The notes under the pieces are model-generated. The model worked only from the letters and a program-made list of their open reading frames with translations. It did not search any database and had not been told where the DNA came from. From an uncultured Oleispira sp. (GTDB lineage: Bacteria > Pseudomonadota > Gammaproteobacteria > Pseudomonadales > Oceanobacteraceae): a stretch of 64,000 nt of DNA. The translations under genes were made by a program, and so were the position numbers. The DNA lies in NCBI GenBank assembly GCA_913061415.1, contig CAJXUD010000003.1, positions 186,001-250,000 on the forward strand. The letters run 5' to 3'. Below are positions 1-64,000 of this stretch, piece by piece (the first letter of the stretch is position 1; each line of letters begins with the position of its first letter).

Positions 1-1214
1 TTTACCGCTGCGGCAAACATTTCGCGAGTAATGGTTTCGCTTAGATCTTGTTCGATATAGCTAAGGTCTAGACAGTCACTGGCTTGCTGCGACAAGGCGA
101 TTTTGCATTGCTCTGAGGTACGCACTAGGTGATGATTTTGTTTTTCATCACGTAATTTAATAAACCGTTTGATCAGTTCTGGCGCGGCACTGTCTCGTAC
201 CAATTGGTCTAAGTACAGCTCGGTTTGTAGGCTATTGAAGTTGCTCTGCGCACTGATGTCGTTGGTGGCGACGGCATCCCAAAAGGTTTTGGTAGAAACA
301 GGTTTGCCATTTTTAAGATCGCTGCCCATACCGAATAATGGCATAAGGCAACTGCCTGCCAGTTGGATGTCGAGATCGTTACCGCCGACTCGTTCTCCAC
401 TATGGCCAATAAAATCTTGCTGGCGTTGTTCTTTATTTTTGTGGTTTGGCCCCATACGAACCATGGCACAGTCGGTTGTACCCCCACCGATGTCGACGAC
501 TAATACGGTTTTGTCTTCGGTTAAATCTGATTCAAAGTTTAAGCCAGCAGCAATAGGTTCGAATAAAAATTCAACCGATTTAAAACCCGCTCGCTTCGCC
601 GCGACGGTTAAAATATCAATCGCTTGTTTATTACTTTGCTCGGCGTTTAAGCCTTGAAAGTTTACCGGGCGACCAATAACGGTGTGCTCAATAGGGTCTG
701 TTAAGCCCTGCACCGCCGCGCTTTTTTCGGCCTGTGTTTTAACGTTTTGCATCATGGCGGTCACGATGTCTTCAAAAAAGAAGACTTGTTCCGGACGCAA
801 GCCACTGGCGCCTAAGAAGGATTTAGGCGATTTAACAAAGTAACCTTCTTCGGGAAATTCGTAATATTCTTCAAAGGCTGCACGACCAAAAAACAAGGTT
901 TGCTCACTCGCATCCAAACCCTCTTGCTGACGAATGCGTCGCGCTTGGGCAAGGGAGTTGGATCGTAGGCTGAGGAACTCTTGTTTTAATTCGGCTGGCT
1001 GAATGGCCAATCCCACTTGTTCGCAAATAAGCTCACGCTCTAGCGCGTACAGAGTAGAAGGCATAAACGCCTTGTTCTGTTCTAGGGCTAATAGTTGAAC
1101 TCTTGGTTGAGCTTTTAGTTGAGCCTTGGAAGTCGTTGTATCGTTTGCTTGTTGCGTGGGAGAAATAATACCCATAGCGCAATTTGAAGTGCCGTAATCA
1201 AAACCAGAAAACAT
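1..1214 (-). CDS. yegD: Hsp70-family protein, YegD-like (partial, C-terminus outside window)
   Basis: Reading from the ATG at 1214 gives an actin-like ATPase beginning MFSGFDYGTSNCAMG, the phosphate-1 motif (DYGTSN) of Hsp70 proteins, and later VVDIGGGTTDCAMV (about residue 245), the phosphate-2 loop. About 404 residues are present before the window edge; E. coli YegD is about 450, so only a short C-terminal part is missing. Unlike DnaK, YegD proteins lack the long substrate-binding and lid region, so the cytoplasmic client is unknown. The gene stands alone: the next gene upstream (GDT1 family) ends at 1274 on the same strand, separated by a tandem repeat. The YegD assignment is from motif layout and length; another DnaK-like paralogue is possible. 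Confidence 0.85.
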   Translation of the reverse strand, partial: MFSGFDYGTSNCAMGIISPTQQANDTTTSKAQLKAQPRVQLLALEQNKAFMPSTLYALERELICEQVGLAIQPAELKQEFLSLRSNSLAQARRIRQQEGLDASEQTLFFGRAAFEEYYEFPEEGYFVKSPKSFLGASGLRPEQVFFFEDIVTAMMQNVKTQAEKSAAVQGLTDPIEHTVIGRPVNFQGLNAEQSNKQAIDILTVAAKRAGFKSVEFLFEPIAAGLNFESDLTEDKTVLVVDIGGGTTDCAMVRMGPNHKNKEQRQQDFIGHSGERVGGNDLDIQLAGSCLMPLFGMGSDLKNGKPVSTKTFWDAVATNDISAQSNFNSLQTELYLDQLVRDSAAPELIKRFIKLRDEKQNHHLVRTSEQCKIALSQQASDCLDLSYIEQDLSETITREMFAAAV

Positions 1215-1231
1215 GTGAAACCTGTAACAAA

Positions 1232-1283
1232 AAATTAAATAGAGACATTAAATAGTGACATTAAATATAAACATTAAAGCGCT
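1232..1283. repeat. 13-bp tandem repeat, 4 units, spanning a stop codon
   Basis: Units begin at 1232, 1245, 1258 and 1271; the last three start ACATTAAA. The 1271 unit contains the TAA stop (minus strand, 1274-1276) of the GDT1-family gene, so the others look like downstream duplications of its final codon and stop. Confidence 0.8.
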
Positions 1284-1873
1284 GTATAAATTGAATAAGC
1301 CGAATAAGCGGCTAATACCGATAAGGCAATAAACAAGGCTCCGCTAATGCGATGCAGCAGTACAATGGGAATACGTTGTAATAACGTTCGCCCTGCCCAG
1401 ACAGCCATGACCGAGGTTGTGACCAATGCGAGTGTTGAACCAAGCCAAACCGATGTGGGATTACCTTGGCTACTTAAGGCCACGACGGCGAGCTGGGTTT
1501 TGTCACCCAACTCGGCCAGTGTGATTAATACGAAGGTAGATAATAGAATATGTCGCTGGCTTTTTATTTGGATGTCGTCATCACTGATGCCTTCACCAGA
1601 GATGTCGTCATCACCGGCGCTGGCAAATAATGCATGCAGCCCAAAGCCTAAAAATAAAGCGCTCACAGCAATCGCAATGACGAGCTCTGGAATCCAGCCA
1701 GCAATTGCACTTCCAAAGATAACGGCAATACTATTGAGGAATAAAAAAGCCAGTATAGAACCCGCTAGAACAGGCGCAGCTCGATAACGAACCGCCAATG
1801 CCATGCAGACAAGCTGGCTTTTATCACCAATTTCAGCCGCTAATATTAAGAAATAGCTAGTCAACCAATCCAT
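1274..1873 (-). CDS. TMEM165/GDT1 family (UPF0016) cation exporter
   Basis: A 199-residue inner-membrane protein with the two family signatures: EIGDKSQ (residues 14-20) and ELGDKTQ (121-127), each in the first helix of a three-helix repeat, separated by an acidic cytoplasmic loop (GDDDISGEG). The acidic and polar residues of the two motifs form the cation site. Bacterial members (MneA in Vibrio) export manganese; eukaryotic Gdt1 moves calcium or manganese. The start ATG at 1873 has a GAGA ribosome site inside the purC end, and the two genes overlap by 17 nt, so translation is probably coupled to purC. Mn export is inferred from the family; no manganese riboswitch (yybP-ykoY type) was seen upstream. 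Confidence 0.85.
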
Positions 1874-2960
1874 ATTGTTCTCTTAGGATTTCAACAATTT
1901 CTGCTTTTGGATTATCGGATAAAACGATTTTTTCACCAATGACTTTTTCTGCAATGCTTAAGTAGGTTTTGGAAAGATCCATTAACGCACTGGCCGGCAG
2001 TACGTTATCGCGAGCAAGCGCACTGCGTTCTTCCATACGATCTTTGTTCAGCAGGATATCGGCGTCTTCGAAATGGTTCAGCAAGAACTGGCGGAAACCT
2101 TCTTTCGAATTTTCCACGATCTTGCCATCACGATACTCAGCGCCGTCCCAAATTCGAGAAGAATCAGGAGTGCCGACTTCGTCCATGTAAATCAGTTTTT
2201 CGTTACCGGCGGCGTCGTTCACATAACCAAATTCAAACTTGGTATCGACAAATACTTGATCAAGCTCAGCTAGGGCATTAGAGATAACGCCGAAGCCTTC
2301 TTTCAGCAATTTTTCATACTGTGCAATATCAGACGCTTGGCTGAAGTTAAACGCTTCGAAGTTGTCGGTAATGTTTTGACGAGTAATGTTCACATCGTCG
2401 ACCGCTGGCACACCAGGAATACCTTCTAGAATGCCTTTGGTTGAAGGAGTGATTAATAGCTCAGGCAGTTTTTGATCTTTCTGCAAGCCTTCTGGCATTT
2501 GAATACCACAGAAGTCGCGCTCGCCTTTGCTATAAGCACGCCACATAGAACCGGTGATGTACTGACGACAAATTGCTTCGATCATCACTGGGCGGGCTTT
2601 TTGTACGATCCAAACGAATGGGTGTGGGATATCAAGAATGTGGCTATCGGCCAAGCCTTGTTCGCGGAATAAACGGAACCAGTGGTTGGAGATGGCATTC
2701 AACGCCGCGCCTTTACCAGGAACGCCCTTCATGCCACCTTCGCCGTGCCAGATGCAATCGAATGCTGAGATGCGATCGCTGATCACCATAATGGCCAATG
2801 GCGCATCAGAGGCAACATCGTAGCCTTTTTCTTCAATTAGACGCTTGCTATCAGCCTCGGTTAACCAATAAACAGAACGTACCTTGCCGCTGTGTACTGG
2901 CTTATCAGTACGGATTGGAAGGTCGTTATTTACCGCTAAAATTTGATCTGCAAGACTCAT
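1857..2960 (-). CDS. purC: Phosphoribosylaminoimidazole-succinocarboxamide synthase
   Basis: SAICAR synthetase joins CAIR and aspartate with ATP in purine synthesis. The protein (367 residues from the ATG at 2960) carries the N-terminal GKVRSVYWL nucleotide-loop region and ISAFDCIWH, and later [23 protein letters not shown], both hallmark SAICAR-synthetase motifs. The length fits the long bacterial/eukaryotic-like form rather than the 240-residue E. coli form. ATG 2960 was chosen over TTG 2966 because a GAGG sequence sits 8 nt before it. It overlaps the downstream GDT1-family gene by 17 nt; purine synthesis and a cation exporter have no obvious shared role. Confidence 0.95.
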
Positions 2961-3062
2961 AATCAAGGCCTCAAGCTGAATTAACAGCCGTCTATAAAAA
3001 GGTAGAAGAAATTATGGCGCGGATTCTACCAGACTAGGGCCTTGCAAGCACTTGCCGTGGCA

Positions 3063-3809
3063 CTAAAATACCTTGGCAATGATCGATTCAGGCAGTTTTG
3101 GCATGACTTTACGCAATATAGCCCAAGGCCAGCTAGGGACTACGATGTCGGTTTTGCCTTTTTCAATAGCATTAACCATAGTATTAGCGGCTTTATCGGC
3201 ATCGATAACAAAAGGAAATTTATCAATATTATCGTCGATTTCGGTGCGGATAAAACCTGGGTGAATCGCGGTGACCTTGATGTCTTTTTTGCGATACAGC
3301 TCAGTGCCCACAGCTTGTAGATAGTTGGTTAACGCAGCCTTAGAAGCCGAGTATGCAGCGCTTCCTGGAATGCCTCTGAACGCAGAGAACGAAGACATTC
3401 CGACGATTTGACCAAAACCTTGTTCACGGAAAATAGCCACCGCTGCGTCAATTGTCGCAATCGCACCAAATAAGTTGGTTTGCATAATGCTTTTGTCCAC
3501 CGATAAATCACCGCTACCCGTACGGCGAACACCAGTAATACCGGCATTGGCGACTACGATATCAATATTCCCAAGGCGCGTTTTAATGTCGTTAAGAACG
3601 ACAGGGACGGTATCTAGCGCATTAACATCAAGCGCGGCGGTAATGATTTGAAGATTACTATTTTTTTGTATTAACGCTTGCTGCAATGCTTCTAACTTCT
3701 CGACACGGCGCGCGCACAAAGCAATGTTATAACCACGATTAGCAAACTCATGCGCCAAAGCGGCACCAATACCCGACGAAGCACCTGTAATTATTACACT
3801 TTTAGCCAT
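3063..3809 (-). CDS. Short-chain dehydrogenase/reductase (classical SDR)
   Basis: A 248-residue Rossmann oxidoreductase with the cofactor motif TGASSGIG (8-15), NAG (88-90) and the catalytic Tyr153/Lys157 pair in YSASK, with the serine at about 140. The residues ARR after strand 2 suggest NADP preference. The C-terminal WPWAILRKVMPKLPESII stretch is hydrophobic/basic, as in SDRs that bind membranes or lipid-like substrates. The substrate cannot be told from sequence. It is monocistronic, upstream of purC on the same strand with about 100 nt between. A related but distinct SDR lies at 31399-32166. Confidence 0.85.
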   Translation of the reverse strand: MAKSVIITGASSGIGAALAHEFANRGYNIALCARRVEKLEALQQALIQKNSNLQIITAALDVNALDTVPVVLNDIKTRLGNIDIVVANAGITGVRRTGSGDLSVDKSIMQTNLFGAIATIDAAVAIFREQGFGQIVGMSSFSAFRGIPGSAAYSASKAALTNYLQAVGTELYRKKDIKVTAIHPGFIRTEIDDNIDKFPFVIDADKAANTMVNAIEKGKTDIVVPSWPWAILRKVMPKLPESIIAKVF

Positions 3810-3941
3810 GCTGAAAATCCCAACTGAATTGAAGAGTGAGTTTTAATTATTGTTGTATTTAATGGCTGAATATTGGGTGATAAAAGCAGTGATGTAAAGA
3901 GACGAATCAGCCAATTTCAAAGCTGATAACGCCAGCTTCTT

Positions 3942-3957
3942 AGTGAGGACAGCCACT
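3942..3957 (-). repeat. REP-like element copy 1 (upstream of RAYT)
   Basis: AGTGAGGACAGCCACT; the AGTG and CACT ends can pair across an 8-nt loop. Read on the minus strand it carries GTGGCTGTCCT, the core shared with six other copies in the window. Confidence 0.7.
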
Positions 3958-4000
3958 GTAATTCGACCTAGTTTTTTGCTTAACCTAACCCGATCTCCCT

Positions 4001-4020
4001 AGCGAGGACAGCCACCTTTA
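4001..4020 (-). repeat. REP-like element copy 2 (upstream of RAYT)
   Basis: AGCGAGGACAGCCACC, the same orientation as copy 1; on the minus strand it reads GGTGGCTGTCCTCGCT. It lies about 80 nt before the transposase start. Confidence 0.7.
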
Positions 4021-4101
4021 AGAATTAATACTGATGGCGAAGTAATGGCCTTTGTCTATCGTATAAATATACAGCCCAGTCTCAATTCAGAGCTTCATAT
4101 T

Positions 4102-5100
4102 ATGACTAAAGCTAGAAAGTGCCTTATTTCTGTTGATGCTACGCCCTACTATCATTGTGTGAGTCGCTGCGTGCGCCGTGCTTTTTTATGCGGCACCGAT
4201 GATCATTCAGGAAAAAGCTACGAACATCGACGAGGTTGGCTAGAGGATAAGCTCCTTAAATTACCTGAGGTTTTCGCAATCGATGTCGCCGCCTATGCCA
4301 TTATGAACAATCATTATCACACGGTTTTGCACATCAATAGTTCAAAAGCCAAGTCCTGGTGTGATGAAGAAGTTGTCGAGCGCTGGCATCAATTATTTAA
4401 TGGAAATGTGTTATCTCAGCGTTTTATTCGAGGAGATAATTTAACAAAGGTCGAGAGAAACCGGCTTCAAATTTCAATCAATGAATGGCGTTCGCGCTTG
4501 CAAAGTATCAGTTGGTTTATGCGTATTTTAAACGAAGCCATTGCTCGCGAAGCCAATAGTGAAGATGATTGCACGGGTAGGTTTTGGGAAGGTCGGTTTA
4601 AGTCGCAAGCCTTGCTAGATGAGCCAGCACTCACCGCTTGCATGGTGTATGTTGATCTTAATCCCGTACGCTCAAAAATGGCTAAGACCGCTGAAACATC
4701 AGAACATACATCGATTAAACGTCGCTACGACAGCGCTAAAACAACCAAACAGCCTAATCGATTTGATCAGCAAGATAAGTTACTTTACCCTTTTTCTGGC
4801 AACCCTAAGCAAGATCAACCAGAGGGGATCCAACTTAAATTAACCGATTATATGACGCTAGTAGAGCAAACTGGCCAGATAATTCGGGGAGATAAACGGG
4901 GTTCCATTCAGAAATCAACCAGTTCAATTCTTGTCCGGTTAAAAATCGATCATGATCAATGGTTGGAAATGACCAGTCATTTTGAAGAGTGTTTTACGAC
5001 GTTTGCCGGAGCTGAGCATCGAGTAAAACTGGCGTGTGATATTCTTAATTATCGCCGACCGCCGAATATTTCTACCTGCAAACTTTTATTAAACGTTTAA
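4102..5100 (+). CDS. REP-associated IS200-like transposase (RAYT, Y1/HUH superfamily)
   Basis: A single-strand-specific DNA nuclease of the Y1 transposase class. Counting from an upstream ATG at 4045, the HUH metal motif is HYH at residues 90-92 (NNHYHTVLH) and the nucleophile is Tyr202 in VYVDLNPV, matching the position of Tyr115 in E. coli TnpA-REP four residues before Asn-Pro-Val. GRFWEGRFKS just before it is typical of the family. The start at 4102 (MTKARKC) is preferred because that is where family similarity begins; 4045 also lies in frame. A C-terminal extension of about 130 residues is longer than in E. coli TnpA-REP. Catalytic residues are intact, and the gene is flanked by inverted pairs of REP-like elements, its expected targets. 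Confidence 0.9.
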   Translation: MTKARKCLISVDATPYYHCVSRCVRRAFLCGTDDHSGKSYEHRRGWLEDKLLKLPEVFAIDVAAYAIMNNHYHTVLHINSSKAKSWCDEEVVERWHQLFNGNVLSQRFIRGDNLTKVERNRLQISINEWRSRLQSISWFMRILNEAIAREANSEDDCTGRFWEGRFKSQALLDEPALTACMVYVDLNPVRSKMAKTAETSEHTSIKRRYDSAKTTKQPNRFDQQDKLLYPFSGNPKQDQPEGIQLKLTDYMTLVEQTGQIIRGDKRGSIQKSTSSILVRLKIDHDQWLEMTSHFEECFTTFAGAEHRVKLACDILNYRRPPNISTCKLLLNV

Positions 5101-5266
5101 TAATAAAAAACTAAAGTTCATAACTAGCAACCGAGTATACGCACGCCTGGAATTCCGTTAAAAATCGTTTATTAATCTATTATTTCACTGATGGTTAGCA
5201 TTCTTAATACTTCAGAGGCTCCCTTCTATTTTCAGTCTGCTTATCTATAAAAAATCAGTTTAATTT

Positions 5267-5285
5267 GGGGTGGCTGTCCTTATAA
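5267..5285 (+). repeat. REP-like element copy 3 (downstream of RAYT)
   Basis: GGGGTGGCTGTCCTTATAA: the same core as copies 1 and 2 but in the opposite orientation, making an inverted arrangement around the transposase. Confidence 0.7.
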
Positions 5286-5288
5286 TTT

Positions 5289-5305
5289 GTGGTGGCTGTC
5301 CTGAA
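5289..5305 (+). repeat. REP-like element copy 4 (downstream of RAYT)
   Basis: GTGGTGGCTGTCCTGAA, a direct neighbour of copy 3, 22 nt further on. It runs straight into an 11-bp tandem repeat. Confidence 0.7.
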
Positions 5306-5344
5306 AGAGCCCTGAAAGAGCCCTGAAAGAGCCCTGCAAAGCGC
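5301..5344. repeat. 11-bp tandem repeat, 3 perfect units plus one degenerate
   Basis: CTGAAAGAGCC at 5301, 5312 and 5323, then CTGCAAAGCGC at 5334. It begins on the last bases of REP copy 4 and lies 50 nt before the trmO start. Confidence 0.85.
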
Positions 5345-5393
5345 CTTGCACTTATGTAATAATAACCTTCTCCTATCTGGCAGTACTCATACC

Positions 5394-6170
5394 ATGGCAA
5401 ACGATTCTCACATTCCTGATTTTTCTATTAAAGCGATTGGTATTGTTCATTCGTGTTTTAAAGAAAAGTTTGCCATTCCTCGCCAGCCCGCTCTTGCACC
5501 TGCAGCTCGTGGAGAGATTGAGTTACTGCCGCCTTATGACGACCCCGTTGCAATCGAGGGGTTAGAAAATGTGAGTCATTTATGGCTGAGTTTTATTTTC
5601 CATCAAGCTATTCCCAAAGAAGGTGAAGTACGTTTGCGTGTTCGCCCTCCTCGCTTAGGTGGCAATAAAAAAATTGGCGTTTTTGCGACCCGTGCGACTC
5701 ATCGACCTAATCCATTAGGCTTGTCTGTGGTGAAGCTGGAGGGCATTAAAAATGGCCGACTACAAATTTCAGGGATTGATTTGCTAGATGGCACGCCGAT
5801 TGTTGATATTAAACCGTATGTTCCTTATGCCGATGCTTTGCCCAATGCAACAAATTCGATTGCGAGCGCAAGCCCTGAGCTGAGTGATGTCGAATTTGAT
5901 GCTAAGGTTTTAGTCGCTGCGCAAGAGCACGGTAAGCGCCTAGGTCAGCCGGTGAAAGAATTGATCGAACAAATGCTGGCTCAAGACCCTAAACCTGCGT
6001 ATCAAAAAGCAGACCCTGAACGTATTTATGGGGTTAAAATTTGGGATTTAGAAGTGAAGTGGCGTTATCTTTCAAACGCCCTTCTGCCTAGTTCTGAACC
6101 CAAAGGCTCTGAACAAAAGGGCTCTGAACAAAAGAATACGTTATACATTGTGTCCATTGAGGTTGTTTGA
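5394..6170 (+). CDS. trmO: tRNA (N6-threonylcarbamoyladenosine(37)-N6)-methyltransferase TrmO
   Basis: The TsaA/VirR-type single-domain beta-barrel methyltransferase that uses SAM to make m6t6A37 in threonine tRNA. The N-terminus AIGIVHSCFKEKFAIPRQP and the core RPPRLGGNKKIGVFATRATHRPNPLGLS are the family signature; DGTPIVDIKPYVPYAD follows. The C-terminal RIYGVKIWDLEVKW matches the usual end domain. The ATG at 5394 (MANDSH) was chosen over an upstream ATG at 5346, whose extra residues do not match the family. Near the C-terminus a 15-bp in-frame repeat encodes GSEQKGSEQK. It stands alone between the RAYT unit and tpm. Confidence 0.92.
   Translation: MANDSHIPDFSIKAIGIVHSCFKEKFAIPRQPALAPAARGEIELLPPYDDPVAIEGLENVSHLWLSFIFHQAIPKEGEVRLRVRPPRLGGNKKIGVFATRATHRPNPLGLSVVKLEGIKNGRLQISGIDLLDGTPIVDIKPYVPYADALPNATNSIASASPELSDVEFDAKVLVAAQEHGKRLGQPVKELIEQMLAQDPKPAYQKADPERIYGVKIWDLEVKWRYLSNALLPSSEPKGSEQKGSEQKNTLYIVSIEVV
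6090..6134. repeat. 15-bp in-frame tandem repeat near the trmO stop
   Basis: GGCTCTGAACAAAAG is perfect at 6105-6119 and 6120-6134, with a related unit at 6090-6104. It ends 36 nt before the stop, keeps the frame and encodes GSEQK twice. Confidence 0.85.
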
Positions 6171-6205
6171 GCCATATACAATCAATACTCTTTTGAACGT
6201 TAAGA

Positions 6206-6853
6206 CTATTTTAACTTGTAGCCACGCTGATAAAATGAAGTAAGGCCTTTGGCTTTAAAGCGAGGTTCTTCTTCAATAATATCGGCCTCCTCGATCAATT
6301 GAATCGGATACATGCCGCTATACAAAGCTTCAACTTCTGCCGTCGATACTGCGAACGGTGGGCCACCAGCAATACTTTGATCATAATCTAACGTAATTAA
6401 TAGCTGCGAAGCATAGCCCGTAATTTTTGCCAAATGACTCGCATATTCTTTACGCATCGCTTCTGGTAATGCGATTAAAGCCGCTCTGTCATATACCCAA
6501 GCAACATCGCCTAGGTCTGCTTGCGTGAGTGCAAAAAAATCGCCAACAAAAATTTGTACGTGAGCCGCTTGATAGCATTTACCACCTTGCCAATCAGTTA
6601 TCTCAGGTTGAGCCTCTAACTGCTCAAAAACCGCCTGCACTGCAATTTCGCTCAATTCAACTGCAACAACAGATTGGCCTTGAGCCAATAAATAACCAAT
6701 ATCCAGCGTCTTCCCACATAAAGGAACGAAGACTTTTGCCCGTTTATTCTGTGATATAGCCGCCAGATTACGCTTCAATATTGGGTGAATATAATCTAGG
6801 TGAAAGCCTATTTGATTTATTTCCCACTTGTCATGCCAAAAACTGTGTTCCAT
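6206..6853 (-). CDS. tpm: Thiopurine S-methyltransferase
   Basis: A cytoplasmic class I SAM methyltransferase that S-methylates thiopurines and, in marine gammaproteobacteria, tellurite or selenium oxyanions. The N-terminus MEHSFWHDKWEINQIGFH, the SAM loop KVFVPLCGKTLDIGYLLAQG (about 40-59) and VELSEIAVQ, then DLGDVAWVYDRAALIALP, are all characteristic of bacterial TPMT. The length of 215 matches the family (about 218). It converges with trmO, with a 35-nt gap. Natural substrate is inferred from the family. Confidence 0.95.
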   Translation of the reverse strand: MEHSFWHDKWEINQIGFHLDYIHPILKRNLAAISQNKRAKVFVPLCGKTLDIGYLLAQGQSVVAVELSEIAVQAVFEQLEAQPEITDWQGGKCYQAAHVQIFVGDFFALTQADLGDVAWVYDRAALIALPEAMRKEYASHLAKITGYASQLLITLDYDQSIAGGPPFAVSTAEVEALYSGMYPIQLIEEADIIEEEPRFKAKGLTSFYQRGYKLK

Positions 6854-6926
6854 CTTGCAACCTCATATTCTATTTTCTTAAGAATACCCGCAAGCAAGGC
6901 TCTGAGCCACTGGAATTATGGGCTTA

Positions 6927-6987
6927 GCGATGGCTGTCCTAGAAAAGGAAGAGTGGGTGTCCTAGGCTGGGAGCGATGGCTGTCCTA
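6927..6987 (+). repeat. Cluster of three REP-like elements
   Basis: GCGATGGCTGTCCTA at 6927-6941 and 6973-6987, with a diverged GTGGGTGTCCTA between them at 6953-6964. TAG and CTA (or CCTAGG) ends can pair around each core. The core matches the RAYT-flanking copies 1.6 kb away. It lies between the divergent tpm and hydroxylase genes. Confidence 0.65.
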
Positions 6988-6994
6988 GGTTAGA

Positions 6995-7029
6995 GGCTGG
7001 GTTTGGGGGCTGAGTTTGGGAGGTTGGGG
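6995..7029 (+). repeat. G-rich 13-bp duplication with quadruplex potential
   Basis: GGCTGGGTTTGGG at 6995-7007 is repeated as GGCTGAGTTTGGG at 7008-7020, followed by AGGTTGGGG. Four G-runs (6999-7001, 7005-7009, 7018-7020, 7026-7029) could form a quadruplex, with one loop of about 8 nt. It lies 66-100 nt before the start of the next gene. Confidence 0.5.
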
Positions 7030-7094
7030 TTATTGCAGCAGGGGTTTTGATTATTTGTTAGTATCCTTATTCACTTTATTAAAAAGTACTGTTC

Positions 7095-7922
7095 ATGGAA
7101 CATTGGGTTTTAGGGTATGAATCTAGCATTCGTTTGAGTTTTTTCTTGGGTCTATTTGTAATAATGGCTATTTTAGAGGCTCAGTTTCCGCGGCGTCAGT
7201 TGGCTCATAAGCCTATGCGTTCTGGCCGCTGGGTACATAATATTTCTTTGTCTTTTTTGGCTTCTGTTCTAACGCGTATTATCTTGCCTATTAGCTTGGT
7301 GAGTTTCGCGATTGATTGTCAGGCTTCTGGTATGGGGTTGTTTAATCTGCCGTTTTTTGATGATACCAGCGGTTTACTGCTGTTTGTGATCAGTCTGGTT
7401 TTATTTGATCTGATTATTTATTGGCAGCATCGGATCTTTCATTTTGTACCTGTGCTTTGGCGATTACATAAGGTACATCATAGCGATCAGCACTTTGACG
7501 TTAGCACGGGTATACGTTTTCACCCTTTAGAAATTTTAGCATCCATTGCGATTAAGTTTGCTGTGGTTTTTATTTTTGGGCTATCTGCTGAGAGTATTAT
7601 AGCTTTTGAGGTTATGCTCAATGGTTTGGCTTTGTTTAATCATAGTAATGTAAAAATTCCGCTTTCTATTGATCGCCTTTTGCGTAAATTCATTGTCACT
7701 CCAGACATGCACAGAGTGCATCATTCACAGATTCCGAGCGAGACCGATAGCAATTTCGGTTTTAATATTAGCTTATGGGATCATCTATTTGGCAGCTACC
7801 AAGATCAGCCGAAGCTGGGGCATGAGGGGATTGAAATTGGTCTAAGAGAGTTTAATAAAGGTAGAAAACCTCTACAGTTTTTTAAATTACTAATGATGCC
7901 ATTCCACTCTTCTCAAAAGTAA
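7095..7922 (+). CDS. Sterol desaturase / fatty-acid hydroxylase family membrane protein
   Basis: A 275-residue membrane di-iron oxygenase. The His clusters are visible in order: WQHRIFH, LHKVHHSDQHFD, then FNHSN and MHRVHHS, fitting the HX3H, HX2HH, HX2HH pattern that binds two irons. Hydrophobic helices precede and separate them. Family members hydroxylate or desaturate sterols, carotenoids, alkylglycerols or fatty acids; the substrate here cannot be assigned. It is a single gene followed by a strong terminator, with REP copies and a G-rich repeat in its upstream region. A carotenoid-biosynthesis-like gene follows at 8977, but no carotenoid synthase is present. Confidence 0.85.
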   Translation: MEHWVLGYESSIRLSFFLGLFVIMAILEAQFPRRQLAHKPMRSGRWVHNISLSFLASVLTRIILPISLVSFAIDCQASGMGLFNLPFFDDTSGLLLFVISLVLFDLIIYWQHRIFHFVPVLWRLHKVHHSDQHFDVSTGIRFHPLEILASIAIKFAVVFIFGLSAESIIAFEVMLNGLALFNHSNVKIPLSIDRLLRKFIVTPDMHRVHHSQIPSETDSNFGFNISLWDHLFGSYQDQPKLGHEGIEIGLREFNKGRKPLQFFKLLMMPFHSSQK

Positions 7923-7942
7923 TGTCACTTTTCAATAAAATA

Positions 7943-7968
7943 AGAAAACCTGCAAATGCAGGTTTTCT
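7943..7968. terminator. Bidirectional intrinsic terminator
   Basis: AGAAAACCTGCA pairs with TGCAGGTTTTCT across AA (12-bp arms), between the converging hydroxylase gene and ompW-like gene. Neither side has a long T-run beyond the stem, though the stem itself carries TTTT. Confidence 0.8.
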
Positions 7969-7985
7969 ATTTACGTGGATAAAAA

Positions 7986-8618
7986 TTAAAACTTATACCC
8001 AACACCTGCCATGAATACCAGCGGATCAATTTCTACATCATAATCCTTTCCAAGTGCAGCATTAGAGCCTTCTAACTCAGTATCAATATCAATATACCAA
8101 ATAGCCACGTTCGCTAAAAATTTGTCATCGATATCATAGTTAATACCAGCAGATACAGACAATCCAAAACTATCACCAAGTGGTCCTAGTGCATTCCCTT
8201 TAACTGCATCCGCTTCGTCAAAGAAGAACGTCATGTTCAAACCAGCGCCTACATATGGCTGGATTGCTGAACTAGGATCCATTGGATAATACTGAGCAGA
8301 AACCGTTGGTGGTAAATGCTTAGTCGTTCCGATCGTCGAGGTCGACCCGTTATCTAGTTCAATTTTATGTTTAAAAGGCGTTGCTGCCAGTACTTCAATA
8401 CCGATCTGTGGTGTAACCATGTATGTTCCAGTTAAACCTAACTGGGTATCATCTTTAACTTGTACCTTACCAACACCTGTAATTGAGGCATTATCATTTT
8501 TAGGTGCGACATTAATAACACCTGCTTTAACCATTATGTCACCCGCTTCATATGCCATCACTTGTGATGAACCAAATGCTGCGATACTTGTTGCTAATAG
8601 TGTGGATACCAGTTTCAT
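7986..8618 (-). CDS. ompW: OmpW-family outer membrane protein
   Basis: A 210-residue eight-strand beta-barrel precursor. A signal peptide MKLVSTLLATSIAAFGSSQVMA is followed by YEAGDIMVKAGVINVAPKND, the usual OmpW mature N-terminus, and the chain ends in the aromatic GVGYKF needed for barrel assembly. TGTYMVTPQIGIEVLAATPFKH and LPPTVSAQYYP are family motifs. ATG 8618 is chosen over GTG 8624 because AAGGAG sits 5 nt before it. OmpW forms a hydrophobic channel and is induced under low oxygen in E. coli; a perfect FNR box upstream supports the same control here. Confidence 0.93.
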   Translation of the reverse strand: MKLVSTLLATSIAAFGSSQVMAYEAGDIMVKAGVINVAPKNDNASITGVGKVQVKDDTQLGLTGTYMVTPQIGIEVLAATPFKHKIELDNGSTSTIGTTKHLPPTVSAQYYPMDPSSAIQPYVGAGLNMTFFFDEADAVKGNALGPLGDSFGLSVSAGINYDIDDKFLANVAIWYIDIDTELEGSNAALGKDYDVEIDPLVFMAGVGYKF

Positions 8619-8655
8619 AAGCACTCCTTAATCGTGCGATAACAATATTGTCACT

Positions 8656-8661
8656 ATAGTA
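8656..8661 (-). promoter_or_regulatory. Candidate -10 element of ompW
   Basis: TACTAT on the minus strand. A transcription start near 8649 would place the FNR box centre about 41 nt upstream, the class II activator position. Confidence 0.5.
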
Positions 8662-8682
8662 AGCAGGCTCAATGGAGCTGGT

Positions 8683-8696
8683 TTGATTTATATCAA
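8683..8696 (-). promoter_or_regulatory. FNR/ANR box for ompW
   Basis: TTGATTTATATCAA is an exact match to the FNR consensus TTGAT-N4-ATCAA. It lies about 70 nt before the ompW start, centred about 41 nt before the predicted transcription start. E. coli ompW is known to be FNR-controlled. Confidence 0.75.
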
Positions 8697-8732
8697 TAAA
8701 GACAACCTCTACGTCTTAGGTATTAAGACAAT

Positions 8733-8746
8733 CTGACTTATATCAA
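8733..8746 (-). promoter_or_regulatory. Weak second FNR-like site
   Basis: CTGACTTATATCAA, two mismatches to consensus, 50 bp upstream of the perfect box. It shares CTTATATCAA/TTTATATCAA with it and may be a second site or chance. Confidence 0.35.
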
Positions 8747-8830
8747 TTACTTGTTCGTTATTCAGTAATAAATACTCTAAGAATTTTTATTCATGAGTTA
8801 ATTATTTCTGACTGAATAGCGAATCACTGC

Positions 8831-8875
8831 ACTGATAATCAATAATTAATAGTCAATAACTAGTAGTCAAAATTC
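8831..8875. repeat. Degenerate 15-bp tandem repeat (3 units)
   Basis: Units at 8831, 8846 and 8861 share AT/AGTCAATAA-like cores. It lies in the 358-nt gap between ompW and the next gene; apart from this repeat and the FNR sites nothing else was seen in that gap. Confidence 0.4.
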
Positions 8876-8976
8876 ATTAAATGTAAATTAGTATACGGAT
8901 CACCAAGGCTGTAACTTTACTTAAATTCTAACTCTCCCTATTCTGGATTTTCAATATTTAAGCTAGAGTAAGCGCT

Positions 8977-9876
8977 ATGTCATTTATGCTGTTCGAAATT
9001 CTGTTATGGGGGCTATTTTTAGTTTCTATCTTAGATGCTAATAAACGCTGGGGTTTAAAAAGTACAGCATTGTTCTTTTTTCCCTTGTTTATTTATGGCT
9101 GGGCATTAGAGGCTTCTGCCATCGGTATATTTCAGCGTTATGAATACGGCGATGGCTTTTTTGTCACCTTATTTGGGGCTCCGCTGTGCATCGCTGCGGG
9201 CTGGGCTTGCATTACTTATAGCGGTATCTGTATCGCGAAGAGTTTCACTGACAATCATTATAAAATTGCGTTATTTACTGCTCTTTGGGGATTATGTATT
9301 GATTTCTCGATGGATGGCCTTGCGGTATTAATGGGCTACTGGACTTGGTTTGCGCCTGACGATGTTGTTCTTCCTTATTTTGATGTGCCCGTTTCTAACT
9401 TTATTGGTTGGTTTATTATTCTTTCGTTTTATTCATTTTTTCACCTGCGCTGGCAGGATGCAAAAATCAGAAAAAGACTGTTGGGTTTTGATGCCGTATT
9501 ACCTGCACTACCCGCATTATTACTGGCGATTACCATTATGATTGGTAGTGAATACGAACGTCTTTTTGTTAATTTATCGTGGTGGGTAATGATGGTTATC
9601 TTTATCGTGCCTTTAGTCATCATCTTAGCCGTGTGGCTATTTAACCAACGTGCTGTTTTGAGCTCAGAAATGCTGCAACAAGAGCACAAACAAAGTCTGA
9701 AAGTGCCCTTTTTTATAAGCCATGCTTTTCATGCTTTCTTTTTACTCATGGCGATTTTTGTCGGAGTAACGACGGCCGACTGGCGTTATTTCATCGCTGC
9801 GATTGTCGCTGGATTACCTCTGCTAGCGCAGTTATTACCTGCGAAAGCAGAGGCTTTTACCCTTAAAACTAATTAA
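8977..9876 (+). CDS. Integral membrane protein resembling the carotenoid biosynthesis (DUF422/CruF) family
   Basis: A 299-residue protein with about eight hydrophobic helices. Residues LEASAIGIFQRYEYGDGFFVTLFGAPLCIAAGWACI, then LCIDFSMDGLAVLMGYWTWF and YFDVPVSNFIGWFIILSF, follow the order of motifs in DUF422 proteins (E-x-G-x-Y-x-Y, GxPL, D-x2-D-P, YFGVPxxNFxGW), which include carotenoid hydratase CruF. Here D-P is replaced by M-D, so catalytic equivalence is uncertain. No phytoene synthase or desaturase is in the window. It ends in a tandem repeat shared with the convergent gene's stop. The assignment is by remembered motif pattern, not a search. Confidence 0.55.
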   Translation: MSFMLFEILLWGLFLVSILDANKRWGLKSTALFFFPLFIYGWALEASAIGIFQRYEYGDGFFVTLFGAPLCIAAGWACITYSGICIAKSFTDNHYKIALFTALWGLCIDFSMDGLAVLMGYWTWFAPDDVVLPYFDVPVSNFIGWFIILSFYSFFHLRWQDAKIRKRLLGFDAVLPALPALLLAITIMIGSEYERLFVNLSWWVMMVIFIVPLVIILAVWLFNQRAVLSSEMLQQEHKQSLKVPFFISHAFHAFFLLMAIFVGVTTADWRYFIAAIVAGLPLLAQLLPAKAEAFTLKTN

Positions 9877-9905
9877 ATAGGCAAGTATATAAATAGGCAT
9901 GCAGC
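9874..9905. repeat. 16-bp tandem repeat starting at a stop codon
   Basis: TAAATAGGCAAGTATA (9874-9889) and TAAATAGGCATGCAGC (9890-9905) both begin with TAA; the first is the real stop of the membrane protein. The next bases (9906 on) are the stop of the convergent gene. Confidence 0.6.
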
Positions 9906-11552
9906 CTATTCATTTTCAACCGAAGCATTGATGCTCAGCGCCATGGCTTCGGCGATTTTAATGCCATCAATCGCCGCTGACATAATGCCACCCGCATAAC
10001 CTGCACCTTCACCAGCAGGATACAAACCTTGTGTATTAATACTCTCAAACTTGTCATCGCGCTTAATACTGATCGGTGCAGACGTACGTGTTTCTACCCC
10101 GGTTAATAACGCATCGTCTTTGGCAAAACCTCTGATCTTACGATTAAACGCAGGTATCGCTTCACGAATGGCCTCTACAGCAAAGTCTGGTATCGCTTTC
10201 GACAGATCAACCAGTTTGATGCCCGGTTTAAACGAAGGCTTCACACTGCCCAAACTGTCTATATCTTTTTTGCTCGAATCGATGCCTTTTAAGAAATCAC
10301 CGACCGTCTGCGCAGGCGCGTCATAATCAGAGCCCCCTAAAATGTATGCGTTTCTTTCGAGCTGACGCTGCAGTTCAATACCCGCTAATGGGCCACCTGG
10401 ATAATCATTGGGATCGATCCCCACCACAACCGCACTGTTGGCGTTACGTTCGTTACGCGAATACTGACTCATACCGTTGGTCACGACGCAGTGTTCTTCA
10501 GACGATGCAGCAACAACGGTTCCACCAGGACACATACAAAAGCTGTAAACAGAGCGGCCATTTTTGCAGTGATGAACCAATTTATAATCGGCAGCACCTA
10601 AAATTTCGTTACCGGCATTTGGGCCAAAACGCGCCGCATCGATAGTAGATTGTTCGTGCTCAATACGGAAACCAATCGAGAATGGTTTGGCTTCAATGTA
10701 GACGCCTTTGTTATATAACATTTCAAACGTATCACGCGCACTGTGGCCAATGGCGAACGCAATGTGATTCGATTTTAGTTTTTCACCCGTCGAAAGGGTT
10801 AAGCCTGTAATGCGACTGCCGTTTTCGGTCTTTTCTAATTCAATGTCATCAACGCGGCTGCTGAATCGAATCTCGCCACCTAAACGGACAATCTCTGCAC
10901 GCATTTTTTCAACCATCGAAACCAACTTAAATGTTCCGATGTGAGGCTTGCTGACGTACATAATTTCGTCTGGAGCGCCGGATTCTACAAATTCTTTTAA
11001 TACTTTACGGCTGTATTGCTTTGGGTCTTTGACTTGGCTGTATAATTTTCCGTCAGAGAACGTCCCTGCGCCGCCTTCGCCAAACTGTACGTTGGATTCG
11101 GTATTTAATATTTTTTGACGCCAAAAACCGAAGGTATCTTTGGTACGTTCACGCACTTCTTTACCACGATCTAGAATGATGGGGTTGTAACCCATTTGCG
11201 CCAAGGTTAAGCCTGCTAATAATCCACACGGGCCAAAACCAACAATTATTGGACGTTCGCTTAATTCTTCTGGGGCTTGGGCGACAAAGTGATAATCTAA
11301 ATCAGGCGTTTGTTTAACCAACTGATCATCGGCAAATTTTTCTAACAACTCGCTTTCTAGGGCAGTCGATACTTCAACATCAAGGGTATAGATCAGGAAG
11401 ATATCCGATTTTTTACGCGCATCATAACCACGACGGAACATATTGAAGCTAATCAATTGCTCTGGAGTGATCTCTAAAGTAGTTAAAACGGCGTGTTCAA
11501 GCGCTTGGTCATTGTGATCAAGGGGTAGTTTGATGTTGCTAAGACGGATCAT
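9906..11552 (-). CDS. FAD-dependent dehydrogenase (COG2509 type)
   Basis: A 548-residue flavoprotein. After an N-terminal domain of about 90 residues (MIRLSNIKLPLDHNDQALEH) comes the dinucleotide-binding motif IVGFGPCGLLAGLTLAQMGYNPIILDRG (about 102-129). Further on are NVQFGEGGAGTFSDGKLYS, the CMCPGGTVVAASSEEHCVVTNGMS segment and the C-terminal FAD loop LYPAGEGAGYAGGIMSAAIDGI. This layout is the uncharacterised but widespread FAD-dependent dehydrogenase family; substrate unknown. It is downstream of a GST gene on the same strand, 136 nt apart with a hairpin between. Confidence 0.85.
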   Translation of the reverse strand: MIRLSNIKLPLDHNDQALEHAVLTTLEITPEQLISFNMFRRGYDARKKSDIFLIYTLDVEVSTALESELLEKFADDQLVKQTPDLDYHFVAQAPEELSERPIIVGFGPCGLLAGLTLAQMGYNPIILDRGKEVRERTKDTFGFWRQKILNTESNVQFGEGGAGTFSDGKLYSQVKDPKQYSRKVLKEFVESGAPDEIMYVSKPHIGTFKLVSMVEKMRAEIVRLGGEIRFSSRVDDIELEKTENGSRITGLTLSTGEKLKSNHIAFAIGHSARDTFEMLYNKGVYIEAKPFSIGFRIEHEQSTIDAARFGPNAGNEILGAADYKLVHHCKNGRSVYSFCMCPGGTVVAASSEEHCVVTNGMSQYSRNERNANSAVVVGIDPNDYPGGPLAGIELQRQLERNAYILGGSDYDAPAQTVGDFLKGIDSSKKDIDSLGSVKPSFKPGIKLVDLSKAIPDFAVEAIREAIPAFNRKIRGFAKDDALLTGVETRTSAPISIKRDDKFESINTQGLYPAGEGAGYAGGIMSAAIDGIKIAEAMALSINASVENE

Positions 11553-11650
11553 GCGGGTGCCTTTACACTGATAACAGTGTTTTTGGTTACTTAGTTATAG
11601 TAAAGGCGTCATTTTACGGTATTTTGAGGGGTTTTTATAGCGGCGAATAA

Positions 11651-11669
11651 AGCGGCTAAAGCAGCCGCT
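11651..11669 (-). terminator. Hairpin after the GST gene, possible terminator
   Basis: AGCGGCT and AGCCGCT pair across AAAGC. On the minus strand it is followed by TTTATTC, a weak U-tract. Confidence 0.45.
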
Positions 11670-11696
11670 ATAAATCAGTCAGTATAAATCAACCAA
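11669..11696. repeat. 14-bp tandem repeat spanning a stop codon
   Basis: TATAAATCAGTCAG (11669-11682) and TATAAATCAACCAA (11683-11696); the second contains the TGA stop (11689-11691, minus) of the GST gene and the first repeats TGA downstream. Confidence 0.6.
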
Positions 11697-12357
11697 AGCT
11701 CGCAGCTTTCTGATACGCAGGTCGCTGTTGAACCTTGACCAGATAGGCTTGCGTTTTCTCATGGTCTTTTAACAGACCATTACTGGCGGCGATTTCTAGA
11801 ATAATCGTCATCATGATATCCGCGGCGGTGAATTCACTGCCGGCAAAATACTCACGCTGCGCTAGCGTCGATTCGATATAACCAAAATCTAAGCCTACTT
11901 CTTTTGCCACATAACCATCCATCGGTTGGTCGCCATGACGGCTTTCCATTCCCATGAATAATTTAAACATCACTGGCATTGCCAATGAGCCTTCGGCAAA
12001 GTGAGACCATTCCAGGTATTGATAATATTCTTGACTGCCTGCTTGAGGGCGCAGAACTTTATCGGTTACTGGGTTTTGCGCATTCTTATCCAGAATGTAT
12101 TCCATAATAGTGCTGGATTCGCACAGAGTGATTTCACTCTCGCTGCTATCGCTACTGTCGCAATCGTTGCTGGCCTTAAGACGATCAACAATCACTGGCG
12201 CTTTGCTCAGCGGATGAACCGCTTTTAAACTGGCCGGTGCCAAGTGCGTTTGAGCATCGCGCTGATGATCGACTTTCTGATACGGCATTTCCAGTTCTTC
12301 TAATAGCCACAATATACGCTTTGAACGAGACTGATTTAAATGGTGTACGGTTAACAT
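11689..12357 (-). CDS. Glutathione S-transferase
   Basis: A 222-residue cytosolic GST. The N-terminal thioredoxin-fold domain starts MLTVHHLNQSRSKRILWLLEELEMPYQ with the SRS motif (residues 10-12) as likely glutathione activator, HPLSKAPVIV (cis-Pro region) and an ESSTIMEYI glutathione-binding ES motif; the helical C-terminal domain contains EFTAADIMM, the N-capping box. An insert rich in Asp/Ser (NDCDSSDSSESE, about residues 66-77) before strand 4 is unusual. It neighbours an MDR reductase and aldehyde-handling genes, suggesting electrophile detoxification. Confidence 0.9.
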   Translation of the reverse strand: MLTVHHLNQSRSKRILWLLEELEMPYQKVDHQRDAQTHLAPASLKAVHPLSKAPVIVDRLKASNDCDSSDSSESEITLCESSTIMEYILDKNAQNPVTDKVLRPQAGSQEYYQYLEWSHFAEGSLAMPVMFKLFMGMESRHGDQPMDGYVAKEVGLDFGYIESTLAQREYFAGSEFTAADIMMTIILEIAASNGLLKDHEKTQAYLVKVQQRPAYQKAASFG

Positions 12358-12390
12358 AGAATCTTCCTTTTAAGATTGAAGCGCTTTCTA

Positions 12391-12421
12391 ATTAAAGTGC
12401 GTCTTTTATTAAAGAGCATCT
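12391..12421. repeat. 17-bp-period repeat at the MDR gene stop
   Basis: ATTAAAGTGCGTCT (12391-12404) and ATTAAAGAGCATCT (12408-12421) match at 12 of 14; the second holds the TAA stop (12409-12411, minus). Confidence 0.55.
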
Positions 12422-13458
12422 GGACCAACTCGAACCACTAACTTGCCGAAGTTTTTGCCTTCTAATAAACCCGTAAACGATTCAACCGCTTTCTCTAAAC
12501 CATCTACCATATCTTCACGATATTTGATTTTTCCGTCTTGTAACCACTGCGACATATCTGAGCTGAATTCATTGTAACGATGACCATAATCGTCAAAAAC
12601 AATAAAACCCTGCATCTTAATACGTTTAACTAAAAGGTTGCCCATTAAAGCACCCATACGATCAGGACCTTGTGGTAATTCCGTCGCGTTGTATTGCGAA
12701 ATCATGCCGCACAAAGGTATACGCGCGCAGGCATTTAATAACGGTAAAACGGCATCAAAGACTTTGCCACCGACGTTTTCAAAATAAACGTCAATACCCG
12801 CATCACAAGCCTTGGCTAGCTGTTCTAAGAAGTCTTCCGCTTTATGATCGATACACGCATCAAAGCCTAACTCTTCAACCGCAGAGCGACATTTCTCTTC
12901 GCCACCCGCAATACCTACAACCTTGCAGCCTTTTAATTTGGCGATCTGCCCAACTAAACTGCCAACTGCGCCAGTGGCTGCTGCAACCACGATGGTTTCA
13001 CCGGTTTTTGGCTGGCCAATGTCTAATAAACCCATATAGGCAGTTAAACCTGGCATACCCATTACGCCTAGCGCATAAGAAGGTTTAGCAGGTTCCATAC
13101 CGAGTTTTAATAAATCGACACCATCAGAGATGGCATAATCTTGCCAACCAGAAAATGAAACAACCCATTCGCCAACGGTGTAATCTGGGTTATTGGATTC
13201 TTCTACTCGACAAACCGTTCCACCCACCATGGCTTCACCAATGGCGACGGGTTCTGCGTACGATTTAGCATCGTTCATGCGGCCACGCATGTAAGGGTCG
13301 AGTGATAAAAATACGGTGCGTAATAATATTTCACCCTGCTTAGGGGTTGGCTTTTCAGATTCAACAAAGTTGAAGTGTTCTAAATTTGGCGCACCGGCTG
13401 GGCGAGCTTTTAATGTCCATTGGCGGTTAATTGAAGACGTTTGCTGAAGTGCTGTCAT
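12409..13458 (-). CDS. NADP-dependent MDR-family oxidoreductase (CurA/YncB-like)
   Basis: A 349-residue medium-chain reductase of the leukotriene B4 dehydrogenase/CurA group, which reduces the C=C bond of enones with NADPH. Seen: FNFVESEKPTPKQGEILLRTVFLSLDPYMRGRM (family start), AMVGGTVCRVEESN, MPGLTAYMGLLDIGQPKTGETIVVAAATGAVGSLVGQIAKLKGCKVVGIAGG (Rossmann), DVYFENVGGKVFDAVLP. No zinc ligands, as expected. The ATG at 13458 (MTALQQ) with GGAA before it is chosen over longer in-frame starts whose residues are not family-like. With the GST, YqhD and DJ-1 genes on the same strand it suggests an alpha,beta-unsaturated carbonyl detoxification cluster. Confidence 0.9.
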   Translation of the reverse strand: MTALQQTSSINRQWTLKARPAGAPNLEHFNFVESEKPTPKQGEILLRTVFLSLDPYMRGRMNDAKSYAEPVAIGEAMVGGTVCRVEESNNPDYTVGEWVVSFSGWQDYAISDGVDLLKLGMEPAKPSYALGVMGMPGLTAYMGLLDIGQPKTGETIVVAAATGAVGSLVGQIAKLKGCKVVGIAGGEEKCRSAVEELGFDACIDHKAEDFLEQLAKACDAGIDVYFENVGGKVFDAVLPLLNACARIPLCGMISQYNATELPQGPDRMGALMGNLLVKRIKMQGFIVFDDYGHRYNEFSSDMSQWLQDGKIKYREDMVDGLEKAVESFTGLLEGKNFGKLVVRVGPDAL

Positions 13459-13558
13459 AATAATTCCGTTCGATGTTAACGAATTTTTAACAATGAGAGA
13501 GCGCATTTTAATGAAAATAAAAGCGCACATAATTTAAGAATTTAACGTGAAGGTAAAA

Positions 13559-13585
13559 TGGCTGCAGTATCGGAAACTGCAGCCA
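13559..13585 (-). terminator. Hairpin downstream of the yqhD-like gene
   Basis: GGCTGCAGT (13560-13568) pairs with ACTGCAGCC (13576-13584) across 7 nt; one more T-A pair closes it. On the minus strand ATTTTACC follows, a weak U-tract. Confidence 0.55.
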
Positions 13586-13596
13586 ATTAAGCTAAT

Positions 13597-13666
13597 GAAA
13601 TTAAACTACCGAAATTAAACTACTGAAATTAAGCGTTAGAAACTAAGCTTTAGAAATTACAGCGCC
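13597..13666. repeat. 14-bp tandem repeat, 5 units, spanning the yqhD-like stop
   Basis: Units start with GAAA at 13597, 13611, 13625, 13639 and 13653. The 13653 unit contains the TAA stop (13657-13659, minus); the others extend downstream of the gene with growing divergence. Confidence 0.85.
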
Positions 13667-14826
13667 GTCACTAAAATTTCGCGGCTAACTTCAGGAGTAA
13701 TTGCACCGTGTTCACCCAACTTAACCATGCCGTGCTGAGTCAGTTTTTCGATTAATAAATCGATATCCGCTTCGCCCAACTCCACATGTGATAAACGCGT
13801 TGGTACTTGCATCATTTCAAAGAATTGTTCGGTCGATTCAATCGCACGATTAATGCGTGATTCTTCGTCGCCTTCAGTGATATTCCAAATACGCTCTGCG
13901 TACTGCAATAATTTTTCACGCTTAGCTTCTTTACACACTTTCATCACAGCTGGTAATACGATGGATAGCGTACGTGCGTGGTCGATATTGTGCGTGCCGG
14001 TTAGCTCATGACCAATCATGTGCGTTGCCCAATCTTGTGGAACACCTGCACCGATTAAACCATTAAGCGCCATAGTCGCCGCCCACATGATGTTGCCACG
14101 CACCTCTAAGTCTTGTGACGTTTCCGCGGCTAACGCTTTAGGCCCTTCTTCGATAAGCGTTAGTAATAAACCTTCAGCAAAACGATCTTGAACTTTGCCG
14201 TTTACGCTGTAGGTTAAGTACTGTTCCATAGTATGAACAAACGCATCAACAACACCGTTACTGATTTGACGATCAGATAACGACAAAGTTACGGCAGGGT
14301 CTAATACGGCAAAGATTGGGCGAACAAATGGGCTAGCAAACGGCAGTTTATTACCATCGCGGGTCACAACAGCGCCGGTATTCGATTCAGAACCTGTTGC
14401 TGGTAATGTTAAAACACACGCCAATGGCAGTGCTTTCTTTACTCGCGCTTGTTTGCTAACGATATCCCAAGGATCTTTACTTTCCCCTTCGTCATTAAAC
14501 AAGGCCGCAGCGGCAATAAATTTAGAACCATCAACCACTGATCCGCCACCGACTGCAAGAATAAAATCGATATCATTTTCTTTAATAATATCTAATGATT
14601 TAATCAAGGTGTTGTAGCTTGGGTTAGGTTCAATGCCTGAAAATTCAAACCAAGTGTGATCGCTTAAAGCAGTAGCAACTTGGTCGTAAACGCCGTTGCT
14701 TTTAATTGAACCGCCACCATAAGTAACTAGCACTTTGGCGTCTGCTGGAATCTGTTTTTTGAGTGCGGCGATCTGGCCTTCGCCAAAAAGAATTTGTGTT
14801 GTATTTTGAAAGCTGAAATTTAACAT
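13657..14826 (-). CDS. yqhD: Iron-containing alcohol dehydrogenase (YqhD-type)
   Basis: A 389-residue NADPH-dependent aldehyde reductase of the group III alcohol dehydrogenases. The N-terminus MLNFSFQNTTQILFGEGQI and VLVTYGGGSIKSNGVYDQV are typical of YqhD, as are AVGGGSVVDGSKFIA (nucleotide loop), TLPATGSESN, and the metal ligands in NGVVDAFVHTMEQYLTY and ATHMIGHELTGTHNIDHARTLSIVLPAV. ATG 14826 follows AAGGAA; a longer frame reaching 14955 would run into the upstream gene and is rejected. It is 32 nt after a DJ-1/PfpI gene. YqhD removes short aldehydes and glyoxals, so the pair fits carbonyl stress. Confidence 0.92.
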   Translation of the reverse strand: MLNFSFQNTTQILFGEGQIAALKKQIPADAKVLVTYGGGSIKSNGVYDQVATALSDHTWFEFSGIEPNPSYNTLIKSLDIIKENDIDFILAVGGGSVVDGSKFIAAAALFNDEGESKDPWDIVSKQARVKKALPLACVLTLPATGSESNTGAVVTRDGNKLPFASPFVRPIFAVLDPAVTLSLSDRQISNGVVDAFVHTMEQYLTYSVNGKVQDRFAEGLLLTLIEEGPKALAAETSQDLEVRGNIMWAATMALNGLIGAGVPQDWATHMIGHELTGTHNIDHARTLSIVLPAVMKVCKEAKREKLLQYAERIWNITEGDEESRINRAIESTEQFFEMMQVPTRLSHVELGEADIDLLIEKLTQHGMVKLGEHGAITPEVSREILVTAL

Positions 14827-14858
14827 AAATATTTTCCTTGAATTAAGTGTTTTTTGAT

Positions 14859-15554
14859 TTAAAGCGCTGCTAATAATTTCGCCGCTGCTAATTCTGAACT
14901 CTGTGGATTTTGACCACTGATCAATAAACCATCTTGAACGGCAAAGGCATTCCAATCAGCGACTTTCTGATAATCACTACCGCGTTTGATCAATTCATCT
15001 TCCAATAAGAAAGGTACGATATCGGTTAGCTGTACCGCATCTTCTTCACTATTGGTAAAACCAGTTACGGCTTTGCCTTTAACAGCAAACTCTCCTTGTG
15101 CATCTTTAACATTCAAGAAAGCCGCTGTTGCATGGCAAACTGCCGCAACAGGTTTGTTAGCCGCAAGGAAGGTTTCGATTAATGCAATTGAATCGGTATT
15201 ATCGGTAAGGTCCCATAATGGGCCGTGTCCACCAGGGTAGAACACACCGTCAAAATCAGCTGCGTTCACTTCTGCAAGTACAGAGGTATTGGCCATAAGT
15301 GCTTGAACGTCTGCGTCTGCATCATAACGCTTAGTGGCCGGCGTTTGGAAATCTTCTAATTCACTCTTAGGATCAATCGGGGGCTGGCCACCCGCAGGAG
15401 AAGCAAGAGTCACTTTAATACCCGCATCGGTTAAGGCGTAGTAAGGCGCGGCAAACTCTTCTACCCAAAAACCTGTTTTCTCACCAGTATCGCCCAATTC
15501 AGCATGTGACGTTAAAACCATTAATACGTGTTTGGTTGCTTGCTGTGTATTCAT
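14859..15554 (-). CDS. DJ-1/PfpI family protein (Hsp31-like glyoxalase III or chaperone)
   Basis: A 231-residue type 1 glutamine-amidotransferase-fold protein. GVFYPGGHGPLWDLTDN, then the nucleophile elbow PVAAVCHATAAFL (catalytic Cys followed by His), and GKAVTGFTNSEEDAVQLTDIVPFLLEDELIKRG are the signatures of the Hsp31/HchA-like glyoxalase group. Close relatives convert methylglyoxal to lactate without cofactor. It is the first gene of a probable two-gene unit with yqhD and is divergent from a LysR regulator 196 nt away, an arrangement that suggests aldehyde-responsive control. Chaperone or deglycase activity is debated for the family. Confidence 0.9.
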   Translation of the reverse strand: MNTQQATKHVLMVLTSHAELGDTGEKTGFWVEEFAAPYYALTDAGIKVTLASPAGGQPPIDPKSELEDFQTPATKRYDADADVQALMANTSVLAEVNAADFDGVFYPGGHGPLWDLTDNTDSIALIETFLAANKPVAAVCHATAAFLNVKDAQGEFAVKGKAVTGFTNSEEDAVQLTDIVPFLLEDELIKRGSDYQKVADWNAFAVQDGLLISGQNPQSSELAAAKLLAAL

Positions 15555-15655
15555 AACAATTTCTACCTCTGTTTAATGCGTTTAGTTGCAGCTGTTAAGT
15601 TGGATCCAGTGTAGGCCTCAATATCATTTCTAACAATACAAAGAAAATAGACTTC

Positions 15656-15678
15656 ATTGTTCGATAAATTGATACAAT
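15656..15678. promoter_or_regulatory. Candidate LysR-type operator
   Basis: ATTGT-N13-ACAAT, an inverted repeat containing a T-N11-A style LysR box, in the 196-nt region between the divergent DJ-1-like gene and the LysR regulator gene. Confidence 0.45.
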
Positions 15679-15750
15679 TAAACAAAATGACTATGACAGA
15701 TACTACTTCTGATACGAACAGAACTTTTGAATACTCTGGAGACTTCTAGA

Positions 15751-16743
15751 ATGAGCCTTTCTTTTGAACAACTGAAGAGCATGGTGGTTTTTGCCCAAGT
15801 GGTTGAGCAAGGTAATTTGACGGCCGCCGCTAAGCACATTGGTTTATCGCGTGCTGTTGTTAGCTATCACCTTAAAAAGCTAGAAGCGCACTTGGGTGTG
15901 ATGTTGCTTAATCGCTCTACCCGTTCAATCTCTTTAACAGAAGCGGGGGCGGAGTATTATCAGTCTTGCCGGATCATTGCCGAGCAAGCTACGACGGCCA
16001 ATCAGCAAATTGAAAATTTAAAAAATGAACCAGAGGGGCTGTTGAAAATCACCTGCCCCGTGAATGTAGGTTTGCAAATGGTTGTGCCTGCATTAAACGA
16101 GTTTCGTTGCCTATACCCCAAAATTGAGCTTGATGTCATGCTAACCGATGAAGTGGTTAACATTATGCAAGAAGGCATTGATCTTGCCATTCGCGGCGCG
16201 CCACTGCCCGATTCAGGTTTACAAGCGAGTAAGTTATCTACACTCGCGACCTGTTTGTGCGGCGCACCCAAATACCTTCAAAAGCGTGGACGCCCTTCCG
16301 ACCCGACTGAACTGGAGCAACATGATTGGGTTATTTACAAAATGACTTCAGGTGCAATAGAGCTCACGAAAGGCAGCCGCTCTTACAGTATTTCAGTAAA
16401 AGGCGGCATCAGTACGAATAACGCCGCGGCGCGCACGGCTTTTTTAGAGGGCGGACATGGCTTAGGCAGAATTCCCGTTTACGATGCTTGGCCCAAGATT
16501 CAGGCGGGGACATTGGAATCCGTTTTGGATGACTATCAATTAAAGGACATTGATATTTATGGGGTATTTTTACCCGGTGGTGCGGCGTCTAAAAAGTTAC
16601 GTTTATTGATCGATTATTTAAAAGAGTATTTTATTAAAATTGATCGCCAAACACAGAGCAGCTACCCTGTTATTTTGCCTCATAAAGCGCCACAAAAATC
16701 ATCCAAGAAAACGGCTAAAAAAGTGCTAAAGAAAAAGACGTAG
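15751..16743 (+). CDS. LysR-family transcriptional regulator
   Basis: A 330-residue regulator. The winged helix (residues 1-60) is MSLSFEQLKSMVVFAQVVEQGNLTAAAKHIGLSRAVVSYHLKKLEAHLGVMLLNRSTRSISLTEAG; the effector domain follows (LLKITCPVNVGLQMVVPAL onwards). ATG 15751 with GGAG 9 nt before it is chosen over a TTG at 15727. The C-terminus carries an unusual lysine-rich tail (KSSKKTAKKVLKKK) that could add non-specific DNA binding. It resembles the YafC/AaeR-type regulators that sit divergent from aldehyde or reductase genes, and probably controls the DJ-1/yqhD pair. Confidence 0.9.
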   Translation: MSLSFEQLKSMVVFAQVVEQGNLTAAAKHIGLSRAVVSYHLKKLEAHLGVMLLNRSTRSISLTEAGAEYYQSCRIIAEQATTANQQIENLKNEPEGLLKITCPVNVGLQMVVPALNEFRCLYPKIELDVMLTDEVVNIMQEGIDLAIRGAPLPDSGLQASKLSTLATCLCGAPKYLQKRGRPSDPTELEQHDWVIYKMTSGAIELTKGSRSYSISVKGGISTNNAAARTAFLEGGHGLGRIPVYDAWPKIQAGTLESVLDDYQLKDIDIYGVFLPGGAASKKLRLLIDYLKEYFIKIDRQTQSSYPVILPHKAPQKSSKKTAKKVLKKKT

Positions 16744-16766
16744 TGTTTGTGAATCTAATATTTGGG

Positions 16767-16788
16767 GTAATGTACCTAGGTACGTTAC
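16767..16788. promoter_or_regulatory. 22-bp near-perfect palindrome upstream of arfB
   Basis: A central GTACCTAGGTAC (12-bp perfect) flanked by GTAAT and GTTAC, with a single mismatched pair. It ends 38 nt before the arfB start; it could be an operator. No regulator is assigned. Confidence 0.4.
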
Positions 16789-16826
16789 AATTAATGCTTA
16801 ATTTAACGTATTTGAGTTTTTAATCT

Positions 16827-17243
16827 GTGCTTTTTATCTCACACGCTGTTTCTATTCCTAGTGATCAACTCGAGTTGACCGCAATGCGCTCGCAAGGCGC
16901 TGGCGGGCAGAATGTGAATAAGGTATCCAGTGCAATTCATTTGCGCTTTGATGTTAAAGCATCAACCCTGCCTGAGTTTTATAAAGAGCGCTTATTAGCA
17001 CTCAGTGATCACCGTATTACCAAAGACGGCATCATCATTATTAAGTCGCAAGAACACCGTAGCCAAGAATTAAACCGCCAAGCCGCATTGGATCGTTTAG
17101 TAGCTTTGGTGCGTTCGGCTACTATTACGCAAAAAGCACGTCGGCCGACCAAACCCAGTCGTGCTTCTCAAAATAAACGCATGGATAAAAAAACCAAGCA
17201 CAGTAATACCAAGTCGATGCGCGGCCGAGTGCAACACGACTAA
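16827..17243 (+). CDS. arfB: Alternative ribosome-rescue factor ArfB (peptidyl-tRNA hydrolase)
   Basis: A 138-residue release-factor-like protein that frees ribosomes stalled without a stop codon. [34 protein letters not shown] contains the catalytic GGQ (GAGGQ, about residues 27-31). The C-terminal tail is basic ([27 protein letters not shown]), as needed to occupy the empty mRNA channel. The length matches E. coli ArfB (140). The start is GTG at 16827, because homology begins exactly there ([10 protein letters not shown]). It is monocistronic, behind a palindrome. Confidence 0.95.
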
Positions 17244-17369
17244 GATTTCTCTTACCTAGCTTAAGTGACTTAATTTTAAGCCTTCAAATTACATTGTTTT
17301 ACGACATATTAATGATAAATCCATTAGAATATTCAAATCATAGCGCCTAGATATAATCGAGAAGCCTTC

Positions 17370-19730
17370 ATGTTCCATCGCTGTATTCTTCTATTAATAG
17401 CATTAATTATTAGCTTTCCTTCTTTTGCTCGCCAATCCTGTGAGTGGCCTTTTCGTACTCAAATCGATGTTCAAGAAAATTCGGTCTCGGGTAGCCAACT
17501 GCAAAGCTATCAAGTTCAATTTGAGATTGATGCATCAACATTAAGCTCTGAGTACGACTGGAGCAGCAATGGCCAAGATTTATACATTTATGATACCGAT
17601 GACCAAACTCAATTAGAGTTTTGGATTGATAGTTGGGATCAAGCAAACGAGCAAGCAACTCTGTGGGTGCGTTTTCCGACCCTCGATCGTGGCCAAGTTC
17701 GTACCATTTATTTTTATTATGGTAATAAAAATGCCCCTGCCGCTGGTGATGTTCCGTTTACCTTCGATTACCCCGGAATCAAATTTCATACTCGCTATTC
17801 AACGGTTAATCCATCCAATTTAAATCAAGCACGCAATGCTTTTAACGCATCTAATGATCGTAATGCCAATTATGGCTGTGGCTTTATTACTGATTTTGAT
17901 GGCATTACCAACAGCTCTCAATTTGGCAATAGCAATAGCAATTTCGGCGCATTTTCTGAAAGCTATTTTTTAGTTCAGCCAGGCGAAACAGGCCAATGGG
18001 GCTTTCGTTACGGTGCTGACTTTGGCCGCGGTGGTGCGTTGTATATTAATGGCCAACAGTTAGAGCAGCAGTGGGGGGATAATTTATGGTGGGCCAATAA
18101 CTGGACTAATGCGAACCAGATTCTTCAAGGAACTGCTACCTTCTCAAGCAGTGGCTACCAAAAACTTGAGGTGCTTGGCTTTGAAGACTGCTGCGATGGC
18201 GGGATTACGGTTCAGTTTAAGAAACCAGGTGGTAATTGGACAACCTTCTCTACCGATAAAATTGATATACGCTCACGCGCCTGCCCTGTAGAAGAGGAGC
18301 CAACCTTCGAGTCAATTAGTCATGATGTTTGTCGAATAGATCTGGGGTTTGATAGCAGTTTAAGCTACCCCAATGGCTGGGTGATTGATGACTCACGCCC
18401 AGTAACCTTTGCCATTGAAAATCTCAGCACAACTCATTCAAGTTTGCCTCAAACCCGTGTTGCCATTACGCTTTCTGCTGGTTTAAGCCTCAGTAGCTCA
18501 AGTGGCAATAATTGGACCTGTACGTCAGATTCCGGCAGCCCTTCTACAAACGTAGAGTGCCTATATGGATTAGCCATTAACCCCAATGGTGCAAGTTCTA
18601 ATCCTGTTACTCTAAATATTATGGCTGCCGATACCAATACGTCTGCGACCTTCAATGCGACTGTGTTTAGTAAACAATTTGAAGAGCAATTTGTAAATAA
18701 TCAGACTTCCGCAAACTTACCCATTTGGCAATTGGTGAATGATATTAACCCTACCTGCTCAGCACCCAAGCAAGGCGTTTATACCGGGGTTTATAATACA
18801 CAAGGCTATGGGGATAATTATGCCAATAGTGAAGCAGAGTTTGATCAGTGGGAAAATGACTTAGCCATTCGTTCAAAGCTTGATGGTAAAACAATTTTAA
18901 GCCGTATTAATAACAGTTCAGGCAACCCATTCAATGTGCGTAATAATGATCGTTATCTGGTCATAATAGAAGGCTACTTATATGCGCCTGAAGATGGTTT
19001 TTATAATTTAGCCGTCGACGGTGATGATGCGGTTGAACTGAAGCTAAATGATGTGGTGTATTCTAGTTGGTATGGTGGCCACGGTGCCCAAAACAGCCCT
19101 CGAGACGAGAATTCGGTGGGGCTCGCCGCGGGTTATCACAAGTTAAATTATCGTATGCAAGAGCACCTCGGGGGGGATTCCTTTTATGCTTACTGGCGCT
19201 TACCCGATGATACAACCACTCGTATTATTCCCGCGACCGTGCTTTATCATTGCGCCGGCGACGACGATATACGTTTAAATATGAACATTGATATTCAAGA
19301 CAACCCTAATACCGCAAATATAAATGATAAGGCGATTCCTGGTGCGGTATTACGTTATGACGTTGTGGTGACTAACGAAGGTAATTTAAGCACCATAGGC
19401 AATTCGATGGAGCTTGTTCAAACCCTCTCTAGTGACGCAACCTTGTTTGTGAATAATTTATCGGCCGATGGGCCTGTGCTGTTTAATGACGGTGCGGGGA
19501 ATAATACCAGTGGTTTAAGCTATAACTTTATCAGCCTTGATAGCACAACTGATGATCTTAGCTTTTCGAATGATAACGCCGTCAGCTTTAATTATATGCC
19601 AGTGCCCGATAGCGATGGATACGACAGCGCAGTAACGCATATTAAGCTGTTGTTTAATGGCAATATGAAGCCTAAATACGATCAAGGTACACCCGAATTT
19701 AACATTGTGTATCAGGTGAAGGTTAAGTAG
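17370..19730 (+). CDS. Large secreted protein with DUF2341 and PA14-like domains
   Basis: A 786-residue exported protein. A signal peptide MFHRCILLLIALIISFPSFA leads into a DUF2341-like domain (about 24-130; CEWPFRTQIDVQENS, DQTQLEFWIDSW, TIYFYYGN). A second beta domain (about 135-310) contains GFRYGADFGRGGALYINGQ and a paired-cysteine ECC-like FEDCCDGG. After a DUF11/CARDB-like stretch (residues 320-435), a PA14-like domain (about 470-630) shows YLYAPEDGFYNLAVDGDDAVELKLND. A final DUF11-like domain ends the chain. MshQ-type proteins of MSHA pilus loci share DUF2341, but no pilus genes are nearby. No C-terminal anchor is visible. A role in surface carbohydrate binding or adhesion is inference. 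Confidence 0.7.
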   Translation: MFHRCILLLIALIISFPSFARQSCEWPFRTQIDVQENSVSGSQLQSYQVQFEIDASTLSSEYDWSSNGQDLYIYDTDDQTQLEFWIDSWDQANEQATLWVRFPTLDRGQVRTIYFYYGNKNAPAAGDVPFTFDYPGIKFHTRYSTVNPSNLNQARNAFNASNDRNANYGCGFITDFDGITNSSQFGNSNSNFGAFSESYFLVQPGETGQWGFRYGADFGRGGALYINGQQLEQQWGDNLWWANNWTNANQILQGTATFSSSGYQKLEVLGFEDCCDGGITVQFKKPGGNWTTFSTDKIDIRSRACPVEEEPTFESISHDVCRIDLGFDSSLSYPNGWVIDDSRPVTFAIENLSTTHSSLPQTRVAITLSAGLSLSSSSGNNWTCTSDSGSPSTNVECLYGLAINPNGASSNPVTLNIMAADTNTSATFNATVFSKQFEEQFVNNQTSANLPIWQLVNDINPTCSAPKQGVYTGVYNTQGYGDNYANSEAEFDQWENDLAIRSKLDGKTILSRINNSSGNPFNVRNNDRYLVIIEGYLYAPEDGFYNLAVDGDDAVELKLNDVVYSSWYGGHGAQNSPRDENSVGLAAGYHKLNYRMQEHLGGDSFYAYWRLPDDTTTRIIPATVLYHCAGDDDIRLNMNIDIQDNPNTANINDKAIPGAVLRYDVVVTNEGNLSTIGNSMELVQTLSSDATLFVNNLSADGPVLFNDGAGNNTSGLSYNFISLDSTTDDLSFSNDNAVSFNYMPVPDSDGYDSAVTHIKLLFNGNMKPKYDQGTPEFNIVYQVKVK

Positions 19731-19752
19731 CTCTCGTTATTAAGCTACTTAA
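19723..19752. terminator. 10-bp hairpin overlapping the stop codon
   Basis: TTAAGTAGCT (19723-19732) pairs perfectly with AGCTACTTAA (19743-19752); the left arm contains the TAG stop of the PA14 protein. There is no U-tract, so it may protect the 3' end or terminate weakly. Confidence 0.45.
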
Positions 19753-19803
19753 GTATTAGCAACCTGGAGTATTAGTGGCCTAGAGTATTAGCGACTGATA
19801 CTA
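19752..19803. repeat. 16-bp tandem repeat adjoining a stop codon
   Basis: AGTATTAG-led units at 19752, 19768 and 19784, then the TAG stop (19801-19803, minus) and a related GGTATTA inside the coding end of the cNMP-binding gene. Each repeat contains CTAATACT on the minus strand. Confidence 0.65.
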
Positions 19804-20421
19804 GGTATTATTCCACTCGCCCACTAGCTCGGCTAGCAGATTAGATTGTTTATACAAGGCTTCCAGTTCTTCAGCGCCGCCTTTGGGGCCGCTAAATAAT
19901 GGAATTTTGTATAAGCGAGGGATCAATGGATGGGTCGGATTTTCAATCTTATTTCGTTCAATGGTCCAACGTAGATTGTTAGCGACCATGCGATAAAACG
20001 ACAGCTTCGTTTCCAGACTGAACATGCTGAAGTCATTGATATCGCTAAAATGCTGAAGGTCGATACTGGCCAATAACGCCACTTTATTCCCTGTACGAAT
20101 AGACGCAGATCTTGGCTGATCTAATAACATCGACATAACACCAAACACTTCGCCGGCATTAATCTGATTGAGTATATGTTCACCGCGCTCATCGTTGACA
20201 TAAACCGAAAGTTCGCCGCGTAAAAGAAAATATAAGCTGCTGGAGTGATCTCCTTTCTCTAGGATGGTTTCATTCGCTTCTGCTGTCACGATCTGAGCGA
20301 TGCTCATCAACATTTCAAACTGCGACTCATCTTTACTAATTAACTCTTTAAAGAAGGTTACGCCGTTTAGAATTCGCTGCAGTGATTCCAGTGGATATTC
20401 TTCTTTAGTTACGCGATGCAT
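19801..20421 (-). CDS. Cyclic-nucleotide-binding-domain protein
   Basis: A 206-residue protein with a single cNMP-binding beta-roll (about residues 35-145): ILEKGDHSSSLYFLLRGELSVYVNDERGEHILNQINAGEVFGVMSMLLDQPRSASIRTGNKVALLASID. The phosphate cassette GEVFGVMSML plus RSASI resembles the E-x8-R-S/T-A pattern, with FGVM in place of FGE, so cyclic nucleotide binding is uncertain. The C-terminal 60 residues are helical and show no helix-turn-helix, so this is not a typical CRP. A role as a signal adaptor is inference. It stands alone, converging on the PA14 gene. Confidence 0.75.
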   Translation of the reverse strand: MHRVTKEEYPLESLQRILNGVTFFKELISKDESQFEMLMSIAQIVTAEANETILEKGDHSSSLYFLLRGELSVYVNDERGEHILNQINAGEVFGVMSMLLDQPRSASIRTGNKVALLASIDLQHFSDINDFSMFSLETKLSFYRMVANNLRWTIERNKIENPTHPLIPRLYKIPLFSGPKGGAEELEALYKQSNLLAELVGEWNNT

Positions 20422-20586
20422 GTATCCTGCCTATAATTTGATCATTTCTGAATGGTTTTGAGTATTAATTAAACATTTTTACGACTTAACACTTAAATCT
20501 CAAGCACTAAATATAGCATGATTTATTATTTTTACGTTTCTAACCACAGACTCTTTTAGAGTATCTACTATTTTTGTGACCTATCC

Positions 20587-20628
20587 CTATAAACTTATTC
20601 TTAAAACTTATCTCTATAAACTAATCCC
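20587..20628. repeat. Degenerate 13-14-bp tandem repeat (3 units)
   Basis: Three AAACT-centred units ending 14 nt after the stop of the methyltransferase gene (minus). Similarity is weak. Confidence 0.35.
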
Positions 20629-20642
20629 TTCAAAAAAGTAAT

Positions 20643-21554
20643 TTATAAATATTGGTACAAATAAACCTTTAGCCCCTTACCTGCTTGCGCTTCTTTAAAA
20701 ATAGCTGGGTTCTCTATTTTGCCGATCATCTTACAATCAGGACAATGCTCGGCTACCTGCTGTTTTAAAAAGTCATCGTCTAAATCTGGCGAGTTAAGGC
20801 ATAACATCAAGAGCCCGCCCGGTTTTACTAGCAGAGGAATTCGGCTAATTATTTTGTAATAATCTCGCTGTATATCAACGCTGCCTTTTTGAAAGCTAGG
20901 CGGATCAGAGATCAAAATATCATAAGGTCCGTATTTTTTGATCCGGCTCCAAGACTTAAAAATATCAATACCCTGAAAAATTACCCGGGTCATATCATGA
21001 TCGTTTAAACGATGATTCTCGCGGCCAGTGGATAACGCCCCTTTTGCCATGTCGATATTCACGACTCGCTGCGCGCCACCCGCGATGGCGGCGACCGAGA
21101 AGCCACAGGTATAAGAGAATAAGTTTAAAACATTCTTACCTTCACTATTATCTTTTACCCAAGAGCGGCCATTCGCCATATCTAAAAACAAACCCGTATT
21201 TTGCGCTTGGCCCATACTGATATGGTATTTAAGGCCGTTTTCAGTCGCAACCAGTTTGCTTAGTGGCTTTCCGTCAATGCACTCACCTTTCATTTGCTCA
21301 AACGGCCCACGTGGGCGGCAGCGATATTGCACTTGCAGGTTTTCACACTCGGGGAATAATTCAGCCAATTGCGAGCACAAGGACTCAAGCCAATCACGCT
21401 CGACCTCGGCATATAAGGTGACGATAATCGCTGGCGCAATCCAATCGATATTAACGTGTTCTAAGCCTGGGTAAGCATGGCCTCGCCCATGAAACAATCG
21501 CTGAGTTTCGATCAGGTCAGTGGGTTTAGTAATAAAGTCGATGGGGCTTATCAT
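20643..21554 (-). CDS. Class I SAM-dependent methyltransferase (RlmI/RlmK-like)
   Basis: A 303-residue protein. The SAM motif VLNLFSYTCGFSVAAIAGGAQRVVNIDMAKGALSTGRENHRLND and the catalytic-region motif LISDPPSFQKGSVDIQRDYYKI match the C-terminal domain of RlmI/RlmK-type rRNA methyltransferases. The N-terminal part (HGRGHAYPGLEHVNIDWI) lacks a PUA domain, so this is the short SmtA-like subgroup, whose substrate is not established. The gene starts with an ATGA overlap on the PAP2 phosphatase stop, so the two are translated together. Confidence 0.85.
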   Translation of the reverse strand: MISPIDFITKPTDLIETQRLFHGRGHAYPGLEHVNIDWIAPAIIVTLYAEVERDWLESLCSQLAELFPECENLQVQYRCRPRGPFEQMKGECIDGKPLSKLVATENGLKYHISMGQAQNTGLFLDMANGRSWVKDNSEGKNVLNLFSYTCGFSVAAIAGGAQRVVNIDMAKGALSTGRENHRLNDHDMTRVIFQGIDIFKSWSRIKKYGPYDILISDPPSFQKGSVDIQRDYYKIISRIPLLVKPGGLLMLCLNSPDLDDDFLKQQVAEHCPDCKMIGKIENPAIFKEAQAGKGLKVYLYQYL

Positions 21555-22258
21555 GAGGTTTTACCTCGGTTATCTAGATCAGACGGTAAAATGCGGCTAT
21601 GACCCAAGATCCAATAGGATAATAAGCGATAACTGAAATAACAGAGGAAGCCGGCAAAGATGAGGTCGCTGGCGAAGTGTCCACCTTGAACTAAGCGTCC
21701 AAAACTGACAACAAAGCCCATGGCTAAACCGGCATAAAACCAGCTACGTCGACGAAATAACCAGGCTAATACCATCATATAAAAGCCCATTGCAGCATGA
21801 CCACTGACAAACGATTTATTATTCCCTGGCTGATCTTTGATCATAGCCGCAGGAATAAACGCCGGTATAAAGTCTTTATGGCCACCAAATTCTTGCACCG
21901 AGCGTGGACGCGGACGGTCCCAATTCTCTTTAACCACTAGATGCACCAATATTCCTGGGCCAATCAATAACGCTAGCGTTAAAAATACCCAAGGTTTACG
22001 TTGGTCTGTGCCTAAACCGAATCGGCCTTTTACAAAGCTTAACCCCGTCATAATCAATAATAGCGGCAATAAGAACTTAGGCGCATGGCGAAATAGCTCA
22101 TAAACCGAGACAACCACCGCGTTATCTCGGTACGCAAAACCCTGCTCTGGGTTATAGAACGCACTACTGATCCAAAGGTCTATTTCTGGCCAGATAAGAA
22201 AAATAGCGGCTAATACGATAAAAATTACAATATCTAACTGTGTCTTCAACCACGCCAT
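21551..22258 (-). CDS. PAP2-family membrane phosphatase
   Basis: A 235-residue integral membrane protein with the three phosphatase signatures: KENWDRPRPRS (motif 1, KX6RP), SFVSGHAAMGFY (motif 2, SGH) and SFGRLVQGGHFASD (motif 3, R-X5-H-X3-D). About six helices surround them and place the site on the periplasmic face. Family members hydrolyse phosphatidic acid, undecaprenyl pyrophosphate or lipid A phosphates; the specific substrate is not evident. It is translationally coupled to the following methyltransferase. Confidence 0.88.
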   Translation of the reverse strand: MAWLKTQLDIVIFIVLAAIFLIWPEIDLWISSAFYNPEQGFAYRDNAVVVSVYELFRHAPKFLLPLLLIMTGLSFVKGRFGLGTDQRKPWVFLTLALLIGPGILVHLVVKENWDRPRPRSVQEFGGHKDFIPAFIPAAMIKDQPGNNKSFVSGHAAMGFYMMVLAWLFRRRSWFYAGLAMGFVVSFGRLVQGGHFASDLIFAGFLCYFSYRLLSYWILGHSRILPSDLDNRGKTS

Positions 22259-22396
22259 GACTCGATTACTGCCTTTATTAATACAAACGATGAATAAGCC
22301 GCCATGATGCTTGAGACCAAGATAAACAGCAATACAGTGGTGGTTAAAAAAGAGTATAATGGGCTCAATTATTTATTCTGTTAGTGGAAATTTCTT

Positions 22397-22843
22397 ATGC
22401 GTATATGTGCTGTTGAATTAAAAGGCGATGACGCCATCTTTTGCATCATGTCTAAAAACATGGGTTTGTTAGACATCCCTGAAGTACGTCAGCGCAAAAT
22501 CACCATCTCGAATACTCAAGATACTGATAACATGCGCTGGTTCCAGCGTCAGTTCTTGCAGCTAGTGAATGACTACAAAGTTGAAAAAGTCGTTATTCGT
22601 GATCGCCCAATGAAAGGCAAGTTCGCTGGTGGCGCCGTTGGTTTTAAGCTAGAAACGGCCATTCAGCTAATCGAAGGCATTGACGTAGAGATCGTGGCCG
22701 GTAGCCGTATTAAAGAACAGCTTAAGCATACGCCAATCTTGATGGATTATAAGCAGACTAAACTGAAGCAATTCCAAGAACCTGCGTTTGTTACCGCTTA
22801 TGCGTGCTTGCACATGCAGGGTGGTTTGTACGGCGCGGGTTAG
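22397..22843 (+). CDS. DUF3010 family protein
   Basis: A 148-residue cytoplasmic protein found in Vibrio, Shewanella and other marine gammaproteobacteria. MRICAVELKGDDAIFCIMSK starts like an RuvC/RNase H-fold beta-hairpin, and VEKVVIRDRPMKGKFAGGAVGFKLETAIQLI plus VEIVAGSRIKEQLK follow the family pattern. A nuclease-like fold is plausible, but I can assign no activity. ATG 22397 is the only sensible start. It is monocistronic, followed by a 438-nt gene-free region. Confidence 0.85.
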   Translation: MRICAVELKGDDAIFCIMSKNMGLLDIPEVRQRKITISNTQDTDNMRWFQRQFLQLVNDYKVEKVVIRDRPMKGKFAGGAVGFKLETAIQLIEGIDVEIVAGSRIKEQLKHTPILMDYKQTKLKQFQEPAFVTAYACLHMQGGLYGAG

Positions 22844-22870
22844 CCTTCGGCAAGTATAAAGACTAAAGCG

Positions 22871-23145
22871 GTTCACCACAGAGACACCGAGCCGCTTCGC
22901 TTCACCGAGGAAAGCCAAAAGAGAGAAAGAAAAGACTAGAGTTGGTAAGAGCTACTAACTACAGGTATTCATTACTTTTTATTTATAGAATTTCGTGACT
23001 ATTTGATGAGGCTGTATCAACATTTACATCCCCTTAGTGAACTGTTCTCTTTCATTTTTTATATAAATTTTAATGATCAAACTCCCCCCTAAATCTCCCC
23101 TCTATTTTTCTTTCCTCTGAGCCCTCAGTGCCTCGGTGGTAAAAC
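22871..23145. repeat. Degenerate inverted repeat with arms about 240 bp apart
   Basis: Left arm 22871-22932 (TTCACCACAGAGACACCGAG, then CGAGGAAAGCC) and right arm 23103-23145 (TTTCCTCTGAG, then CAGTGCCTCGGTGGT) are imperfect reverse complements. Similar CACCACAGAGACACCGAG phrases are common intergenic repeats in gammaproteobacteria. The gap 22844-23281 holds this, an argG terminator and a tandem repeat, and no gene. Confidence 0.5.
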
Positions 23146-23193
23146 ATCTCTAGCCCCTTCGCAACAAAGACCCTAAAACCAAAAGACACCCAC

Positions 23194-23227
23194 AAAAAAA
23201 CCGCATCATATTGCTATGAGGCGGTTT
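23194..23227 (-). terminator. Intrinsic terminator of argG
   Basis: AAACCGC-A-TCATA pairs with TATGA-G-GCGGTTT across TTGC, one mismatch; on the minus strand it ends in a run of seven T, as expected for argG. Confidence 0.85.
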
Positions 23228-23243
23228 CTTTTAAAACACCGAA

Positions 23244-23288
23244 CCTAAAGATTATTTATCTAAAGTCTATTTACCTAAAGTCTATTTA
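23244..23288. repeat. 15-bp tandem repeat spanning the argG stop
   Basis: CCTAAAGATTATTTA, TCTAAAGTCTATTTA and CCTAAAGTCTATTTA, continuing into coding CCTAAAGGATTACGG. The last full unit contains the TAG stop (23282-23284, minus), so Gly-Lys-stop-like sequence is repeated downstream. Confidence 0.85.
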
Positions 23289-24505
23289 CCTAAAGGATTA
23301 CGGCCTTTCTTAGCAGCTGTACGAAGACGTAAAGCATTCAACTTAATGAAGCCTGCTGCGTCTTTCTGATCGTAAGCGCCAGCATCGTCTTCAAACGTTG
23401 CAATCGCTTCGTCAAACAAGCTGTCTTCAGACTGACGGCCAACAACAATCACGTTACCTTTATAAAGCTTAAGGCGAACGTCACCGTTTACAACAGTCTG
23501 GGTATTATCAATCGCCGCTTGTAGCATTTCTCGCTCAGGAGACCACCAGTATCCGTTATAGATAAGGTTAGCGTACTTCGGCATCAACTCATCTTTAAGG
23601 TGAGCCGCTTCACGGTCTAAAGTAATAGACTCGATTGCGCGGTGTGCTTTCAATAACACAGTACCGGCTGGGGTTTCGTAACAACCGCGAGCTTTCATGC
23701 CCACATAACGGTTTTCTACGATATCTACACGGCCAATACCATTCTCGCCAGCAACCTTATTTAGCTCTTCCATTACAGTCGCAGGGGTCTTATCAACACC
23801 GTCGATTGCAACAACGTCACCATTTTTGAACGTAAGCGTTACATAAGTAGGCTTGTCTGGTGCGTTTTCTGGAGACTTAGTCCACAACCACATATCTTCT
23901 TCTGGTTCATTCCAAGGATCTTCTAGAATGTCGCCTTCGTAAGAGATGTGTAGCAAGTTGGCATCCATAGAATAAGGAGACTTCTTGCCTTTTTTGTTTT
24001 CAACTTCAATGCCGTGCTCAGCACAATAAGCCATCAAAGTTTCACGAGACGTTAAGTCCCATTCACGCCAAGGTGCGATCACTTTAACGCCAGGCTTAAG
24101 TGCATAAGCACCTAGCTCAAAACGTACTTGGTCGTTGCCTTTACCGGTAGCGCCGTGAGAGATAGCATCTGCGCCCGTTTCGTTAGCGATTTCGATCAAA
24201 CGCTTAGCGATCAATGGACGGGCAATTGACGTACCTAGAAGATATTCACCTTCATAGATAGTATTCGCACGGAACATTGGGAAAACGAAGTCACGTGCAT
24301 ATTCTTCACGCAAATCATCAATGTAAATTTCTTTGATACCTAACGCTTCGGCTTTCGCGCGCGCTGGTTCAACTTCTTCGCCCTGACCAAGGTCAGCAGT
24401 GAAGGTTACAACTTCGCAGTTATATTCTTCTTGAAGCCATTTAACAATTACCGACGTATCCAGACCACCGGAGTACGCCAACACCACTTTTTTGATGTCA
24501 GACAT
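23282..24505 (-). CDS. argG: Argininosuccinate synthase
   Basis: Joins citrulline and aspartate with ATP in arginine synthesis. The 407-residue protein starts [28 protein letters not shown] with the PP-loop SGGLDTS (residues 12-18); [30 protein letters not shown] and [24 protein letters not shown] are standard. The length fits the common 400-residue class, not the longer E. coli form. ATG 24505 is chosen because homology begins there, over upstream in-frame Met codons. It is monocistronic with its own terminator. Confidence 0.97.
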
Positions 24506-24638
24506 ATGCATGCTCTCGCTATTACAACTCATATTGAGTTGGGGATTGAATTTGGGAGTATGAAATACTAAATTTTAGGGCGCGAATTCTACTATAAATA
24601 GCCGATAGACGCTAGACACGGGGCGAAAAGCAATCCGT

Positions 24639-24673
24639 GGTGCTGTATAATACGGTTTACTATACAATGCACC
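24639..24673. promoter_or_regulatory. Imperfect inverted repeat in the queC promoter region
   Basis: GGTGCTGTATA (24639-24649) and TATACAATGCACC (24661-24673) are imperfect complements and overlap a TATAAT (24646-24651), 40-75 nt before queC. This may be promoter plus operator. No preQ1 riboswitch is recognisable. Confidence 0.35.
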
Positions 24674-24712
24674 CCAATATTCAACCAACAAGTCAAGTAT
24701 TCGAGATTTATT

Positions 24713-25417
24713 ATGTCTGCCAGCCAGCCTTCAACATCCTCAGAGCAATCAAGTTCCGCATTACCTAAAGCCGTTGTTATTTACTCTGGTGGTATGGATT
24801 CTTATACCATTTTAAATAAAGCCAAAGCTGAAGGGTATGATCTATTCGCACTGACGTTTGATTATGGCCAAAAACACGATAAAGAAATTGAGTTTGCAAG
24901 CAATGCCTGCAAAGCGCTCGACATCAATCATAAAATCATCGACATCACGGCGATTAATCAGCTTCTGCAAAGTTCATCACTGACTTCAAGCATCGAAATT
25001 CCTGAAGGGCATTATGAATCAGCCAATATGAAATCAACCGTGGTACCTAACCGCAACATGATTTTATTATCACTGGCGATTGGTTATGCCGTAGACATTG
25101 GCGCGAGCAAGGTATTTTACGGCGCCCATTCTGGTGACCACGCGATCTATCCAGATTGCCGCCCTGACTTTGTGCACGCGATGAACAAGGTAGCCAAACT
25201 AGCGAACTACGAACCGGTTGATATTGTTACACCCTATTTAAATACCGATAAATCAGAAATTTTGGCCGATGGTTTAAAAATGGGTTTAGACTATGGCAAA
25301 ACTTGGACCTGTTATAACGGCCGTGAAAAAGCCTGTGGAAAATGTGGTTCTTGTGTTGAGCGTTTAGAAGCGTTTGAATTAAATAAAGCTACAGACCCTC
25401 TTGCTTACGAAGTTTAA
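24713..25417 (+). CDS. queC: 7-cyano-7-deazaguanine (preQ0) synthase
   Basis: Converts 7-carboxy-7-deazaguanine to preQ0 with ATP and ammonia on the queuosine route. The 234-residue protein has the PP-loop [13 protein letters not shown] (about 23-35), [34 protein letters not shown] and the zinc-binding C-terminal cysteines [21 protein letters not shown]. The first 18 residues ([14 protein letters not shown]) are a Ser/Gln-rich extension not usual in QueC; a later start is not available near the loop. It overlaps queE by one base (TAATG). Confidence 0.96.
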
Positions 25418-26133
25418 TGGCTATACCAATGACTAAGACAAAAACGTATCGCGTAAAAGAGATTTTTTATACCCTACAAGGGGAAGGCGCTCAAGCAGGC
25501 CGCCCTTCTGTATTCTGCCGTTTTAGTAAATGTAATTTGTGGAACGGTAAAGAAGAATCTCGCGCGCAATCCGTTTGCGATTTTTGCGATACAGATTTTG
25601 TCGGTACCGACGGCGAAAATGGCGGAATTTATACCGCCGCCGAATTGGTTAAATTAATTGCTTCTTTGTGGCCTGGCAACCCAACACCCAATTCCAAAAG
25701 CACCAACCAAGGTATACCTTATATTGTATGCACAGGGGGTGAACCTTTATTACAGCTTGATGAGCCCCTTATTAAAATCATGCATGACTATGGTTTTGAG
25801 GTGGCGGTAGAAACCAACGGTACTTTACCGGCACCAGAAGGGCTCGATTGGATTTGCTTAAGCCCAAAAGCCGATGCTGAGCTGGTATTAATTGAGTGCG
25901 ATGAATTGAAACTGGTTTATCCGCAGCCGCTTGCCATGCCCGAGTCATTTGATTTTATTCAAGCCACTCACCGCTACTTACAACCGATGGCTGATGCGTC
26001 TCTAGAATATATTGTCTCTGATGCCCATGAAGGTTTATCTCAAAGCAATACTCAAAAAACAACACACTATTGCCTTAAGCATCCTCAATGGAAATTAAGC
26101 CTTCAGACTCACAAGATGCTCGGCATTGAATAA
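25417..26133 (+). CDS. queE: 7-carboxy-7-deazaguanine synthase
   Basis: A radical-SAM enzyme forming the deazapurine ring from 6-carboxytetrahydropterin, one step before QueC. The iron-sulfur cysteines appear as CNLWNGKEESRAQSVCDFC (C-X14-C-X2-C), the spacing seen in the E. coli type rather than the plain CX3CX2C. FYTLQGEGAQAGRPSVFCRF, TGGEPLLQLD and AVETNGT complete the signature. The 238 residues match the family. The TAATG overlap indicates translational coupling to queC. The stop is repeated downstream in a 15-bp array. Confidence 0.96.
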   Translation: MAIPMTKTKTYRVKEIFYTLQGEGAQAGRPSVFCRFSKCNLWNGKEESRAQSVCDFCDTDFVGTDGENGGIYTAAELVKLIASLWPGNPTPNSKSTNQGIPYIVCTGGEPLLQLDEPLIKIMHDYGFEVAVETNGTLPAPEGLDWICLSPKADAELVLIECDELKLVYPQPLAMPESFDFIQATHRYLQPMADASLEYIVSDAHEGLSQSNTQKTTHYCLKHPQWKLSLQTHKMLGIE

Positions 26134-26166
26134 ATAGGCATTGAATAGCTAGCCATTAAACAGCCA
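26122..26166. repeat. 15-bp tandem repeat spanning the queE stop
   Basis: GGCATTGAATAAATA (26122-26136), GGCATTGAATAGCTA (26137-26151) and GCCATTAAACAGCCA (26152-26166). The first encodes Gly-Ile-Glu-stop; the second would also encode Gly-Ile-Glu-stop (TAG). Confidence 0.85.
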
Positions 26167-26178
26167 GGTCAGATTATA

Positions 26179-27264
26179 ATGCTACAACCCTTATTATTAA
26201 TACTCACTGCCCTTCTAGCGACAGGTTCTGCTTTTTCAGCAGAACCTTCTCAAGAATTGTCCCATCACATTGATGGCAAATTCAGAAACCCGCACCTACC
26301 TGCTGATTTTCAACCCAGTTTTATAGCCTTTTTAAAAGCGCGCCTATTTGATGACTTAACTTGGCCCGATGATCCTGAGAATTATCGTGAATATTGGCAG
26401 CCTGCAAACTTAGAAAGAATCCATAACCCAGACTTCAATAAAGCCCAAGCGACCCTTATTGGCCACTCTACAGTGCTGCTTCAACACCAAGGCATGAATA
26501 TTCTTACCGATCCCATTTTTTCTCAGCGATCTTCTTTTTCTCAAAGCCTTGGCCCTAAGCGCTATACCCCACCCGCGCTTAACATCGACCAATTACCCCA
26601 TATTAATATCATCGTAATCTCGCATAATCATTTCGATCACCTAGACGTCGATTCTGTCAAAGCCCTCACTAGCCCGAGTTTTATTAAGAACATTAATGGC
26701 ACTCAACCTTTGTGGCTAGTCCCGTTAGGATTGAAAAAATGGTTTGCTCAATTTGGCATTACCAACATTAAAGAAATGGATTGGTGGCAATCATTAGAGG
26801 TTGGCAATGTAACGGTTCAAGCTCAACCAAGCCAACACTGGTCACGCAGAAGCCTTTTTGATACCAATGAAAGTTTATGGGCTTCATGGGCATTTACTTG
26901 GCCAGGATCTGAAGGCAATGACAAGTTCACCGCATGGTTTGGTGGCGATACCGCATACAACCCCTATCAATTTAAAGAGATCGGTGAAGTTTTAGGGCAA
27001 GTTGATTTGGCTATGATTCCCATAGGCGCTTATGAACCACGCTGGTTTATGAAAACCCAACATGTGAATCCGCTTGATGCTGTTGAGATTTTTAAAGACA
27101 TTAACGCTAAATCGGCATTTGGTATTCATTGGAATACCTTTGTATTAACCGCCGAACCGGTTGATGAACCACCGAAAGCATTGGAAAGAGCCCTGCAAAA
27201 AAATAGTATTAATGCAGAGCTGTTTCAAGCGATGGATATTGGTAAGACTTGGCTTCAGCAATAA
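26179..27264 (+). CDS. Exported MBL-fold metallohydrolase (UlaG/NAPE-PLD-like)
   Basis: A 361-residue protein with a signal peptide (MLQPLLLILTALLATGSAFSA). The metallo-beta-lactamase fold is shown by LIGHSTVLLQHQGMNILTDPIFSQR, the metal motif ISHNHFDHLD (HxHxDH), GGDTAYN and FGIHWNTF. NLERIHNPDFNKAQATLIGHST and GPKRYTPPAL are typical of the NAPE-phospholipase D-like branch, whose bacterial members may cleave N-acyl phospholipids; that substrate is inference. It lies 45 nt after queE and may be read through from it. The signal peptide lacks a lipobox. Confidence 0.85.
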   Translation: MLQPLLLILTALLATGSAFSAEPSQELSHHIDGKFRNPHLPADFQPSFIAFLKARLFDDLTWPDDPENYREYWQPANLERIHNPDFNKAQATLIGHSTVLLQHQGMNILTDPIFSQRSSFSQSLGPKRYTPPALNIDQLPHINIIVISHNHFDHLDVDSVKALTSPSFIKNINGTQPLWLVPLGLKKWFAQFGITNIKEMDWWQSLEVGNVTVQAQPSQHWSRRSLFDTNESLWASWAFTWPGSEGNDKFTAWFGGDTAYNPYQFKEIGEVLGQVDLAMIPIGAYEPRWFMKTQHVNPLDAVEIFKDINAKSAFGIHWNTFVLTAEPVDEPPKALERALQKNSINAELFQAMDIGKTWLQQ

Positions 27265-27315
27265 ATCACCAATGTCAAAACCCCAGTGGCAGCAATCCGA
27301 AGCCTCTAAACATGA

Positions 27316-27951
27316 TTACTCCTGAGCAGACGGCCTAGCACTCACCAACCCATACCAACGCGCTAGATGCGGATGCTTTTCTTCATCAATACGGCGCTTT
27401 ATTACTTTCGCAAAATCGATTGCACATAAGGCGGTAATATCGGCGACTGAGAATTCATCTCCGGCGATGTATTTAGAATCTGCTAAATGTTTATTCAGTT
27501 TGTGGATGTGTTTATCGGCATCAAGTGCGCTAACGTCTGAGAATTCTGCGACTTGGTTTGTCACGGCTTTCCACATAGGGTTACCGTGTCTGAATGACAA
27601 AGCAATTGCCGTGTACAACCCTAATTCGATACGACGATTCCACATTTCAATCTTGGCTTTAGAAAGCGCATCGGTGCCCATAAGTGGATTTTCTGGGTAG
27701 ATCTCTTCGAAATAACGGCTAATGGCCATTGATTCACTAATCAAGACTTTCTCGCCTGTATTATCCAATTCTAAAACGGGTAGTCCACCGTACGGACTGA
27801 TCTCACGAAACTCTTTACTAAAGGTTTCGCCCTTCGCGATATCGATATTAACCACTTCAATACCGGCTTCTGCGCATGAAATGCCTTTTTCCGCTAAAAA
27901 CATGCGAACACGGCGTGGGTTAGGGGCCATTTTAAAATCGTATAATTTCAT
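27316..27951 (-). CDS. Glutathione S-transferase
   Basis: A 211-residue GST. MKLYDFKMAPNPRRVRMFLAEKGI is the thioredoxin-fold start, with SPYGGLPVLELD supplying the cis-Pro loop and ISESMAISRYFEE the glutathione-contact ES motif; EFSVADITALCAIDFA is the C-terminal N-cap. ATG 27951 is preferred by homology; ATG 27963 (MEIK) is in frame and cannot be excluded. It is divergent from a TetR regulator across 250 nt that contain a palindromic operator candidate, so it is likely that regulator's target. Confidence 0.92.
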   Translation of the reverse strand: MKLYDFKMAPNPRRVRMFLAEKGISCAEAGIEVVNIDIAKGETFSKEFREISPYGGLPVLELDNTGEKVLISESMAISRYFEEIYPENPLMGTDALSKAKIEMWNRRIELGLYTAIALSFRHGNPMWKAVTNQVAEFSDVSALDADKHIHKLNKHLADSKYIAGDEFSVADITALCAIDFAKVIKRRIDEEKHPHLARWYGLVSARPSAQE

Positions 27952-27998
27952 CTTAATTTCCATTCTCTAGCCTGACGGATATTTAGTAGCGACTGTCT

Positions 27999-28037
27999 TA
28001 GCACTCAACATTAGTACTCAACATTAGCACTCAATGT
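27999..28037. repeat. 13-bp tandem repeat (3 units) in a divergent promoter region
   Basis: TAGCACTCAACAT, TAGTACTCAACAT and TAGCACTCAATGT. It lies between the GST and TetR genes, not at a stop codon. Confidence 0.8.
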
Positions 28038-28094
28038 TAGTTGCCACAGTAATGCGTAATTAGTAAGTAAATAACACTTATGCACTGTCAGTTC

Positions 28095-28110
28095 TTTACC
28101 GATTGGTAAA
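28095..28110. promoter_or_regulatory. Palindromic TetR-type operator candidate
   Basis: TTTACC-GATT-GGTAAA, perfect 6-bp arms, between the divergent GST and TetR genes. A second half-site ACTGATTGGTCAA lies at 28127-28139, reminiscent of GGTCAA-type TetR sites. Confidence 0.6.
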
Positions 28111-28201
28111 AAACTAACTTTTTCAAACTGATTGGTCAACAACTAATTAAATAACTGTTAAGCTCTACTCAACGCGCACTATTTTGATAAGACTGAATTT
28201 C

Positions 28202-28783
28202 ATGGGCAGACCTAAAAACTACGATCACCAAGATGTTCTTAAAAAGGCCATGATGCAATTCTGGAAGGCAGGGTTTGCCGAAACATCCCTATCAGATCTA
28301 GAAGCCGCTACTTCGCTTAATCGCTATAGTCTTTATAAAGGCTTCGGTGATAAAGAAACCTTATTTGAGCAATCGTTAGAATATTATCAAGACCATATAA
28401 TTAGGCGAATGCTAGCACCTCTGACTGAATCTGAGCCTTCCTTAAAGGCTATTAACAATTACTTCACTCAGCTTAATAGGTTGCTAAAAGGCCAGTATGG
28501 GCAATATGGCTGCTTATTCCAGAATAGCCAAAAGGAAGGAATCAGCCAAAATATCCTCGTAAAGCAGTACGCTATTGATCTATGGCTACAGCAACGTGAT
28601 TTATTTTCACTGTGTTTAAGCGATGCCAAATGTAGGCTTCCCTTTGCAAAGGAACATGCCGTACAGTTGTTACTGGCCCAGGTTCAATCACAAATAAGCT
28701 TAGCCCGATCAAATGCACCCCACCAGGTTCTTGATGCTCAATACGCTGCAATTAATGCGCTGCTAATAAGCTGGCAGAAATAA
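28202..28783 (+). CDS. TetR-family transcriptional regulator
   Basis: A 193-residue repressor-type regulator. The helix-turn-helix is MGRPKNYDHQDVLKKAMMQFWKAGFAETSLSDLEAATSLNRYSLYKGFGDKETLFEQSLEYY (residues 1-60), and the C-terminal ligand domain has CLFQNSQKEG in the place of the usual GC(L/F)xxN motif of the AcrR/YxaF-like group. ATG 28202 is chosen over TTG 28184. It is likely autoregulated and controls the divergent GST through the TTTACC/GGTAAA site. The inducer is unknown. Confidence 0.92.
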   Translation: MGRPKNYDHQDVLKKAMMQFWKAGFAETSLSDLEAATSLNRYSLYKGFGDKETLFEQSLEYYQDHIIRRMLAPLTESEPSLKAINNYFTQLNRLLKGQYGQYGCLFQNSQKEGISQNILVKQYAIDLWLQQRDLFSLCLSDAKCRLPFAKEHAVQLLLAQVQSQISLARSNAPHQVLDAQYAAINALLISWQK

Positions 28784-28861
28784 GCTGATAATTAAGCGAA
28801 TAAAACTCGAACTGTCTTTCAATAGCTACAATCGCTACTTTTTATGGCTTAGCCTTCATTG

Positions 28862-28882
28862 ATATGGTACAAACGTACATAT
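28862..28882. promoter_or_regulatory. Imperfect palindrome before the PLP-enzyme gene
   Basis: ATAT-g-GTAC-AAAC-GTAC-ATAT, 23 nt before the operon start; possible operator. The gene itself has no clear Shine-Dalgarno sequence. Confidence 0.35.
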
Positions 28883-28904
28883 TTAATTTATAGCGTTTAT
28901 AATA

Positions 28905-30224
28905 ATGATAAAAACGACTACATTATCTGCAGAATATTTTCACCGTATCAGCCAGGCACTAAAAGACGCTGGGGCTTTTCGTCCGACGCTGGTCATCGAC
29001 AAAGCGCATTTTGACGAAAACCTAAAGCACCTAATGGATGTTATTCAGCAAGGCTTCGACTATCGTATTGTTGCTAAGTCCTTGCCTTCAATTCCGTTAT
29101 TAGAATATATAATGAAACGTTCAGGCAGTAATCGCTTAATGAGCTTTCACCTGCCCTTCTTATTTCATGTTGTTAAGCACCTTCCTTATGCCGATATTCT
29201 TTTAGGCAAGCCCATGCCGGTAACTGCGGCCCAGCAGTTTTATAACTGGCATTCCACATTAGGCAGCTCTTCTTTAAGCAGCTCCTCTTTTAAGCCTGCC
29301 GAACAATTACATTGGTTGGTCGATAGTTTAGAGCGCTTACAGCAATATCAAGACCTTGCAAAAAACTTAGGCTGCGTCATTAACGTAAACTTAGAAATCA
29401 ATGTTGGCCTGAACCGCGGCGGGCTTATTAATGACGATGAATTTCGTCAAAGTATCATTCTATTGAATAACAACTCACACCTTAAACTTACCGGTTTAAT
29501 GGGTTATGAAGCGCATGTTAGTAAACTTCCGAAGTTGATTGGTGGTAGAAAAAAATCCTTCACTGCGGCTATGAATATCTACCAGCAATGTATCAATACG
29601 ATCACTGAGGTAATAGGCTCTGAAGCGACTGCTAAATTAATTTTCAACGCTGGCGGCAGTAGTACTTATCCTTTATATGCTAAAACCAAAGGCGACAATA
29701 AAAGTCAGTCAGATTTTATTACTGAAATCGCAACCGCTTCGGCCTTGGTTAAACCAACCGATTTTGATGTAGCCACCTTAGAACACCACAAACCTGCCTG
29801 TTTTATTGCGACTCCGGTTCTGAAACTGGTTACAAACCCTGAAATCCCGATGCTAACGGGGCTTTCGTCAGTTTTGCGCACAATGGGGTTACTACCCAAA
29901 CAAGCGTGTTTTATTTATGGTGGCAACTGGCTTGCTTCTCCTTGTTTTCCTGCTGACAGTCAACGCTCCTCTATTTTTGGTAACTCAAGTAATCAAGAAA
30001 TGTATGAGCTAAACGATAATCACACAATAAAAGTCGATGATTATTTTTATTTTCGTCCGTCTCAAAGCGAAGCTGTTTTATTACAGTTTGGAAAAATTGC
30101 CGTTTATGACAATGGAAAAATAATCGATTGGTGGTCGATATTTCATCCTGAAACGACCACGGTTGATGAAGAAGATAACTATATAAATACTAATAAAAAT
30201 AAAAACACCAAGGAAATCGAATGA
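28905..30224 (+). CDS. PLP-dependent fold-type III enzyme (D-threonine aldolase/alanine racemase-like)
   Basis: A 439-residue protein. FRPTLVIDKAHFDENLKHLMDVIQQGFDYRIVAKSLPSIPLLEYIM is the alanine-racemase-like TIM barrel start, with the PLP-binding lysine in YRIVAKS (about residue 64). NLEINVGLNRGGL, LTGLMGYEAHVS and NAGGSSTYPLY match the D-threonine aldolase/D-serine dehydratase (DSD1) branch, and the C-terminal CFIYGGNW / GNSSNQEMYEL resembles its metal-binding end domain. Substrate is probably a D-amino or hydroxy-amino acid (inference). It is the first gene of a three-gene operon; the next gene starts on its stop (ATGA). Confidence 0.8.
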   Translation: MIKTTTLSAEYFHRISQALKDAGAFRPTLVIDKAHFDENLKHLMDVIQQGFDYRIVAKSLPSIPLLEYIMKRSGSNRLMSFHLPFLFHVVKHLPYADILLGKPMPVTAAQQFYNWHSTLGSSSLSSSSFKPAEQLHWLVDSLERLQQYQDLAKNLGCVINVNLEINVGLNRGGLINDDEFRQSIILLNNNSHLKLTGLMGYEAHVSKLPKLIGGRKKSFTAAMNIYQQCINTITEVIGSEATAKLIFNAGGSSTYPLYAKTKGDNKSQSDFITEIATASALVKPTDFDVATLEHHKPACFIATPVLKLVTNPEIPMLTGLSSVLRTMGLLPKQACFIYGGNWLASPCFPADSQRSSIFGNSSNQEMYELNDNHTIKVDDYFYFRPSQSEAVLLQFGKIAVYDNGKIIDWWSIFHPETTTVDEEDNYINTNKNKNTKEIE

Positions 30225-31399
30225 TACTCGTTTTAGCCTATTTATTAATTCCTGCTCTCATTGTTTATGCTTGCCAAAAATTCACCCTGCTCGATAAAGC
30301 CGGCGTCGTTGTTTTATCTTTTGGTTTGGGAATCGCCATTGCTGCGGGATTGGATTTGTCTTTGTTTTTTCAAACTGAGACGATTACCGCCGTTCAAAAA
30401 GATGTATCTGAAATCAGTATTGCCATTGCACTACCGCTTCTACTGTTTTCGATCAATGTTAAAAGTGCGCTAAACATGGCGGGCGATACCTTAAAAGGTA
30501 TGGGATTGGCATTACTGTCGGTCATGGTGATTAGCATTATTGGTGCGATAATTTTTAATGATCAAGTCGCTGACGTATGGCAAGTCGCAGGCATGTCGGT
30601 GGGGGCTTATACCGGTGGTGGCCCAAATATGGCGGCGATCAAATCCGCAATTGATGGTAAAGAATCCATTTTCATTACCATGGTGACGTACGATATTTTA
30701 TTCTCTGCTATGTATCTTATTTTTGTTATGGCGTTCGGCCAAAAAGTATTTGGCTTATTTTTAAATAAATACCAAGCTAAAAATACCAAAGAGACTGAAA
30801 TCGATTATGCAGGCATGGAACACATGGCCGATGAAACCGCTCACGGTTATAAAAAGCTACTCAATATTAAACTGGCACCTCAAACCTTCGGCTCAATACT
30901 TGCCTCGGGAGCCGTCGTGGGATTGGCTTTATTTATTGCCAGCCTAGTACCAGAAAGTTACAAGTCGACGACCACTATTGTTGGCATAACCAGCCTAGGA
31001 TTAGCGGCCTCTTTTATTCCCCAAGTGCGTAATCTAGCCAACAGCTTTCAACTCGGCATGTATTTAATCTTGGTTTTTTGCTTCACCATGGGCACCATGA
31101 CCGATACCTCTATTTTTACTGATATAGACCTTGGCCTAGCGAGTTATATTAGCTTCATTCTTATCGGTTCTCTCATCATGCAAGCGCTCTTATGCAAGCT
31201 GTTTAAAATTGATACCGATACGTTTTTAATTACTTCTTCGGCGGCGATTATGTCGGTGCCTTTTATTCCGGTTATTGCCGGAGCGTTAAAAAATCGTGAA
31301 ATTTTATTACCGGGTTTTGCCGCGGCAATCATTGGTTATGCTGTCGGTAATTACCTAGGTATCATTGTTGCGAATGTCGCTCAATTTTTAACCGCATAA
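30221..31399 (+). CDS. DUF819 family membrane transporter-like protein
   Basis: A 392-residue polytopic protein with about ten to twelve helices and two internal repeats. LVLAYLLIPALIVYACQKF, ISIAIALPLLLFSINVKSALNMAGDTLKGMGLAL, AGMSVGAYTGGGPNMAAIKSAI and the second-half SLGLAASFIPQVRNLANSFQLGMYLILVFCFTMGTM are typical of DUF819, a family of uncharacterised inner-membrane proteins with a transporter-like fold. The glycine-rich TGGGPNM in a broken helix is the likely substrate site. It overlaps its neighbours by 4 and 1 nt, so its substrate is probably that of the PLP enzyme; this is inference. Confidence 0.85.
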   Translation: MILVLAYLLIPALIVYACQKFTLLDKAGVVVLSFGLGIAIAAGLDLSLFFQTETITAVQKDVSEISIAIALPLLLFSINVKSALNMAGDTLKGMGLALLSVMVISIIGAIIFNDQVADVWQVAGMSVGAYTGGGPNMAAIKSAIDGKESIFITMVTYDILFSAMYLIFVMAFGQKVFGLFLNKYQAKNTKETEIDYAGMEHMADETAHGYKKLLNIKLAPQTFGSILASGAVVGLALFIASLVPESYKSTTTIVGITSLGLAASFIPQVRNLANSFQLGMYLILVFCFTMGTMTDTSIFTDIDLGLASYISFILIGSLIMQALLCKLFKIDTDTFLITSSAAIMSVPFIPVIAGALKNREILLPGFAAAIIGYAVGNYLGIIVANVAQFLTA

Positions 31400-32166
31400 T
31401 GATCCATAATAAAACCATTCTTATTGCCGGAGCCTCTTCCGGCATGGGTCGCCAGGTGGCTTTATTACTGAGCCATCACAATAATCGAATTATTATCTGT
31501 GCTCGTAGAAGCGCTGAATTAGAACGTCTCAGTCATGAAATAATCAACAACGGTTCGCAAGCACTGGTGGTTGTATGTGATGCACTGTGCCCTAAAGAAG
31601 CTGAGAACTGCATTCAGCAATCGATTGATCAATTCTCTAGCATTGATATTGCGCTATTAAATATTGGCGATGGTCCAGCCTTTAATATGAGCAATACCAC
31701 GGTCGCTGCCATTCAGCAAAATACCCAGCTCAACTACGGCACTCAAGTAAACTTTCTCGTGCCACTCATCGCTCATATGAAGCAGCAAGGCTTTGGATTA
31801 ATAGCCCATACCAACTCACTGGCGGGATTTTTAGGCTTACCGATGCAAGGGCCTTATTCTGCGGCAAAAGCGGCTGGACGCATTCTAATGGACACCTGTC
31901 GCATTGAATTAAAGCCCTTTGGGCTGAAGTTCGTCTCGGTTTACCCTGGATTTGTGGCAACCGATCGAGTTCAACAAGATGGCATTCCGGCGCCGTTTGA
32001 AATCAGCGAAATTGCAGCCGCTCGGCACATCATCTATGCCATTGAAAAAGAAAAAGCCGACTATGCCTTTCCGTTTATCACGGCCAGTTTGGTGAAGCTC
32101 GCCAGTATTTTACCAAAAGCCCTCACCTCTAGAATATTGGTTAAACTGATACCACAAGATTATTAG
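31399..32166 (+). CDS. Short-chain dehydrogenase/reductase
   Basis: A 255-residue SDR: cofactor loop IAGASSGMGRQ (residues 9-19), CARRSAEL, NIGDGPAF in the NAG position (NIG), the serine in HTNSLAG and YSAAKAAG with catalytic Tyr/Lys (about 153/157). The NAG-to-NIG change is tolerated in the family. It starts on the last base of the DUF819 stop (TAATG). As third gene of the operon it probably oxidises or reduces the PLP-enzyme product; the substrate is unknown. Confidence 0.85.
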   Translation: MIHNKTILIAGASSGMGRQVALLLSHHNNRIIICARRSAELERLSHEIINNGSQALVVVCDALCPKEAENCIQQSIDQFSSIDIALLNIGDGPAFNMSNTTVAAIQQNTQLNYGTQVNFLVPLIAHMKQQGFGLIAHTNSLAGFLGLPMQGPYSAAKAAGRILMDTCRIELKPFGLKFVSVYPGFVATDRVQQDGIPAPFEISEIAAARHIIYAIEKEKADYAFPFITASLVKLASILPKALTSRILVKLIPQDY

Positions 32167-32192
32167 TGAGGCTCTAAAAGATAGGCATAAAA

Positions 32193-32223
32193 AAACCGCA
32201 AACGATGAATCGATTGCGGTTTC
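32193..32223. terminator. Bidirectional terminator between operon and thiolase
   Basis: AACCGCAA pairs with TTGCGGTT, extended by ATCG/CGAT-like bases; a seven-A run on the left gives a T-tract for the minus strand, with a shorter TTT on the plus side. Confidence 0.8.
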
Positions 32224-32254
32224 TCGGCTACTTACTAATCAGAAGAAAGCGTTG

Positions 32255-32310
32255 CTATTTAGCTTCTTCTATTTAGCTTCTTCTATTTAGCTTCATCTAT
32301 TTAGCTTCTA
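32255..32310. repeat. 14-bp tandem repeat, 4 units, spanning the thiolase stop
   Basis: CTATTTAGCTTCTT (32255), identical at 32269, CTATTTAGCTTCAT (32283) and CTATTTAGCTTCTA (32297). The last holds the TAG stop (32297-32299, minus) and the codons Glu-Ala-Lys; three copies follow the gene. Confidence 0.92.
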
Positions 32311-33583
32311 AGATGGCCACAACACCTTGGCCACCAGCCGCACAGATAGAGATCAGACCGCGGCCTTCACCCTTCTCTTCTAGCATTTTAGCCAAGGTAG
32401 AAACCAAACGACCACCCGTTGCAGCAAATGGGTGACCTGTTGCAATAGAAGAACCATTAACGTTCAACTTGCTGCGATCGATAGAGCCCATCGCGGCATC
32501 ACGGCCTAATTTTTCTTTACAGAAAGTTTCGTCTTCCCACGCTTTCAAGGTTGAAGCAACAACACCTGCAAACGCTTCGTGAATTTCGTAGTAGTCAAAA
32601 TCTTGCAACGTTAAATCAGCACGCTTCAACATGTTAGAAACAGCATAAGCTGGAGCCATTAATAGACCTTCGGCATCTTTACCGACAAAATCAACGGCTG
32701 CTGTTTCGTAGAAAGAAAGGTAAGCGCGTACTGGCAAGTTGTTTTCTTTTGCCCACTCTTCAGACGCTAGCAATACACAAGAAGCACCATCGGTTAATGC
32801 CGAAGAGTTAGCCGCGGTTAATGTGCCATTGCCTGATTTCTTATCGAAAGCTGGCTTCAACGTCGCCATTTTGTCTAGATTAGGTACACGTGCAAGATTG
32901 TCTTTTTCTAAACCTTGGAAAGGCGTTACCAAATCATCAAAAAAGCCACGCTCGTAAGCGGCTAATAAATTGGTATGGCTATTAAAGGCAATTTGATCTT
33001 GCTCTTCGCGCGTAATGCCCCATTTTTTAACCGTAATTTCTTGGTGCTCACCCATCGACATATTCGTGCGCGGCTCACCATTACGTGGTGTTAACGGCGC
33101 TAAATGCTTAGGACGGATCTTAGAAAGCAACTTTAGACGCTGGCCAGTTGTTTTTGCGCGGTTAACGTCTAATAGAATTTTACGTAAGCCTTCAGAAACA
33201 CCAATCGGTGCATCAGAAGTTGTATCAGAACCACCCGCAATCCCACAATCGATATGGCCAAGAGCGATTTTATTTGCAACCTGCATACAGGCTTGTAAGC
33301 CAGTACCACAGGCTTGCTGAATATCAGTCGCGGGGGTCATTGGGTTTAATGCCGTGCTCAATACACATTCACGTGCCAGGTTAAAGTCACGGCTGTGTTT
33401 AATAACGGAACCGGCAACTACTTCACCAATTTTTTTACCTTGCAGGTCATAACGGTTGATCAAACCATTCAAGGCGGCCGTTAGCATGTCTTGGTTAGAC
33501 GCATAAGAATAGGTGGTATTAGAACGTGCGAAAGGAATACGGTTACCGCCAATAATGGCTACGCGACGAATTTTCTGTGTCAT
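32297..33583 (-). CDS. fadI: Acetyl-CoA C-acyltransferase (FadI-like thiolase)
   Basis: A 428-residue thiolase of the FadI/mitochondrial trifunctional beta type. The nucleophilic cysteine is in DIQQACGTGLQACMQVAN (about residue 96); the other catalytic parts are NGSSIATGHPFAATGGRLV (His in GHP) and the final GLISICAAGGQGVVAIL (CxG). SRDFNLARECVLSTALNP and GGSDTTSDAPIGVSEGLRKILL are FadI features. It cleaves 3-ketoacyl-CoA in beta-oxidation or condenses acyl-CoA. Divergent from a long FabG; FadJ is not in the window. The TAG stop lies in a four-copy repeat. Confidence 0.9.
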   Translation of the reverse strand: MTQKIRRVAIIGGNRIPFARSNTTYSYASNQDMLTAALNGLINRYDLQGKKIGEVVAGSVIKHSRDFNLARECVLSTALNPMTPATDIQQACGTGLQACMQVANKIALGHIDCGIAGGSDTTSDAPIGVSEGLRKILLDVNRAKTTGQRLKLLSKIRPKHLAPLTPRNGEPRTNMSMGEHQEITVKKWGITREEQDQIAFNSHTNLLAAYERGFFDDLVTPFQGLEKDNLARVPNLDKMATLKPAFDKKSGNGTLTAANSSALTDGASCVLLASEEWAKENNLPVRAYLSFYETAAVDFVGKDAEGLLMAPAYAVSNMLKRADLTLQDFDYYEIHEAFAGVVASTLKAWEDETFCKEKLGRDAAMGSIDRSKLNVNGSSIATGHPFAATGGRLVSTLAKMLEEKGEGRGLISICAAGGQGVVAILEAK

Positions 33584-33956
33584 GTTTTGTTCCTATTAAA
33601 ATTAGGGCTAGTAAATTAAGGCTATCTAAATGCTAATACTTTGTTAACAACAATTAGCGACTATATAACGACTACAATAATGGGCATCGACCTGAGTGTA
33701 TAGGCCTCAACACCATGGAAAAAACTTTAGAACTTGAGTCTACCTGTTAGCCAGCGTCTCGCATTGGCTGAAGCGACGCATTAAGCATTCAAGCGGTCAA
33801 TTAAATATTGTAGGATAGCTGCTCTAATCTGTTTAACTTGGTAGTCATGTATTCAGCGTTTTTTGCTCGATACGGTTTAATGTCTACCAGACTCACACAT
33901 TAGTGAGTACACACAAACCCTATACATCAAATATTTAAAGAGTGGGAAGCGATATC
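33584..33956. other. 373-nt intergenic region between thiolase and FabG genes
   Basis: Divergent promoter region. Apart from the palindrome at 33891-33908 no gene, RNA or repeat was recognised. Confidence 0.6.
33891..33908. promoter_or_regulatory. 18-bp palindrome upstream of the long FabG gene
   Basis: ACTCAC-ACATTA-GTGAGT with perfect 6-bp arms, ending 48 nt before the start; a candidate operator for a lipid regulator. It does not match the FadR or PsrA consensus known to me. Confidence 0.45.
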
Positions 33957-35375
33957 ATGGGAAATTTTTACGAAACTATGCTGAATTCTGGCATGGGCCG
34001 AAAAGTATTAGGTAGTGTTGGCTTACCAACACCAATCGAACTCAATCGTTATAGCGCGAGCCAAACTACCTTTTTAGAAGGTAATGTTTTAGTCGGCACA
34101 GCAAAAAACGGCGAATTAATTTCTGACATCGTGCGTAATTTAGGCGACTCTGATGCAAAAATTTTCTTCCCATCCGCAGCACTAACCGCTAGTGAAATCG
34201 TTAAAGCAGGTAGTGATCACTCTGTAAAAGTGACTCAAGTTGAATGTGCTAAAGGCATGAAAGAAAAGTTCAACGTCGTTATCTTTGATGCTTCTGGTAT
34301 TGAAGATGGCGAAGGCTTAACACAGCTATATACTTTCTTTAACCCTATCATGCGCAGCCTAACGTCTAATGCTCGCGTTATCGTATTGGGTCGCCCGCAC
34401 ATGAAAGCCGCCAATGGCGAAAAAGCAGCTGCAATGCGTGCGTTAGAAGGTTTTACACGTTCTGTTTCTAAAGAGATCGGTAAAAAGAGTTCTACTTCTC
34501 AGGTTGCTTACATTGAAGAAGGCGCAGAGAAGCAAATGGATTCTACTATCCGTTTCTTAGCATCGGCTAAATCGGCTTATGTTGCTGGCCAGGTTATTCA
34601 CGTGCGTAAGAGTGAAGAAGTTCAATACCCAGATTGGCATAAGCCATTAGCAGGCAAAGTAGCGCTTGTAACGGGTGCTTCCCGTGGTATTGGCGAGTCA
34701 ATCGCTCGCACACTTTCTCGTGATGGCGCTACCGTACTGGGCTTAGACATTCCACCAGCAGAAGCTGACTTGCACAAAGTCATGTCTGAAATTGGCGGTG
34801 AATCGTTATTGGCTGATATTTCTTCTAAAGAGGCCCCTGCTCAAATTGCCGCTAAATTAAAAGAAATGGGCGGAGCAGACATTGTTGTTCATAACGCCGG
34901 TATCACTCGTGATAAAACCCTAGCCAACATGCCTCAGCATTGGTGGGATATGACGATTGCGATTAACTTGTCAGCCGAAGAGCATATCAATAACGAGCTG
35001 TTTGCGACCACTACCATCAATTCTGGCGCGAGCATTATCTGCGTATCGTCTATGAACGGTATTGCCGGTCAAATGGGCCAGACTAACTATGCAGCGTCTA
35101 AAGCAGGCGTTATCGGCTATGTTCAGTACATGGCTGATGAGTTAGCAGAAAAGAACATCACCATTAACGCGGTGGCTCCTGGTTTCATCGAAACTGCGAT
35201 GACCGATGCGATTCCGTTCATGACCCGTGAAGTTGGCCGTCGTTTAAACTCGCTATCTCAAGGTGGTAAGCCTGTCGATGTAGCGGAAACAATTGCTTTC
35301 TTTGCTAATCCAGCATCAAGCGGCGTGACCGGTAATGTTGTGCGTGTTTGTGGGCAGTCATTAGTCGGGGCTTAA
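33957..35375 (+). CDS. Long 3-oxoacyl-[acyl-carrier-protein/CoA] reductase (FabG4-like SDR)
   Basis: A 472-residue reductase: an N-terminal degenerate Rossmann/flavodoxin-like half (1-210) and a C-terminal active SDR half (215-470) with VTGASRGIGES, NAGITRD, the serine in CVSSMNG and YAASKAG with catalytic Tyr/Lys. This is the high-molecular-weight FabG (FabG4) layout that reduces 3-oxoacyl-CoA or 3-oxoacyl-ACP with NADH. ATG 33957 with GGGAAG 7 nt before it is chosen over GTG 33942. It pairs divergently with the thiolase, a common arrangement in marine oil-degraders. Confidence 0.9.
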   Translation: MGNFYETMLNSGMGRKVLGSVGLPTPIELNRYSASQTTFLEGNVLVGTAKNGELISDIVRNLGDSDAKIFFPSAALTASEIVKAGSDHSVKVTQVECAKGMKEKFNVVIFDASGIEDGEGLTQLYTFFNPIMRSLTSNARVIVLGRPHMKAANGEKAAAMRALEGFTRSVSKEIGKKSSTSQVAYIEEGAEKQMDSTIRFLASAKSAYVAGQVIHVRKSEEVQYPDWHKPLAGKVALVTGASRGIGESIARTLSRDGATVLGLDIPPAEADLHKVMSEIGGESLLADISSKEAPAQIAAKLKEMGGADIVVHNAGITRDKTLANMPQHWWDMTIAINLSAEEHINNELFATTTINSGASIICVSSMNGIAGQMGQTNYAASKAGVIGYVQYMADELAEKNITINAVAPGFIETAMTDAIPFMTREVGRRLNSLSQGGKPVDVAETIAFFANPASSGVTGNVVRVCGQSLVGA

Positions 35376-35400
35376 TCGTATTAGTAGGACTTAGGCACAG
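35361..35400. repeat. About 20-bp duplication spanning the FabG stop
   Basis: TTAGTCGGGGCTTAATCGTA (35361-35380) and a diverged TTAGTAGGACTTAGGCACAG (35381-35400); the first contains the TAA stop (35373-35375). Confidence 0.5.
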
Positions 35401-35408
35401 TAAAACTG

Positions 35409-35456
35409 CTATTAAAAGTGCCATCAAAGATTCTATTAAAAGTACAATCAAAGGCT
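35409..35456. repeat. 24-bp tandem repeat (2 units) before the terminator
   Basis: Units at 35409-35432 and 35433-35456 begin CTATTAAAAGT and share ATCAAAG; 20 of 24 positions are identical. The second unit runs into the terminator stem. Confidence 0.8.
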
Positions 35457-35486
35457 CAATGGATAACTCCATTGGGCCTTTTTTTA
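35451..35486 (+). terminator. Intrinsic terminator of the FabG gene
   Basis: AGGCTCAATGGA pairs with TCCATTGGGCCT across TAAC (one G-T), followed by seven T. Confidence 0.9.
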
Positions 35487-35567
35487 TGCATTCTTCGTAA
35501 TTCCAGCAAGCTATGAAATCTGAACTAGACTATAAGGTAACTTACACAGTTTATTCAGAGTTTTGGT

Positions 35568-36522
35568 ATGAACCCGAGCACCTTAAAATTGTATTTTTCC
35601 GTCCCACTAGCTTTTTTACTGCTTACTCTAAGCCGCTTTAAGTTATAGCCAAACACTGCGGGTCGGCACAACATTATGGCCGGGCTACGAGCCGCTATAT
35701 CTAGCCGAAGAGATCAATGCTTATAAGAGTGATATCCGACTGATAAATTACCCTTCGACCAGCGAAGTGCTGCGCGGTTTCAAAAATCATACTTTGGAAG
35801 CCGCAGCGCTTACCCTCGATGAAGTTATTCTATTATCTGAGTCAGGTACTGCTATCGATATTATATTGATTCTGGATATATCGGAAGGAGCCGATGTCAT
35901 TATGGGTCGCCCTGAGTTGGTTAATATGCAGGGATTGATCGGGGCTAAAGTTGCTGTAGAAAGTACTGCTGTGGGTGCCTATACATTAAGTCGGGCACTT
36001 GAAATGCACAATATTGACATTCAAGATATCTCTCTCGTTAACGCAGTACTAAGCAGTCATAAGGAATCCTATACAAAAAAATTGGCTGATGCCGTCGTCA
36101 CATTTGAACCGGTGAGAACACAATTATTGAATCTGGGAGCCATTGAACTGTTTAGCTCAAAAGAAATTCCCGGCGAAATTCTAGATGTATTAGTCGTTCA
36201 TAAAAATACTATCAATACTCACAAAGAGCAGCTCTATGACATTGCGAAAGGCTGGTTTAAAGGACTTCAGCAGATAAAAAAATCTCCAAATGCATCTTAT
36301 AGATTCATCGCATCTCACTTAAAACTAACCGAAAAAGAAGTGAAAGACAGCTATTTAGGACTATCCCTTCCCTCTTTAAGTGAGAACAAAAAGCTAATGA
36401 CCGGCAGCCCTGCTCCACTCAGCCTAACATTAGATCGTTTAACGCAACATATGATTGATACCAACCTTCTAGATTCAGGTGCTACAAAAAAAACCACCAT
36501 TAATACTATGTTTTTACCTTAG
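35568..36522 (+). pseudogene. Periplasmic substrate-binding protein (SsuA/NMT1-like), frameshifted in the signal peptide
   Basis: ATG 35568 opens a signal peptide MNPSTLKLYFSVPLAFLLLTL, but the frame stops at 35646-35648. In the next frame, from about 35632, the mature protein reads AALSYSQTLRVGTTLWPGYEPLYLAEE and continues open to 36522 (TLDEVILLSESGTAIDIILILDISEGADVIMGRPEL, GAKVAVESTAVGAY). A one-base change near 35620-35640 separates the two. The mature part, about 295 residues, is a full NMT1/THI5-type binding protein. No ABC transporter is near; instead a diguanylate cyclase starts 7 nt after its stop, so it probably works as that sensor's ligand-binding partner. Real mutation, programmed shift and sequencing error are all possible. 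Confidence 0.75.
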
Positions 36523-36529
36523 AACGCCC

Positions 36530-38266
36530 ATGCCTCTAAGAATATTAATTCCGCTACTGCTGCTCGTATTTTCACTATTGGTTACCTCAATAGGATACAT
36601 CGCTATCCGTGCAGATTTAACGGAGGCCATCGAGCGTCAGGCGTTAAACTATATGAATATTGAATTAAATAAATTTCAATCATTATATGAACCGCTTTTA
36701 GCCAAAAAGGATTTAAAAGCGATTCTATCGCTACATGCCTCTAAAGCTTCTGAACTGGATAATACGGGGATGATTGTTGTGGCAGAAGACGGAATAGTAG
36801 CAGCCTCTAACAATCAACAAGATCTGCAGCGCTCTTGGAAAAAAACCCGCCAACAGTTAGATCCAGATTTGATTAATAAAACAATTAATTCAAAGCAGCG
36901 ACATACAAAATTCTCTAACGATCGAGAAAAGCTAAATGGATATATTGATCTTTGTGTAAGAGATTTATCAAAAGGGCTTAGAGCCTATTCATGCGGTTTT
37001 TTATACTATCAACTTGATGTCGAGTCGAGACAAAGCAGCGCTCGAACTTGGCTAATCAAACAGTCTTTATATATTGCGATTGGTACTGGCATCGCAGCGT
37101 TTATTTTATTACTCATCATTCATTTTAAAGTTACTGATAGAGTATTAAAAGTCCAAACCGTATTAGACAAATGGTCAAACGGTGATCGAAATGCAATAAT
37201 TGAAATTAAAGGCAATGACGAACTTAATCATATTGCGACTATGATTAACCATTTAGTAAGTCGATTTTCTGAAGATGAAAAAGCATTGATTTTTAATAAA
37301 CAAGTCAATGATGCAATCATTCAAAGTGCTAATTACAGCATCATTACGACCGATAAGAGTGGTATAATTACCAGTTTTAATGCTAGTGCTGAAAGACTTT
37401 TAGGCTATTCCAAAGAAGAGCTTATCAATAAAGAATCTCCCGGAATCATCCACGATATTTCAGAGATCATTTCTCACAATAAAAAATTATCTGTTGAGTT
37501 AGGTAAAGAAGTTAAGATCGGATTTGAAACATTAACGGCTAAATCTCGAACAGGCGAAATTGACGAAAATAACTGGACCTACATTCATAAGGATGGCAGC
37601 CGCATTCCCGTACGATTATCGGTCACCGCGCTCTATGATCCTCAAGATAAAATTTATGGTTTCTTGGGTATTGCCCATGACATATCAGAGCAATTAAAAA
37701 CAGAAGAGCAACTTGAAAAGCTCGCCTACTTCGATCCTCTTACTAAGTTGCCAAACCGCATGCTATACAGCGACCGCTTAGAGCAAGCTATTGTATTTGC
37801 AAGCCGTAACAAATCTAAGTTTTCTGTGTTCTTTATTGATTTAGATAAGTTTAAATTTTTGAACGATAATTATGGCCATGAAGTGGGTGATAAATTATTA
37901 ATTAAAGTGGCTAATATTCTCACGCGCTGCGTGCGCAAATCCGATACCGTTGCCCGGTTGGGAGGGGATGAGTTCACAGTTATTTTACCTAATATAAATA
38001 GCCCTTATGATCGAAACTCTGTCAGTTTTATTGCTGAAAAACTCATCAATCAACTGAGCCAAGATTTCGTCATCGACGATCATTTAGTGCAGATAGGTGC
38101 AAGTATTGGCGTCGCCGTTTACCCAGAACATGGCACGGATGTCTCGAACTTAAACAAACATGCGGATATCGCCATGTATAAGGCTAAAGATCAAGGTCGT
38201 GGGCAGCATGCCTTTTACGATCCTCTTACAGGTTACTCATTACCAGGAACAGACTTAAAAACATAA
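36530..38266 (+). CDS. Membrane-bound sensor diguanylate cyclase (HAMP-PAS-GGDEF)
   Basis: A 578-residue inner-membrane enzyme making cyclic di-GMP from GTP. TM1 is MPLRILIPLLLLVFSLLVTSIGYIAI; a periplasmic sensor of about 150 residues follows; TM2 (YIAIGTGIAAFILLLIIHF) leads to a HAMP (about 200-250), then a PAS domain (ITSFNASAERLLGYSKEELI ... DGSRIPVRLSVTALYD). The GGDEF domain has the intact active site RLGGDEF (478-482) with the RKSD inhibitory site five residues before it. There is no EAL domain. ATG 36530 follows the binding-protein stop by 7 nt; an in-frame start at 36479 would overlap that gene. The pair suggests ligand-controlled c-di-GMP signalling. Confidence 0.9.
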   Translation: MPLRILIPLLLLVFSLLVTSIGYIAIRADLTEAIERQALNYMNIELNKFQSLYEPLLAKKDLKAILSLHASKASELDNTGMIVVAEDGIVAASNNQQDLQRSWKKTRQQLDPDLINKTINSKQRHTKFSNDREKLNGYIDLCVRDLSKGLRAYSCGFLYYQLDVESRQSSARTWLIKQSLYIAIGTGIAAFILLLIIHFKVTDRVLKVQTVLDKWSNGDRNAIIEIKGNDELNHIATMINHLVSRFSEDEKALIFNKQVNDAIIQSANYSIITTDKSGIITSFNASAERLLGYSKEELINKESPGIIHDISEIISHNKKLSVELGKEVKIGFETLTAKSRTGEIDENNWTYIHKDGSRIPVRLSVTALYDPQDKIYGFLGIAHDISEQLKTEEQLEKLAYFDPLTKLPNRMLYSDRLEQAIVFASRNKSKFSVFFIDLDKFKFLNDNYGHEVGDKLLIKVANILTRCVRKSDTVARLGGDEFTVILPNINSPYDRNSVSFIAEKLINQLSQDFVIDDHLVQIGASIGVAVYPEHGTDVSNLNKHADIAMYKAKDQGRGQHAFYDPLTGYSLPGTDLKT

Positions 38267-38328
38267 GTTATTTTTGCTATGATTGCCGCAATATTTTTCA
38301 ACAGAGCTGCTGCAGCAAAATAACCCAC

Positions 38329-39144
38329 ATGGCTAAAAATAAGCGCGACATACCTAATTATCAACTCCCAATTATTGAAACGCACTTTCACTTAGATTAT
38401 CTAAAAGAAGGCTCAACGGAAGAAATTCTAGATAAAGCCCGTCAAATCGGTGTTGAGCGCTTTTTAACCATCGCTGTTTCTCCTGATAATCTAGAAAAAG
38501 TCATTGCCTTAACCGAACAGCACGACGACGTATACGGCACCTTAGGCATTCATCCTCACGATGCCGAGCTCTATAACGATGAAGTCGAAGCCATTATTCG
38601 TAAAAATCTAGCGCCCGAGAATCGTAGTCCTAAATTTAGAGCCGTCGGAGAAATAGGTCTAGATTATTTTTACGATAACGCCGATCGCAAGATTCAACGT
38701 GATGTGTTTGAGCGCCAACTGCAAATCGCCGTTGATTATGAGCTACCCGTAGTGATTCATACCCGTGAAGCCGATGAAGATACTCAGGCGATTTTATCCA
38801 ACTTTGCCCCTCTGATGAAAAACAAAGGCGTGATTCATAGCTTTACCTCGGGCATCGAACTCGCACGCTTCTGTGTGGGCCAAGGCTTCAATTTAGGCAT
38901 CAATGGTATCGTAACCTTCAATAAGGCCGACAACGTTCGCGAGGTGGTTGCTGATACCCCAATAGAGCAGCTTCTATTAGAAACCGATGCGCCTTTCTTG
39001 ACCCCAGTCCCCTACCGCGGCAAAGAAAACGCCCCGTGCTATTTACCCTTTATTGCAGAAAAAATAGCCGAAGTTAAAGGCATGACGGTCGAAGACGTTT
39101 TAACCCAATGTTATAAAAATTCGGTGAATACCTTTTTTAGCTAA
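38329..39144 (+). CDS. TatD-family metal-dependent hydrolase
   Basis: A 271-residue TIM-barrel hydrolase (metal-dependent DNase/phosphoesterase family). Metal ligands are visible in IIETHFHLDYL (HxH), RAVGEIGLDYFYD (Glu), PVVIHTREADEDT, KGVIHSFTSG and LLLETDAPFLTP. The N-terminal extension (KNKRDIPNYQL) is slightly longer than in E. coli TatD. Family members are 3'-5' exonucleases acting on single-stranded DNA or RNA; the exact substrate here is inferred. A second paralogue lies at 50562-51362. It follows the cyclase gene by 60 nt on the same strand. Confidence 0.9.
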   Translation: MAKNKRDIPNYQLPIIETHFHLDYLKEGSTEEILDKARQIGVERFLTIAVSPDNLEKVIALTEQHDDVYGTLGIHPHDAELYNDEVEAIIRKNLAPENRSPKFRAVGEIGLDYFYDNADRKIQRDVFERQLQIAVDYELPVVIHTREADEDTQAILSNFAPLMKNKGVIHSFTSGIELARFCVGQGFNLGINGIVTFNKADNVREVVADTPIEQLLLETDAPFLTPVPYRGKENAPCYLPFIAEKIAEVKGMTVEDVLTQCYKNSVNTFFS

Positions 39145-39161
39145 GCACTTATAGCTTTCAT

Positions 39162-41213
39162 TTAAAATCTAGCGCCTATCACTAGCGGATCATGATCCGA
39201 AGAACGATAGGCATCGGGTACCGCATACCGACCATCGTATTTTAATAATGAATCTTCAACAGAGTTAATCTGCCAGCTATCAATGCTACGAATAAAAGGC
39301 AGCATCGCTTTATTCGCTAAAGCATGATCAAGATTACCGAGATACCCCTGATAACTGTAAGAAAAAAATTGGGGCGTGCTACCCTCATGCGATTTATCCA
39401 CAATATTCAAATTATGAAATCCTGCCTTCGCTAAGAGTAAGAGTGGGTCTTCTTGGCTATAGCTATTTAAGTCGCCCAGCACCAAAACAGGGCTATTATC
39501 AGGCACTGCATTATCGATAAATTTAACCAGCGCTGACGCGGCTTGCACGCGCTGTAAATTGCAATTCCCCAGCAGAAGGTCTTTCTTTTCTTCTCGGCAA
39601 GGCCGCCCTTTCGACTTAAAGTGATTGACCACGACGGTAAACTGTTGCGGTGAGTCTGAACGTTTTATTTTAAAACTCTGCAAGACACTGGGGCGATGGT
39701 AACCATCATTAAATACTGACTTCGAGTCTTGCTGCATATTGTTATCTAACGGCAAAGCTTTAACCGAAGAGACTGAATCCAGTACTCTGGCTGCGCCAAT
39801 AGGCTCGATAGCATGATGGCGATATAATAGCCCAACACTGATTGCCCCTCGACCTAACTGCTCGCGGTTTGGCCTAATGTAACGATATTGCTGAGCAAGC
39901 GGGAATCGTTGATTTAAGGCTTGGGTTAATGCCGAAATGGCAGAGTGCTTGCCGTAACCATCATTTTCTAATTCCATCAGTGCGATAACATCCGCATCAA
40001 TCGTTGCGAGTGCTGCGACTAATTTATCTGTCTGCATCAAGAACTGCTGATACGTTTTAGCGCCTCTTGCCGTCGGAAATCCCACATCTCTTTTTTTGAA
40101 TGAGCGAGGATTACCATTAAAGTAGTTTTCTACATTCATACTGGCAAAAATCACATTCGCATCGCTCGATACTTTCGGATGCTTTGGCCTCGCCTGCATG
40201 CGAATACTGATATCACTCAGCGATTCTGGTATTAAGATATAGTGCTGACCATAGCTGTGCAATAAAGCGGTTAATGGCCCAATACTATCGCCAATTCGCA
40301 AAGGATTGTGCGCAGAAAATCCGTGCTGATTAGGGAAGGGAATAAATGCCGGCGAACGCTGAGATAAGCCATCATCGACCAATAAATAATCTAATGTTTT
40401 ATTAGGATGCTGCGCTTCTTTTGACGGCTCTATTTTTGACCGCTCTATTTTTGACTGCCCTTTTTTCGACGGCAGTGCGGATCGTAATGCATCAGCGCGG
40501 TGAATTTCAGTAGGCTGAATATGCAGCTGTGAAGAGATCGCAAATTGACCATAGTTACCCAACCCATAGCCCGCGCCATACAAATCGCTAATTTTCAGGT
40601 TCTGGCTCAAACGAACTCGCATGCCTTCTAATGCTTCTAGCTCAGCCAAAGAACTTACCGGTAATCTTAATTCATGGGCTGGCGGTATTTTCACATCATC
40701 TGCACATATCCTTAGTGCCTTAACGCGCTTTAGCTCTGTTAAGCCTTGGTATTCATCGACTTGTGCTAATAAACGTATTTTCTGACCCCGTTTAACCTTT
40801 GCATTCTTGTGATAGACAAAAATGCCACTCGAGGCCGCTTTGGCTTTATCTCTTTTTTTTGATATTTTTTTTGATATTTTTTTAGACGTTTTCTTATCAG
40901 AGTATTTAGCCGCCTGCTGCAGCCAAAAGCCTTGATACTCGTTGCTTTTATCAAGAGTGACTACCCCTTCAGTAACAACCCATTGCCCTTTTAAAGGACT
41001 CGGCCAATGGTTGATATACCTTGAGTTTTTACTAGCTGAGTTTTTACTCTCCGAGTGGTTAAAAGCCCCCTGTATTTGCGTAATGTGTTTGAAGTCACGC
41101 GCATTAGCATCGCCACACATTCCCATGTGTTTAATCTCAGTCGCATGCAGAGTTAAAGATAGGAAGAAACACACACTAAAAAAAGAAGCCGATAAGGAGC
41201 GAGTTAATAACAT
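39162..41213 (-). CDS. Secreted ExeM/NucH-type endonuclease
   Basis: A 683-residue exported protein with a signal peptide (MLLTRSLSASFFSVCFFLSLTLHA). An OB-like domain (about 60-200) precedes an endonuclease/exonuclease/phosphatase domain (about 345-683) with NVENYFNG, DVIALMELENDGYG (catalytic Glu), VVNHFKSKGRPC, LVLGDLNSYSQEDPL (Asp/Asn) and the terminal SSDHDPLVIG (Asp-His). This is the ExeM/Xds layout of extracellular DNases that take phosphate or break biofilm DNA. Low-complexity Lys/Ser stretches (KKISKKISKKISKK; SKIERSKIEPSK) lie in linkers. There is no C-terminal anchor. It is downstream of a 17-bp duplication. Confidence 0.88.
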   Translation of the reverse strand: MLLTRSLSASFFSVCFFLSLTLHATEIKHMGMCGDANARDFKHITQIQGAFNHSESKNSASKNSRYINHWPSPLKGQWVVTEGVVTLDKSNEYQGFWLQQAAKYSDKKTSKKISKKISKKRDKAKAASSGIFVYHKNAKVKRGQKIRLLAQVDEYQGLTELKRVKALRICADDVKIPPAHELRLPVSSLAELEALEGMRVRLSQNLKISDLYGAGYGLGNYGQFAISSQLHIQPTEIHRADALRSALPSKKGQSKIERSKIEPSKEAQHPNKTLDYLLVDDGLSQRSPAFIPFPNQHGFSAHNPLRIGDSIGPLTALLHSYGQHYILIPESLSDISIRMQARPKHPKVSSDANVIFASMNVENYFNGNPRSFKKRDVGFPTARGAKTYQQFLMQTDKLVAALATIDADVIALMELENDGYGKHSAISALTQALNQRFPLAQQYRYIRPNREQLGRGAISVGLLYRHHAIEPIGAARVLDSVSSVKALPLDNNMQQDSKSVFNDGYHRPSVLQSFKIKRSDSPQQFTVVVNHFKSKGRPCREEKKDLLLGNCNLQRVQAASALVKFIDNAVPDNSPVLVLGDLNSYSQEDPLLLLAKAGFHNLNIVDKSHEGSTPQFFSYSYQGYLGNLDHALANKAMLPFIRSIDSWQINSVEDSLLKYDGRYAVPDAYRSSDHDPLVIGARF

Positions 41214-41244
41214 ATAATCACTCCCTATGGTGGTTAAGCTATCG

Positions 41245-41278
41245 ATTTAATAATGTTAACTATTTAATAATGTTAACT
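41245..41278. repeat. 17-bp perfect tandem duplication
   Basis: ATTTAATAATGTTAACT at 41245-41261 and 41262-41278, 32 nt upstream of the nuclease start. Confidence 0.9.
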
Positions 41279-41284
41279 ATAGAC

Positions 41285-41344
41285 CAACTAACTAGAGCTC
41301 AACTAACTAAGGCTCAATTAACTAAGGCTCAATTAACTAGAGCC
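41285..41344. repeat. 15-bp tandem repeat, 4 units, spanning a stop codon
   Basis: CAACTAACTAGAGCT (41285), CAACTAACTAAGGCT (41300), CAATTAACTAAGGCT (41315) and CAATTAACTAGAGCC (41330). The last holds the TAG stop (41337-41339, minus) of the NAD-kinase-like gene. Confidence 0.9.
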
Positions 41345-42452
41345 CAACCGGATAAATAATTTGATCTTGATAACCCGTAGTCACTTCGATGGTGCCCGAG
41401 AATAAATCATCCAATTCATTATCACCAGAATCAACAATCAAGGGCCTACCTTCTAACGCACTCACCTTGGCTTTGGTAGAGATAACCTTCAGGTTTTTCT
41501 TACCCAGCTTTTTTAGTACCGCAGCACTTAACTGCTGGTTGCCGCGCCCTATAATATGGCCTTGGCCACCAATAATACTAATAACCGCTCTACACGGATA
41601 TTGCTCAAGATATTCTAAAATTTCAGTTTCACTGACATCATTTTTTAACAGCTGATGGTTAAGCACGGCATCAATACCGAGTAAGGTATTATCTAAGCCT
41701 AGCTCATCCATAATGGCCAAGGTGGTTTTTCCTGAACCAATCAAATAGAGCACATCATCTTTCATGCCTTGCACGACATCAGCGGCAATATCCTCAAGAA
41801 CCAGCTCTTCTACCTCTACCCCACCTTGCTTAACACTTTGCACAAACTGGCCTGCCTGAGGCACACGCATTTCGCCATAAAGCTTGGCTCGAACGATGTT
41901 ATTGCGAAAAGCTTCTTCATCAATATCTCTCACATCATGGGCTTTCACATCAATCAACTGGCCACTGGCTAACTGCGAGATAACTTCCCCTGCTGCTTTG
42001 GGGGTAACGGCATAAACCGCCGAATGAATTTTAACACCCGCTGGAATGCCTAAAACAGGAATTCTATCGGCAACGACACTGCAAATATCTCGGGCCGTAC
42101 CATCACCACCGGCGAATAAAATGATATCGACTTTTTGATCGAGCAACTGCTGGGCTGCATTACATGTATCTTGTGCGCTAGTATGCTCAACCGAGAGGTT
42201 GTCGAGCACCTGATAAGAAAAACCCATTTCGGCGACTAGCGTTTCTCCCATTGCTTGTGGGCAAGTAATAATTTTTATCTGATCTTGAATAGGCAATAAA
42301 ACCTGCAACGCGAGCTTGGCACGCTCACTGGATTTACAACGCGCACCTCGAGAAAATGCTTCTTTAACGATATCGGCACCATCACTGCCTTTAAGGCCGA
42401 CACTGCCGCCAATACCTGCTAATGGATTAATAATAAGCCCTAGTGTTAGCAA
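41337..42452 (-). CDS. ATP-NAD kinase-family protein (COG3199)
   Basis: A 371-residue cytoplasmic protein. LTLGLIINPLAGIGGSVGLKGSDG at the N-terminus, the NAD-kinase GGDG motif in DIILFAGGDGTARDICSV (about 107-124), GIPAGVKIHSAVYAVTP and a C-terminal LGIDAVLNH... ISIIGGQGHIIGRGNQQ follow the AcoX/PpnK-like family. It has the phosphate-binding GGDG but is not the housekeeping NadK, being longer with an extra domain. The substrate is unknown, possibly a small nucleotide or sugar kinase role. It is monocistronic; its stop is in a four-copy repeat. Confidence 0.82.
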   Translation of the reverse strand: MLTLGLIINPLAGIGGSVGLKGSDGADIVKEAFSRGARCKSSERAKLALQVLLPIQDQIKIITCPQAMGETLVAEMGFSYQVLDNLSVEHTSAQDTCNAAQQLLDQKVDIILFAGGDGTARDICSVVADRIPVLGIPAGVKIHSAVYAVTPKAAGEVISQLASGQLIDVKAHDVRDIDEEAFRNNIVRAKLYGEMRVPQAGQFVQSVKQGGVEVEELVLEDIAADVVQGMKDDVLYLIGSGKTTLAIMDELGLDNTLLGIDAVLNHQLLKNDVSETEILEYLEQYPCRAVISIIGGQGHIIGRGNQQLSAAVLKKLGKKNLKVISTKAKVSALEGRPLIVDSGDNELDDLFSGTIEVTTGYQDQIIYPVGL

Positions 42453-42500
42453 TTTTTTCTCCTAAACCGTTCATCTAAACCAATAGTACTGCTACAAAGT

Positions 42501-43610
42501 TTATAGCCAATCCGTGATTTTAATACCGATACCAATACGTTCTTGGTACTGGTCATAATCAATTAAACTTTCCCCATAGCCATTAAAGTACTGAATAAAG
42601 CCTTTAACATTCCCAGGCAAAGGGTACGTCCAATCTAATTCAATCGAACCAACGTTATTATTAATATCTAAGTTGTTGCGTATGGTCGCAGAAATACTAT
42701 GATCACCGGACTTACGCAAATAAAAAATATCACCGTAGCCTAAGTGCTTATGAATATCAGGATTATCATCGCCGATCGAATCCATTTTGTCTGACTTTGA
42801 TTCTTCTGGAATACGGTACCAAGCACGTACATACAATAATTTGTTAGGCCATACCTTGGTGGCGCCTAATATAATTCTATTCCAGCTGCGAGAGAGACTG
42901 CCAACCTGGCCATTTGATTGGTGGTTAAAAGATAAGGTCCAAAAATCAGCCCAATCTTGAAATGCTTTGAACCCTAAGATGATTTCAGGCTCATGATTAG
43001 TTTCACGAAAAATAGCCGACACACTATCATTGTAGGCTTGCCAGTATGACTTATTGGTATACGCCACAGACAGCGTACTGAATTTTCCTAATATATTATC
43101 CGCGACAATGTATTTAACACTTAACTGAAAAACAAACTCAGTATGGTCAAACCCAGGCTTCTGCTGGGCTTCTCCATTCTCAACTCTAACGGCATTATAA
43201 AAGTTCTCTTGCTCTTCTTGATTGGTCTTAGTTTGATGGGTTAGAGGCATAAAGTAATTAGGCTTATGCGGTAATAAAACATAAGGGTTACGCGAAGCTA
43301 GCCGTTCGGTTCGTAATTTTTCGACCAAGCCTGGATATCGATACATAAAGTCGGAAAATTCCTCATCAGCAATCACCTCGACTTTACGGGTTTTCGTCTT
43401 TAACGGCTCAACTTCAACAATATCTTCGATTTCAGTGACGACGTCATCGACCAACTCAGAAAGCATCTCTACCGTACTTTCTTCTTCCACGACTTCCTCC
43501 ATGACCTCTGCAACCACTACATCATTAGCGATCGTGGTTTCAGCGTAAGAATGAGGTAAGGGAATCAGCATAAAGCTGAGTAAAATGAGATGTGCTTTAA
43601 CGATATTCAC
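42501..43610 (-). CDS. pldA: Outer membrane phospholipase A1
   Basis: A 369-residue outer-membrane esterase cleaving phospholipid acyl chains. A signal peptide (MNIVKAHLILLSFMLIPLPHSYA) is followed by an unusually acidic, Val/Glu-rich region (VVAEVMEEVVEEESTVEMLSEL, about 30-65) not found in E. coli PldA (289 residues). The barrel starts near residue 110; the active site is in LSFNHQSNGQVGSLSRSWNRI (His, Ser, then Asn). YGDIFYLRKSGDHSIS and the final IGIGIKITDWL end in an aromatic. The acidic extension could bind calcium; that is inference. It is monocistronic and divergent from the FolK-like gene. Confidence 0.9.
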   Translation of the reverse strand: MNIVKAHLILLSFMLIPLPHSYAETTIANDVVVAEVMEEVVEEESTVEMLSELVDDVVTEIEDIVEVEPLKTKTRKVEVIADEEFSDFMYRYPGLVEKLRTERLASRNPYVLLPHKPNYFMPLTHQTKTNQEEQENFYNAVRVENGEAQQKPGFDHTEFVFQLSVKYIVADNILGKFSTLSVAYTNKSYWQAYNDSVSAIFRETNHEPEIILGFKAFQDWADFWTLSFNHQSNGQVGSLSRSWNRIILGATKVWPNKLLYVRAWYRIPEESKSDKMDSIGDDNPDIHKHLGYGDIFYLRKSGDHSISATIRNNLDINNNVGSIELDWTYPLPGNVKGFIQYFNGYGESLIDYDQYQERIGIGIKITDWL

Positions 43611-43703
43611 TCAAAGACCTTTGGACTGTATTATTTTATAAAATTATTAGATGATATCTGCTATAAGTATAACGATTATCCATGACAGAATAATTATTTT
43701 TTA

Positions 43704-44093
43704 ATGATGCCGTATTATCTAGTTGGTCTAGGCAGTAATTTAGAGCCCGAGTTTAATATCACTAAGGCGTATCAGGAAATGACCCTGCAGGTGAATATAC
43801 TTGATCATTCGCCGGTATTAATAAATCCCCCGTGCGGCACCTCATTTCAATTCACCTTCCACAACCAAATCTTACTGATACAAAGTGAGCACTCTTCTGC
43901 CCACCTAAAAGCCTTATTTGAGCGCATTGAGATCAGTATGGGACGAGAACCTAAAAGTCCTGAAAGACGACTGAGGGATCGTCCTATCGACATTGACATC
44001 CTAGCCCAGTCGGATAGTATGGAAGAAATTTTATCAATATCATTCACCGAAACCTACAACCAGACAATCATGCATAGTTGGCATCCCAGTTAA
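43704..44093 (+). CDS. Short FolK-like pyrophosphokinase
   Basis: A 129-residue protein resembling 6-hydroxymethyl-7,8-dihydropterin pyrophosphokinase: YYLVGLGSNLEPEFNI, the substrate region ... NPPCGTSFQ ... HNQILLIQ, the IEISMGREPKSPERRLRDRPIDIDIL with the two magnesium Asp residues in DID. Usual FolK is about 160 residues and ends in a conserved HPRL..RxFVL tail that is absent here; the last 15 residues are different (TYNQTIMHSWHPS). It overlaps the convergent folM by 4 nt. It may be a truncated paralogue or act on monapterin; activity is uncertain. Confidence 0.7.
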   Translation: MMPYYLVGLGSNLEPEFNITKAYQEMTLQVNILDHSPVLINPPCGTSFQFTFHNQILLIQSEHSSAHLKALFERIEISMGREPKSPERRLRDRPIDIDILAQSDSMEEILSISFTETYNQTIMHSWHPS

Positions 44094-44866
44094 TTAACGC
44101 TAAAAGATTGCTCATAGTGATTCGCATTTGCGCGACCACCATCCACTTTTAAAATAGCCCCCGTCACTCCTTGAGCGAGCTGTAAATACTCAGCGGCCTG
44201 CAAGATAGCGCCATAGCCCAACTCTCGTTTCAGCAAGCTTTGCGACAATACTTTTTCACGATAATCCTCTGAATGCTGTGTTAGAAATTGAATAGGGCCT
44301 GGTTGAATGATATTAACCCGAATATTAGGCGCTAATCGCTGCGAATAACTTAAGCATAAATTTTGTAAAGCCGACTTCGCAGCGCAATAACTGGCAAATC
44401 TTTGGTTAGGTTTATCAACATAAATATCGGTAATAGCCACAATGCTTGCACTTTTGGCATAGCGCGGTATTAATCCCATCGTTATAGCGTCCACCGACAT
44501 GACATGCACAGCCATCATCTCTTGCTGTAATTTCCAATGCTCTTGCAGACTTGCTAACGGATCGTCAGCGACAAAATACGAGGCATTATGAATGACGGCA
44601 TCAATTGTTAGATTCAGTGCGCTGATATTAGCCACTAATACTTCAACATCAGAAGCCGATGATAAGTCTGCTTGTAGAGCAACATAACGCTCCTTTTGCT
44701 GCCAATGCTCTCGATCAGACTCAGGCATTTCATTGGCAGTATTATAATGAGCAATAACCCGCCAGCCCGATGCCAAATAATGCTCCGTCAGAAATAACCC
44801 TAAGCGTTTTCCTGCCCCCGTAATTAAAATCGTAGAACAATCTGATCGTTGAACATGTTCTGTCAT
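44090..44866 (-). CDS. folM: Dihydromonapterin reductase FolM-like SDR
   Basis: A 258-residue SDR that reduces dihydromonapterin/dihydrofolate with NADPH. ILITGAGKRLGLFLTEHYLASGWRVIAHYN is the FolM-type cofactor region (TGAGKRLG, where the arginine reads NADP phosphate), HNASYFVADDPL replaces NAG, YCAAKSALQNLCLSY carries the Tyr/Lys pair, and QPGPIQFL follows. Gene pairing with a FolK-like gene in the opposite direction supports pterin metabolism. FolX and a GTP cyclohydrolase are not in the window. Confidence 0.85.
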   Translation of the reverse strand: MTEHVQRSDCSTILITGAGKRLGLFLTEHYLASGWRVIAHYNTANEMPESDREHWQQKERYVALQADLSSASDVEVLVANISALNLTIDAVIHNASYFVADDPLASLQEHWKLQQEMMAVHVMSVDAITMGLIPRYAKSASIVAITDIYVDKPNQRFASYCAAKSALQNLCLSYSQRLAPNIRVNIIQPGPIQFLTQHSEDYREKVLSQSLLKRELGYGAILQAAEYLQLAQGVTGAILKVDGGRANANHYEQSFSVN

Positions 44867-45016
44867 CGCTTAATTCCTGCAGCCTTAATTGATAGATTTT
44901 TAGGCAATAAATACTCGTTATACACAGTGTTTTGATGTAATCTACGCGAATTAATGCTCCCTATTTTTGAAGAAAAATCTCCTACCCTAATATAGGCCAT
45001 CTCAATGCATCGTACC

Positions 45017-45592
45017 ATGTTCGATACTCCCATTCTTAAATCAGTTCTACGCGGATTATCGATACTTATACTTAAAATATTAGGCTGGAAAACCGAAGGG
45101 GAAATTCCTAAAAATCTAAAAAAATGCGTCATGATCGCAGCACCTCATACCAGTAATTGGGATTTACCTTTTACATTAATGACCGCGTTCGCTTTAGATG
45201 CAAAAGTTTACTGGATGGGTAAGGAACAAATTTTTAAACCGCCGTTTCGTCGCATTATGATGTGGACCGGTGGCATTCCGGTTAATCGCTCAACGTCGAC
45301 CAATATGGTGCAAGCGTCAATCGATGCTATTAAAGAAAATGATCAGCTGTTTTTAATTGTGCCGCCAGAAGGAACTCGTAGCAAAGTGACGTACTGGAAA
45401 ACAGGGTTTTACCATATTGCTCAAGGCGCAGGCGTACCTATATTGATGGGGTTTTTAGATTTCAAACGTAAAACGAGTGGCATTGCAGGAACGTATACCA
45501 CCACTGGAGACTTAGAAGTCGATATGAACCATATCAAATCAATCTACGCGCCAATTTCGGGTAAGAGGTCTGATCAGTACAATTCCCAGTAG
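45017..45592 (+). CDS. 1-acyl-glycerol-3-phosphate acyltransferase-like protein
   Basis: A PlsC-fold acyltransferase, 191 residues from MFDTPIL (ATG 45005 is four codons earlier and equally possible). CVMIAAPHTSNWDLPF has the catalytic HX4D (HTSNWD), GGIPVNR is motif 2 and VPPEGTRSK motif 3 (EGTR). The N-terminal segment (SVLRGLSILILKILGW) is a hydrophobic helix for membrane association. Such short forms acylate lysophosphatidic acid or lipid A-like acceptors; acceptor unknown. It stands alone and no terminator is visible before the tRNA region. Confidence 0.85.
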   Translation: MFDTPILKSVLRGLSILILKILGWKTEGEIPKNLKKCVMIAAPHTSNWDLPFTLMTAFALDAKVYWMGKEQIFKPPFRRIMMWTGGIPVNRSTSTNMVQASIDAIKENDQLFLIVPPEGTRSKVTYWKTGFYHIAQGAGVPILMGFLDFKRKTSGIAGTYTTTGDLEVDMNHIKSIYAPISGKRSDQYNSQ

Positions 45593-45712
45593 TTGCTCAA
45601 GCCAATAGCGACTCACTATCTCAACTAGTCTCACCATCACTTGCCATAACAATTCGTACTAGTGGCTTCTAGAGCCAAGCTGACTGGTACGAACAGCGCA
45701 CTGCACTGAACA

Positions 45713-45738
45713 ACTAAACCGAGCTACTAAACCGAACT
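45713..45738. repeat. 13-bp tandem duplication
   Basis: ACTAAACCGAGCT (45713-45725) and ACTAAACCGAACT (45726-45738), in the 250-nt gap after the acyltransferase gene; not at a stop codon. Confidence 0.75.
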
Positions 45739-45780
45739 AACTAGAATACTTAACATAAAGATTCACTTTATTTTAGGCAA

Positions 45781-45812
45781 AAAAAAGGCCAGCACTTAGG
45801 CTGACCATTTTT
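45781..45812 (-). terminator. Intrinsic terminator of tRNA-fMet
   Basis: On the minus strand GGTCAGC-CTAAGT-GCTGGCC followed by a long T-run (a run of A at 45779-45786 here). Confidence 0.9.
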
Positions 45813-45846
45813 TAGAATTCTTGGCATTTAATCGATGTAGATTAAA

Positions 45847-45923
<77 letters not shown>

Positions 45924-45935
45924 ACAACGAGATGG

Positions 45936-45964
45936 ATACTACGCTCGTAGCCTATAAGTGTCAA
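45936..45964 (-). promoter_or_regulatory. Sigma-70 promoter of the initiator tRNA
   Basis: On the minus strand TTGACA (45959-45964), a 17-nt spacer and TAGTAT (45936-45941), placing the start about 6 nt before the mature tRNA. Confidence 0.85.
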
Positions 45965-46038
45965 GCTAACATACTGTTTAACTTATACTTTTTACCGATT
46001 TAGGGACATGCTTATTATTTAGTAAAATAGCGGGAAGC

Positions 46039-46057
46039 AATTACTGGTCTAGTAATT
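46039..46057. promoter_or_regulatory. 7-bp inverted repeat upstream of the AraC gene
   Basis: AATTACT-GGTCT-AGTAATT, perfect arms, about 70 nt before the start codon; a candidate operator. Confidence 0.45.
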
Positions 46058-46074
46058 ATTACGATGTTAATGTT

Positions 46075-46100
46075 TTATTACGCCCAAACGGGCCTAATAA
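46075..46100. promoter_or_regulatory. Hairpin in the leader of the AraC gene
   Basis: TTATTA-C-GCCC-AAAC-GGGC-C-TAATAA: 10 pairs with one C-C mismatch, 27 nt before the start; it could act as operator or leader structure. Confidence 0.45.
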
Positions 46101-46127
46101 TAATTATAAATAAAACCAGTTAAAATC

Positions 46128-47210
46128 ATGTCTATCAATTATCAGCAAACCATGACGGCCAGTGCTGTCCAACCATTATTACGCTATGTCGAAAAATTCG
46201 GCATTCCTTTGGATGATATTCTTCAGGATACGTTTCTTAATGAGACAAAACTTAGAAATGATCGGATTACCATTACCAGCTTTGATCAGCTATTAAACAA
46301 TGCTTCTCGGTTGACTCAATGCGACCGCATTGGCTTTATCACCGGCCAGAATGTAGAGCTACAAGCATTCAAACTACTGGGATTTTTATTGACGCGATGT
46401 GAAACTGGCCGTGATGCGTTAGTCACCCTTCGTCGCTACTACATGCTATTGAGTGATAGCCCAGCGCCTGAAATTTTTCTGAGTAAAAATGAAGTAAAAG
46501 TTATTTATTCGATATCCAAAGGCAATGACCTGGCCATGCGCGCACGTGCCGAACTGATCATGACTGCCATTCATACGCTAGGCCGCTCAGTCGGAGGCAG
46601 CTTATACCAACCACTTAAACTAGGATTTAAGCACCCAAAGCCTAAATATCACCAAGAACTGGCTGATTTTTTCAATATTGATATCGCATATGGACAAGTA
46701 GACTGCTGGCTCAGCTTCTCAGCAGAACATATCGATCAACCGCTGCAGCAATCAAACCCAAGCTTATTTAATGCCTTACGAAAAAAAGCCGAGAGCATGC
46801 TAGGTGGACACTACAACCTTAATACCTTTAGTTCAAAAGTTCGCTATGTATTACAGCACTGGCCGAATCAATATACGGCCAATAAAGAGGCTGTGGCCGA
46901 ATTACTCAATACCAGCCCACGCACCCTAACTCGCCGCTTACAAGAAGAAGACACTCAATTCTCAAGCCTATTAAGAAATGTACGTATGGATAAAGCTGAA
47001 TTCAAACTTAAGAATCACTCTGTCGATATGCAAGAATTGGCTCATGATTTAGGTTTTGCTGATCGCCGTGGCTTCGAGAGAGCATTTAAGCAATGGTTTG
47101 ACATCACCCCAGCGGCGTATCACAAATCTTGGATAAAACAGATCTCGATAAAACAGATCTCGATAAAACAGAGCTTGGATAAAAAAGAGCTGACTAAAAC
47201 CGCTGAATGA
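46128..47210 (+). CDS. AraC-family regulator (arabinose-binding-domain type)
   Basis: A 360-residue regulator: an N-terminal effector domain of the OruR/ArgR-like kind (residues 1-190; AVQPLLRYVEKFGIPLDDIL, GFLLTRCETGRDALVTLRRYY) and a C-terminal double helix-turn-helix (about 240-340) with NTSPRTLTRRLQEEDTQFSSLLRNVRMDKAE and LAHDLGFADRRGFERAFKQWFDITPAAYH. The tail after the AraC domain is a 5-residue repeat, IKQIS, from a 15-bp tandem DNA repeat. Target genes are unknown; similar regulators control lipid or alkane genes. Its leader has two palindromes. Confidence 0.9.
   Translation: MSINYQQTMTASAVQPLLRYVEKFGIPLDDILQDTFLNETKLRNDRITITSFDQLLNNASRLTQCDRIGFITGQNVELQAFKLLGFLLTRCETGRDALVTLRRYYMLLSDSPAPEIFLSKNEVKVIYSISKGNDLAMRARAELIMTAIHTLGRSVGGSLYQPLKLGFKHPKPKYHQELADFFNIDIAYGQVDCWLSFSAEHIDQPLQQSNPSLFNALRKKAESMLGGHYNLNTFSSKVRYVLQHWPNQYTANKEAVAELLNTSPRTLTRRLQEEDTQFSSLLRNVRMDKAEFKLKNHSVDMQELAHDLGFADRRGFERAFKQWFDITPAAYHKSWIKQISIKQISIKQSLDKKELTKTAE
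47131..47175. repeat. 15-bp in-frame tandem repeat near the AraC stop
   Basis: GGATAAAACAGATCT, CGATAAAACAGATCT and CGATAAAACAGAGCT, encoding IKQIS-IKQIS-IKQSL, ending about 35 nt before the stop. Confidence 0.9.
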
Positions 47211-47228
47211 TTCAATAAGGTAAATTGT

Positions 47229-47876
47229 CTATTTGTGTATATAAATAGACACATCCAAGTCATGATCAAAATCATCCAGCATCGGTAAAGTGCTGACGGA
47301 ATACTGTTTAACTGCGACTAAGGATGACCAAGGCGGTAATTGATACTGAGTTTCGGCCACCAGCCAATTAGGAATTTGTGCACACTGTTTAGCCAAATCA
47401 CCTGCGCTGGTTAGATCATATAAAATATCTGCGGCCAATAAACAATCCAGATCATCAATACCGCCCCGCCATTCTTGAGTAACATTGATATTGACGTTAT
47501 TACGCTTAGCATTGAGCTGACTGGCCTGCAGGGCCAAAGGGTCAGTATCACAACATAGAACAGACTGAGCACCAGCTTTAGCAGCCGCAATGCCCACCAA
47601 ACCAGAGCCGCAGCCAAAATCCAATACCCGCTTCCCTTTTACCAGTTCTGGATTCGCCAATATATAACGCGCTAGCCCTTGGCCAGCCGCCCAAGCAAAA
47701 GCCCAATAAGGCAACTGCTGCCAAAACTGCCCCACTTGTTGTGCATCTAAGACTAAACGTTCGCTATCAATAGCCAACAGCGCTAGCTCAATGGTCTGTT
47801 GGTCAAAGTCCAATGCCTGCCAGTTTAGCTCTGCACCCGGCAAGACTGATGTTAATGATTCGGCTAGAGACTTCAC
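47229..47876 (-). CDS. Class I SAM methyltransferase (ETFB-lysine methyltransferase/PrmA-like)
   Basis: A 215-residue protein. [61 protein letters not shown] is the SAM site (about 69-128) and [16 protein letters not shown] is the post-II motif (D-x-L-Y-D), matching the METTL20/ETFB-lysine methyltransferase and PrmA-like group. Its start overlaps the stop of the upstream lytic transglycosylase by 4 nt, so the two are coupled. The substrate is likely a protein lysine, but this is not demonstrated. Confidence 0.85.
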
Positions 47877-48958
47877 AAGGCATACTTCTTTTTATAACGA
47901 ATCACTTTTTTAAGGTAGTTACGAGATTCTAATTTAGGGTGTTTACGCGTAATAAATTGATAAACCTGAGCGGGCGATAAGCGATTAATCATTGCAATAG
48001 CCTTGGCATTATTACTGCTAAAACTGCGAAGCAATTGCCCTGCACCGCCATTATAAGCCGCGATCATACAATACTCTTGTATCAACGGATCTCGTATGCC
48101 GCGTAAATACACATCCCTAAGAATGGATAAATAACCACTGCCAACTTCTATATTATTCTCGGCATTAAACAAAAACTGCCGACTCGGTCGATGATCATTT
48201 TTCTGGATACGCTGAAAGTAATCTCTGCCAGCCGTATTGGGCATAATCTGCATCAAGCCATAAGCATGCGAGCGACTCACCGCATAAGGGTTAAAGCTGC
48301 TTTCGGTCTCGATTAACGCGAGTATCAGCGCCTTATCAATGCCATAGCGTGACGCGGCTTGTGTGACATAAGGTAGGTATTGCTGAGCCGCAACTTGTTT
48401 AAATTGATGCACTAATGGGATATCGACCCAATAGCGGCGCTTTCCCTTTAACCACTGGCTTTGCAATTTATTATCCAGCAGGTACTGCGCATAACGCTGA
48501 GCACGCCATGCATAAGCAATGGATTGCCCTTCATGATCCTTTACTTTATTGAGTAAAAAGGGAGTGCCCTTCAAGCCGACGTCTTGTGCAGTATAAATAT
48601 CGACTTGCTGAGGATCGGCGGGGGTTAATAAGGTCGAAACGATCGCATGTCTTAAAACATCGTAAGTCGCATCTTGCTTAAGAGTTTCTACGCGGATTTT
48701 ACCCAAGTTAAAATCGATTTGCGCTCGACTATCGTAATCATCAAGATATTTAACATAAGACTGCGTAGAAGGGGCAATAAAGTCATCTCCCCAGTGAGAG
48801 AAGCCTTGCTCAGAAAAGTATTCTGCTTCCAATAGCATCGCCTGAACATCGTCCGATAATTCAATAAAATTTTCGGGTAATGCAGCACGACAATAGAAAG
48901 CGGGCATTAATAAGCATGCCGAGATAGAAAATAGAAGAAAGGTTTTAAAGCGTATCAT
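47873..48958 (-). CDS. Lytic transglycosylase (MltC-like)
   Basis: A 361-residue periplasmic murein hydrolase. A signal peptide ([25 protein letters not shown]) lacks an exact lipobox, unlike MltC. The N-terminal MltC-like half (40-180) includes [24 protein letters not shown]; the SLT domain (about 195-360) has [38 protein letters not shown] with catalytic Glu219 and [25 protein letters not shown]. It cleaves peptidoglycan glycan strands to anhydromuropeptides. Coupled to a methyltransferase gene by a 4-nt overlap. Confidence 0.9.
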
Positions 48959-49008
48959 GATGCCTCCACAGTGAAGGCATCATACTGAATAACTAAAAAG
49001 TTGTCAGC

Positions 49009-50346
49009 TTAACGTCTTGCCTCACGGCGAACAGCAGAAGTGGTGAAGTCTCTTAATGAATATTCAACCGAATAATTATAAGTGGCGCCACGATCATTAT
49101 CGATACCTTCTACAAAATAACGACCATCTTTAAAGTCATAGGTATTTTCTAACGACGTAAACAGCACAGGAACTTCATAATAGTTCATCAAGTGAGCTTC
49201 CGTGAACTGCCAAAGGTTGCCTTCTTCGTCATATTCTTCGGCATAAACAATCGACCAGCTGTCTTCATCAAAGTAATAACGACGCTTAGCATAACGGTGC
49301 TGCAAGCCTACACGTAGTGTCGCTTCAACCACCCAAACGCGGTGAGCTTCATAACGTAATAATTTAGGGTTTAAGTGTGCTGGGCCAGTGATATCTTCAA
49401 TGGTCAATCCTTCAGCATTCAAGGCGTAGGAATTATAAGGAATGTACATTTCCTGCTTACCAATCAAATTCCAATCGTAATAGGTCGGCGCACCATTAAA
49501 CATGTCTACCTGATCGATTGTACGTAATGAGTTGGTCGCGATATCTGGCGTATCATGATTTAAATCTGGCGTACGACGAACTCGGCGTTGGCCCGGTACA
49601 TAAATCCATGATTTACGAGGTGAGCGAACTTGATCTAATGTTTCGTGAACTAAAGTAATACCACCCGCCTGACTGGAAGGTGCAAGGGTTTTGCGCTTTA
49701 AGAAAAAGATTTTGTTATTCAAGTCAGATGTGGATACTTCAGGATCTGAATAAGCAAAGTAATACTGATAATCACGCAACGTTACCGCACGACTGCCGGC
49801 TTCATTTACGCTCACCGTTGATGCTTCAAAACTCACAGCTTCGCCACGATAACGAAGTGTATGGTTCCACAAAACTTCTAAACCATCTTTAGGAATAGGG
49901 AAAGGAGAACTAATACGAGCACCTTCAACACCGGCACCAAATTTCATCAAACTCGCCGTTCCCATGTTTTTCTTAATACCTTCATAAACATAATCAGGAT
50001 AAGAAGCGGAGCGGTGCGTTTTATAAATTAGCATTTCCATACTTGGAAATTGTTGCAGTAGTTTTTGACTACCTAAGCTCAAGCGAGCTTTATGCTGCTC
50101 AAAATTGTCTTTATTAATGGAAAATAAAGGCTGATCACGGAAATAAGGATTACTGTGAAATTCTCCAGACTTGTGGCTTTTAGATTTCGTTAAGCCTCCC
50201 GTCCAAGATGGAATGTCTTTGCCATTTCCCATTCGCTCAGCACCGACTGGCGTTAGATCCCCAGACAAGCGATTAGGGCTTTGCTCATCGGCTTGGGCCG
50301 CACAGGCAAAACTGACAAATAGAAAAGGTAAGACGATTTTTAGCAT
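49009..50346 (-). CDS. DUF1329 outer-membrane-associated protein
   Basis: A 445-residue exported protein: signal peptide MLKIVLPFLFVSFACAAQA, then SPNRLSGDLTPVGAERMGNGKDIPSWTGGLTK, the typical DUF1329 start (LTPxGAExxGNxxGxIPxWxGG), and a LolA/LppX-like lipoprotein-binding barrel (SWIYVPGQRRVRRTPDLNHDTPD). ATG 50346 (MLKI) has GGAA 7 nt before it and is preferred over 50358. DUF1329 proteins are common beside RND exporters and hydrophobic-compound genes in oil-degrading marine bacteria; a lipid-trafficking role is inferred. Confidence 0.9.
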   Translation of the reverse strand: MLKIVLPFLFVSFACAAQADEQSPNRLSGDLTPVGAERMGNGKDIPSWTGGLTKSKSHKSGEFHSNPYFRDQPLFSINKDNFEQHKARLSLGSQKLLQQFPSMEMLIYKTHRSASYPDYVYEGIKKNMGTASLMKFGAGVEGARISSPFPIPKDGLEVLWNHTLRYRGEAVSFEASTVSVNEAGSRAVTLRDYQYYFAYSDPEVSTSDLNNKIFFLKRKTLAPSSQAGGITLVHETLDQVRSPRKSWIYVPGQRRVRRTPDLNHDTPDIATNSLRTIDQVDMFNGAPTYYDWNLIGKQEMYIPYNSYALNAEGLTIEDITGPAHLNPKLLRYEAHRVWVVEATLRVGLQHRYAKRRYYFDEDSWSIVYAEEYDEEGNLWQFTEAHLMNYYEVPVLFTSLENTYDFKDGRYFVEGIDNDRGATYNYSVEYSLRDFTTSAVRREARR

Positions 50347-50561
50347 TTGTTTTTCCATTAATTATAATTAGTGGGCGCAGGCTAATAGCCAAGCACAAGT
50401 GGGACAAGTAAAAACTGCCTTCCACTACGAAAAGCTACAACTCGTTACACTTAGTCACAATATTAGGGCTTTTATAATAAAAACTAATTACTCTGTATAA
50501 TATTTAGCTAATAAAAGCCGTATTGGCAAGTTATCAGCTTACTTATATTTGAAAAGTAAGC

Positions 50562-51362
50562 TCAAATGATTGCCTTCAACCTTGGCATCACAGCATATAA
50601 ATTATGATTACTGGCTAAGATCACTTTATCACCATGGCAGTCTTTTAGACTTGCGACCATTTGTGACAATAATAAAAGACTCACTGGAGAATTACGCTGG
50701 CCAGCTAAAAAAGCAGGCTTCATATCCGGCGAGTCAGTTTCTAGCACCAGAGCGTCTAGTGGTAAATTCGCCACAGTTTTACGAAGTTTTAATGCGCGCC
50801 CGTGACTAATCGCCCCACCGATACCTAATTTAAAGCCAAGTTTAATCAACGCTTCACCTTGTTGCAGGCTGCCACTAAACGCATGAATAATACCACCCTG
50901 CTTAAACCCAATACGGCGCACCATAGCGGCGATTTCATCATACGCTTTACGCACATGCAGAATCACTGGCAATTCTAACGTCTTAGCAAGCTGAAACTGC
51001 TGCTGGCACAATTCAATTTGGCGGGTAAAGGTTTCTTCAGGTAAGACAAAATCCAAACCAAACTCCCCTATTGCGATGGGATGATGGGTTTCGCAAGCGA
51101 TTGACAATCGTAATAAATCATCCGCTTCATGCTGATCAATAAAATAAGGATGCAGCCCCAAAGCATAAGCCCAGGGCTTATTACTGCAACCCCCTATTAA
51201 CGTTGACCAAGTATTTGCAGTAACACCAGGGATAACCAAACCAACACAGCCCATGCGCGTTAGGAACTGCCAGTGCTGCTCTCTATCGTGATCAAACTGC
51301 TGAAAATCAAAGTGACAGTGTGAATCAATCCAAGGCGTTATTGCTTTCGGCTCAATACTCAA
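50562..51362 (-). CDS. TatD-family hydrolase (YjjV-like)
   Basis: A 266-residue TIM-barrel hydrolase, divergent from the copy at 38329. [21 protein letters not shown] (HxH), [17 protein letters not shown] (Glu), [28 protein letters not shown] and [12 protein letters not shown] supply the metal ligands. Family members are nucleases or phosphoesterases of unclear physiological role. It overlaps the end of msrA by 11 nt, so it is co-translated with it. Confidence 0.9.
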
Positions 51363-51924
51363 GCCCTAAGCCTCCGAGACCACAGTAACCATTGGGATTT
51401 TTGGCTAGATATTGCTGATGGTAATCTTCGGCAAAATAGAAGGTTGGTACGGATAAAATCTCAGTTGTAATGTCAGCGCCAGCCCCTGCTTGAGTGAGCA
51501 CCTGCTGAAAATGTTGCTTTGATTGTTGCGCCTGCTCTAGCTGTTCAGCGGTATAAGTATAAATGCCACTGCGATACTGACTACCAACATCGCTTCCTTG
51601 CCTGTCACCTTGGGTTGGATTGTGCGAGGTCCAGAATATCTCTAACAGCTGCTGATAGCTGATTTTCTTAGGGTTAAATATCACTCGTACGACTTCATTG
51701 TGGTCGGTTGCACCTGAGCAGACCTGTTTATAGGTTGGATTTTCAACCGAACCCGCTGCGTAACCTACTGAAGTTGCATACACACCTTCAAGCTGCCAGA
51801 ACTTGCGCTCTGCTCCCCAAAAGCAGCCTAGACCAAATAGGGCGTATTCCATTCCTTCTGGTAAGTTATCCACATTAGTTGCGTGTACAAAATGTAATTG
51901 AGCATGAGGCATTGTGCTAGACAT
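51352..51924 (-). CDS. msrA: Peptide-methionine (S)-S-oxide reductase
   Basis: A 190-residue repair enzyme for oxidised methionine. [57 protein letters not shown] holds the catalytic Cys in GCFWG (about residue 33), and [23 protein letters not shown] follows. The C-terminus [12 protein letters not shown] retains a resolving cysteine. The reductant is thioredoxin. It is the first gene of a pair with a TatD hydrolase. Confidence 0.97.
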
Positions 51925-51959
51925 ATTGATTTCCTATGTAGATTTGGATTATTAACAGC

Positions 51960-51994
51960 CAAAAAAAAGGCCATAACGAAAACGCTATGACCCA
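51960..51994 (-). terminator. Intrinsic terminator of the acyl-CoA dehydrogenase gene
   Basis: On the minus strand GGTCATAGCG-TTTT-CGTTATGGCC followed by nine T; G-T pairs are needed at two positions. Confidence 0.85.
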
Positions 51995-52046
51995 AAATAT
52001 AACATAGAGTGCAGTGTGTTGTGTCTAACTCTAATAGACCAAGCGA

Positions 52047-53855
52047 TTAATCTAAGAAAGAAAAATCATCTTCGTTCATTTGCATCAAGCTCTTAGGATC
52101 TTTAACCATCATTTTGGCGTGACCTTTAGCACGAGGCAACATACGTTCAAAGTAGAATTCAGCAGTTTGGATCTTGGCTTTATAGAACGCTAAATCCCCC
52201 TCGCCTTTTTCCAGTTTCTGATACGCTGTTTCTGCCATCATTGCCCAGTAATACGCTAAGCAGTTATAACCAGAGTACATCAGGTAATCAACCGATGCTG
52301 ATCCGACCATGTCACGATTTTTAGAGGCTTTAAACGCAATGCGGTAGTTGTTAATTTTCCAACCCAACATTTGACGCTTAAGCGGCTTAATGAACTTCTT
52401 CATTTCTGGGCGCTTAGTGGCCTTAGTGAACTCAGCCACTTTATCAGCATAGACATTGAAGGACTTAAACTTGCCTAATAGCATCTTACGACCTAAGAGA
52501 TCTAATGCCTGAATACCGGTTGTGCCTTCATACAACTTAGAGATCTGAGCGTCACGAACGATTTGTTCCATGCCCCATTCTTTAATGAAGCCGTGACCAC
52601 CATAAACTTGAACACCGTGGTTCGCTGCTTCATAGCCTAATTCTGTTAAGAAGGCTTTTAGGACAGGCGTTAAGAAACCTAGCTCATCATCATATTTCTC
52701 ATAGCCTTCGGTATCACCAGCATTATGCGCTGCAGTCATTAAATCTGCGATACGCGCTGCGTTATAAACCATCGCACGGCCGCCTTCTGCGATCGCTTTT
52801 TGGGTTAATAGCATACGACGCACATCTGGGTGAACCATCAAGGTATCCGCAACCTTGTCAGGATCTTTTTTACCAGTTAACGCGCGCATCGAACGACGGT
52901 CTTTGGCGTAAGGTAAAGCACCTTGGAAAGACAGCTCAGCAGAAGCAACACCTTGAATCGAGGTACCAATACGCGCCGTATTCATAAAGGTGAACATGCA
53001 CATTAGGCCTTTATTTTCAGGGCCGATCAAAAAACCTTTGGCGTTATCAAAGTTCATCACGCAAGTAGACGATGCGTGAATCCCCATTTTTTCTTCAATT
53101 GAACCACAGGTTACTGGGTTGCGATCACCCAAGGTACCGTCAGCATTTACATTGAATTTTGGCACAATAAATAATGAAATACCGCGTGTGCCTTCTGGCG
53201 CGCCCGGCAAACGTGCCAATACGATGTGAACAATGTTTTCAGTTAAGTCATGCTCACCCGAAGAGATAAAGATTTTAGTACCAGTGATGTTAAAAGAACC
53301 ATCCCCATTTGGCTCTGCCTTGGTTTTAACCTGGCCTAAATCTGTTCCACACTGTGGCTCAGTCAAGCACATAGTGCCCATCCAGCGACCATCAGACAGT
53401 GGCACAAAGAATTCTTGCTTCTGCTCTTCAGTTCCGTGCATCCAAATAGTATTCATCGCACCCAGCGACAAACCAGGATACATACCCCAAGACCAGTTAG
53501 CGGTACCAATCATTTCTGATTTCGCCAATGCCAACGACATAGGAAGACCCTGACCACCATATTCAACCGGCGTCGCCATCGACTGCCAGCCGCCTTCAAC
53601 ATATTGCTGGTAGGCTTCTTTAAAGCCTTTTGGCGTAGTCACTTCACCGTTATCAAAGGTACAGCCGTCATCACCACTCTGGTATAACGGAGCAATCACG
53701 TCTTCAGAAAAAGAAGCCGCGGCTTCTAGAATCATATCGACCATTTCTGGGGTCGCTTCATCACCACCAGGAATGGTCTGATAATGTTCTTGAAAGTTGT
53801 AAACATCGTTCATTAAGAACTTAATGTCTTTTACAGGAGCTTTGTATTGAACCAT
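52047..53855 (-). CDS. Acyl-CoA dehydrogenase (FadE-type, about 600 residues)
   Basis: A 602-residue FAD enzyme. MVQYKAPVKDIKFLMNDVYNF is the start of the long acyl-CoA dehydrogenase family, with MCLTEPQCGTDLGQVKT, NITGTKIFISSGEHD, the FAD-contact region and YGGHGFIKEWGMEQIVRDAQISKLYEGTTGIQALDLLGRKML. The catalytic base is expected in that LYEGTTGIQ loop (Glu). The C-terminal extension (about 470-602) resembles the acyl-CoA dehydrogenase C-terminal domain. It introduces the trans-2 double bond in fatty-acid beta-oxidation; chain length is unknown. No etf genes are nearby. Confidence 0.93.
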   Translation of the reverse strand: MVQYKAPVKDIKFLMNDVYNFQEHYQTIPGGDEATPEMVDMILEAAASFSEDVIAPLYQSGDDGCTFDNGEVTTPKGFKEAYQQYVEGGWQSMATPVEYGGQGLPMSLALAKSEMIGTANWSWGMYPGLSLGAMNTIWMHGTEEQKQEFFVPLSDGRWMGTMCLTEPQCGTDLGQVKTKAEPNGDGSFNITGTKIFISSGEHDLTENIVHIVLARLPGAPEGTRGISLFIVPKFNVNADGTLGDRNPVTCGSIEEKMGIHASSTCVMNFDNAKGFLIGPENKGLMCMFTFMNTARIGTSIQGVASAELSFQGALPYAKDRRSMRALTGKKDPDKVADTLMVHPDVRRMLLTQKAIAEGGRAMVYNAARIADLMTAAHNAGDTEGYEKYDDELGFLTPVLKAFLTELGYEAANHGVQVYGGHGFIKEWGMEQIVRDAQISKLYEGTTGIQALDLLGRKMLLGKFKSFNVYADKVAEFTKATKRPEMKKFIKPLKRQMLGWKINNYRIAFKASKNRDMVGSASVDYLMYSGYNCLAYYWAMMAETAYQKLEKGEGDLAFYKAKIQTAEFYFERMLPRAKGHAKMMVKDPKSLMQMNEDDFSFLD

Positions 53856-54270
53856 GGGAAAACCTTTTAAATTGAATAAGCTTTAACAAAAAGCACTAAA
53901 AATGTTCGCGATAAACTATGTATCAATCCCTGTACTCTTCCTTAGGCAAAGGACTTATGAAACTCAAGCGAACTAATGATCAACCTGATTATTACAGTTT
54001 GTTACAAAAAGACATTGGCTAGTAAGCCCAGTATTCTCGTCTTAAGAGCAAGAGTTAACAATAAGCCACTTTAGAAGCCCTGAGTGATTACTCAAGACAC
54101 AATCCAGCTCTAATTAATGCAGTGAGAGCATTTTCAACTATTCGCGCGCCATCACACTGGCATGCCATTTAACATCATATAAAAAGGCATAACCCAATTT
54201 GTAATTTATCGCCATACTCAATATGGTATAGAAGTTGACCATTCACTCGAAAATTCATGAGAAGGTATTA
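53856..54270. other. 415-nt intergenic region between acyl-CoA dehydrogenase and BCCT genes
   Basis: Divergent promoter region. No gene, RNA or clear repeat was recognised. Confidence 0.6.
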
Positions 54271-55881
54271 ATGCCGATTCAAAACAGCTCTGGTAAAGAC
54301 AACTCCAGTACCGATAAGTACAGTATCGAGAATACCGACTATACCGTCGGTCAAGATAACATTCAGAAATGGGGATTTGATGTCCATAACGCGGTATTCA
54401 GTATTAGCGCCGGCCTTATTCTTATTTTCTTAATTGCCGTATTAGCAACCGATCCCGCGGCGGCTAAATCACTACTCGATGGCCTAAAGTGGGACATCAT
54501 TAAATCGTTTGATGCATTCTTCATGTGGTCCGCTAACTTTTTTGTCGTTTTCTGTATTGTTCTAGCACTGTCTCCGTGGGGAAAAATCCGCCTAGGTGGC
54601 GTAGAATCTAAAACAGAACATTCAACACTGACGTGGCTAGCCATGCTGTTCTCTGCAGGCATGGGCATCGGTCTTATGTTCTGGGGCGTAGCTGAACCTG
54701 TCGCCTACTTCACTGGCTGGTATGAAACACCACTCGGCGTAACACCCAATACACCCGAAGCCGTCGACATGGCTTTAGGCGCAACGATGTATCACTGGGG
54801 CCTTCACCCTTGGTCTATTTATGGAGTGGTCGCACTGTCACTGGCCTTTTTCACCTATAACAAAGGCTTACCCCTTTCCATGCGCTCTGTTTTTTATCCT
54901 ATTTTAGGGGATCGCACTTGGGGCTGGCCTGGACACATCATCGATATCCTAGCGGTATTGGCAACCCTATTCGGCCTAGCCACTTCTCTTGGCTTAGGTG
55001 CGCAACAAGCGTCTGCCGGTATTGAGCACGTTTTTGGTCTTTCTGGCGGCATTGGTTTACAGATTATCGTGATTATCGCCGTTACTTTATTGGCGATTGT
55101 TTCAGTCATACGAGGTCTTGATGGCGGCGTTAAATTACTTTCAAACGTTAATATGATTATTGCTTTTTGCTTATTGATGTTTGTTATTGCGCTAGCGTTT
55201 GCCGTATCTATGGGCACCATTCCTCAAACCATTATTGCTTATGTGCAAAATATCATTCCGCTTTCAAACCCACATGGTCGCCCAGATGAAGCGTGGCTAC
55301 AGGGCTGGACAGTGTTTTACTGGGCTTGGTGGATTTCCTGGTCTCCTTTTGTTGGCATGTTTATCGCGCGCATTTCTAAAGGACGTAGTGTAAGAGAATT
55401 CGTTACTGCAGTGCTATTAGTACCAACAGCAGTAACTGTAATATGGATGTCGGTTTATGGCGGCATTGCCATTGAACAAGTACAAAATGGTATCGGTGCA
55501 CTCGGTACAGAAGGTCTTACCTCCGTACCTTTAGCCATGTTCCAAATGTTTGATGAAATGGCACTCGGTTCGATCCTGTCTGTAATAGCGATCATACTGG
55601 TACTTGTTTTCTTTATTACATCTTCGGACTCTGGCTCTTTGGTAATCGATAGTATTACCGCAGGCGGTAAGATTGATGCACCTGTGCCACAGCGTATTTT
55701 TTGGGCATCGGTTGAAGGAGCCATCGCAATTGCTTTGTTATGGATCGGCGGTACAGAGGCAATTCAAGCGTTACAAGCAGGTGCTATTTCGACCGGTTTG
55801 CCTTTCACCTTTGTATTATTGCTGATGTGCCTTTCACTCTTAATGGGCATGCGCACAGAGGTAAAAGTAAAAGGCTACTAG
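54271..55881 (+). CDS. BCCT-family transporter (choline/betaine/carnitine)
   Basis: A 536-residue secondary transporter with 12 helices and an N-terminal hydrophilic tail. The family signature is in MYHWGLHPWSIYGVVALSLAFFTYNKG and GWTVFYWAWWISWSPFVGMFIARISKGRSVREF (aromatic betaine box). GLATSLGLGAQQASAGIEHVFG is also diagnostic. ATG 54271 with AGAAGG 6 nt before it is chosen over TTG 54235. Members import betaine, choline or DMSP for osmoprotection, driven by Na+ or H+. MGMGIG replaces glycine-rich MGxGIG types in the region AGMGIGLMFWGVAEP, consistent with betaine/choline types. Confidence 0.93.
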   Translation: MPIQNSSGKDNSSTDKYSIENTDYTVGQDNIQKWGFDVHNAVFSISAGLILIFLIAVLATDPAAAKSLLDGLKWDIIKSFDAFFMWSANFFVVFCIVLALSPWGKIRLGGVESKTEHSTLTWLAMLFSAGMGIGLMFWGVAEPVAYFTGWYETPLGVTPNTPEAVDMALGATMYHWGLHPWSIYGVVALSLAFFTYNKGLPLSMRSVFYPILGDRTWGWPGHIIDILAVLATLFGLATSLGLGAQQASAGIEHVFGLSGGIGLQIIVIIAVTLLAIVSVIRGLDGGVKLLSNVNMIIAFCLLMFVIALAFAVSMGTIPQTIIAYVQNIIPLSNPHGRPDEAWLQGWTVFYWAWWISWSPFVGMFIARISKGRSVREFVTAVLLVPTAVTVIWMSVYGGIAIEQVQNGIGALGTEGLTSVPLAMFQMFDEMALGSILSVIAIILVLVFFITSSDSGSLVIDSITAGGKIDAPVPQRIFWASVEGAIAIALLWIGGTEAIQALQAGAISTGLPFTFVLLLMCLSLLMGMRTEVKVKGY

Positions 55882-55897
55882 AGTAAAAGGCTACTAG
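55866..55897. repeat. 16-bp perfect tandem duplication spanning the BCCT stop
   Basis: AGTAAAAGGCTACTAG at 55866-55881 and 55882-55897; the first copy encodes the end of the protein and its TAG stop. Confidence 0.92.
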
Positions 55898-55950
55898 AGA
55901 TAGCAGCTTGTTCAAAATAGACGTTTATTAGAAATAATAAACGTCGCTCA

Positions 55951-55999
55951 AGCCAGTCAGTTCGCTCATCAATACCAGAGCGCCCTGACTGGCTTTTTT
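55951..55999 (+). terminator. BCCT terminator lying inside the convergent exonuclease gene
   Basis: AGCCAGTCAG (55951-55960) pairs with CTGACTGGCT (55985-55994), followed by six T (55994-55999). The right arm and T-tract are the C-terminal codons of the exonuclease gene on the opposite strand. Confidence 0.75.
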
Positions 56000-56682
56000 G
56001 TTAGTTGATGATTAGCAATCTGCGCTTGTAATAACTCTGCCGTCGCCAAGGCATCAACCAGGGCATTATGATTTTCATAAGCCGGTAAATGATAACGCTC
56101 ACGCGCATACAATAAACGTAAAGACGGTAACTGCTTATTCATAAAGCGAGCCATTAACGTCTGATTTTCACGTAGGTATCGTGCTTCTATTTCCAAGGTA
56201 TCAATCACTGGAAACAAAAAGTTCTGCTGGCATAATTCCGCCACCGCGGTACGCATAAACTCTCGTTCCATATAGCGGTAATGAACGACCACCTGCTTTC
56301 CTTGTAAGCTCTCCATTATTTCGGGCAAGACTGATTTAAGCGAAGGCGCTTGTGCGACATCGGTATGAGTAATGCCATGAACCATAACAGACTCAGGCGT
56401 TAATCGATGACTACTCACGACCCAATGCTTAGCCTTAGCCAGGTAAATTCTTTGATGATCAAAAGGCACCAAACCAATACTGACAATGTCATCTTGCTGT
56501 GCATTTAACCCCGTTGTTTCTATATCTAAGGCGACAAAGTCTGTCGCCCCTATAGTTTGCTGCGGATCCAATAATGGCTGATGGTAAAAAGTATCCAAAG
56601 ACTCTAACAGGCTTTCCTGCACTTGCTCAGAATAAAATTCATCCCAGTCATTAGGAATGACTTGATAGGGCAATAACGCCAT
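55969..56682 (-). CDS. DnaQ-type 3'-5' exonuclease
   Basis: A 237-residue DEDDh exonuclease. Motif I FVALDIETTGLNAQQDDIVSIG (D-x-E, about 49-69), motif II HYRYMEREFM (where usual D is replaced by Glu in VHYRYMERE) and motif III HNALVDALATAE (H-x4-D) are seen. Length and context match exonucleases encoded right after a CBS/DUF294 nucleotidyltransferase, a pair conserved in many gammaproteobacteria, with unknown shared role. It starts 19 nt after the upstream gene's stop, at the edge of a 14-bp duplication. Confidence 0.87.
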   Translation of the reverse strand: MALLPYQVIPNDWDEFYSEQVQESLLESLDTFYHQPLLDPQQTIGATDFVALDIETTGLNAQQDDIVSIGLVPFDHQRIYLAKAKHWVVSSHRLTPESVMVHGITHTDVAQAPSLKSVLPEIMESLQGKQVVVHYRYMEREFMRTAVAELCQQNFLFPVIDTLEIEARYLRENQTLMARFMNKQLPSLRLLYARERYHLPAYENHNALVDALATAELLQAQIANHQLTKKPVRALWY

Positions 56683-56709
56683 TTAACTTAGCCTTTTTAA
56701 CTTAACCCT
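56682..56709. repeat. 14-bp tandem duplication joining a stop and the next start
   Basis: TTTAACTTAGCCTT (56682-56695) and TTTAACTTAACCCT (56696-56709), 11 of 14 matching. The second includes the CBS-protein stop (56702-56704, minus); the first abuts the exonuclease start (56680-56682) and provides its AGG ribosome site. Confidence 0.7.
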
Positions 56710-58591
56710 TCTGATGAGCGGTATAGCGAAACTTTAAGAATTTTTGTGCGCTGCTTAATACTTGAAATGCCTCTTTCAAACCTCGACGCTCTTTACTCGA
56801 AAGCATCTCAGGTTCAACGGTATTATCCGCATCCTCTCCCGCCTCTACTGCAGCGACCTGCTGGCGAATGCGTATCATCGATAAGTACTCGAGCGCATCG
56901 GAAATTTCTGCTGTCTTACCTTCTGGCAATAACGACGACTGCGCAAGATCATCCAAGCGATCAAATGAGTTTTGCGATAACGAGCCTTCTGCCAACGCAT
57001 GCACTCGAATCACATCGACCATGGGTGCAGTGCCTCGGCGCTTTAGATTTAAACTAAAACGCTGACGTCCGTCTTTCTCTAAAACAAAATCTTTAAAGAA
57101 CCCTAACGGCGGTGTTCGATTCATCGCATTACGTGATAAGGCTGCCAAAAAAGCAGGATTCTTTTTTGCCTTACCCACAATAAAACGCGTCAGTTGCTCG
57201 GCCCAAGCAACCTTGCCATCAACGCCATCTAAGTCAAAAAAGATGGAAGCATTTAAGAGCGCTTGCGGATTAGGTTTTTCAATCCACTGACTAAACTGCT
57301 CTTTCCATTCTTTTAAGGTCAAACGCCACTTGGGGTTAGAAGCCATGATGTCACCATCGCAATAGGTATAACCACAAGCATCGAGTCCATCGCAGACAAA
57401 ATTAGCCAGTTGCTTAAAGTATTCACCATGATCGGCAGCTCGATAATCTTGAGATAAAATCATCGCATTATCTTGATCAGTGACTAAAAGCTGCTCTTCT
57501 CTTGCCATTGAACCTAGTGCAAGAAAACAATACGGCACCGGGGGAGGCCCTAGTTTTTCCTCGGCCAGTTGTAATAGCCGCTGTTTAAACGTTCGCCCTA
57601 TCACCGACATCGCATTACCGATCATGTGTGAGTTAGCACCTTCTTTTTGCATGCGCACCATCACCGAGGCAACCTGCGCCGACAGCTCTGCTAAACCCTC
57701 AACGGTCTCTTGCAATAAAATACCCCGCACCAATAGCAAACTACTCTGCGATTCATACTGCACAATATCGTTGAGCGCAACGATACCAATGACTTTATCA
57801 TGCTTAACTAAAGGCAAATGATGAACGTTGTGTCGCAACATGAGCAGCTTGGCCTCATACACATACGCATCATGAACAAGAGTGATTAGGTCTGTCGACA
57901 TAACATCTCGCAAAGGGGTATCAAACGACAACCCTTCCGCTAAAACACGCACCCTCAAATCTCGATCGGTCACAATACCAATCGGCAACGAAACACTATT
58001 AATGCCATCAAGGTCTTCCTTAACTTGATCAAAAACGACGATCGAAGAGACATTATGCTCGGTCATTTTTTTAGCGCATTCCCCGACCGTCGCATCAGCG
58101 CCCAAATACGCAGGGTCATGCTGAGTAATGTCGCGTACTCTTACGCTGGTCATATCATTATTATCATTCTGGCTCTGTACTTCTTGTTGCAGAGTCGAAT
58201 GTTCATTTACCTCAAAATAGTCGCTAAAATCCGCAATACGATCACATAAATCAAAAAACTTTTCGGCAGGAATACGATAAATCAAGGTATCTTCTATGGC
58301 CCGAACGGGGTAGCGAACACGACCGTTTAACAAAATGCTCATCTGCCCAAAGACATCACCCGACTCCAAGCGATTGTATAATTCTCCTGTGCGGCGAAAC
58401 ACCTCAACCGAACCAGAACGAATCATATACAAGGCATCTATTGACGCTCCATGCTCTAATATTTCACTCTGTGCTTGAAAATAGCTGACTTCAATTTGGC
58501 CGCACATTGCCGCAACATCTTCTGCTGACAAGCTGTCAAAAGGTTCGTACGCACTGACGAATGTAATGATGTCTTGAATCTCAATTGACAT
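56702..58591 (-). CDS. Signal-transduction protein with cNMP-binding, CBS and DUF294 nucleotidyltransferase domains
   Basis: A 629-residue cytoplasmic protein. Order: cNMP-binding domain (about 15-130; EILEHGASIDALYMIRSGSVEVF, GDVFGQMSILLNGRVRYPVRA), two CBS domains (about 150-290; VRDITQHDPAYLGADATVGECAKKM; MSTDLITLVHDAYVYEAK), then the DUF294 nucleotidyltransferase-like region (CFLALGSMAREEQLLVTDQDNAMI) and its helical C-terminal domain (about 490-629). The GSxxRxEqxxxTDQD motif retains the aspartates of the GlnD-like fold. It likely senses a nucleotide and modifies a partner; the partner may be the downstream exonuclease. Confidence 0.9.
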   Translation of the reverse strand: MSIEIQDIITFVSAYEPFDSLSAEDVAAMCGQIEVSYFQAQSEILEHGASIDALYMIRSGSVEVFRRTGELYNRLESGDVFGQMSILLNGRVRYPVRAIEDTLIYRIPAEKFFDLCDRIADFSDYFEVNEHSTLQQEVQSQNDNNDMTSVRVRDITQHDPAYLGADATVGECAKKMTEHNVSSIVVFDQVKEDLDGINSVSLPIGIVTDRDLRVRVLAEGLSFDTPLRDVMSTDLITLVHDAYVYEAKLLMLRHNVHHLPLVKHDKVIGIVALNDIVQYESQSSLLLVRGILLQETVEGLAELSAQVASVMVRMQKEGANSHMIGNAMSVIGRTFKQRLLQLAEEKLGPPPVPYCFLALGSMAREEQLLVTDQDNAMILSQDYRAADHGEYFKQLANFVCDGLDACGYTYCDGDIMASNPKWRLTLKEWKEQFSQWIEKPNPQALLNASIFFDLDGVDGKVAWAEQLTRFIVGKAKKNPAFLAALSRNAMNRTPPLGFFKDFVLEKDGRQRFSLNLKRRGTAPMVDVIRVHALAEGSLSQNSFDRLDDLAQSSLLPEGKTAEISDALEYLSMIRIRQQVAAVEAGEDADNTVEPEMLSSKERRGLKEAFQVLSSAQKFLKFRYTAHQKG

Positions 58592-58748
58592 GCCTAAGCC
58601 CTACTTATTTTAAACGGTTCGGTTTAGTGACTGAATCAAACATAATGGCCTTTTGCAGCGGCGCTGACCACCTTTCTGAGACTTTTAATACTGTATTTTC
58701 AATCGACTAATCAAGCAGTACGCTCTCACTGTTTTGCAAGCATAAAAA

Positions 58749-58774
58749 AACCCAGTTTATTTCTAAACTGGGTT
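58749..58774 (-). terminator. Intrinsic terminator of fadD
   Basis: AACCCAGTTTA pairs with TAAACTGGGTT across TTTC (11 perfect pairs); a T-tract follows on the minus strand (seven A at 58744-58750). Confidence 0.9.
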
Positions 58775-58827
58775 CTTTATAAACAAAGCAAACCGTTAAT
58801 GCATTCGCAAAACCGCTAAACTATAAC

Positions 58828-60549
58828 TTAAGCAGCACTTGCAGCGCGCTTAGCTTCTTCTTCGTCTTTTAACTCACGACGTAAAATCTTACCGACAGGC
58901 GTCATTGGCAACTCATCACGGAATTCAATTTGACGAGGCAGTTTATAACCAGTCAACTTATCCTTACAGTATGCCTTAATTTCATCAGCCGTTAGGTTAG
59001 CATCCGCCGCAACAATATAAAGCTTAACAGCTTCACCTGTTTTCTCGTCTGGTACACCAATTACGGCACAGTTTTCAACACCTGGGTGTCCTGCAACAAC
59101 GTCTTCGATTTCGTTTGGATAAACGTTAAAGCCGGATACCAAGATCAAATCTTTAATACGGTCTACGATCTTAACAAAACCATCGTTATCAATAACCGCT
59201 ACGTCACCCGTGCGTAACCATTCACCATCTGGCGTGAAGCTATCTTTTGTCGCTTCAGGTCGATTCCAGTAACCTTTCATCACCTGTGGGCCTTTAACAC
59301 AAAGCTCGCCACGTTCACCAACGGCAACTTCTTCGCCGTCGTCATCAATACACTTAAGTGAAGTACCTGGCATCGGCTGACCAACAGTTCCCATACGCTC
59401 AAGACCGTCTGCTGGGTTCATCGTTACTGCAGGAGAGCACTCAGTCAAACCATAAGCTTCAGAAACACCGGTTCCCGTAATTTCTTTCCAGCGCTTAGCC
59501 GTATCTTCAACCAGTGCCGTACCACCTGAAAGCGTTAATTTCATTTCACTGAAATCAATCTCTTTAAAGCGAGGACTAGCCATTAACGATACAAACAAGG
59601 TATTGAGACCCACAACACCGGTTAACTTCCAAGGCTTCATAAAGCGAATGAAGGTTTCAGTATCGCGTGGGTTAGCAATCAAGATGCTGTGATCACCCAG
59701 TTCAAACAAGGCCATCAAGTGAACCGTGAATGAATAGATGTGATAAAGCGGTAATGGCGCAACGATAATCGCTTGCTTATCACCCTTCATTGGCTGGCCA
59801 CCAGCCGTTGTCTGACCCAAAGCAGAAGCCGCTTGTAGCATGTTAGCCACTAGGTTGCGGTTAGTAAGCTCTGCACCTTTAGCAACACCCGTAGTACCAC
59901 CGGTATATTGTAAGATAATGGTATCGTGAGGGTTTTTCATGTGGTTTGCTTGGAAAACCTTCCCTTTACCTAACTTCAAACACTCACGGAAACGAACCGC
60001 TTCTGGAAGACTATAAGCAGGAACCATCTTTTTAATGTGTTTTGCAGCAGCGTTAATTAATACGCGCTTAAAGCCAGGCAGCATATCAGCCAAGCTGGTA
60101 ACAATAATGTGCTTAATACCGGTTTGATCTTTAACGTTTTCTACAGACTTAGCAAAAACGTCCATACAAAGTAATGCTTTTGCGCCCGAGTCGTTAAACT
60201 GATGCAACATTTCACGTTCAGTATAAAGAGGGTTGGTATTTACTACGCGCAAACCAGCACGAAGTGCGCCATACATAGCAATTGGATATTGCAGAATGTT
60301 AGGCATTTGAATGGCAATTGAATCACCCGGCTTTAGAGTCGTATGATTTTGAAGGTAGCTGGCGAACGCAGCACTGTATTCATCGATTTGGCGATAAGTC
60401 AGTGTATAACCGATGCTGGTAAATGCCGGACGATCTGCATAACGTTTAAAAGAATTCTCAATGACCTCTACAACCGAATCATACTTTGATAAATCGATTG
60501 TATCCTTAATCCCTGGTGCTCGTTTACCGTCCCAAAAAGATGCTTCCAC
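58828..60549 (-). CDS. fadD: Long-chain fatty acid-CoA ligase
   Basis: A 573-residue adenylate-forming enzyme. LQYTGGTTGVAKGAELTNRNL is the phosphate loop (about 213-233), GVSEAYGLTECSPAVTMNP the adenine-binding motif, EWLRTGDVAVIDNDGFVKIVDRIKDLILVSGFNVYPNEIED the hinge and A8 motifs and TPVGKILRRELKDE the A10 lysine. It activates fatty acids to acyl-CoA for beta-oxidation, usually inner-membrane-associated. The start is GTG at 60549, supported by GGGGG 5 nt upstream; no other in-frame start is close. It is divergent from an AraC-family regulator that may control it. Confidence 0.95.
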   Translation of the reverse strand: MEASFWDGKRAPGIKDTIDLSKYDSVVEVIENSFKRYADRPAFTSIGYTLTYRQIDEYSAAFASYLQNHTTLKPGDSIAIQMPNILQYPIAMYGALRAGLRVVNTNPLYTEREMLHQFNDSGAKALLCMDVFAKSVENVKDQTGIKHIIVTSLADMLPGFKRVLINAAAKHIKKMVPAYSLPEAVRFRECLKLGKGKVFQANHMKNPHDTIILQYTGGTTGVAKGAELTNRNLVANMLQAASALGQTTAGGQPMKGDKQAIIVAPLPLYHIYSFTVHLMALFELGDHSILIANPRDTETFIRFMKPWKLTGVVGLNTLFVSLMASPRFKEIDFSEMKLTLSGGTALVEDTAKRWKEITGTGVSEAYGLTECSPAVTMNPADGLERMGTVGQPMPGTSLKCIDDDGEEVAVGERGELCVKGPQVMKGYWNRPEATKDSFTPDGEWLRTGDVAVIDNDGFVKIVDRIKDLILVSGFNVYPNEIEDVVAGHPGVENCAVIGVPDEKTGEAVKLYIVAADANLTADEIKAYCKDKLTGYKLPRQIEFRDELPMTPVGKILRRELKDEEEAKRAASAA

Positions 60550-60741
60550 ATTAACCCCCTAGCAATAGTCGCTATGTTAATAAATCACACGTTCAATACG
60601 TTTTTTTTGATTTTACTGAACTGAATGTGACTTCGTTTGTTTATTATTAATATACGTCTCGACACTATGACGTAATTTTGGCTTGAAATGAAGTACTATT
60701 CGTGACAGGATTTCAGTCATATTACGCCAAAGACACTTTTA

Positions 60742-61758
60742 ATGACCTCTATCTATTCTAAGCAGCGCGCTTTTTTAACGACAGACTATCTAACTCAGCT
60801 AATCACCCTTATGAAGCAAAAGGGTTTTGATCCTGAACTAGTCTTAGCGAATACCCAATTAACCGAGCAAATCATGCAACAAAATACTCGCATTTCACCG
60901 ATGCAGTATCATACCGTTGTCGAAAATGCCCTAGCTCTCAGCCAAGATCCGTTATTAGGAATCAAGCATGGCCAAGGGCTAAATATTGCCAGCCACGGTT
61001 TTTTAGGATTTGCCGCGATGGCCGCCGACGATTTAAATCAGGCGCTTTCCTTAGCTATTCGCTATGCTCGCACGCGAACATTATTAGCCGACATCCGTTT
61101 TCATAAAGAAGACGACAGCGCTGTGGTGCAAATTAATCGACTTGCCTCCATGCCGAGCACCTTCCCTTTTGTTGTCGAAAATATCATCTCTAGCTTTATC
61201 GGAGTTGCACGCTATTTGATGAACCAACAAGATGAAATGTCAGCCATTGTGAAACTCAACTATTCACCGCAAGTACCTGCCAGTGAATACGAACGTTTAT
61301 TAGGCGTGCCGGTTTTATTTGACCAACCACACAACCAAGTATGCTTCCCAGAATACTTATTAGAGGTTCCCGTTTCGACAGCCAATGCAACATCGCGAGG
61401 TTTGGCCGAAAGTGAGTGCGAAAAGCTGTTGATAGAACTGGATCAAGGGCAGGATTTGGTTATTCAAATCCGTAACCAGCTCGAAAAAATGAAGGCATTC
61501 CCAACACTGCCTAACATGGCAACCGCGATGAACAGCAGCCCAAGAACAATCAACCGCCAGCTGGCTCAATTGAATACCACTTATCAACATATTTTGGATG
61601 AAGTAAGACGTGAAAAAGCCATTGACTTACTCACTTATTCCAACATTAATGTGGAACAGATCGCCAGCCAATTGGGCTATAACGATCCTTCTAACTTTGG
61701 TCGGGCATTTCGCCGTTGGTTAGGAAAAAGCCCGAGGGCTTTCCGTAAAGATTTATAA
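60742..61758 (+). CDS. AraC-family regulator (arabinose-binding-domain type)
   Basis: A 338-residue regulator with an N-terminal effector domain (1-190; DYLTQLITLMKQKGFDPELVLANTQLTEQIMQQNTRISPMQYHTVVENAL, GFLGFAAMAADDLNQALSLAIRYARTR) and a C-terminal AraC DNA-binding domain (about 240-335; MATAMNSSPRTINRQLAQLNTTYQHILDEVRREKA and IASQLGYNDPSNFGRAFRRWLGKSPRAFRK). It is divergent from fadD and upstream of a desaturase gene, so fatty-acid-responsive control is plausible. It resembles the OruR/AlkS-neighbour regulators of oil-degraders. Confidence 0.9.
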   Translation: MTSIYSKQRAFLTTDYLTQLITLMKQKGFDPELVLANTQLTEQIMQQNTRISPMQYHTVVENALALSQDPLLGIKHGQGLNIASHGFLGFAAMAADDLNQALSLAIRYARTRTLLADIRFHKEDDSAVVQINRLASMPSTFPFVVENIISSFIGVARYLMNQQDEMSAIVKLNYSPQVPASEYERLLGVPVLFDQPHNQVCFPEYLLEVPVSTANATSRGLAESECEKLLIELDQGQDLVIQIRNQLEKMKAFPTLPNMATAMNSSPRTINRQLAQLNTTYQHILDEVRREKAIDLLTYSNINVEQIASQLGYNDPSNFGRAFRRWLGKSPRAFRKDL

Positions 61759-61901
61759 ACAATTCGAAAAATTTCGCTACTTCATAATTTTTTGACGACT
61801 AATACTGACTATCATCGACCGCAAGGTTTACTTTTAGAGCGTTATCAGTAGGATGTTGCCGAAAGCTAAATTCCAATCATAAAAAATAGCACTCACATTT
61901 C

Positions 61902-62969
61902 ATGAACAGCCTAAGTCACAATAATGCTCAGCGCCCATTACAAACAGCGCTAGGAAATGCCGTAAACCGCTATTTCCAAGAAAATAATATAGCAAAGACA
62001 GGAAATACCGAACTCTATCGTAAAGCCGCTATTATCTTGTTTATGCACATTATCTCCTTTGCTTGCTTCTTCCTGCTAGCAGAACCTTATACGTGGCTAG
62101 CATGGGCCTTTCATGGTTTCACCACTGCGTTGATCGGTTTTAACATCATGCACGACGGTGCCCATGGTAGTTTCACTAAAAATAAAACCATTAATTCAAT
62201 TGCAGCCCATACATTCAACGCAATAGGCAGCAATGCATTTTATTGGAAACAAAAACACAATTTAAACCATCATCCGTATACCAACGTCGCCAGTGCCGAT
62301 GAAGATATTGAAGCCTTTGGTTTATTACGCATGAGCCCTGACAAACCTCGCTATTGGTTTCATCGCTGGCAGCACATTTATGTGTGGGCGCTGTACCCCC
62401 TTACTAGCTTGTTTTGGTTTTTTGTATTGGACTTTCTCGCCTACTTTAATCAAAAAATCAGTGAGCAAGATTTCTCACAAAAGTACCAAACAAAAGACTC
62501 GATTGTTTTTTGGCTGAGCAAAGTTTTTTACATCAGCCTTTACCTCATTATTCCTAGCTACTTTTTAGGTTGGCAGACCGTTCTTATCGGTTTTTTATGT
62601 TTACATGCCGTCATGGGGGTTTTATTTGCAGTGGTATTTCAACTGGCTCACGTGGTTGATAAAACAGAATTTCCTCAACCAGACGAGCACGGCAACCTGC
62701 CTTATGAATGGGCCGCGCATCAACTGGCGACGACTGCTGATTTTGCACCTAACAGTAAATTAACGACTTGGTGCGTAGGCGGCTTAAATTTTCAGGTTGA
62801 GCATCACCTGTTCCCTAGAATTAGCCATACTCACTACCCTAAATTGCATAAGATCGTGCGCGAAGTCTGCGCGGAGAATGATGTTCTTCACCGTCAATAT
62901 TCAACCGTTCGCGAAGCCATTTTAGGGCATATCAAACATTTAAAAGAAATGGGCCGCGCGTCGTCTTAA
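61902..62969 (+). CDS. Fatty acid desaturase (membrane di-iron, acyl-lipid/acyl-CoA type)
   Basis: A 355-residue membrane desaturase. Three histidine boxes are intact: MHDGAHGSFTKN (HX3H), KHNLNHHPYTN (HX2HH) and FQVEHHLFPRISH (QVEHH). The QVEHH third box and the NxxAHxxxHHPYTN pattern place it near Delta-5/6 front-end desaturases, though no cytochrome b5 domain is fused. Four hydrophobic helices surround the boxes. It probably introduces a double bond in membrane lipids, relevant to cold adaptation; position and substrate are not evident. Confidence 0.9.
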   Translation: MNSLSHNNAQRPLQTALGNAVNRYFQENNIAKTGNTELYRKAAIILFMHIISFACFFLLAEPYTWLAWAFHGFTTALIGFNIMHDGAHGSFTKNKTINSIAAHTFNAIGSNAFYWKQKHNLNHHPYTNVASADEDIEAFGLLRMSPDKPRYWFHRWQHIYVWALYPLTSLFWFFVLDFLAYFNQKISEQDFSQKYQTKDSIVFWLSKVFYISLYLIIPSYFLGWQTVLIGFLCLHAVMGVLFAVVFQLAHVVDKTEFPQPDEHGNLPYEWAAHQLATTADFAPNSKLTTWCVGGLNFQVEHHLFPRISHTHYPKLHKIVREVCAENDVLHRQYSTVREAILGHIKHLKEMGRASS

Positions 62970-63065
62970 GTGCGGCGCAGCTAATTCTTTTTAAGCCGAG
63001 TATTGATAAGCCACGCCAAGCAGATTATCTTAGCGCCCATTTATTCAAACCCTAGGTAGCTGTTT

Positions 63066-63551
63066 ATGGAATATCCGCAATTTTTAGTGATTGACGCTAG
63101 TTCTTACGAGCTAGACGGACACCCCATCGCAATTGCCTGGTCGTTAACAGACGGCACGATTAAAAGCACACTGATTCAGCCAGAAGAAAGTTGGCACGAA
63201 TGGGATGCCGGCTTAGAAGATCTGCACGGCATAACGCAAGAAATATTAATTCAGTCGGGCGAACCCGTTTGGGAAGCCGTAAAAGAGTTTGAGTTTGACT
63301 GCGAAAATTCCTATTACCTAGTACAAGACTCAGAACGTACGATGGAACTGCTAGAACGCATGTACGACGCCTACGATAAAGAACCCGGCGCCGACTTAAT
63401 AGGCATGCACGAATGGCATCCTAGCGAAACTGAAGAGCGCTATCAGCTGATGGAAGACCTTCGCAGCGATCTAGAACTAAACCCTCACCGCTGTGAAGAC
63501 AACGTTCGCCTCATGCTGGAAATGTGGGTTCGCGTGAACGCTGCGCATTAG
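63066..63551 (+). CDS. Exonuclease-fold protein lacking the motif I glutamate
   Basis: A 161-residue cytoplasmic protein. FLVIDASSYELDGHPIAIAWSL aligns with motif I of DEDDh exonucleases, but D-x-E is D10-A-S12, so the second metal ligand is missing. LEDLHGITQEIL (substrate loop), YYLVQDSERTMELL (motif II Asp) and NPHRCEDNVRLML (motif III H-x3-D) appear conserved. Acidic overall. It could be an inactive exonuclease-fold adaptor, or the alignment is wrong and this is another RNase H-like family. It converges with hda, 5 nt apart. Confidence 0.6.
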   Translation: MEYPQFLVIDASSYELDGHPIAIAWSLTDGTIKSTLIQPEESWHEWDAGLEDLHGITQEILIQSGEPVWEAVKEFEFDCENSYYLVQDSERTMELLERMYDAYDKEPGADLIGMHEWHPSETEERYQLMEDLRSDLELNPHRCEDNVRLMLEMWVRVNAAH

Positions 63552-63556
63552 ATTTA

Positions 63557-64000
63557 TTACCAATCCATCAATTCTTTCACAAACGGCTTAGTAAGCTTAC
63601 GCTGAGCCGATAGTGACGCCTGATCAAGATCTGATAACAAATCAAACAACCCAGCCATATCTCGAGGACCGCGGGTTAAAATATAACGCGCAACCTCTTC
63701 ACTCATATTCAAACCCCGAACACGAGCACGCAATAGCAGCGCTTTTAATTTATCTTCATCTTCTAACGCTTCCAGCTGATAGGTAATGCCCCAGCTTAAG
63801 CGCGACGTTAAATCAGGCAGTAAAATACCGTTATTTCGCGGGCCGTCTTTTGCGGCAACCAGCATGCAGGTTCCGGTATCACGCAAGCGATTAAATAAAT
63901 GAAATAACGCTTCTTCCCACTCAGGCTTACCCGCTATTGCTTCAATATTATCCAAAGCAACCAACTGCAAAACTTCCAAATCTTCAAATACTGAAGGGTC
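63557..64000 (-). CDS. hda: DnaA regulatory inactivator Hda (partial, N-terminus outside window)
   Basis: The visible 148 codons are the C-terminal part of an AAA+ ATPase: DIEAIAGKPEWEEALFHLFNRLRDTGTCMLVAAKDGPRNNGILLPDLTSRLSWGITYQLEAL with the DnaA-like Walker B/box VI region and the sensor 1 and arginine-finger segments (DLTSRLSWG), then MSEEVARYILTRGPRDMAGLFDLLSDLDQASLSAQRKLTKPFVKELM, the Hda end. Hda acts with the DNA polymerase clamp to make DnaA hydrolyse ATP, limiting re-initiation. The N-terminal clamp-binding motif is beyond the window. Confidence 0.95.
   Translation of the reverse strand, partial: DPSVFEDLEVLQLVALDNIEAIAGKPEWEEALFHLFNRLRDTGTCMLVAAKDGPRNNGILLPDLTSRLSWGITYQLEALEDEDKLKALLLRARVRGLNMSEEVARYILTRGPRDMAGLFDLLSDLDQASLSAQRKLTKPFVKELMDW

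Follow-up and report, generated by a model that had tools for sequence, protein, structure and literature searches.

A putative transposable element with a subclass 2.3-type Y1 transposase gene set between outward-facing copies of a linear motif, and nested duplications at the ends of its family

The DNA analysed here (the window, a stretch of 64 kb) carries an intact open reading frame for an HUH/Y1 transposase, accompanied on each side by two copies of a short motif (Table 1). The first methionine of the 332-aa form of the protein is invariant in 47 relatives, and consequently the listed start at 4045 lies 19 codons too early; relatives are 320-338 aa long. The sequence-only reading of this DNA had proposed an intact RAYT with an intact HYH and Tyr202; the open reading frame and the HYH stand, while the tyrosine becomes Tyr183 when counted from the start at 4102. 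Specifically, the protein shows NNHYH at residues 69-73 (H71-Y72-H73), FWE at 161-163 (W162-E163) and Y183-V-D-L-N-P188, with a spacing of 110 residues from the HuH to the tyrosine (183-73) and 149 residues C-terminal to Tyr183.

Table 1. Coordinates of the transposase gene, the motif copies and the repeats in the window
Feature	Position	Strand	Remarks
Outer left-end motif copy	3947..3957	-	AGTGGCTGTCC, reads outward; from the window search; 10-nt core the same in the G001 orthologue
Inner left-end motif copy	4006..4016	-	GGTGGCTGTCC, 87 bp 5' of the start codon; conserved in G001
HUH/Y1 transposase, subclass 2.3 TnpA type, 332 aa	4102..5100	+	Intact ORF; fold match to RAYT 4er8
Inner right-end motif copy	5269..5279	+	GGTGGCTGTCC, 170 bp 3' of the stop codon; family position about 170-190 bp
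Outer right-end motif copy	5291..5301	+	From the window search
Nested end duplication	5300..5332	+	CCTGAAAGAGC x3 (5300-5310, 5311-5321, 5322-5332); match 26, period 11
Gene-less solo array, three direct copies	6929..6985	+	6929 GATGGCTGTCC, 6954 TGGGTGTCC, 6975 GATGGCTGTCC

Sequence-based searches placed this protein poorly: Pfam at E 0.001 missed it, Y1_Tnp giving a weak match, NCBIfam NF047646 matched with 35 bits against a cut-off of 80, and PDB sequence searches returned no matches. By comparison with PDB structures, its AlphaFold2 model (pLDDT 89) fits the E. coli RAYT 4er8 (Z 11.4, rmsd 3.0, 157 residues), and it also fits the transposases of IS608 and ISDra2. In the model the C-terminal domain consists of helices, which are conserved among relatives; predicted alone it found no fold match in the PDB, a result that says nothing about novelty. 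Such a distal C-terminal domain, together with a median length of 325 aa, has been described for TnpA_Y1 subclass 2.3 (PMC6006769); the C-terminal extension, earlier held to be unusual, is real and at the same time a published feature of that subclass. The length (about 325-332 aa), the NHYH, WE and YVDLNP signatures, the spacing of 110 residues, the occurrence of several diverged copies per genome and the gammaproteobacterial hosts are likewise shared with subclass 2.3, and the gene-bearing ends have no REP-like hairpins. Judged by the signatures that PMC6006769 gives in its own table and text, the window protein matches a subclass 2.3 TnpA. Five TnpA gene copies, plus fragments, occur in the window's genome (G000); relatives were found neither in the phages nor in the E. 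coli genomes searched. One relative (L139, NZ_CP076856) is carried by the conjugative plasmid pNi1-3 of Shewanella decolorationis, which is a possible route of transfer for that gene.

When GGTGGCTGTCC was searched in the window with at most one mismatch, six matches appeared against 0.56 expected and a maximum of 3 in 100 dinucleotide shuffles. Four of them bracket the TnpA gene, two per side and reading outward, as had been claimed from the letters, and the other two fall within the solo array at 6929-6985. The strings themselves are GGACAGCCAC, twice upstream of the open reading frame, and GTGGCTGTCC, twice downstream; from the GG core given in the earlier reading the upstream outer copy differs by one mismatch. 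The inner left copy lies at a distance from the gene that is typical for the family, and TGGCTGTCC is the form that the motif takes in the window's lineage. The solo array follows a methyltransferase gene and is 1.6 kb away from the transposase; a congener (G001) has one motif copy at the matching place.

Pattern searches over the whole genome found exact GTGGCTGTCC nine times: four at the window locus, three on contig C15, at a paralogue 65% identical to the window TnpA, one on C7 within an array that has no gene, and a lone copy on C19. A further paralogue, on C17, is flanked by GGACAGTCA-type motifs, which gave the first hint that the motif varies with the gene. On C7, four direct TTAAGGTGGGTGTCC-like copies are found at L022:863-960, and no intact transposase gene was found nearby.

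The association was then followed in the wider family. A scan of GTDB species genomes, one per species, confirmed 407 relatives, and 80 loci were retained from these; polymorphism within species was followed on plasmids only. In most of these roughly 80 relatives the TnpA gene lies between outward-facing motif copies, while some have no recognisable motif on one side or both. A de novo count of all k-mers in the 500-bp flanks, independent of the window motif, returned TGGGTGTC as the top 8-mer, facing outward in 88 flanks and inward in 1. Similarly, the 600-bp flanks of 85 loci, most of them relatives, hold 271 outward-facing and 22 inward-facing copies of TGNNTGTC. The family consensus is TTARRG-TGGGTGTC-Y (GACACCCA when read inward), with TTARRG ahead of the 8-mer and Y, then nnkTTA, behind it; the columns within the 8-mer are inflated by the choice of sites. 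The inner copy mostly maps 63-90 bp 5' of the start codon (131-135 bp in Vibrionaceae) and 158-211 bp 3' of the stop codon, with usual values of about 70-80 bp and 170-190 bp, respectively. The earlier view that the flanking inverted copies belong to the transposase is borne out.

The motif also co-varies with the protein. The variant is identical at both ends in 34 of 51 elements (permuted ends: mean 22.3, maximum 30), and the variants cluster on the protein tree, where 15 changes suffice and shuffling them gives 29.1 on average. Clade-linked forms include TGGCTGTC; TGTSTGTC is found chiefly in the Vibrionaceae clade and GGGGTGTC in one Colwelliaceae/Alteromonadaceae clade, and TGGGTGGC and TGGATGGC occupy one clade each. 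As gene and ends are inherited together, this clustering alone is no proof of recognition. The extended motif TWARRGTGGNTGTCY exceeds its reversed control only where an intact gene is present: 11 such genomes hold 41 occurrences against 8 for the control, and nine genomes without one hold 1 against 5; since seven of the 11 gene-bearing genomes were picked via known loci, this enrichment is supportive only. In two congeners, decayed transposase copies with in-frame stops were observed (G005:C71:14776-15693 and G003:C20:47688-47885) and the extended motif has no matches, which suggests a joint decay of ends and gene.

A fixed distance to the start codon, as well as the existence of solo arrays without a gene, would also suit a role in regulation, with the motifs serving as operators or processing sites for the transposase gene or adjacent genes and not as transposition ends. 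We regard this explanation as very improbable, because the motif recurs, inverted, at a fixed distance past the stop codon, is found in gene-less pairs and lies at the edge of an insertion polymorphism.

The copies had been called REP-like, with a core other than the GTAG head of REPs, and the transposase a RAYT. The protein is indeed RAYT-like and the core indeed has no GTAG head, but gene and repeats do not form a canonical RAYT/REP pair. REPs are GTAG-footed hairpins present in large numbers, whereas the ends of this family are linear and few per genome. When 65-nt stretches of 129 gene-bearing ends were folded with DNA parameters, the mean z values were -0.6 and -0.3, that is, no conserved hairpin emerged beyond the shuffles, and hairpin ends were rejected; a GTAG/GTGG foot adjoining a hairpin was not found at TnpA ends. 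Gene-less pairs do form a hairpin, solely because two inverted ends meet. Dispersal was assessed in ten genomes with RTGGSTGTCY, which occurs 43 times in G000 against 42 for the reversed control and is not enriched over that control in most of the ten; the main exception is a Colwellia genome (G006), with 79 against 38. Outside the gene loci and a few arrays the copies are near chance in these genomes, and a REP-scale population was accordingly rejected. The earlier idea that the unit might be a source for REP spread is not supported in this genome, on the same count and on the synteny of the window copy with that of G001.

These observations bear directly on the simplest reading of the locus, namely an ordinary REPtron, in which a canonical RAYT disperses its flanking REP palindromes genome-wide. 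The Y1 fold closest to the E. coli RAYT, the weak NF047646 match and the inverted copies on both sides of the gene would all suit it. More broadly, the HUH/Y1 fold, the Y---NP signature, inverted paired repeats and small gene-less pairs are shared with RAYT/REP and REPIN systems (E. coli REPtron 4er8; Pseudomonas REPINs). The REPtron reading is strongly disfavoured and, in our judgement, highly unlikely, given ends without a hairpin or a GTAG foot, ten genomes without a REP-scale population, and a subclass for which neither automatic nor manual searches gave REP-like sequences. The latter result was obtained for both subclasses 2.1 and 2.3 (Quentin 2018, PMC6006769), and the automatic search demanded a GT[AG]G tetranucleotide beside a hairpin, a requirement that a linear motif would escape. 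Nor does the element resemble IS200/IS605 (IS608, ISDra2) beyond the HUH/Y1 catalytic core: those ends are one-strand hairpins with guide sequences and without terminal inverted repeats, and their signature is Y---Q, where the window protein has YVDLNP and its ends no hairpin.

Evidence of movement comes from relatives. In two Pseudoalteromonas strains (L137/L138) an element lies between the icd terminator and ilvI, while the relative CF6-2 (L204) has the same region without it; the comparison is between related species, not strains, and leaves about 10 nt unassigned on each side, so that the exact ends and a target rule are not fixed by it. This occupied/empty pair indicates, at the level of sequence, that the family is mobile. 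HL-AS1 and CuT4-3 were considered as empty sites for L136 and rejected, as their gene order differs. In Colwellia, short gene-less inverted pairs are found, e.g., AGCAGACACCCACTCAAAT-N9-ATTTGAGTGGGTGTCTGC, which supports, in relatives, the paired inverted copies that the sequence-only reading proposed to test for; among adjacent motifs no more than 150 bp apart, with positions taken from two genomes, eight pairs face outward and none inward. Empty sites for two such pairs gave no simple target rule, and one pair adjoins a copy of another repeat. Another (L143:380-560, on G006:C27) adjoins a truncated copy of a gene resembling an integrase, which runs on uninterrupted in several other places. 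Elsewhere in the same genome, a family transposase unit (L145, G006:C16:36000-38800) has on either side a sequence of about 90 bp; the two resemble each other and, by eye, integron attC sites, and the unit may for that reason travel as a gene cassette.

At the window locus itself the picture is more static. No clean empty site was found in relatives, where the downstream gene is kept and other genes stand upstream. The locus is syntenic with that of the congener G001, at the same position and in the same gene order, with 84% protein identity; it is on this ground a resident locus, not a recent source, and the window copy is an old, vertically inherited one whose current mobility is putative. 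The same synteny and identity might be taken to indicate a domesticated host gene that has lost mobility and whose ends are relics. We find this rather unlikely: between the two orthologues the upstream cores TGGCTGTCCT are retained twice whereas the spacer has diverged, five gene copies plus fragments are present in G000, and relatives show recent end changes and gene-less pairs.

The ends carry a second, more specific signal. Of 67 left ends, 28 have a direct repeat of at least 9 nt immediately outward of the inner motif, as do 19 of 62 right ends, where shuffled sequences would give 1.6 and 1.1; immediately inward of it the numbers are 1 left and 2 right. With 10 matches confined to the core set aside, 43 ends were left. 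The duplication has its outer limit 13-16 nt from the T of TGTC in 33 of them and 11-19 nt from it in 41; the mode is 14 nt. The inner edge is ragged, from 29 nt before to 5 nt after, apart from one outlier. The window right end follows this pattern, reading TGTCCTGAAAGAGC and then two further copies of CCTGAAAGAGC, the first copy ending 14 nt from the T of TGTC (5297), i.e., at the family mode. Filler of 1-6 nt separates the duplicated stretches in 9 of 53 events, and several duplication units overlap by 1-4 nt at the junction.

Closely related copies differ in precisely these regions. Two orthologous gene-less Colwellia elements, L142 and L153, are 97% identical over the shared stretch and read TGTCTGCTATATTC-A-GCTATATTC and TGTCTGCTATATTC-TATATTC, respectively, at this place; in a second pair, L145 has three copies and L159 one. 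On two Pseudoalteromonas shioyasakiensis megaplasmids the left array at the same site holds six motifs in one and two in the other. The duplications in L142 and L153 look like recent, independent events sharing one outer edge, and the constancy of that edge suggests the place where the enzyme cuts.

Ordinary replication slippage at short repeats, acting without the enzyme and uninformative about cutting, is the main rival explanation for these duplications, with the inverted motifs still taken as real element ends. The junction overlaps of 1-4 nt and the AT-rich Colwellia flanks speak for it; yet the same sequences carry almost no duplications just inside the motif, the outer edge keeps its distance from the motif whereas the inner edge wanders over about 35 nt, and some subclass 2.1 elements show a similar edge beside another motif, TCTGACCCC. 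On balance we consider slippage of this kind unlikely, if a serious contender. Slippage starting at an enzyme-made nick would leave a footprint that looks alike.

The subclass 2.1 elements just mentioned lead to the closest known architecture, the TIRtron, in which a Y1 gene (TIRYT) lies between non-REP inverted repeats that also form dimers and clusters (Di Nocera 2013, PMC3733652). The window element shares this layout, its terminal inverted repeats likewise being unrelated to REPs. The two differ in protein subclass, as TIRtrons are mostly subclass 2.1 and none of the 26 TIRYTs is placed in subclass 2.3 (PMC6006769), and in their repeats, for which the consensus in TIRtrons is GGGGWSAS. The window repeat does not fit GGGGWSAS; this consensus applies to a subset of TIRYTs only, hence the mismatch is not decisive. 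A subclass 2.1 copy in G000, with TCTGACCCC as its repeat, does fit, and it too shows nested duplications with a constant edge. Nested end duplications are not described for TIRtrons in the accessible passages of PMC3733652; among subclass 2.1 ends in relatives, four of 24 carry them, with a constant edge. Subclass 2.1-like Y1 genes with TCTGACCCCTTGAT repeats (the TIRYT consensus) were also noted at L016/L232 (G000:C14:37236-37940), L114 and L120, with nested duplications sharing one outer edge at their outer ends (...CTCTGACCCCTTGATG, GACCCCTTGATG and ACCACCCCTTGATG twice).

In conclusion, we consider it probable that the 1.36-kb unit is an HUH/Y1 terminal-inverted-repeat element, or the settled descendant of one, whose TnpA recognises the linear motif and cuts one strand's length of about 10 nt beyond it. 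This proposal draws on the motif, on how it is placed and oriented and how it varies along the protein tree, on the hairpin-less ends, the outer edge of the duplications, the gene-less pairs and one occupied/empty site; from these we infer that TnpA binds and cuts at the motif and that the duplications are its products. In this element, terminal inverted repeats made of the short linear motif, and not of REP hairpins, would enclose the transposase gene. A subclass 2.3 TnpA would bind the motif at each end in single-stranded DNA and nick that DNA about 10 nt farther out. The subsequent steps are modelled on the HUH chemistry measured for RAYTs, which comprises a 5'-phosphotyrosine, a free 3'-OH and strand transfer (PMC8266576). 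The nick would give a 5'-phosphotyrosine and a 3'-OH end; rejoining of the 3'-OH at a new site would result in transposition, while rejoining close by on the sister strand would add part of the end again. Repeated rounds would build nested tandem copies with one outer edge and differing inner edges and, over time, whole extra motifs, and gene-less inverted pairs could be substrates of the same TnpA. The filler seen in 9 of the 53 events is not expected from simple strand joining.

More generally, and tentatively, linear-TIR Y1 transposases of subclass 2.3, and perhaps 2.1, might repeatedly nick and re-extend their own ends at a set distance from a linear motif, yielding recorded cut points, arrays and gene-less elements by a process distinct from REP hairpin processing. 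The TIRtron architecture is known; what appears to be new, from comparative sequence data, is that a subclass regarded as having no cognate DNA, and for which the published descriptions hold no REP-like sequence, includes a TIR-type Y1 element with a linear motif at its termini, with nested duplications there and with derivatives that have no gene. A literature search for the motif strings returned unrelated papers only, and a possible cleavage footprint at TIR-type Y1 ends was not found described in the accessible portions of the TIRtron and subclass literature.

Subclass 2.3 has previously stood as a multi-copy, apparently spreading group of TnpA_Y1 proteins for which no DNA partner was known. 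Given a conserved partner motif and a predicted cut point, oligonucleotides can now be used directly to test its substrate. How REP-like repeats arise is a question that the literature on them raises. If the enzyme itself makes the nested duplications, genome sequences already store many of its cleavage events, and they would reveal a simple path by which the end of a transposon gives rise to short repeats.
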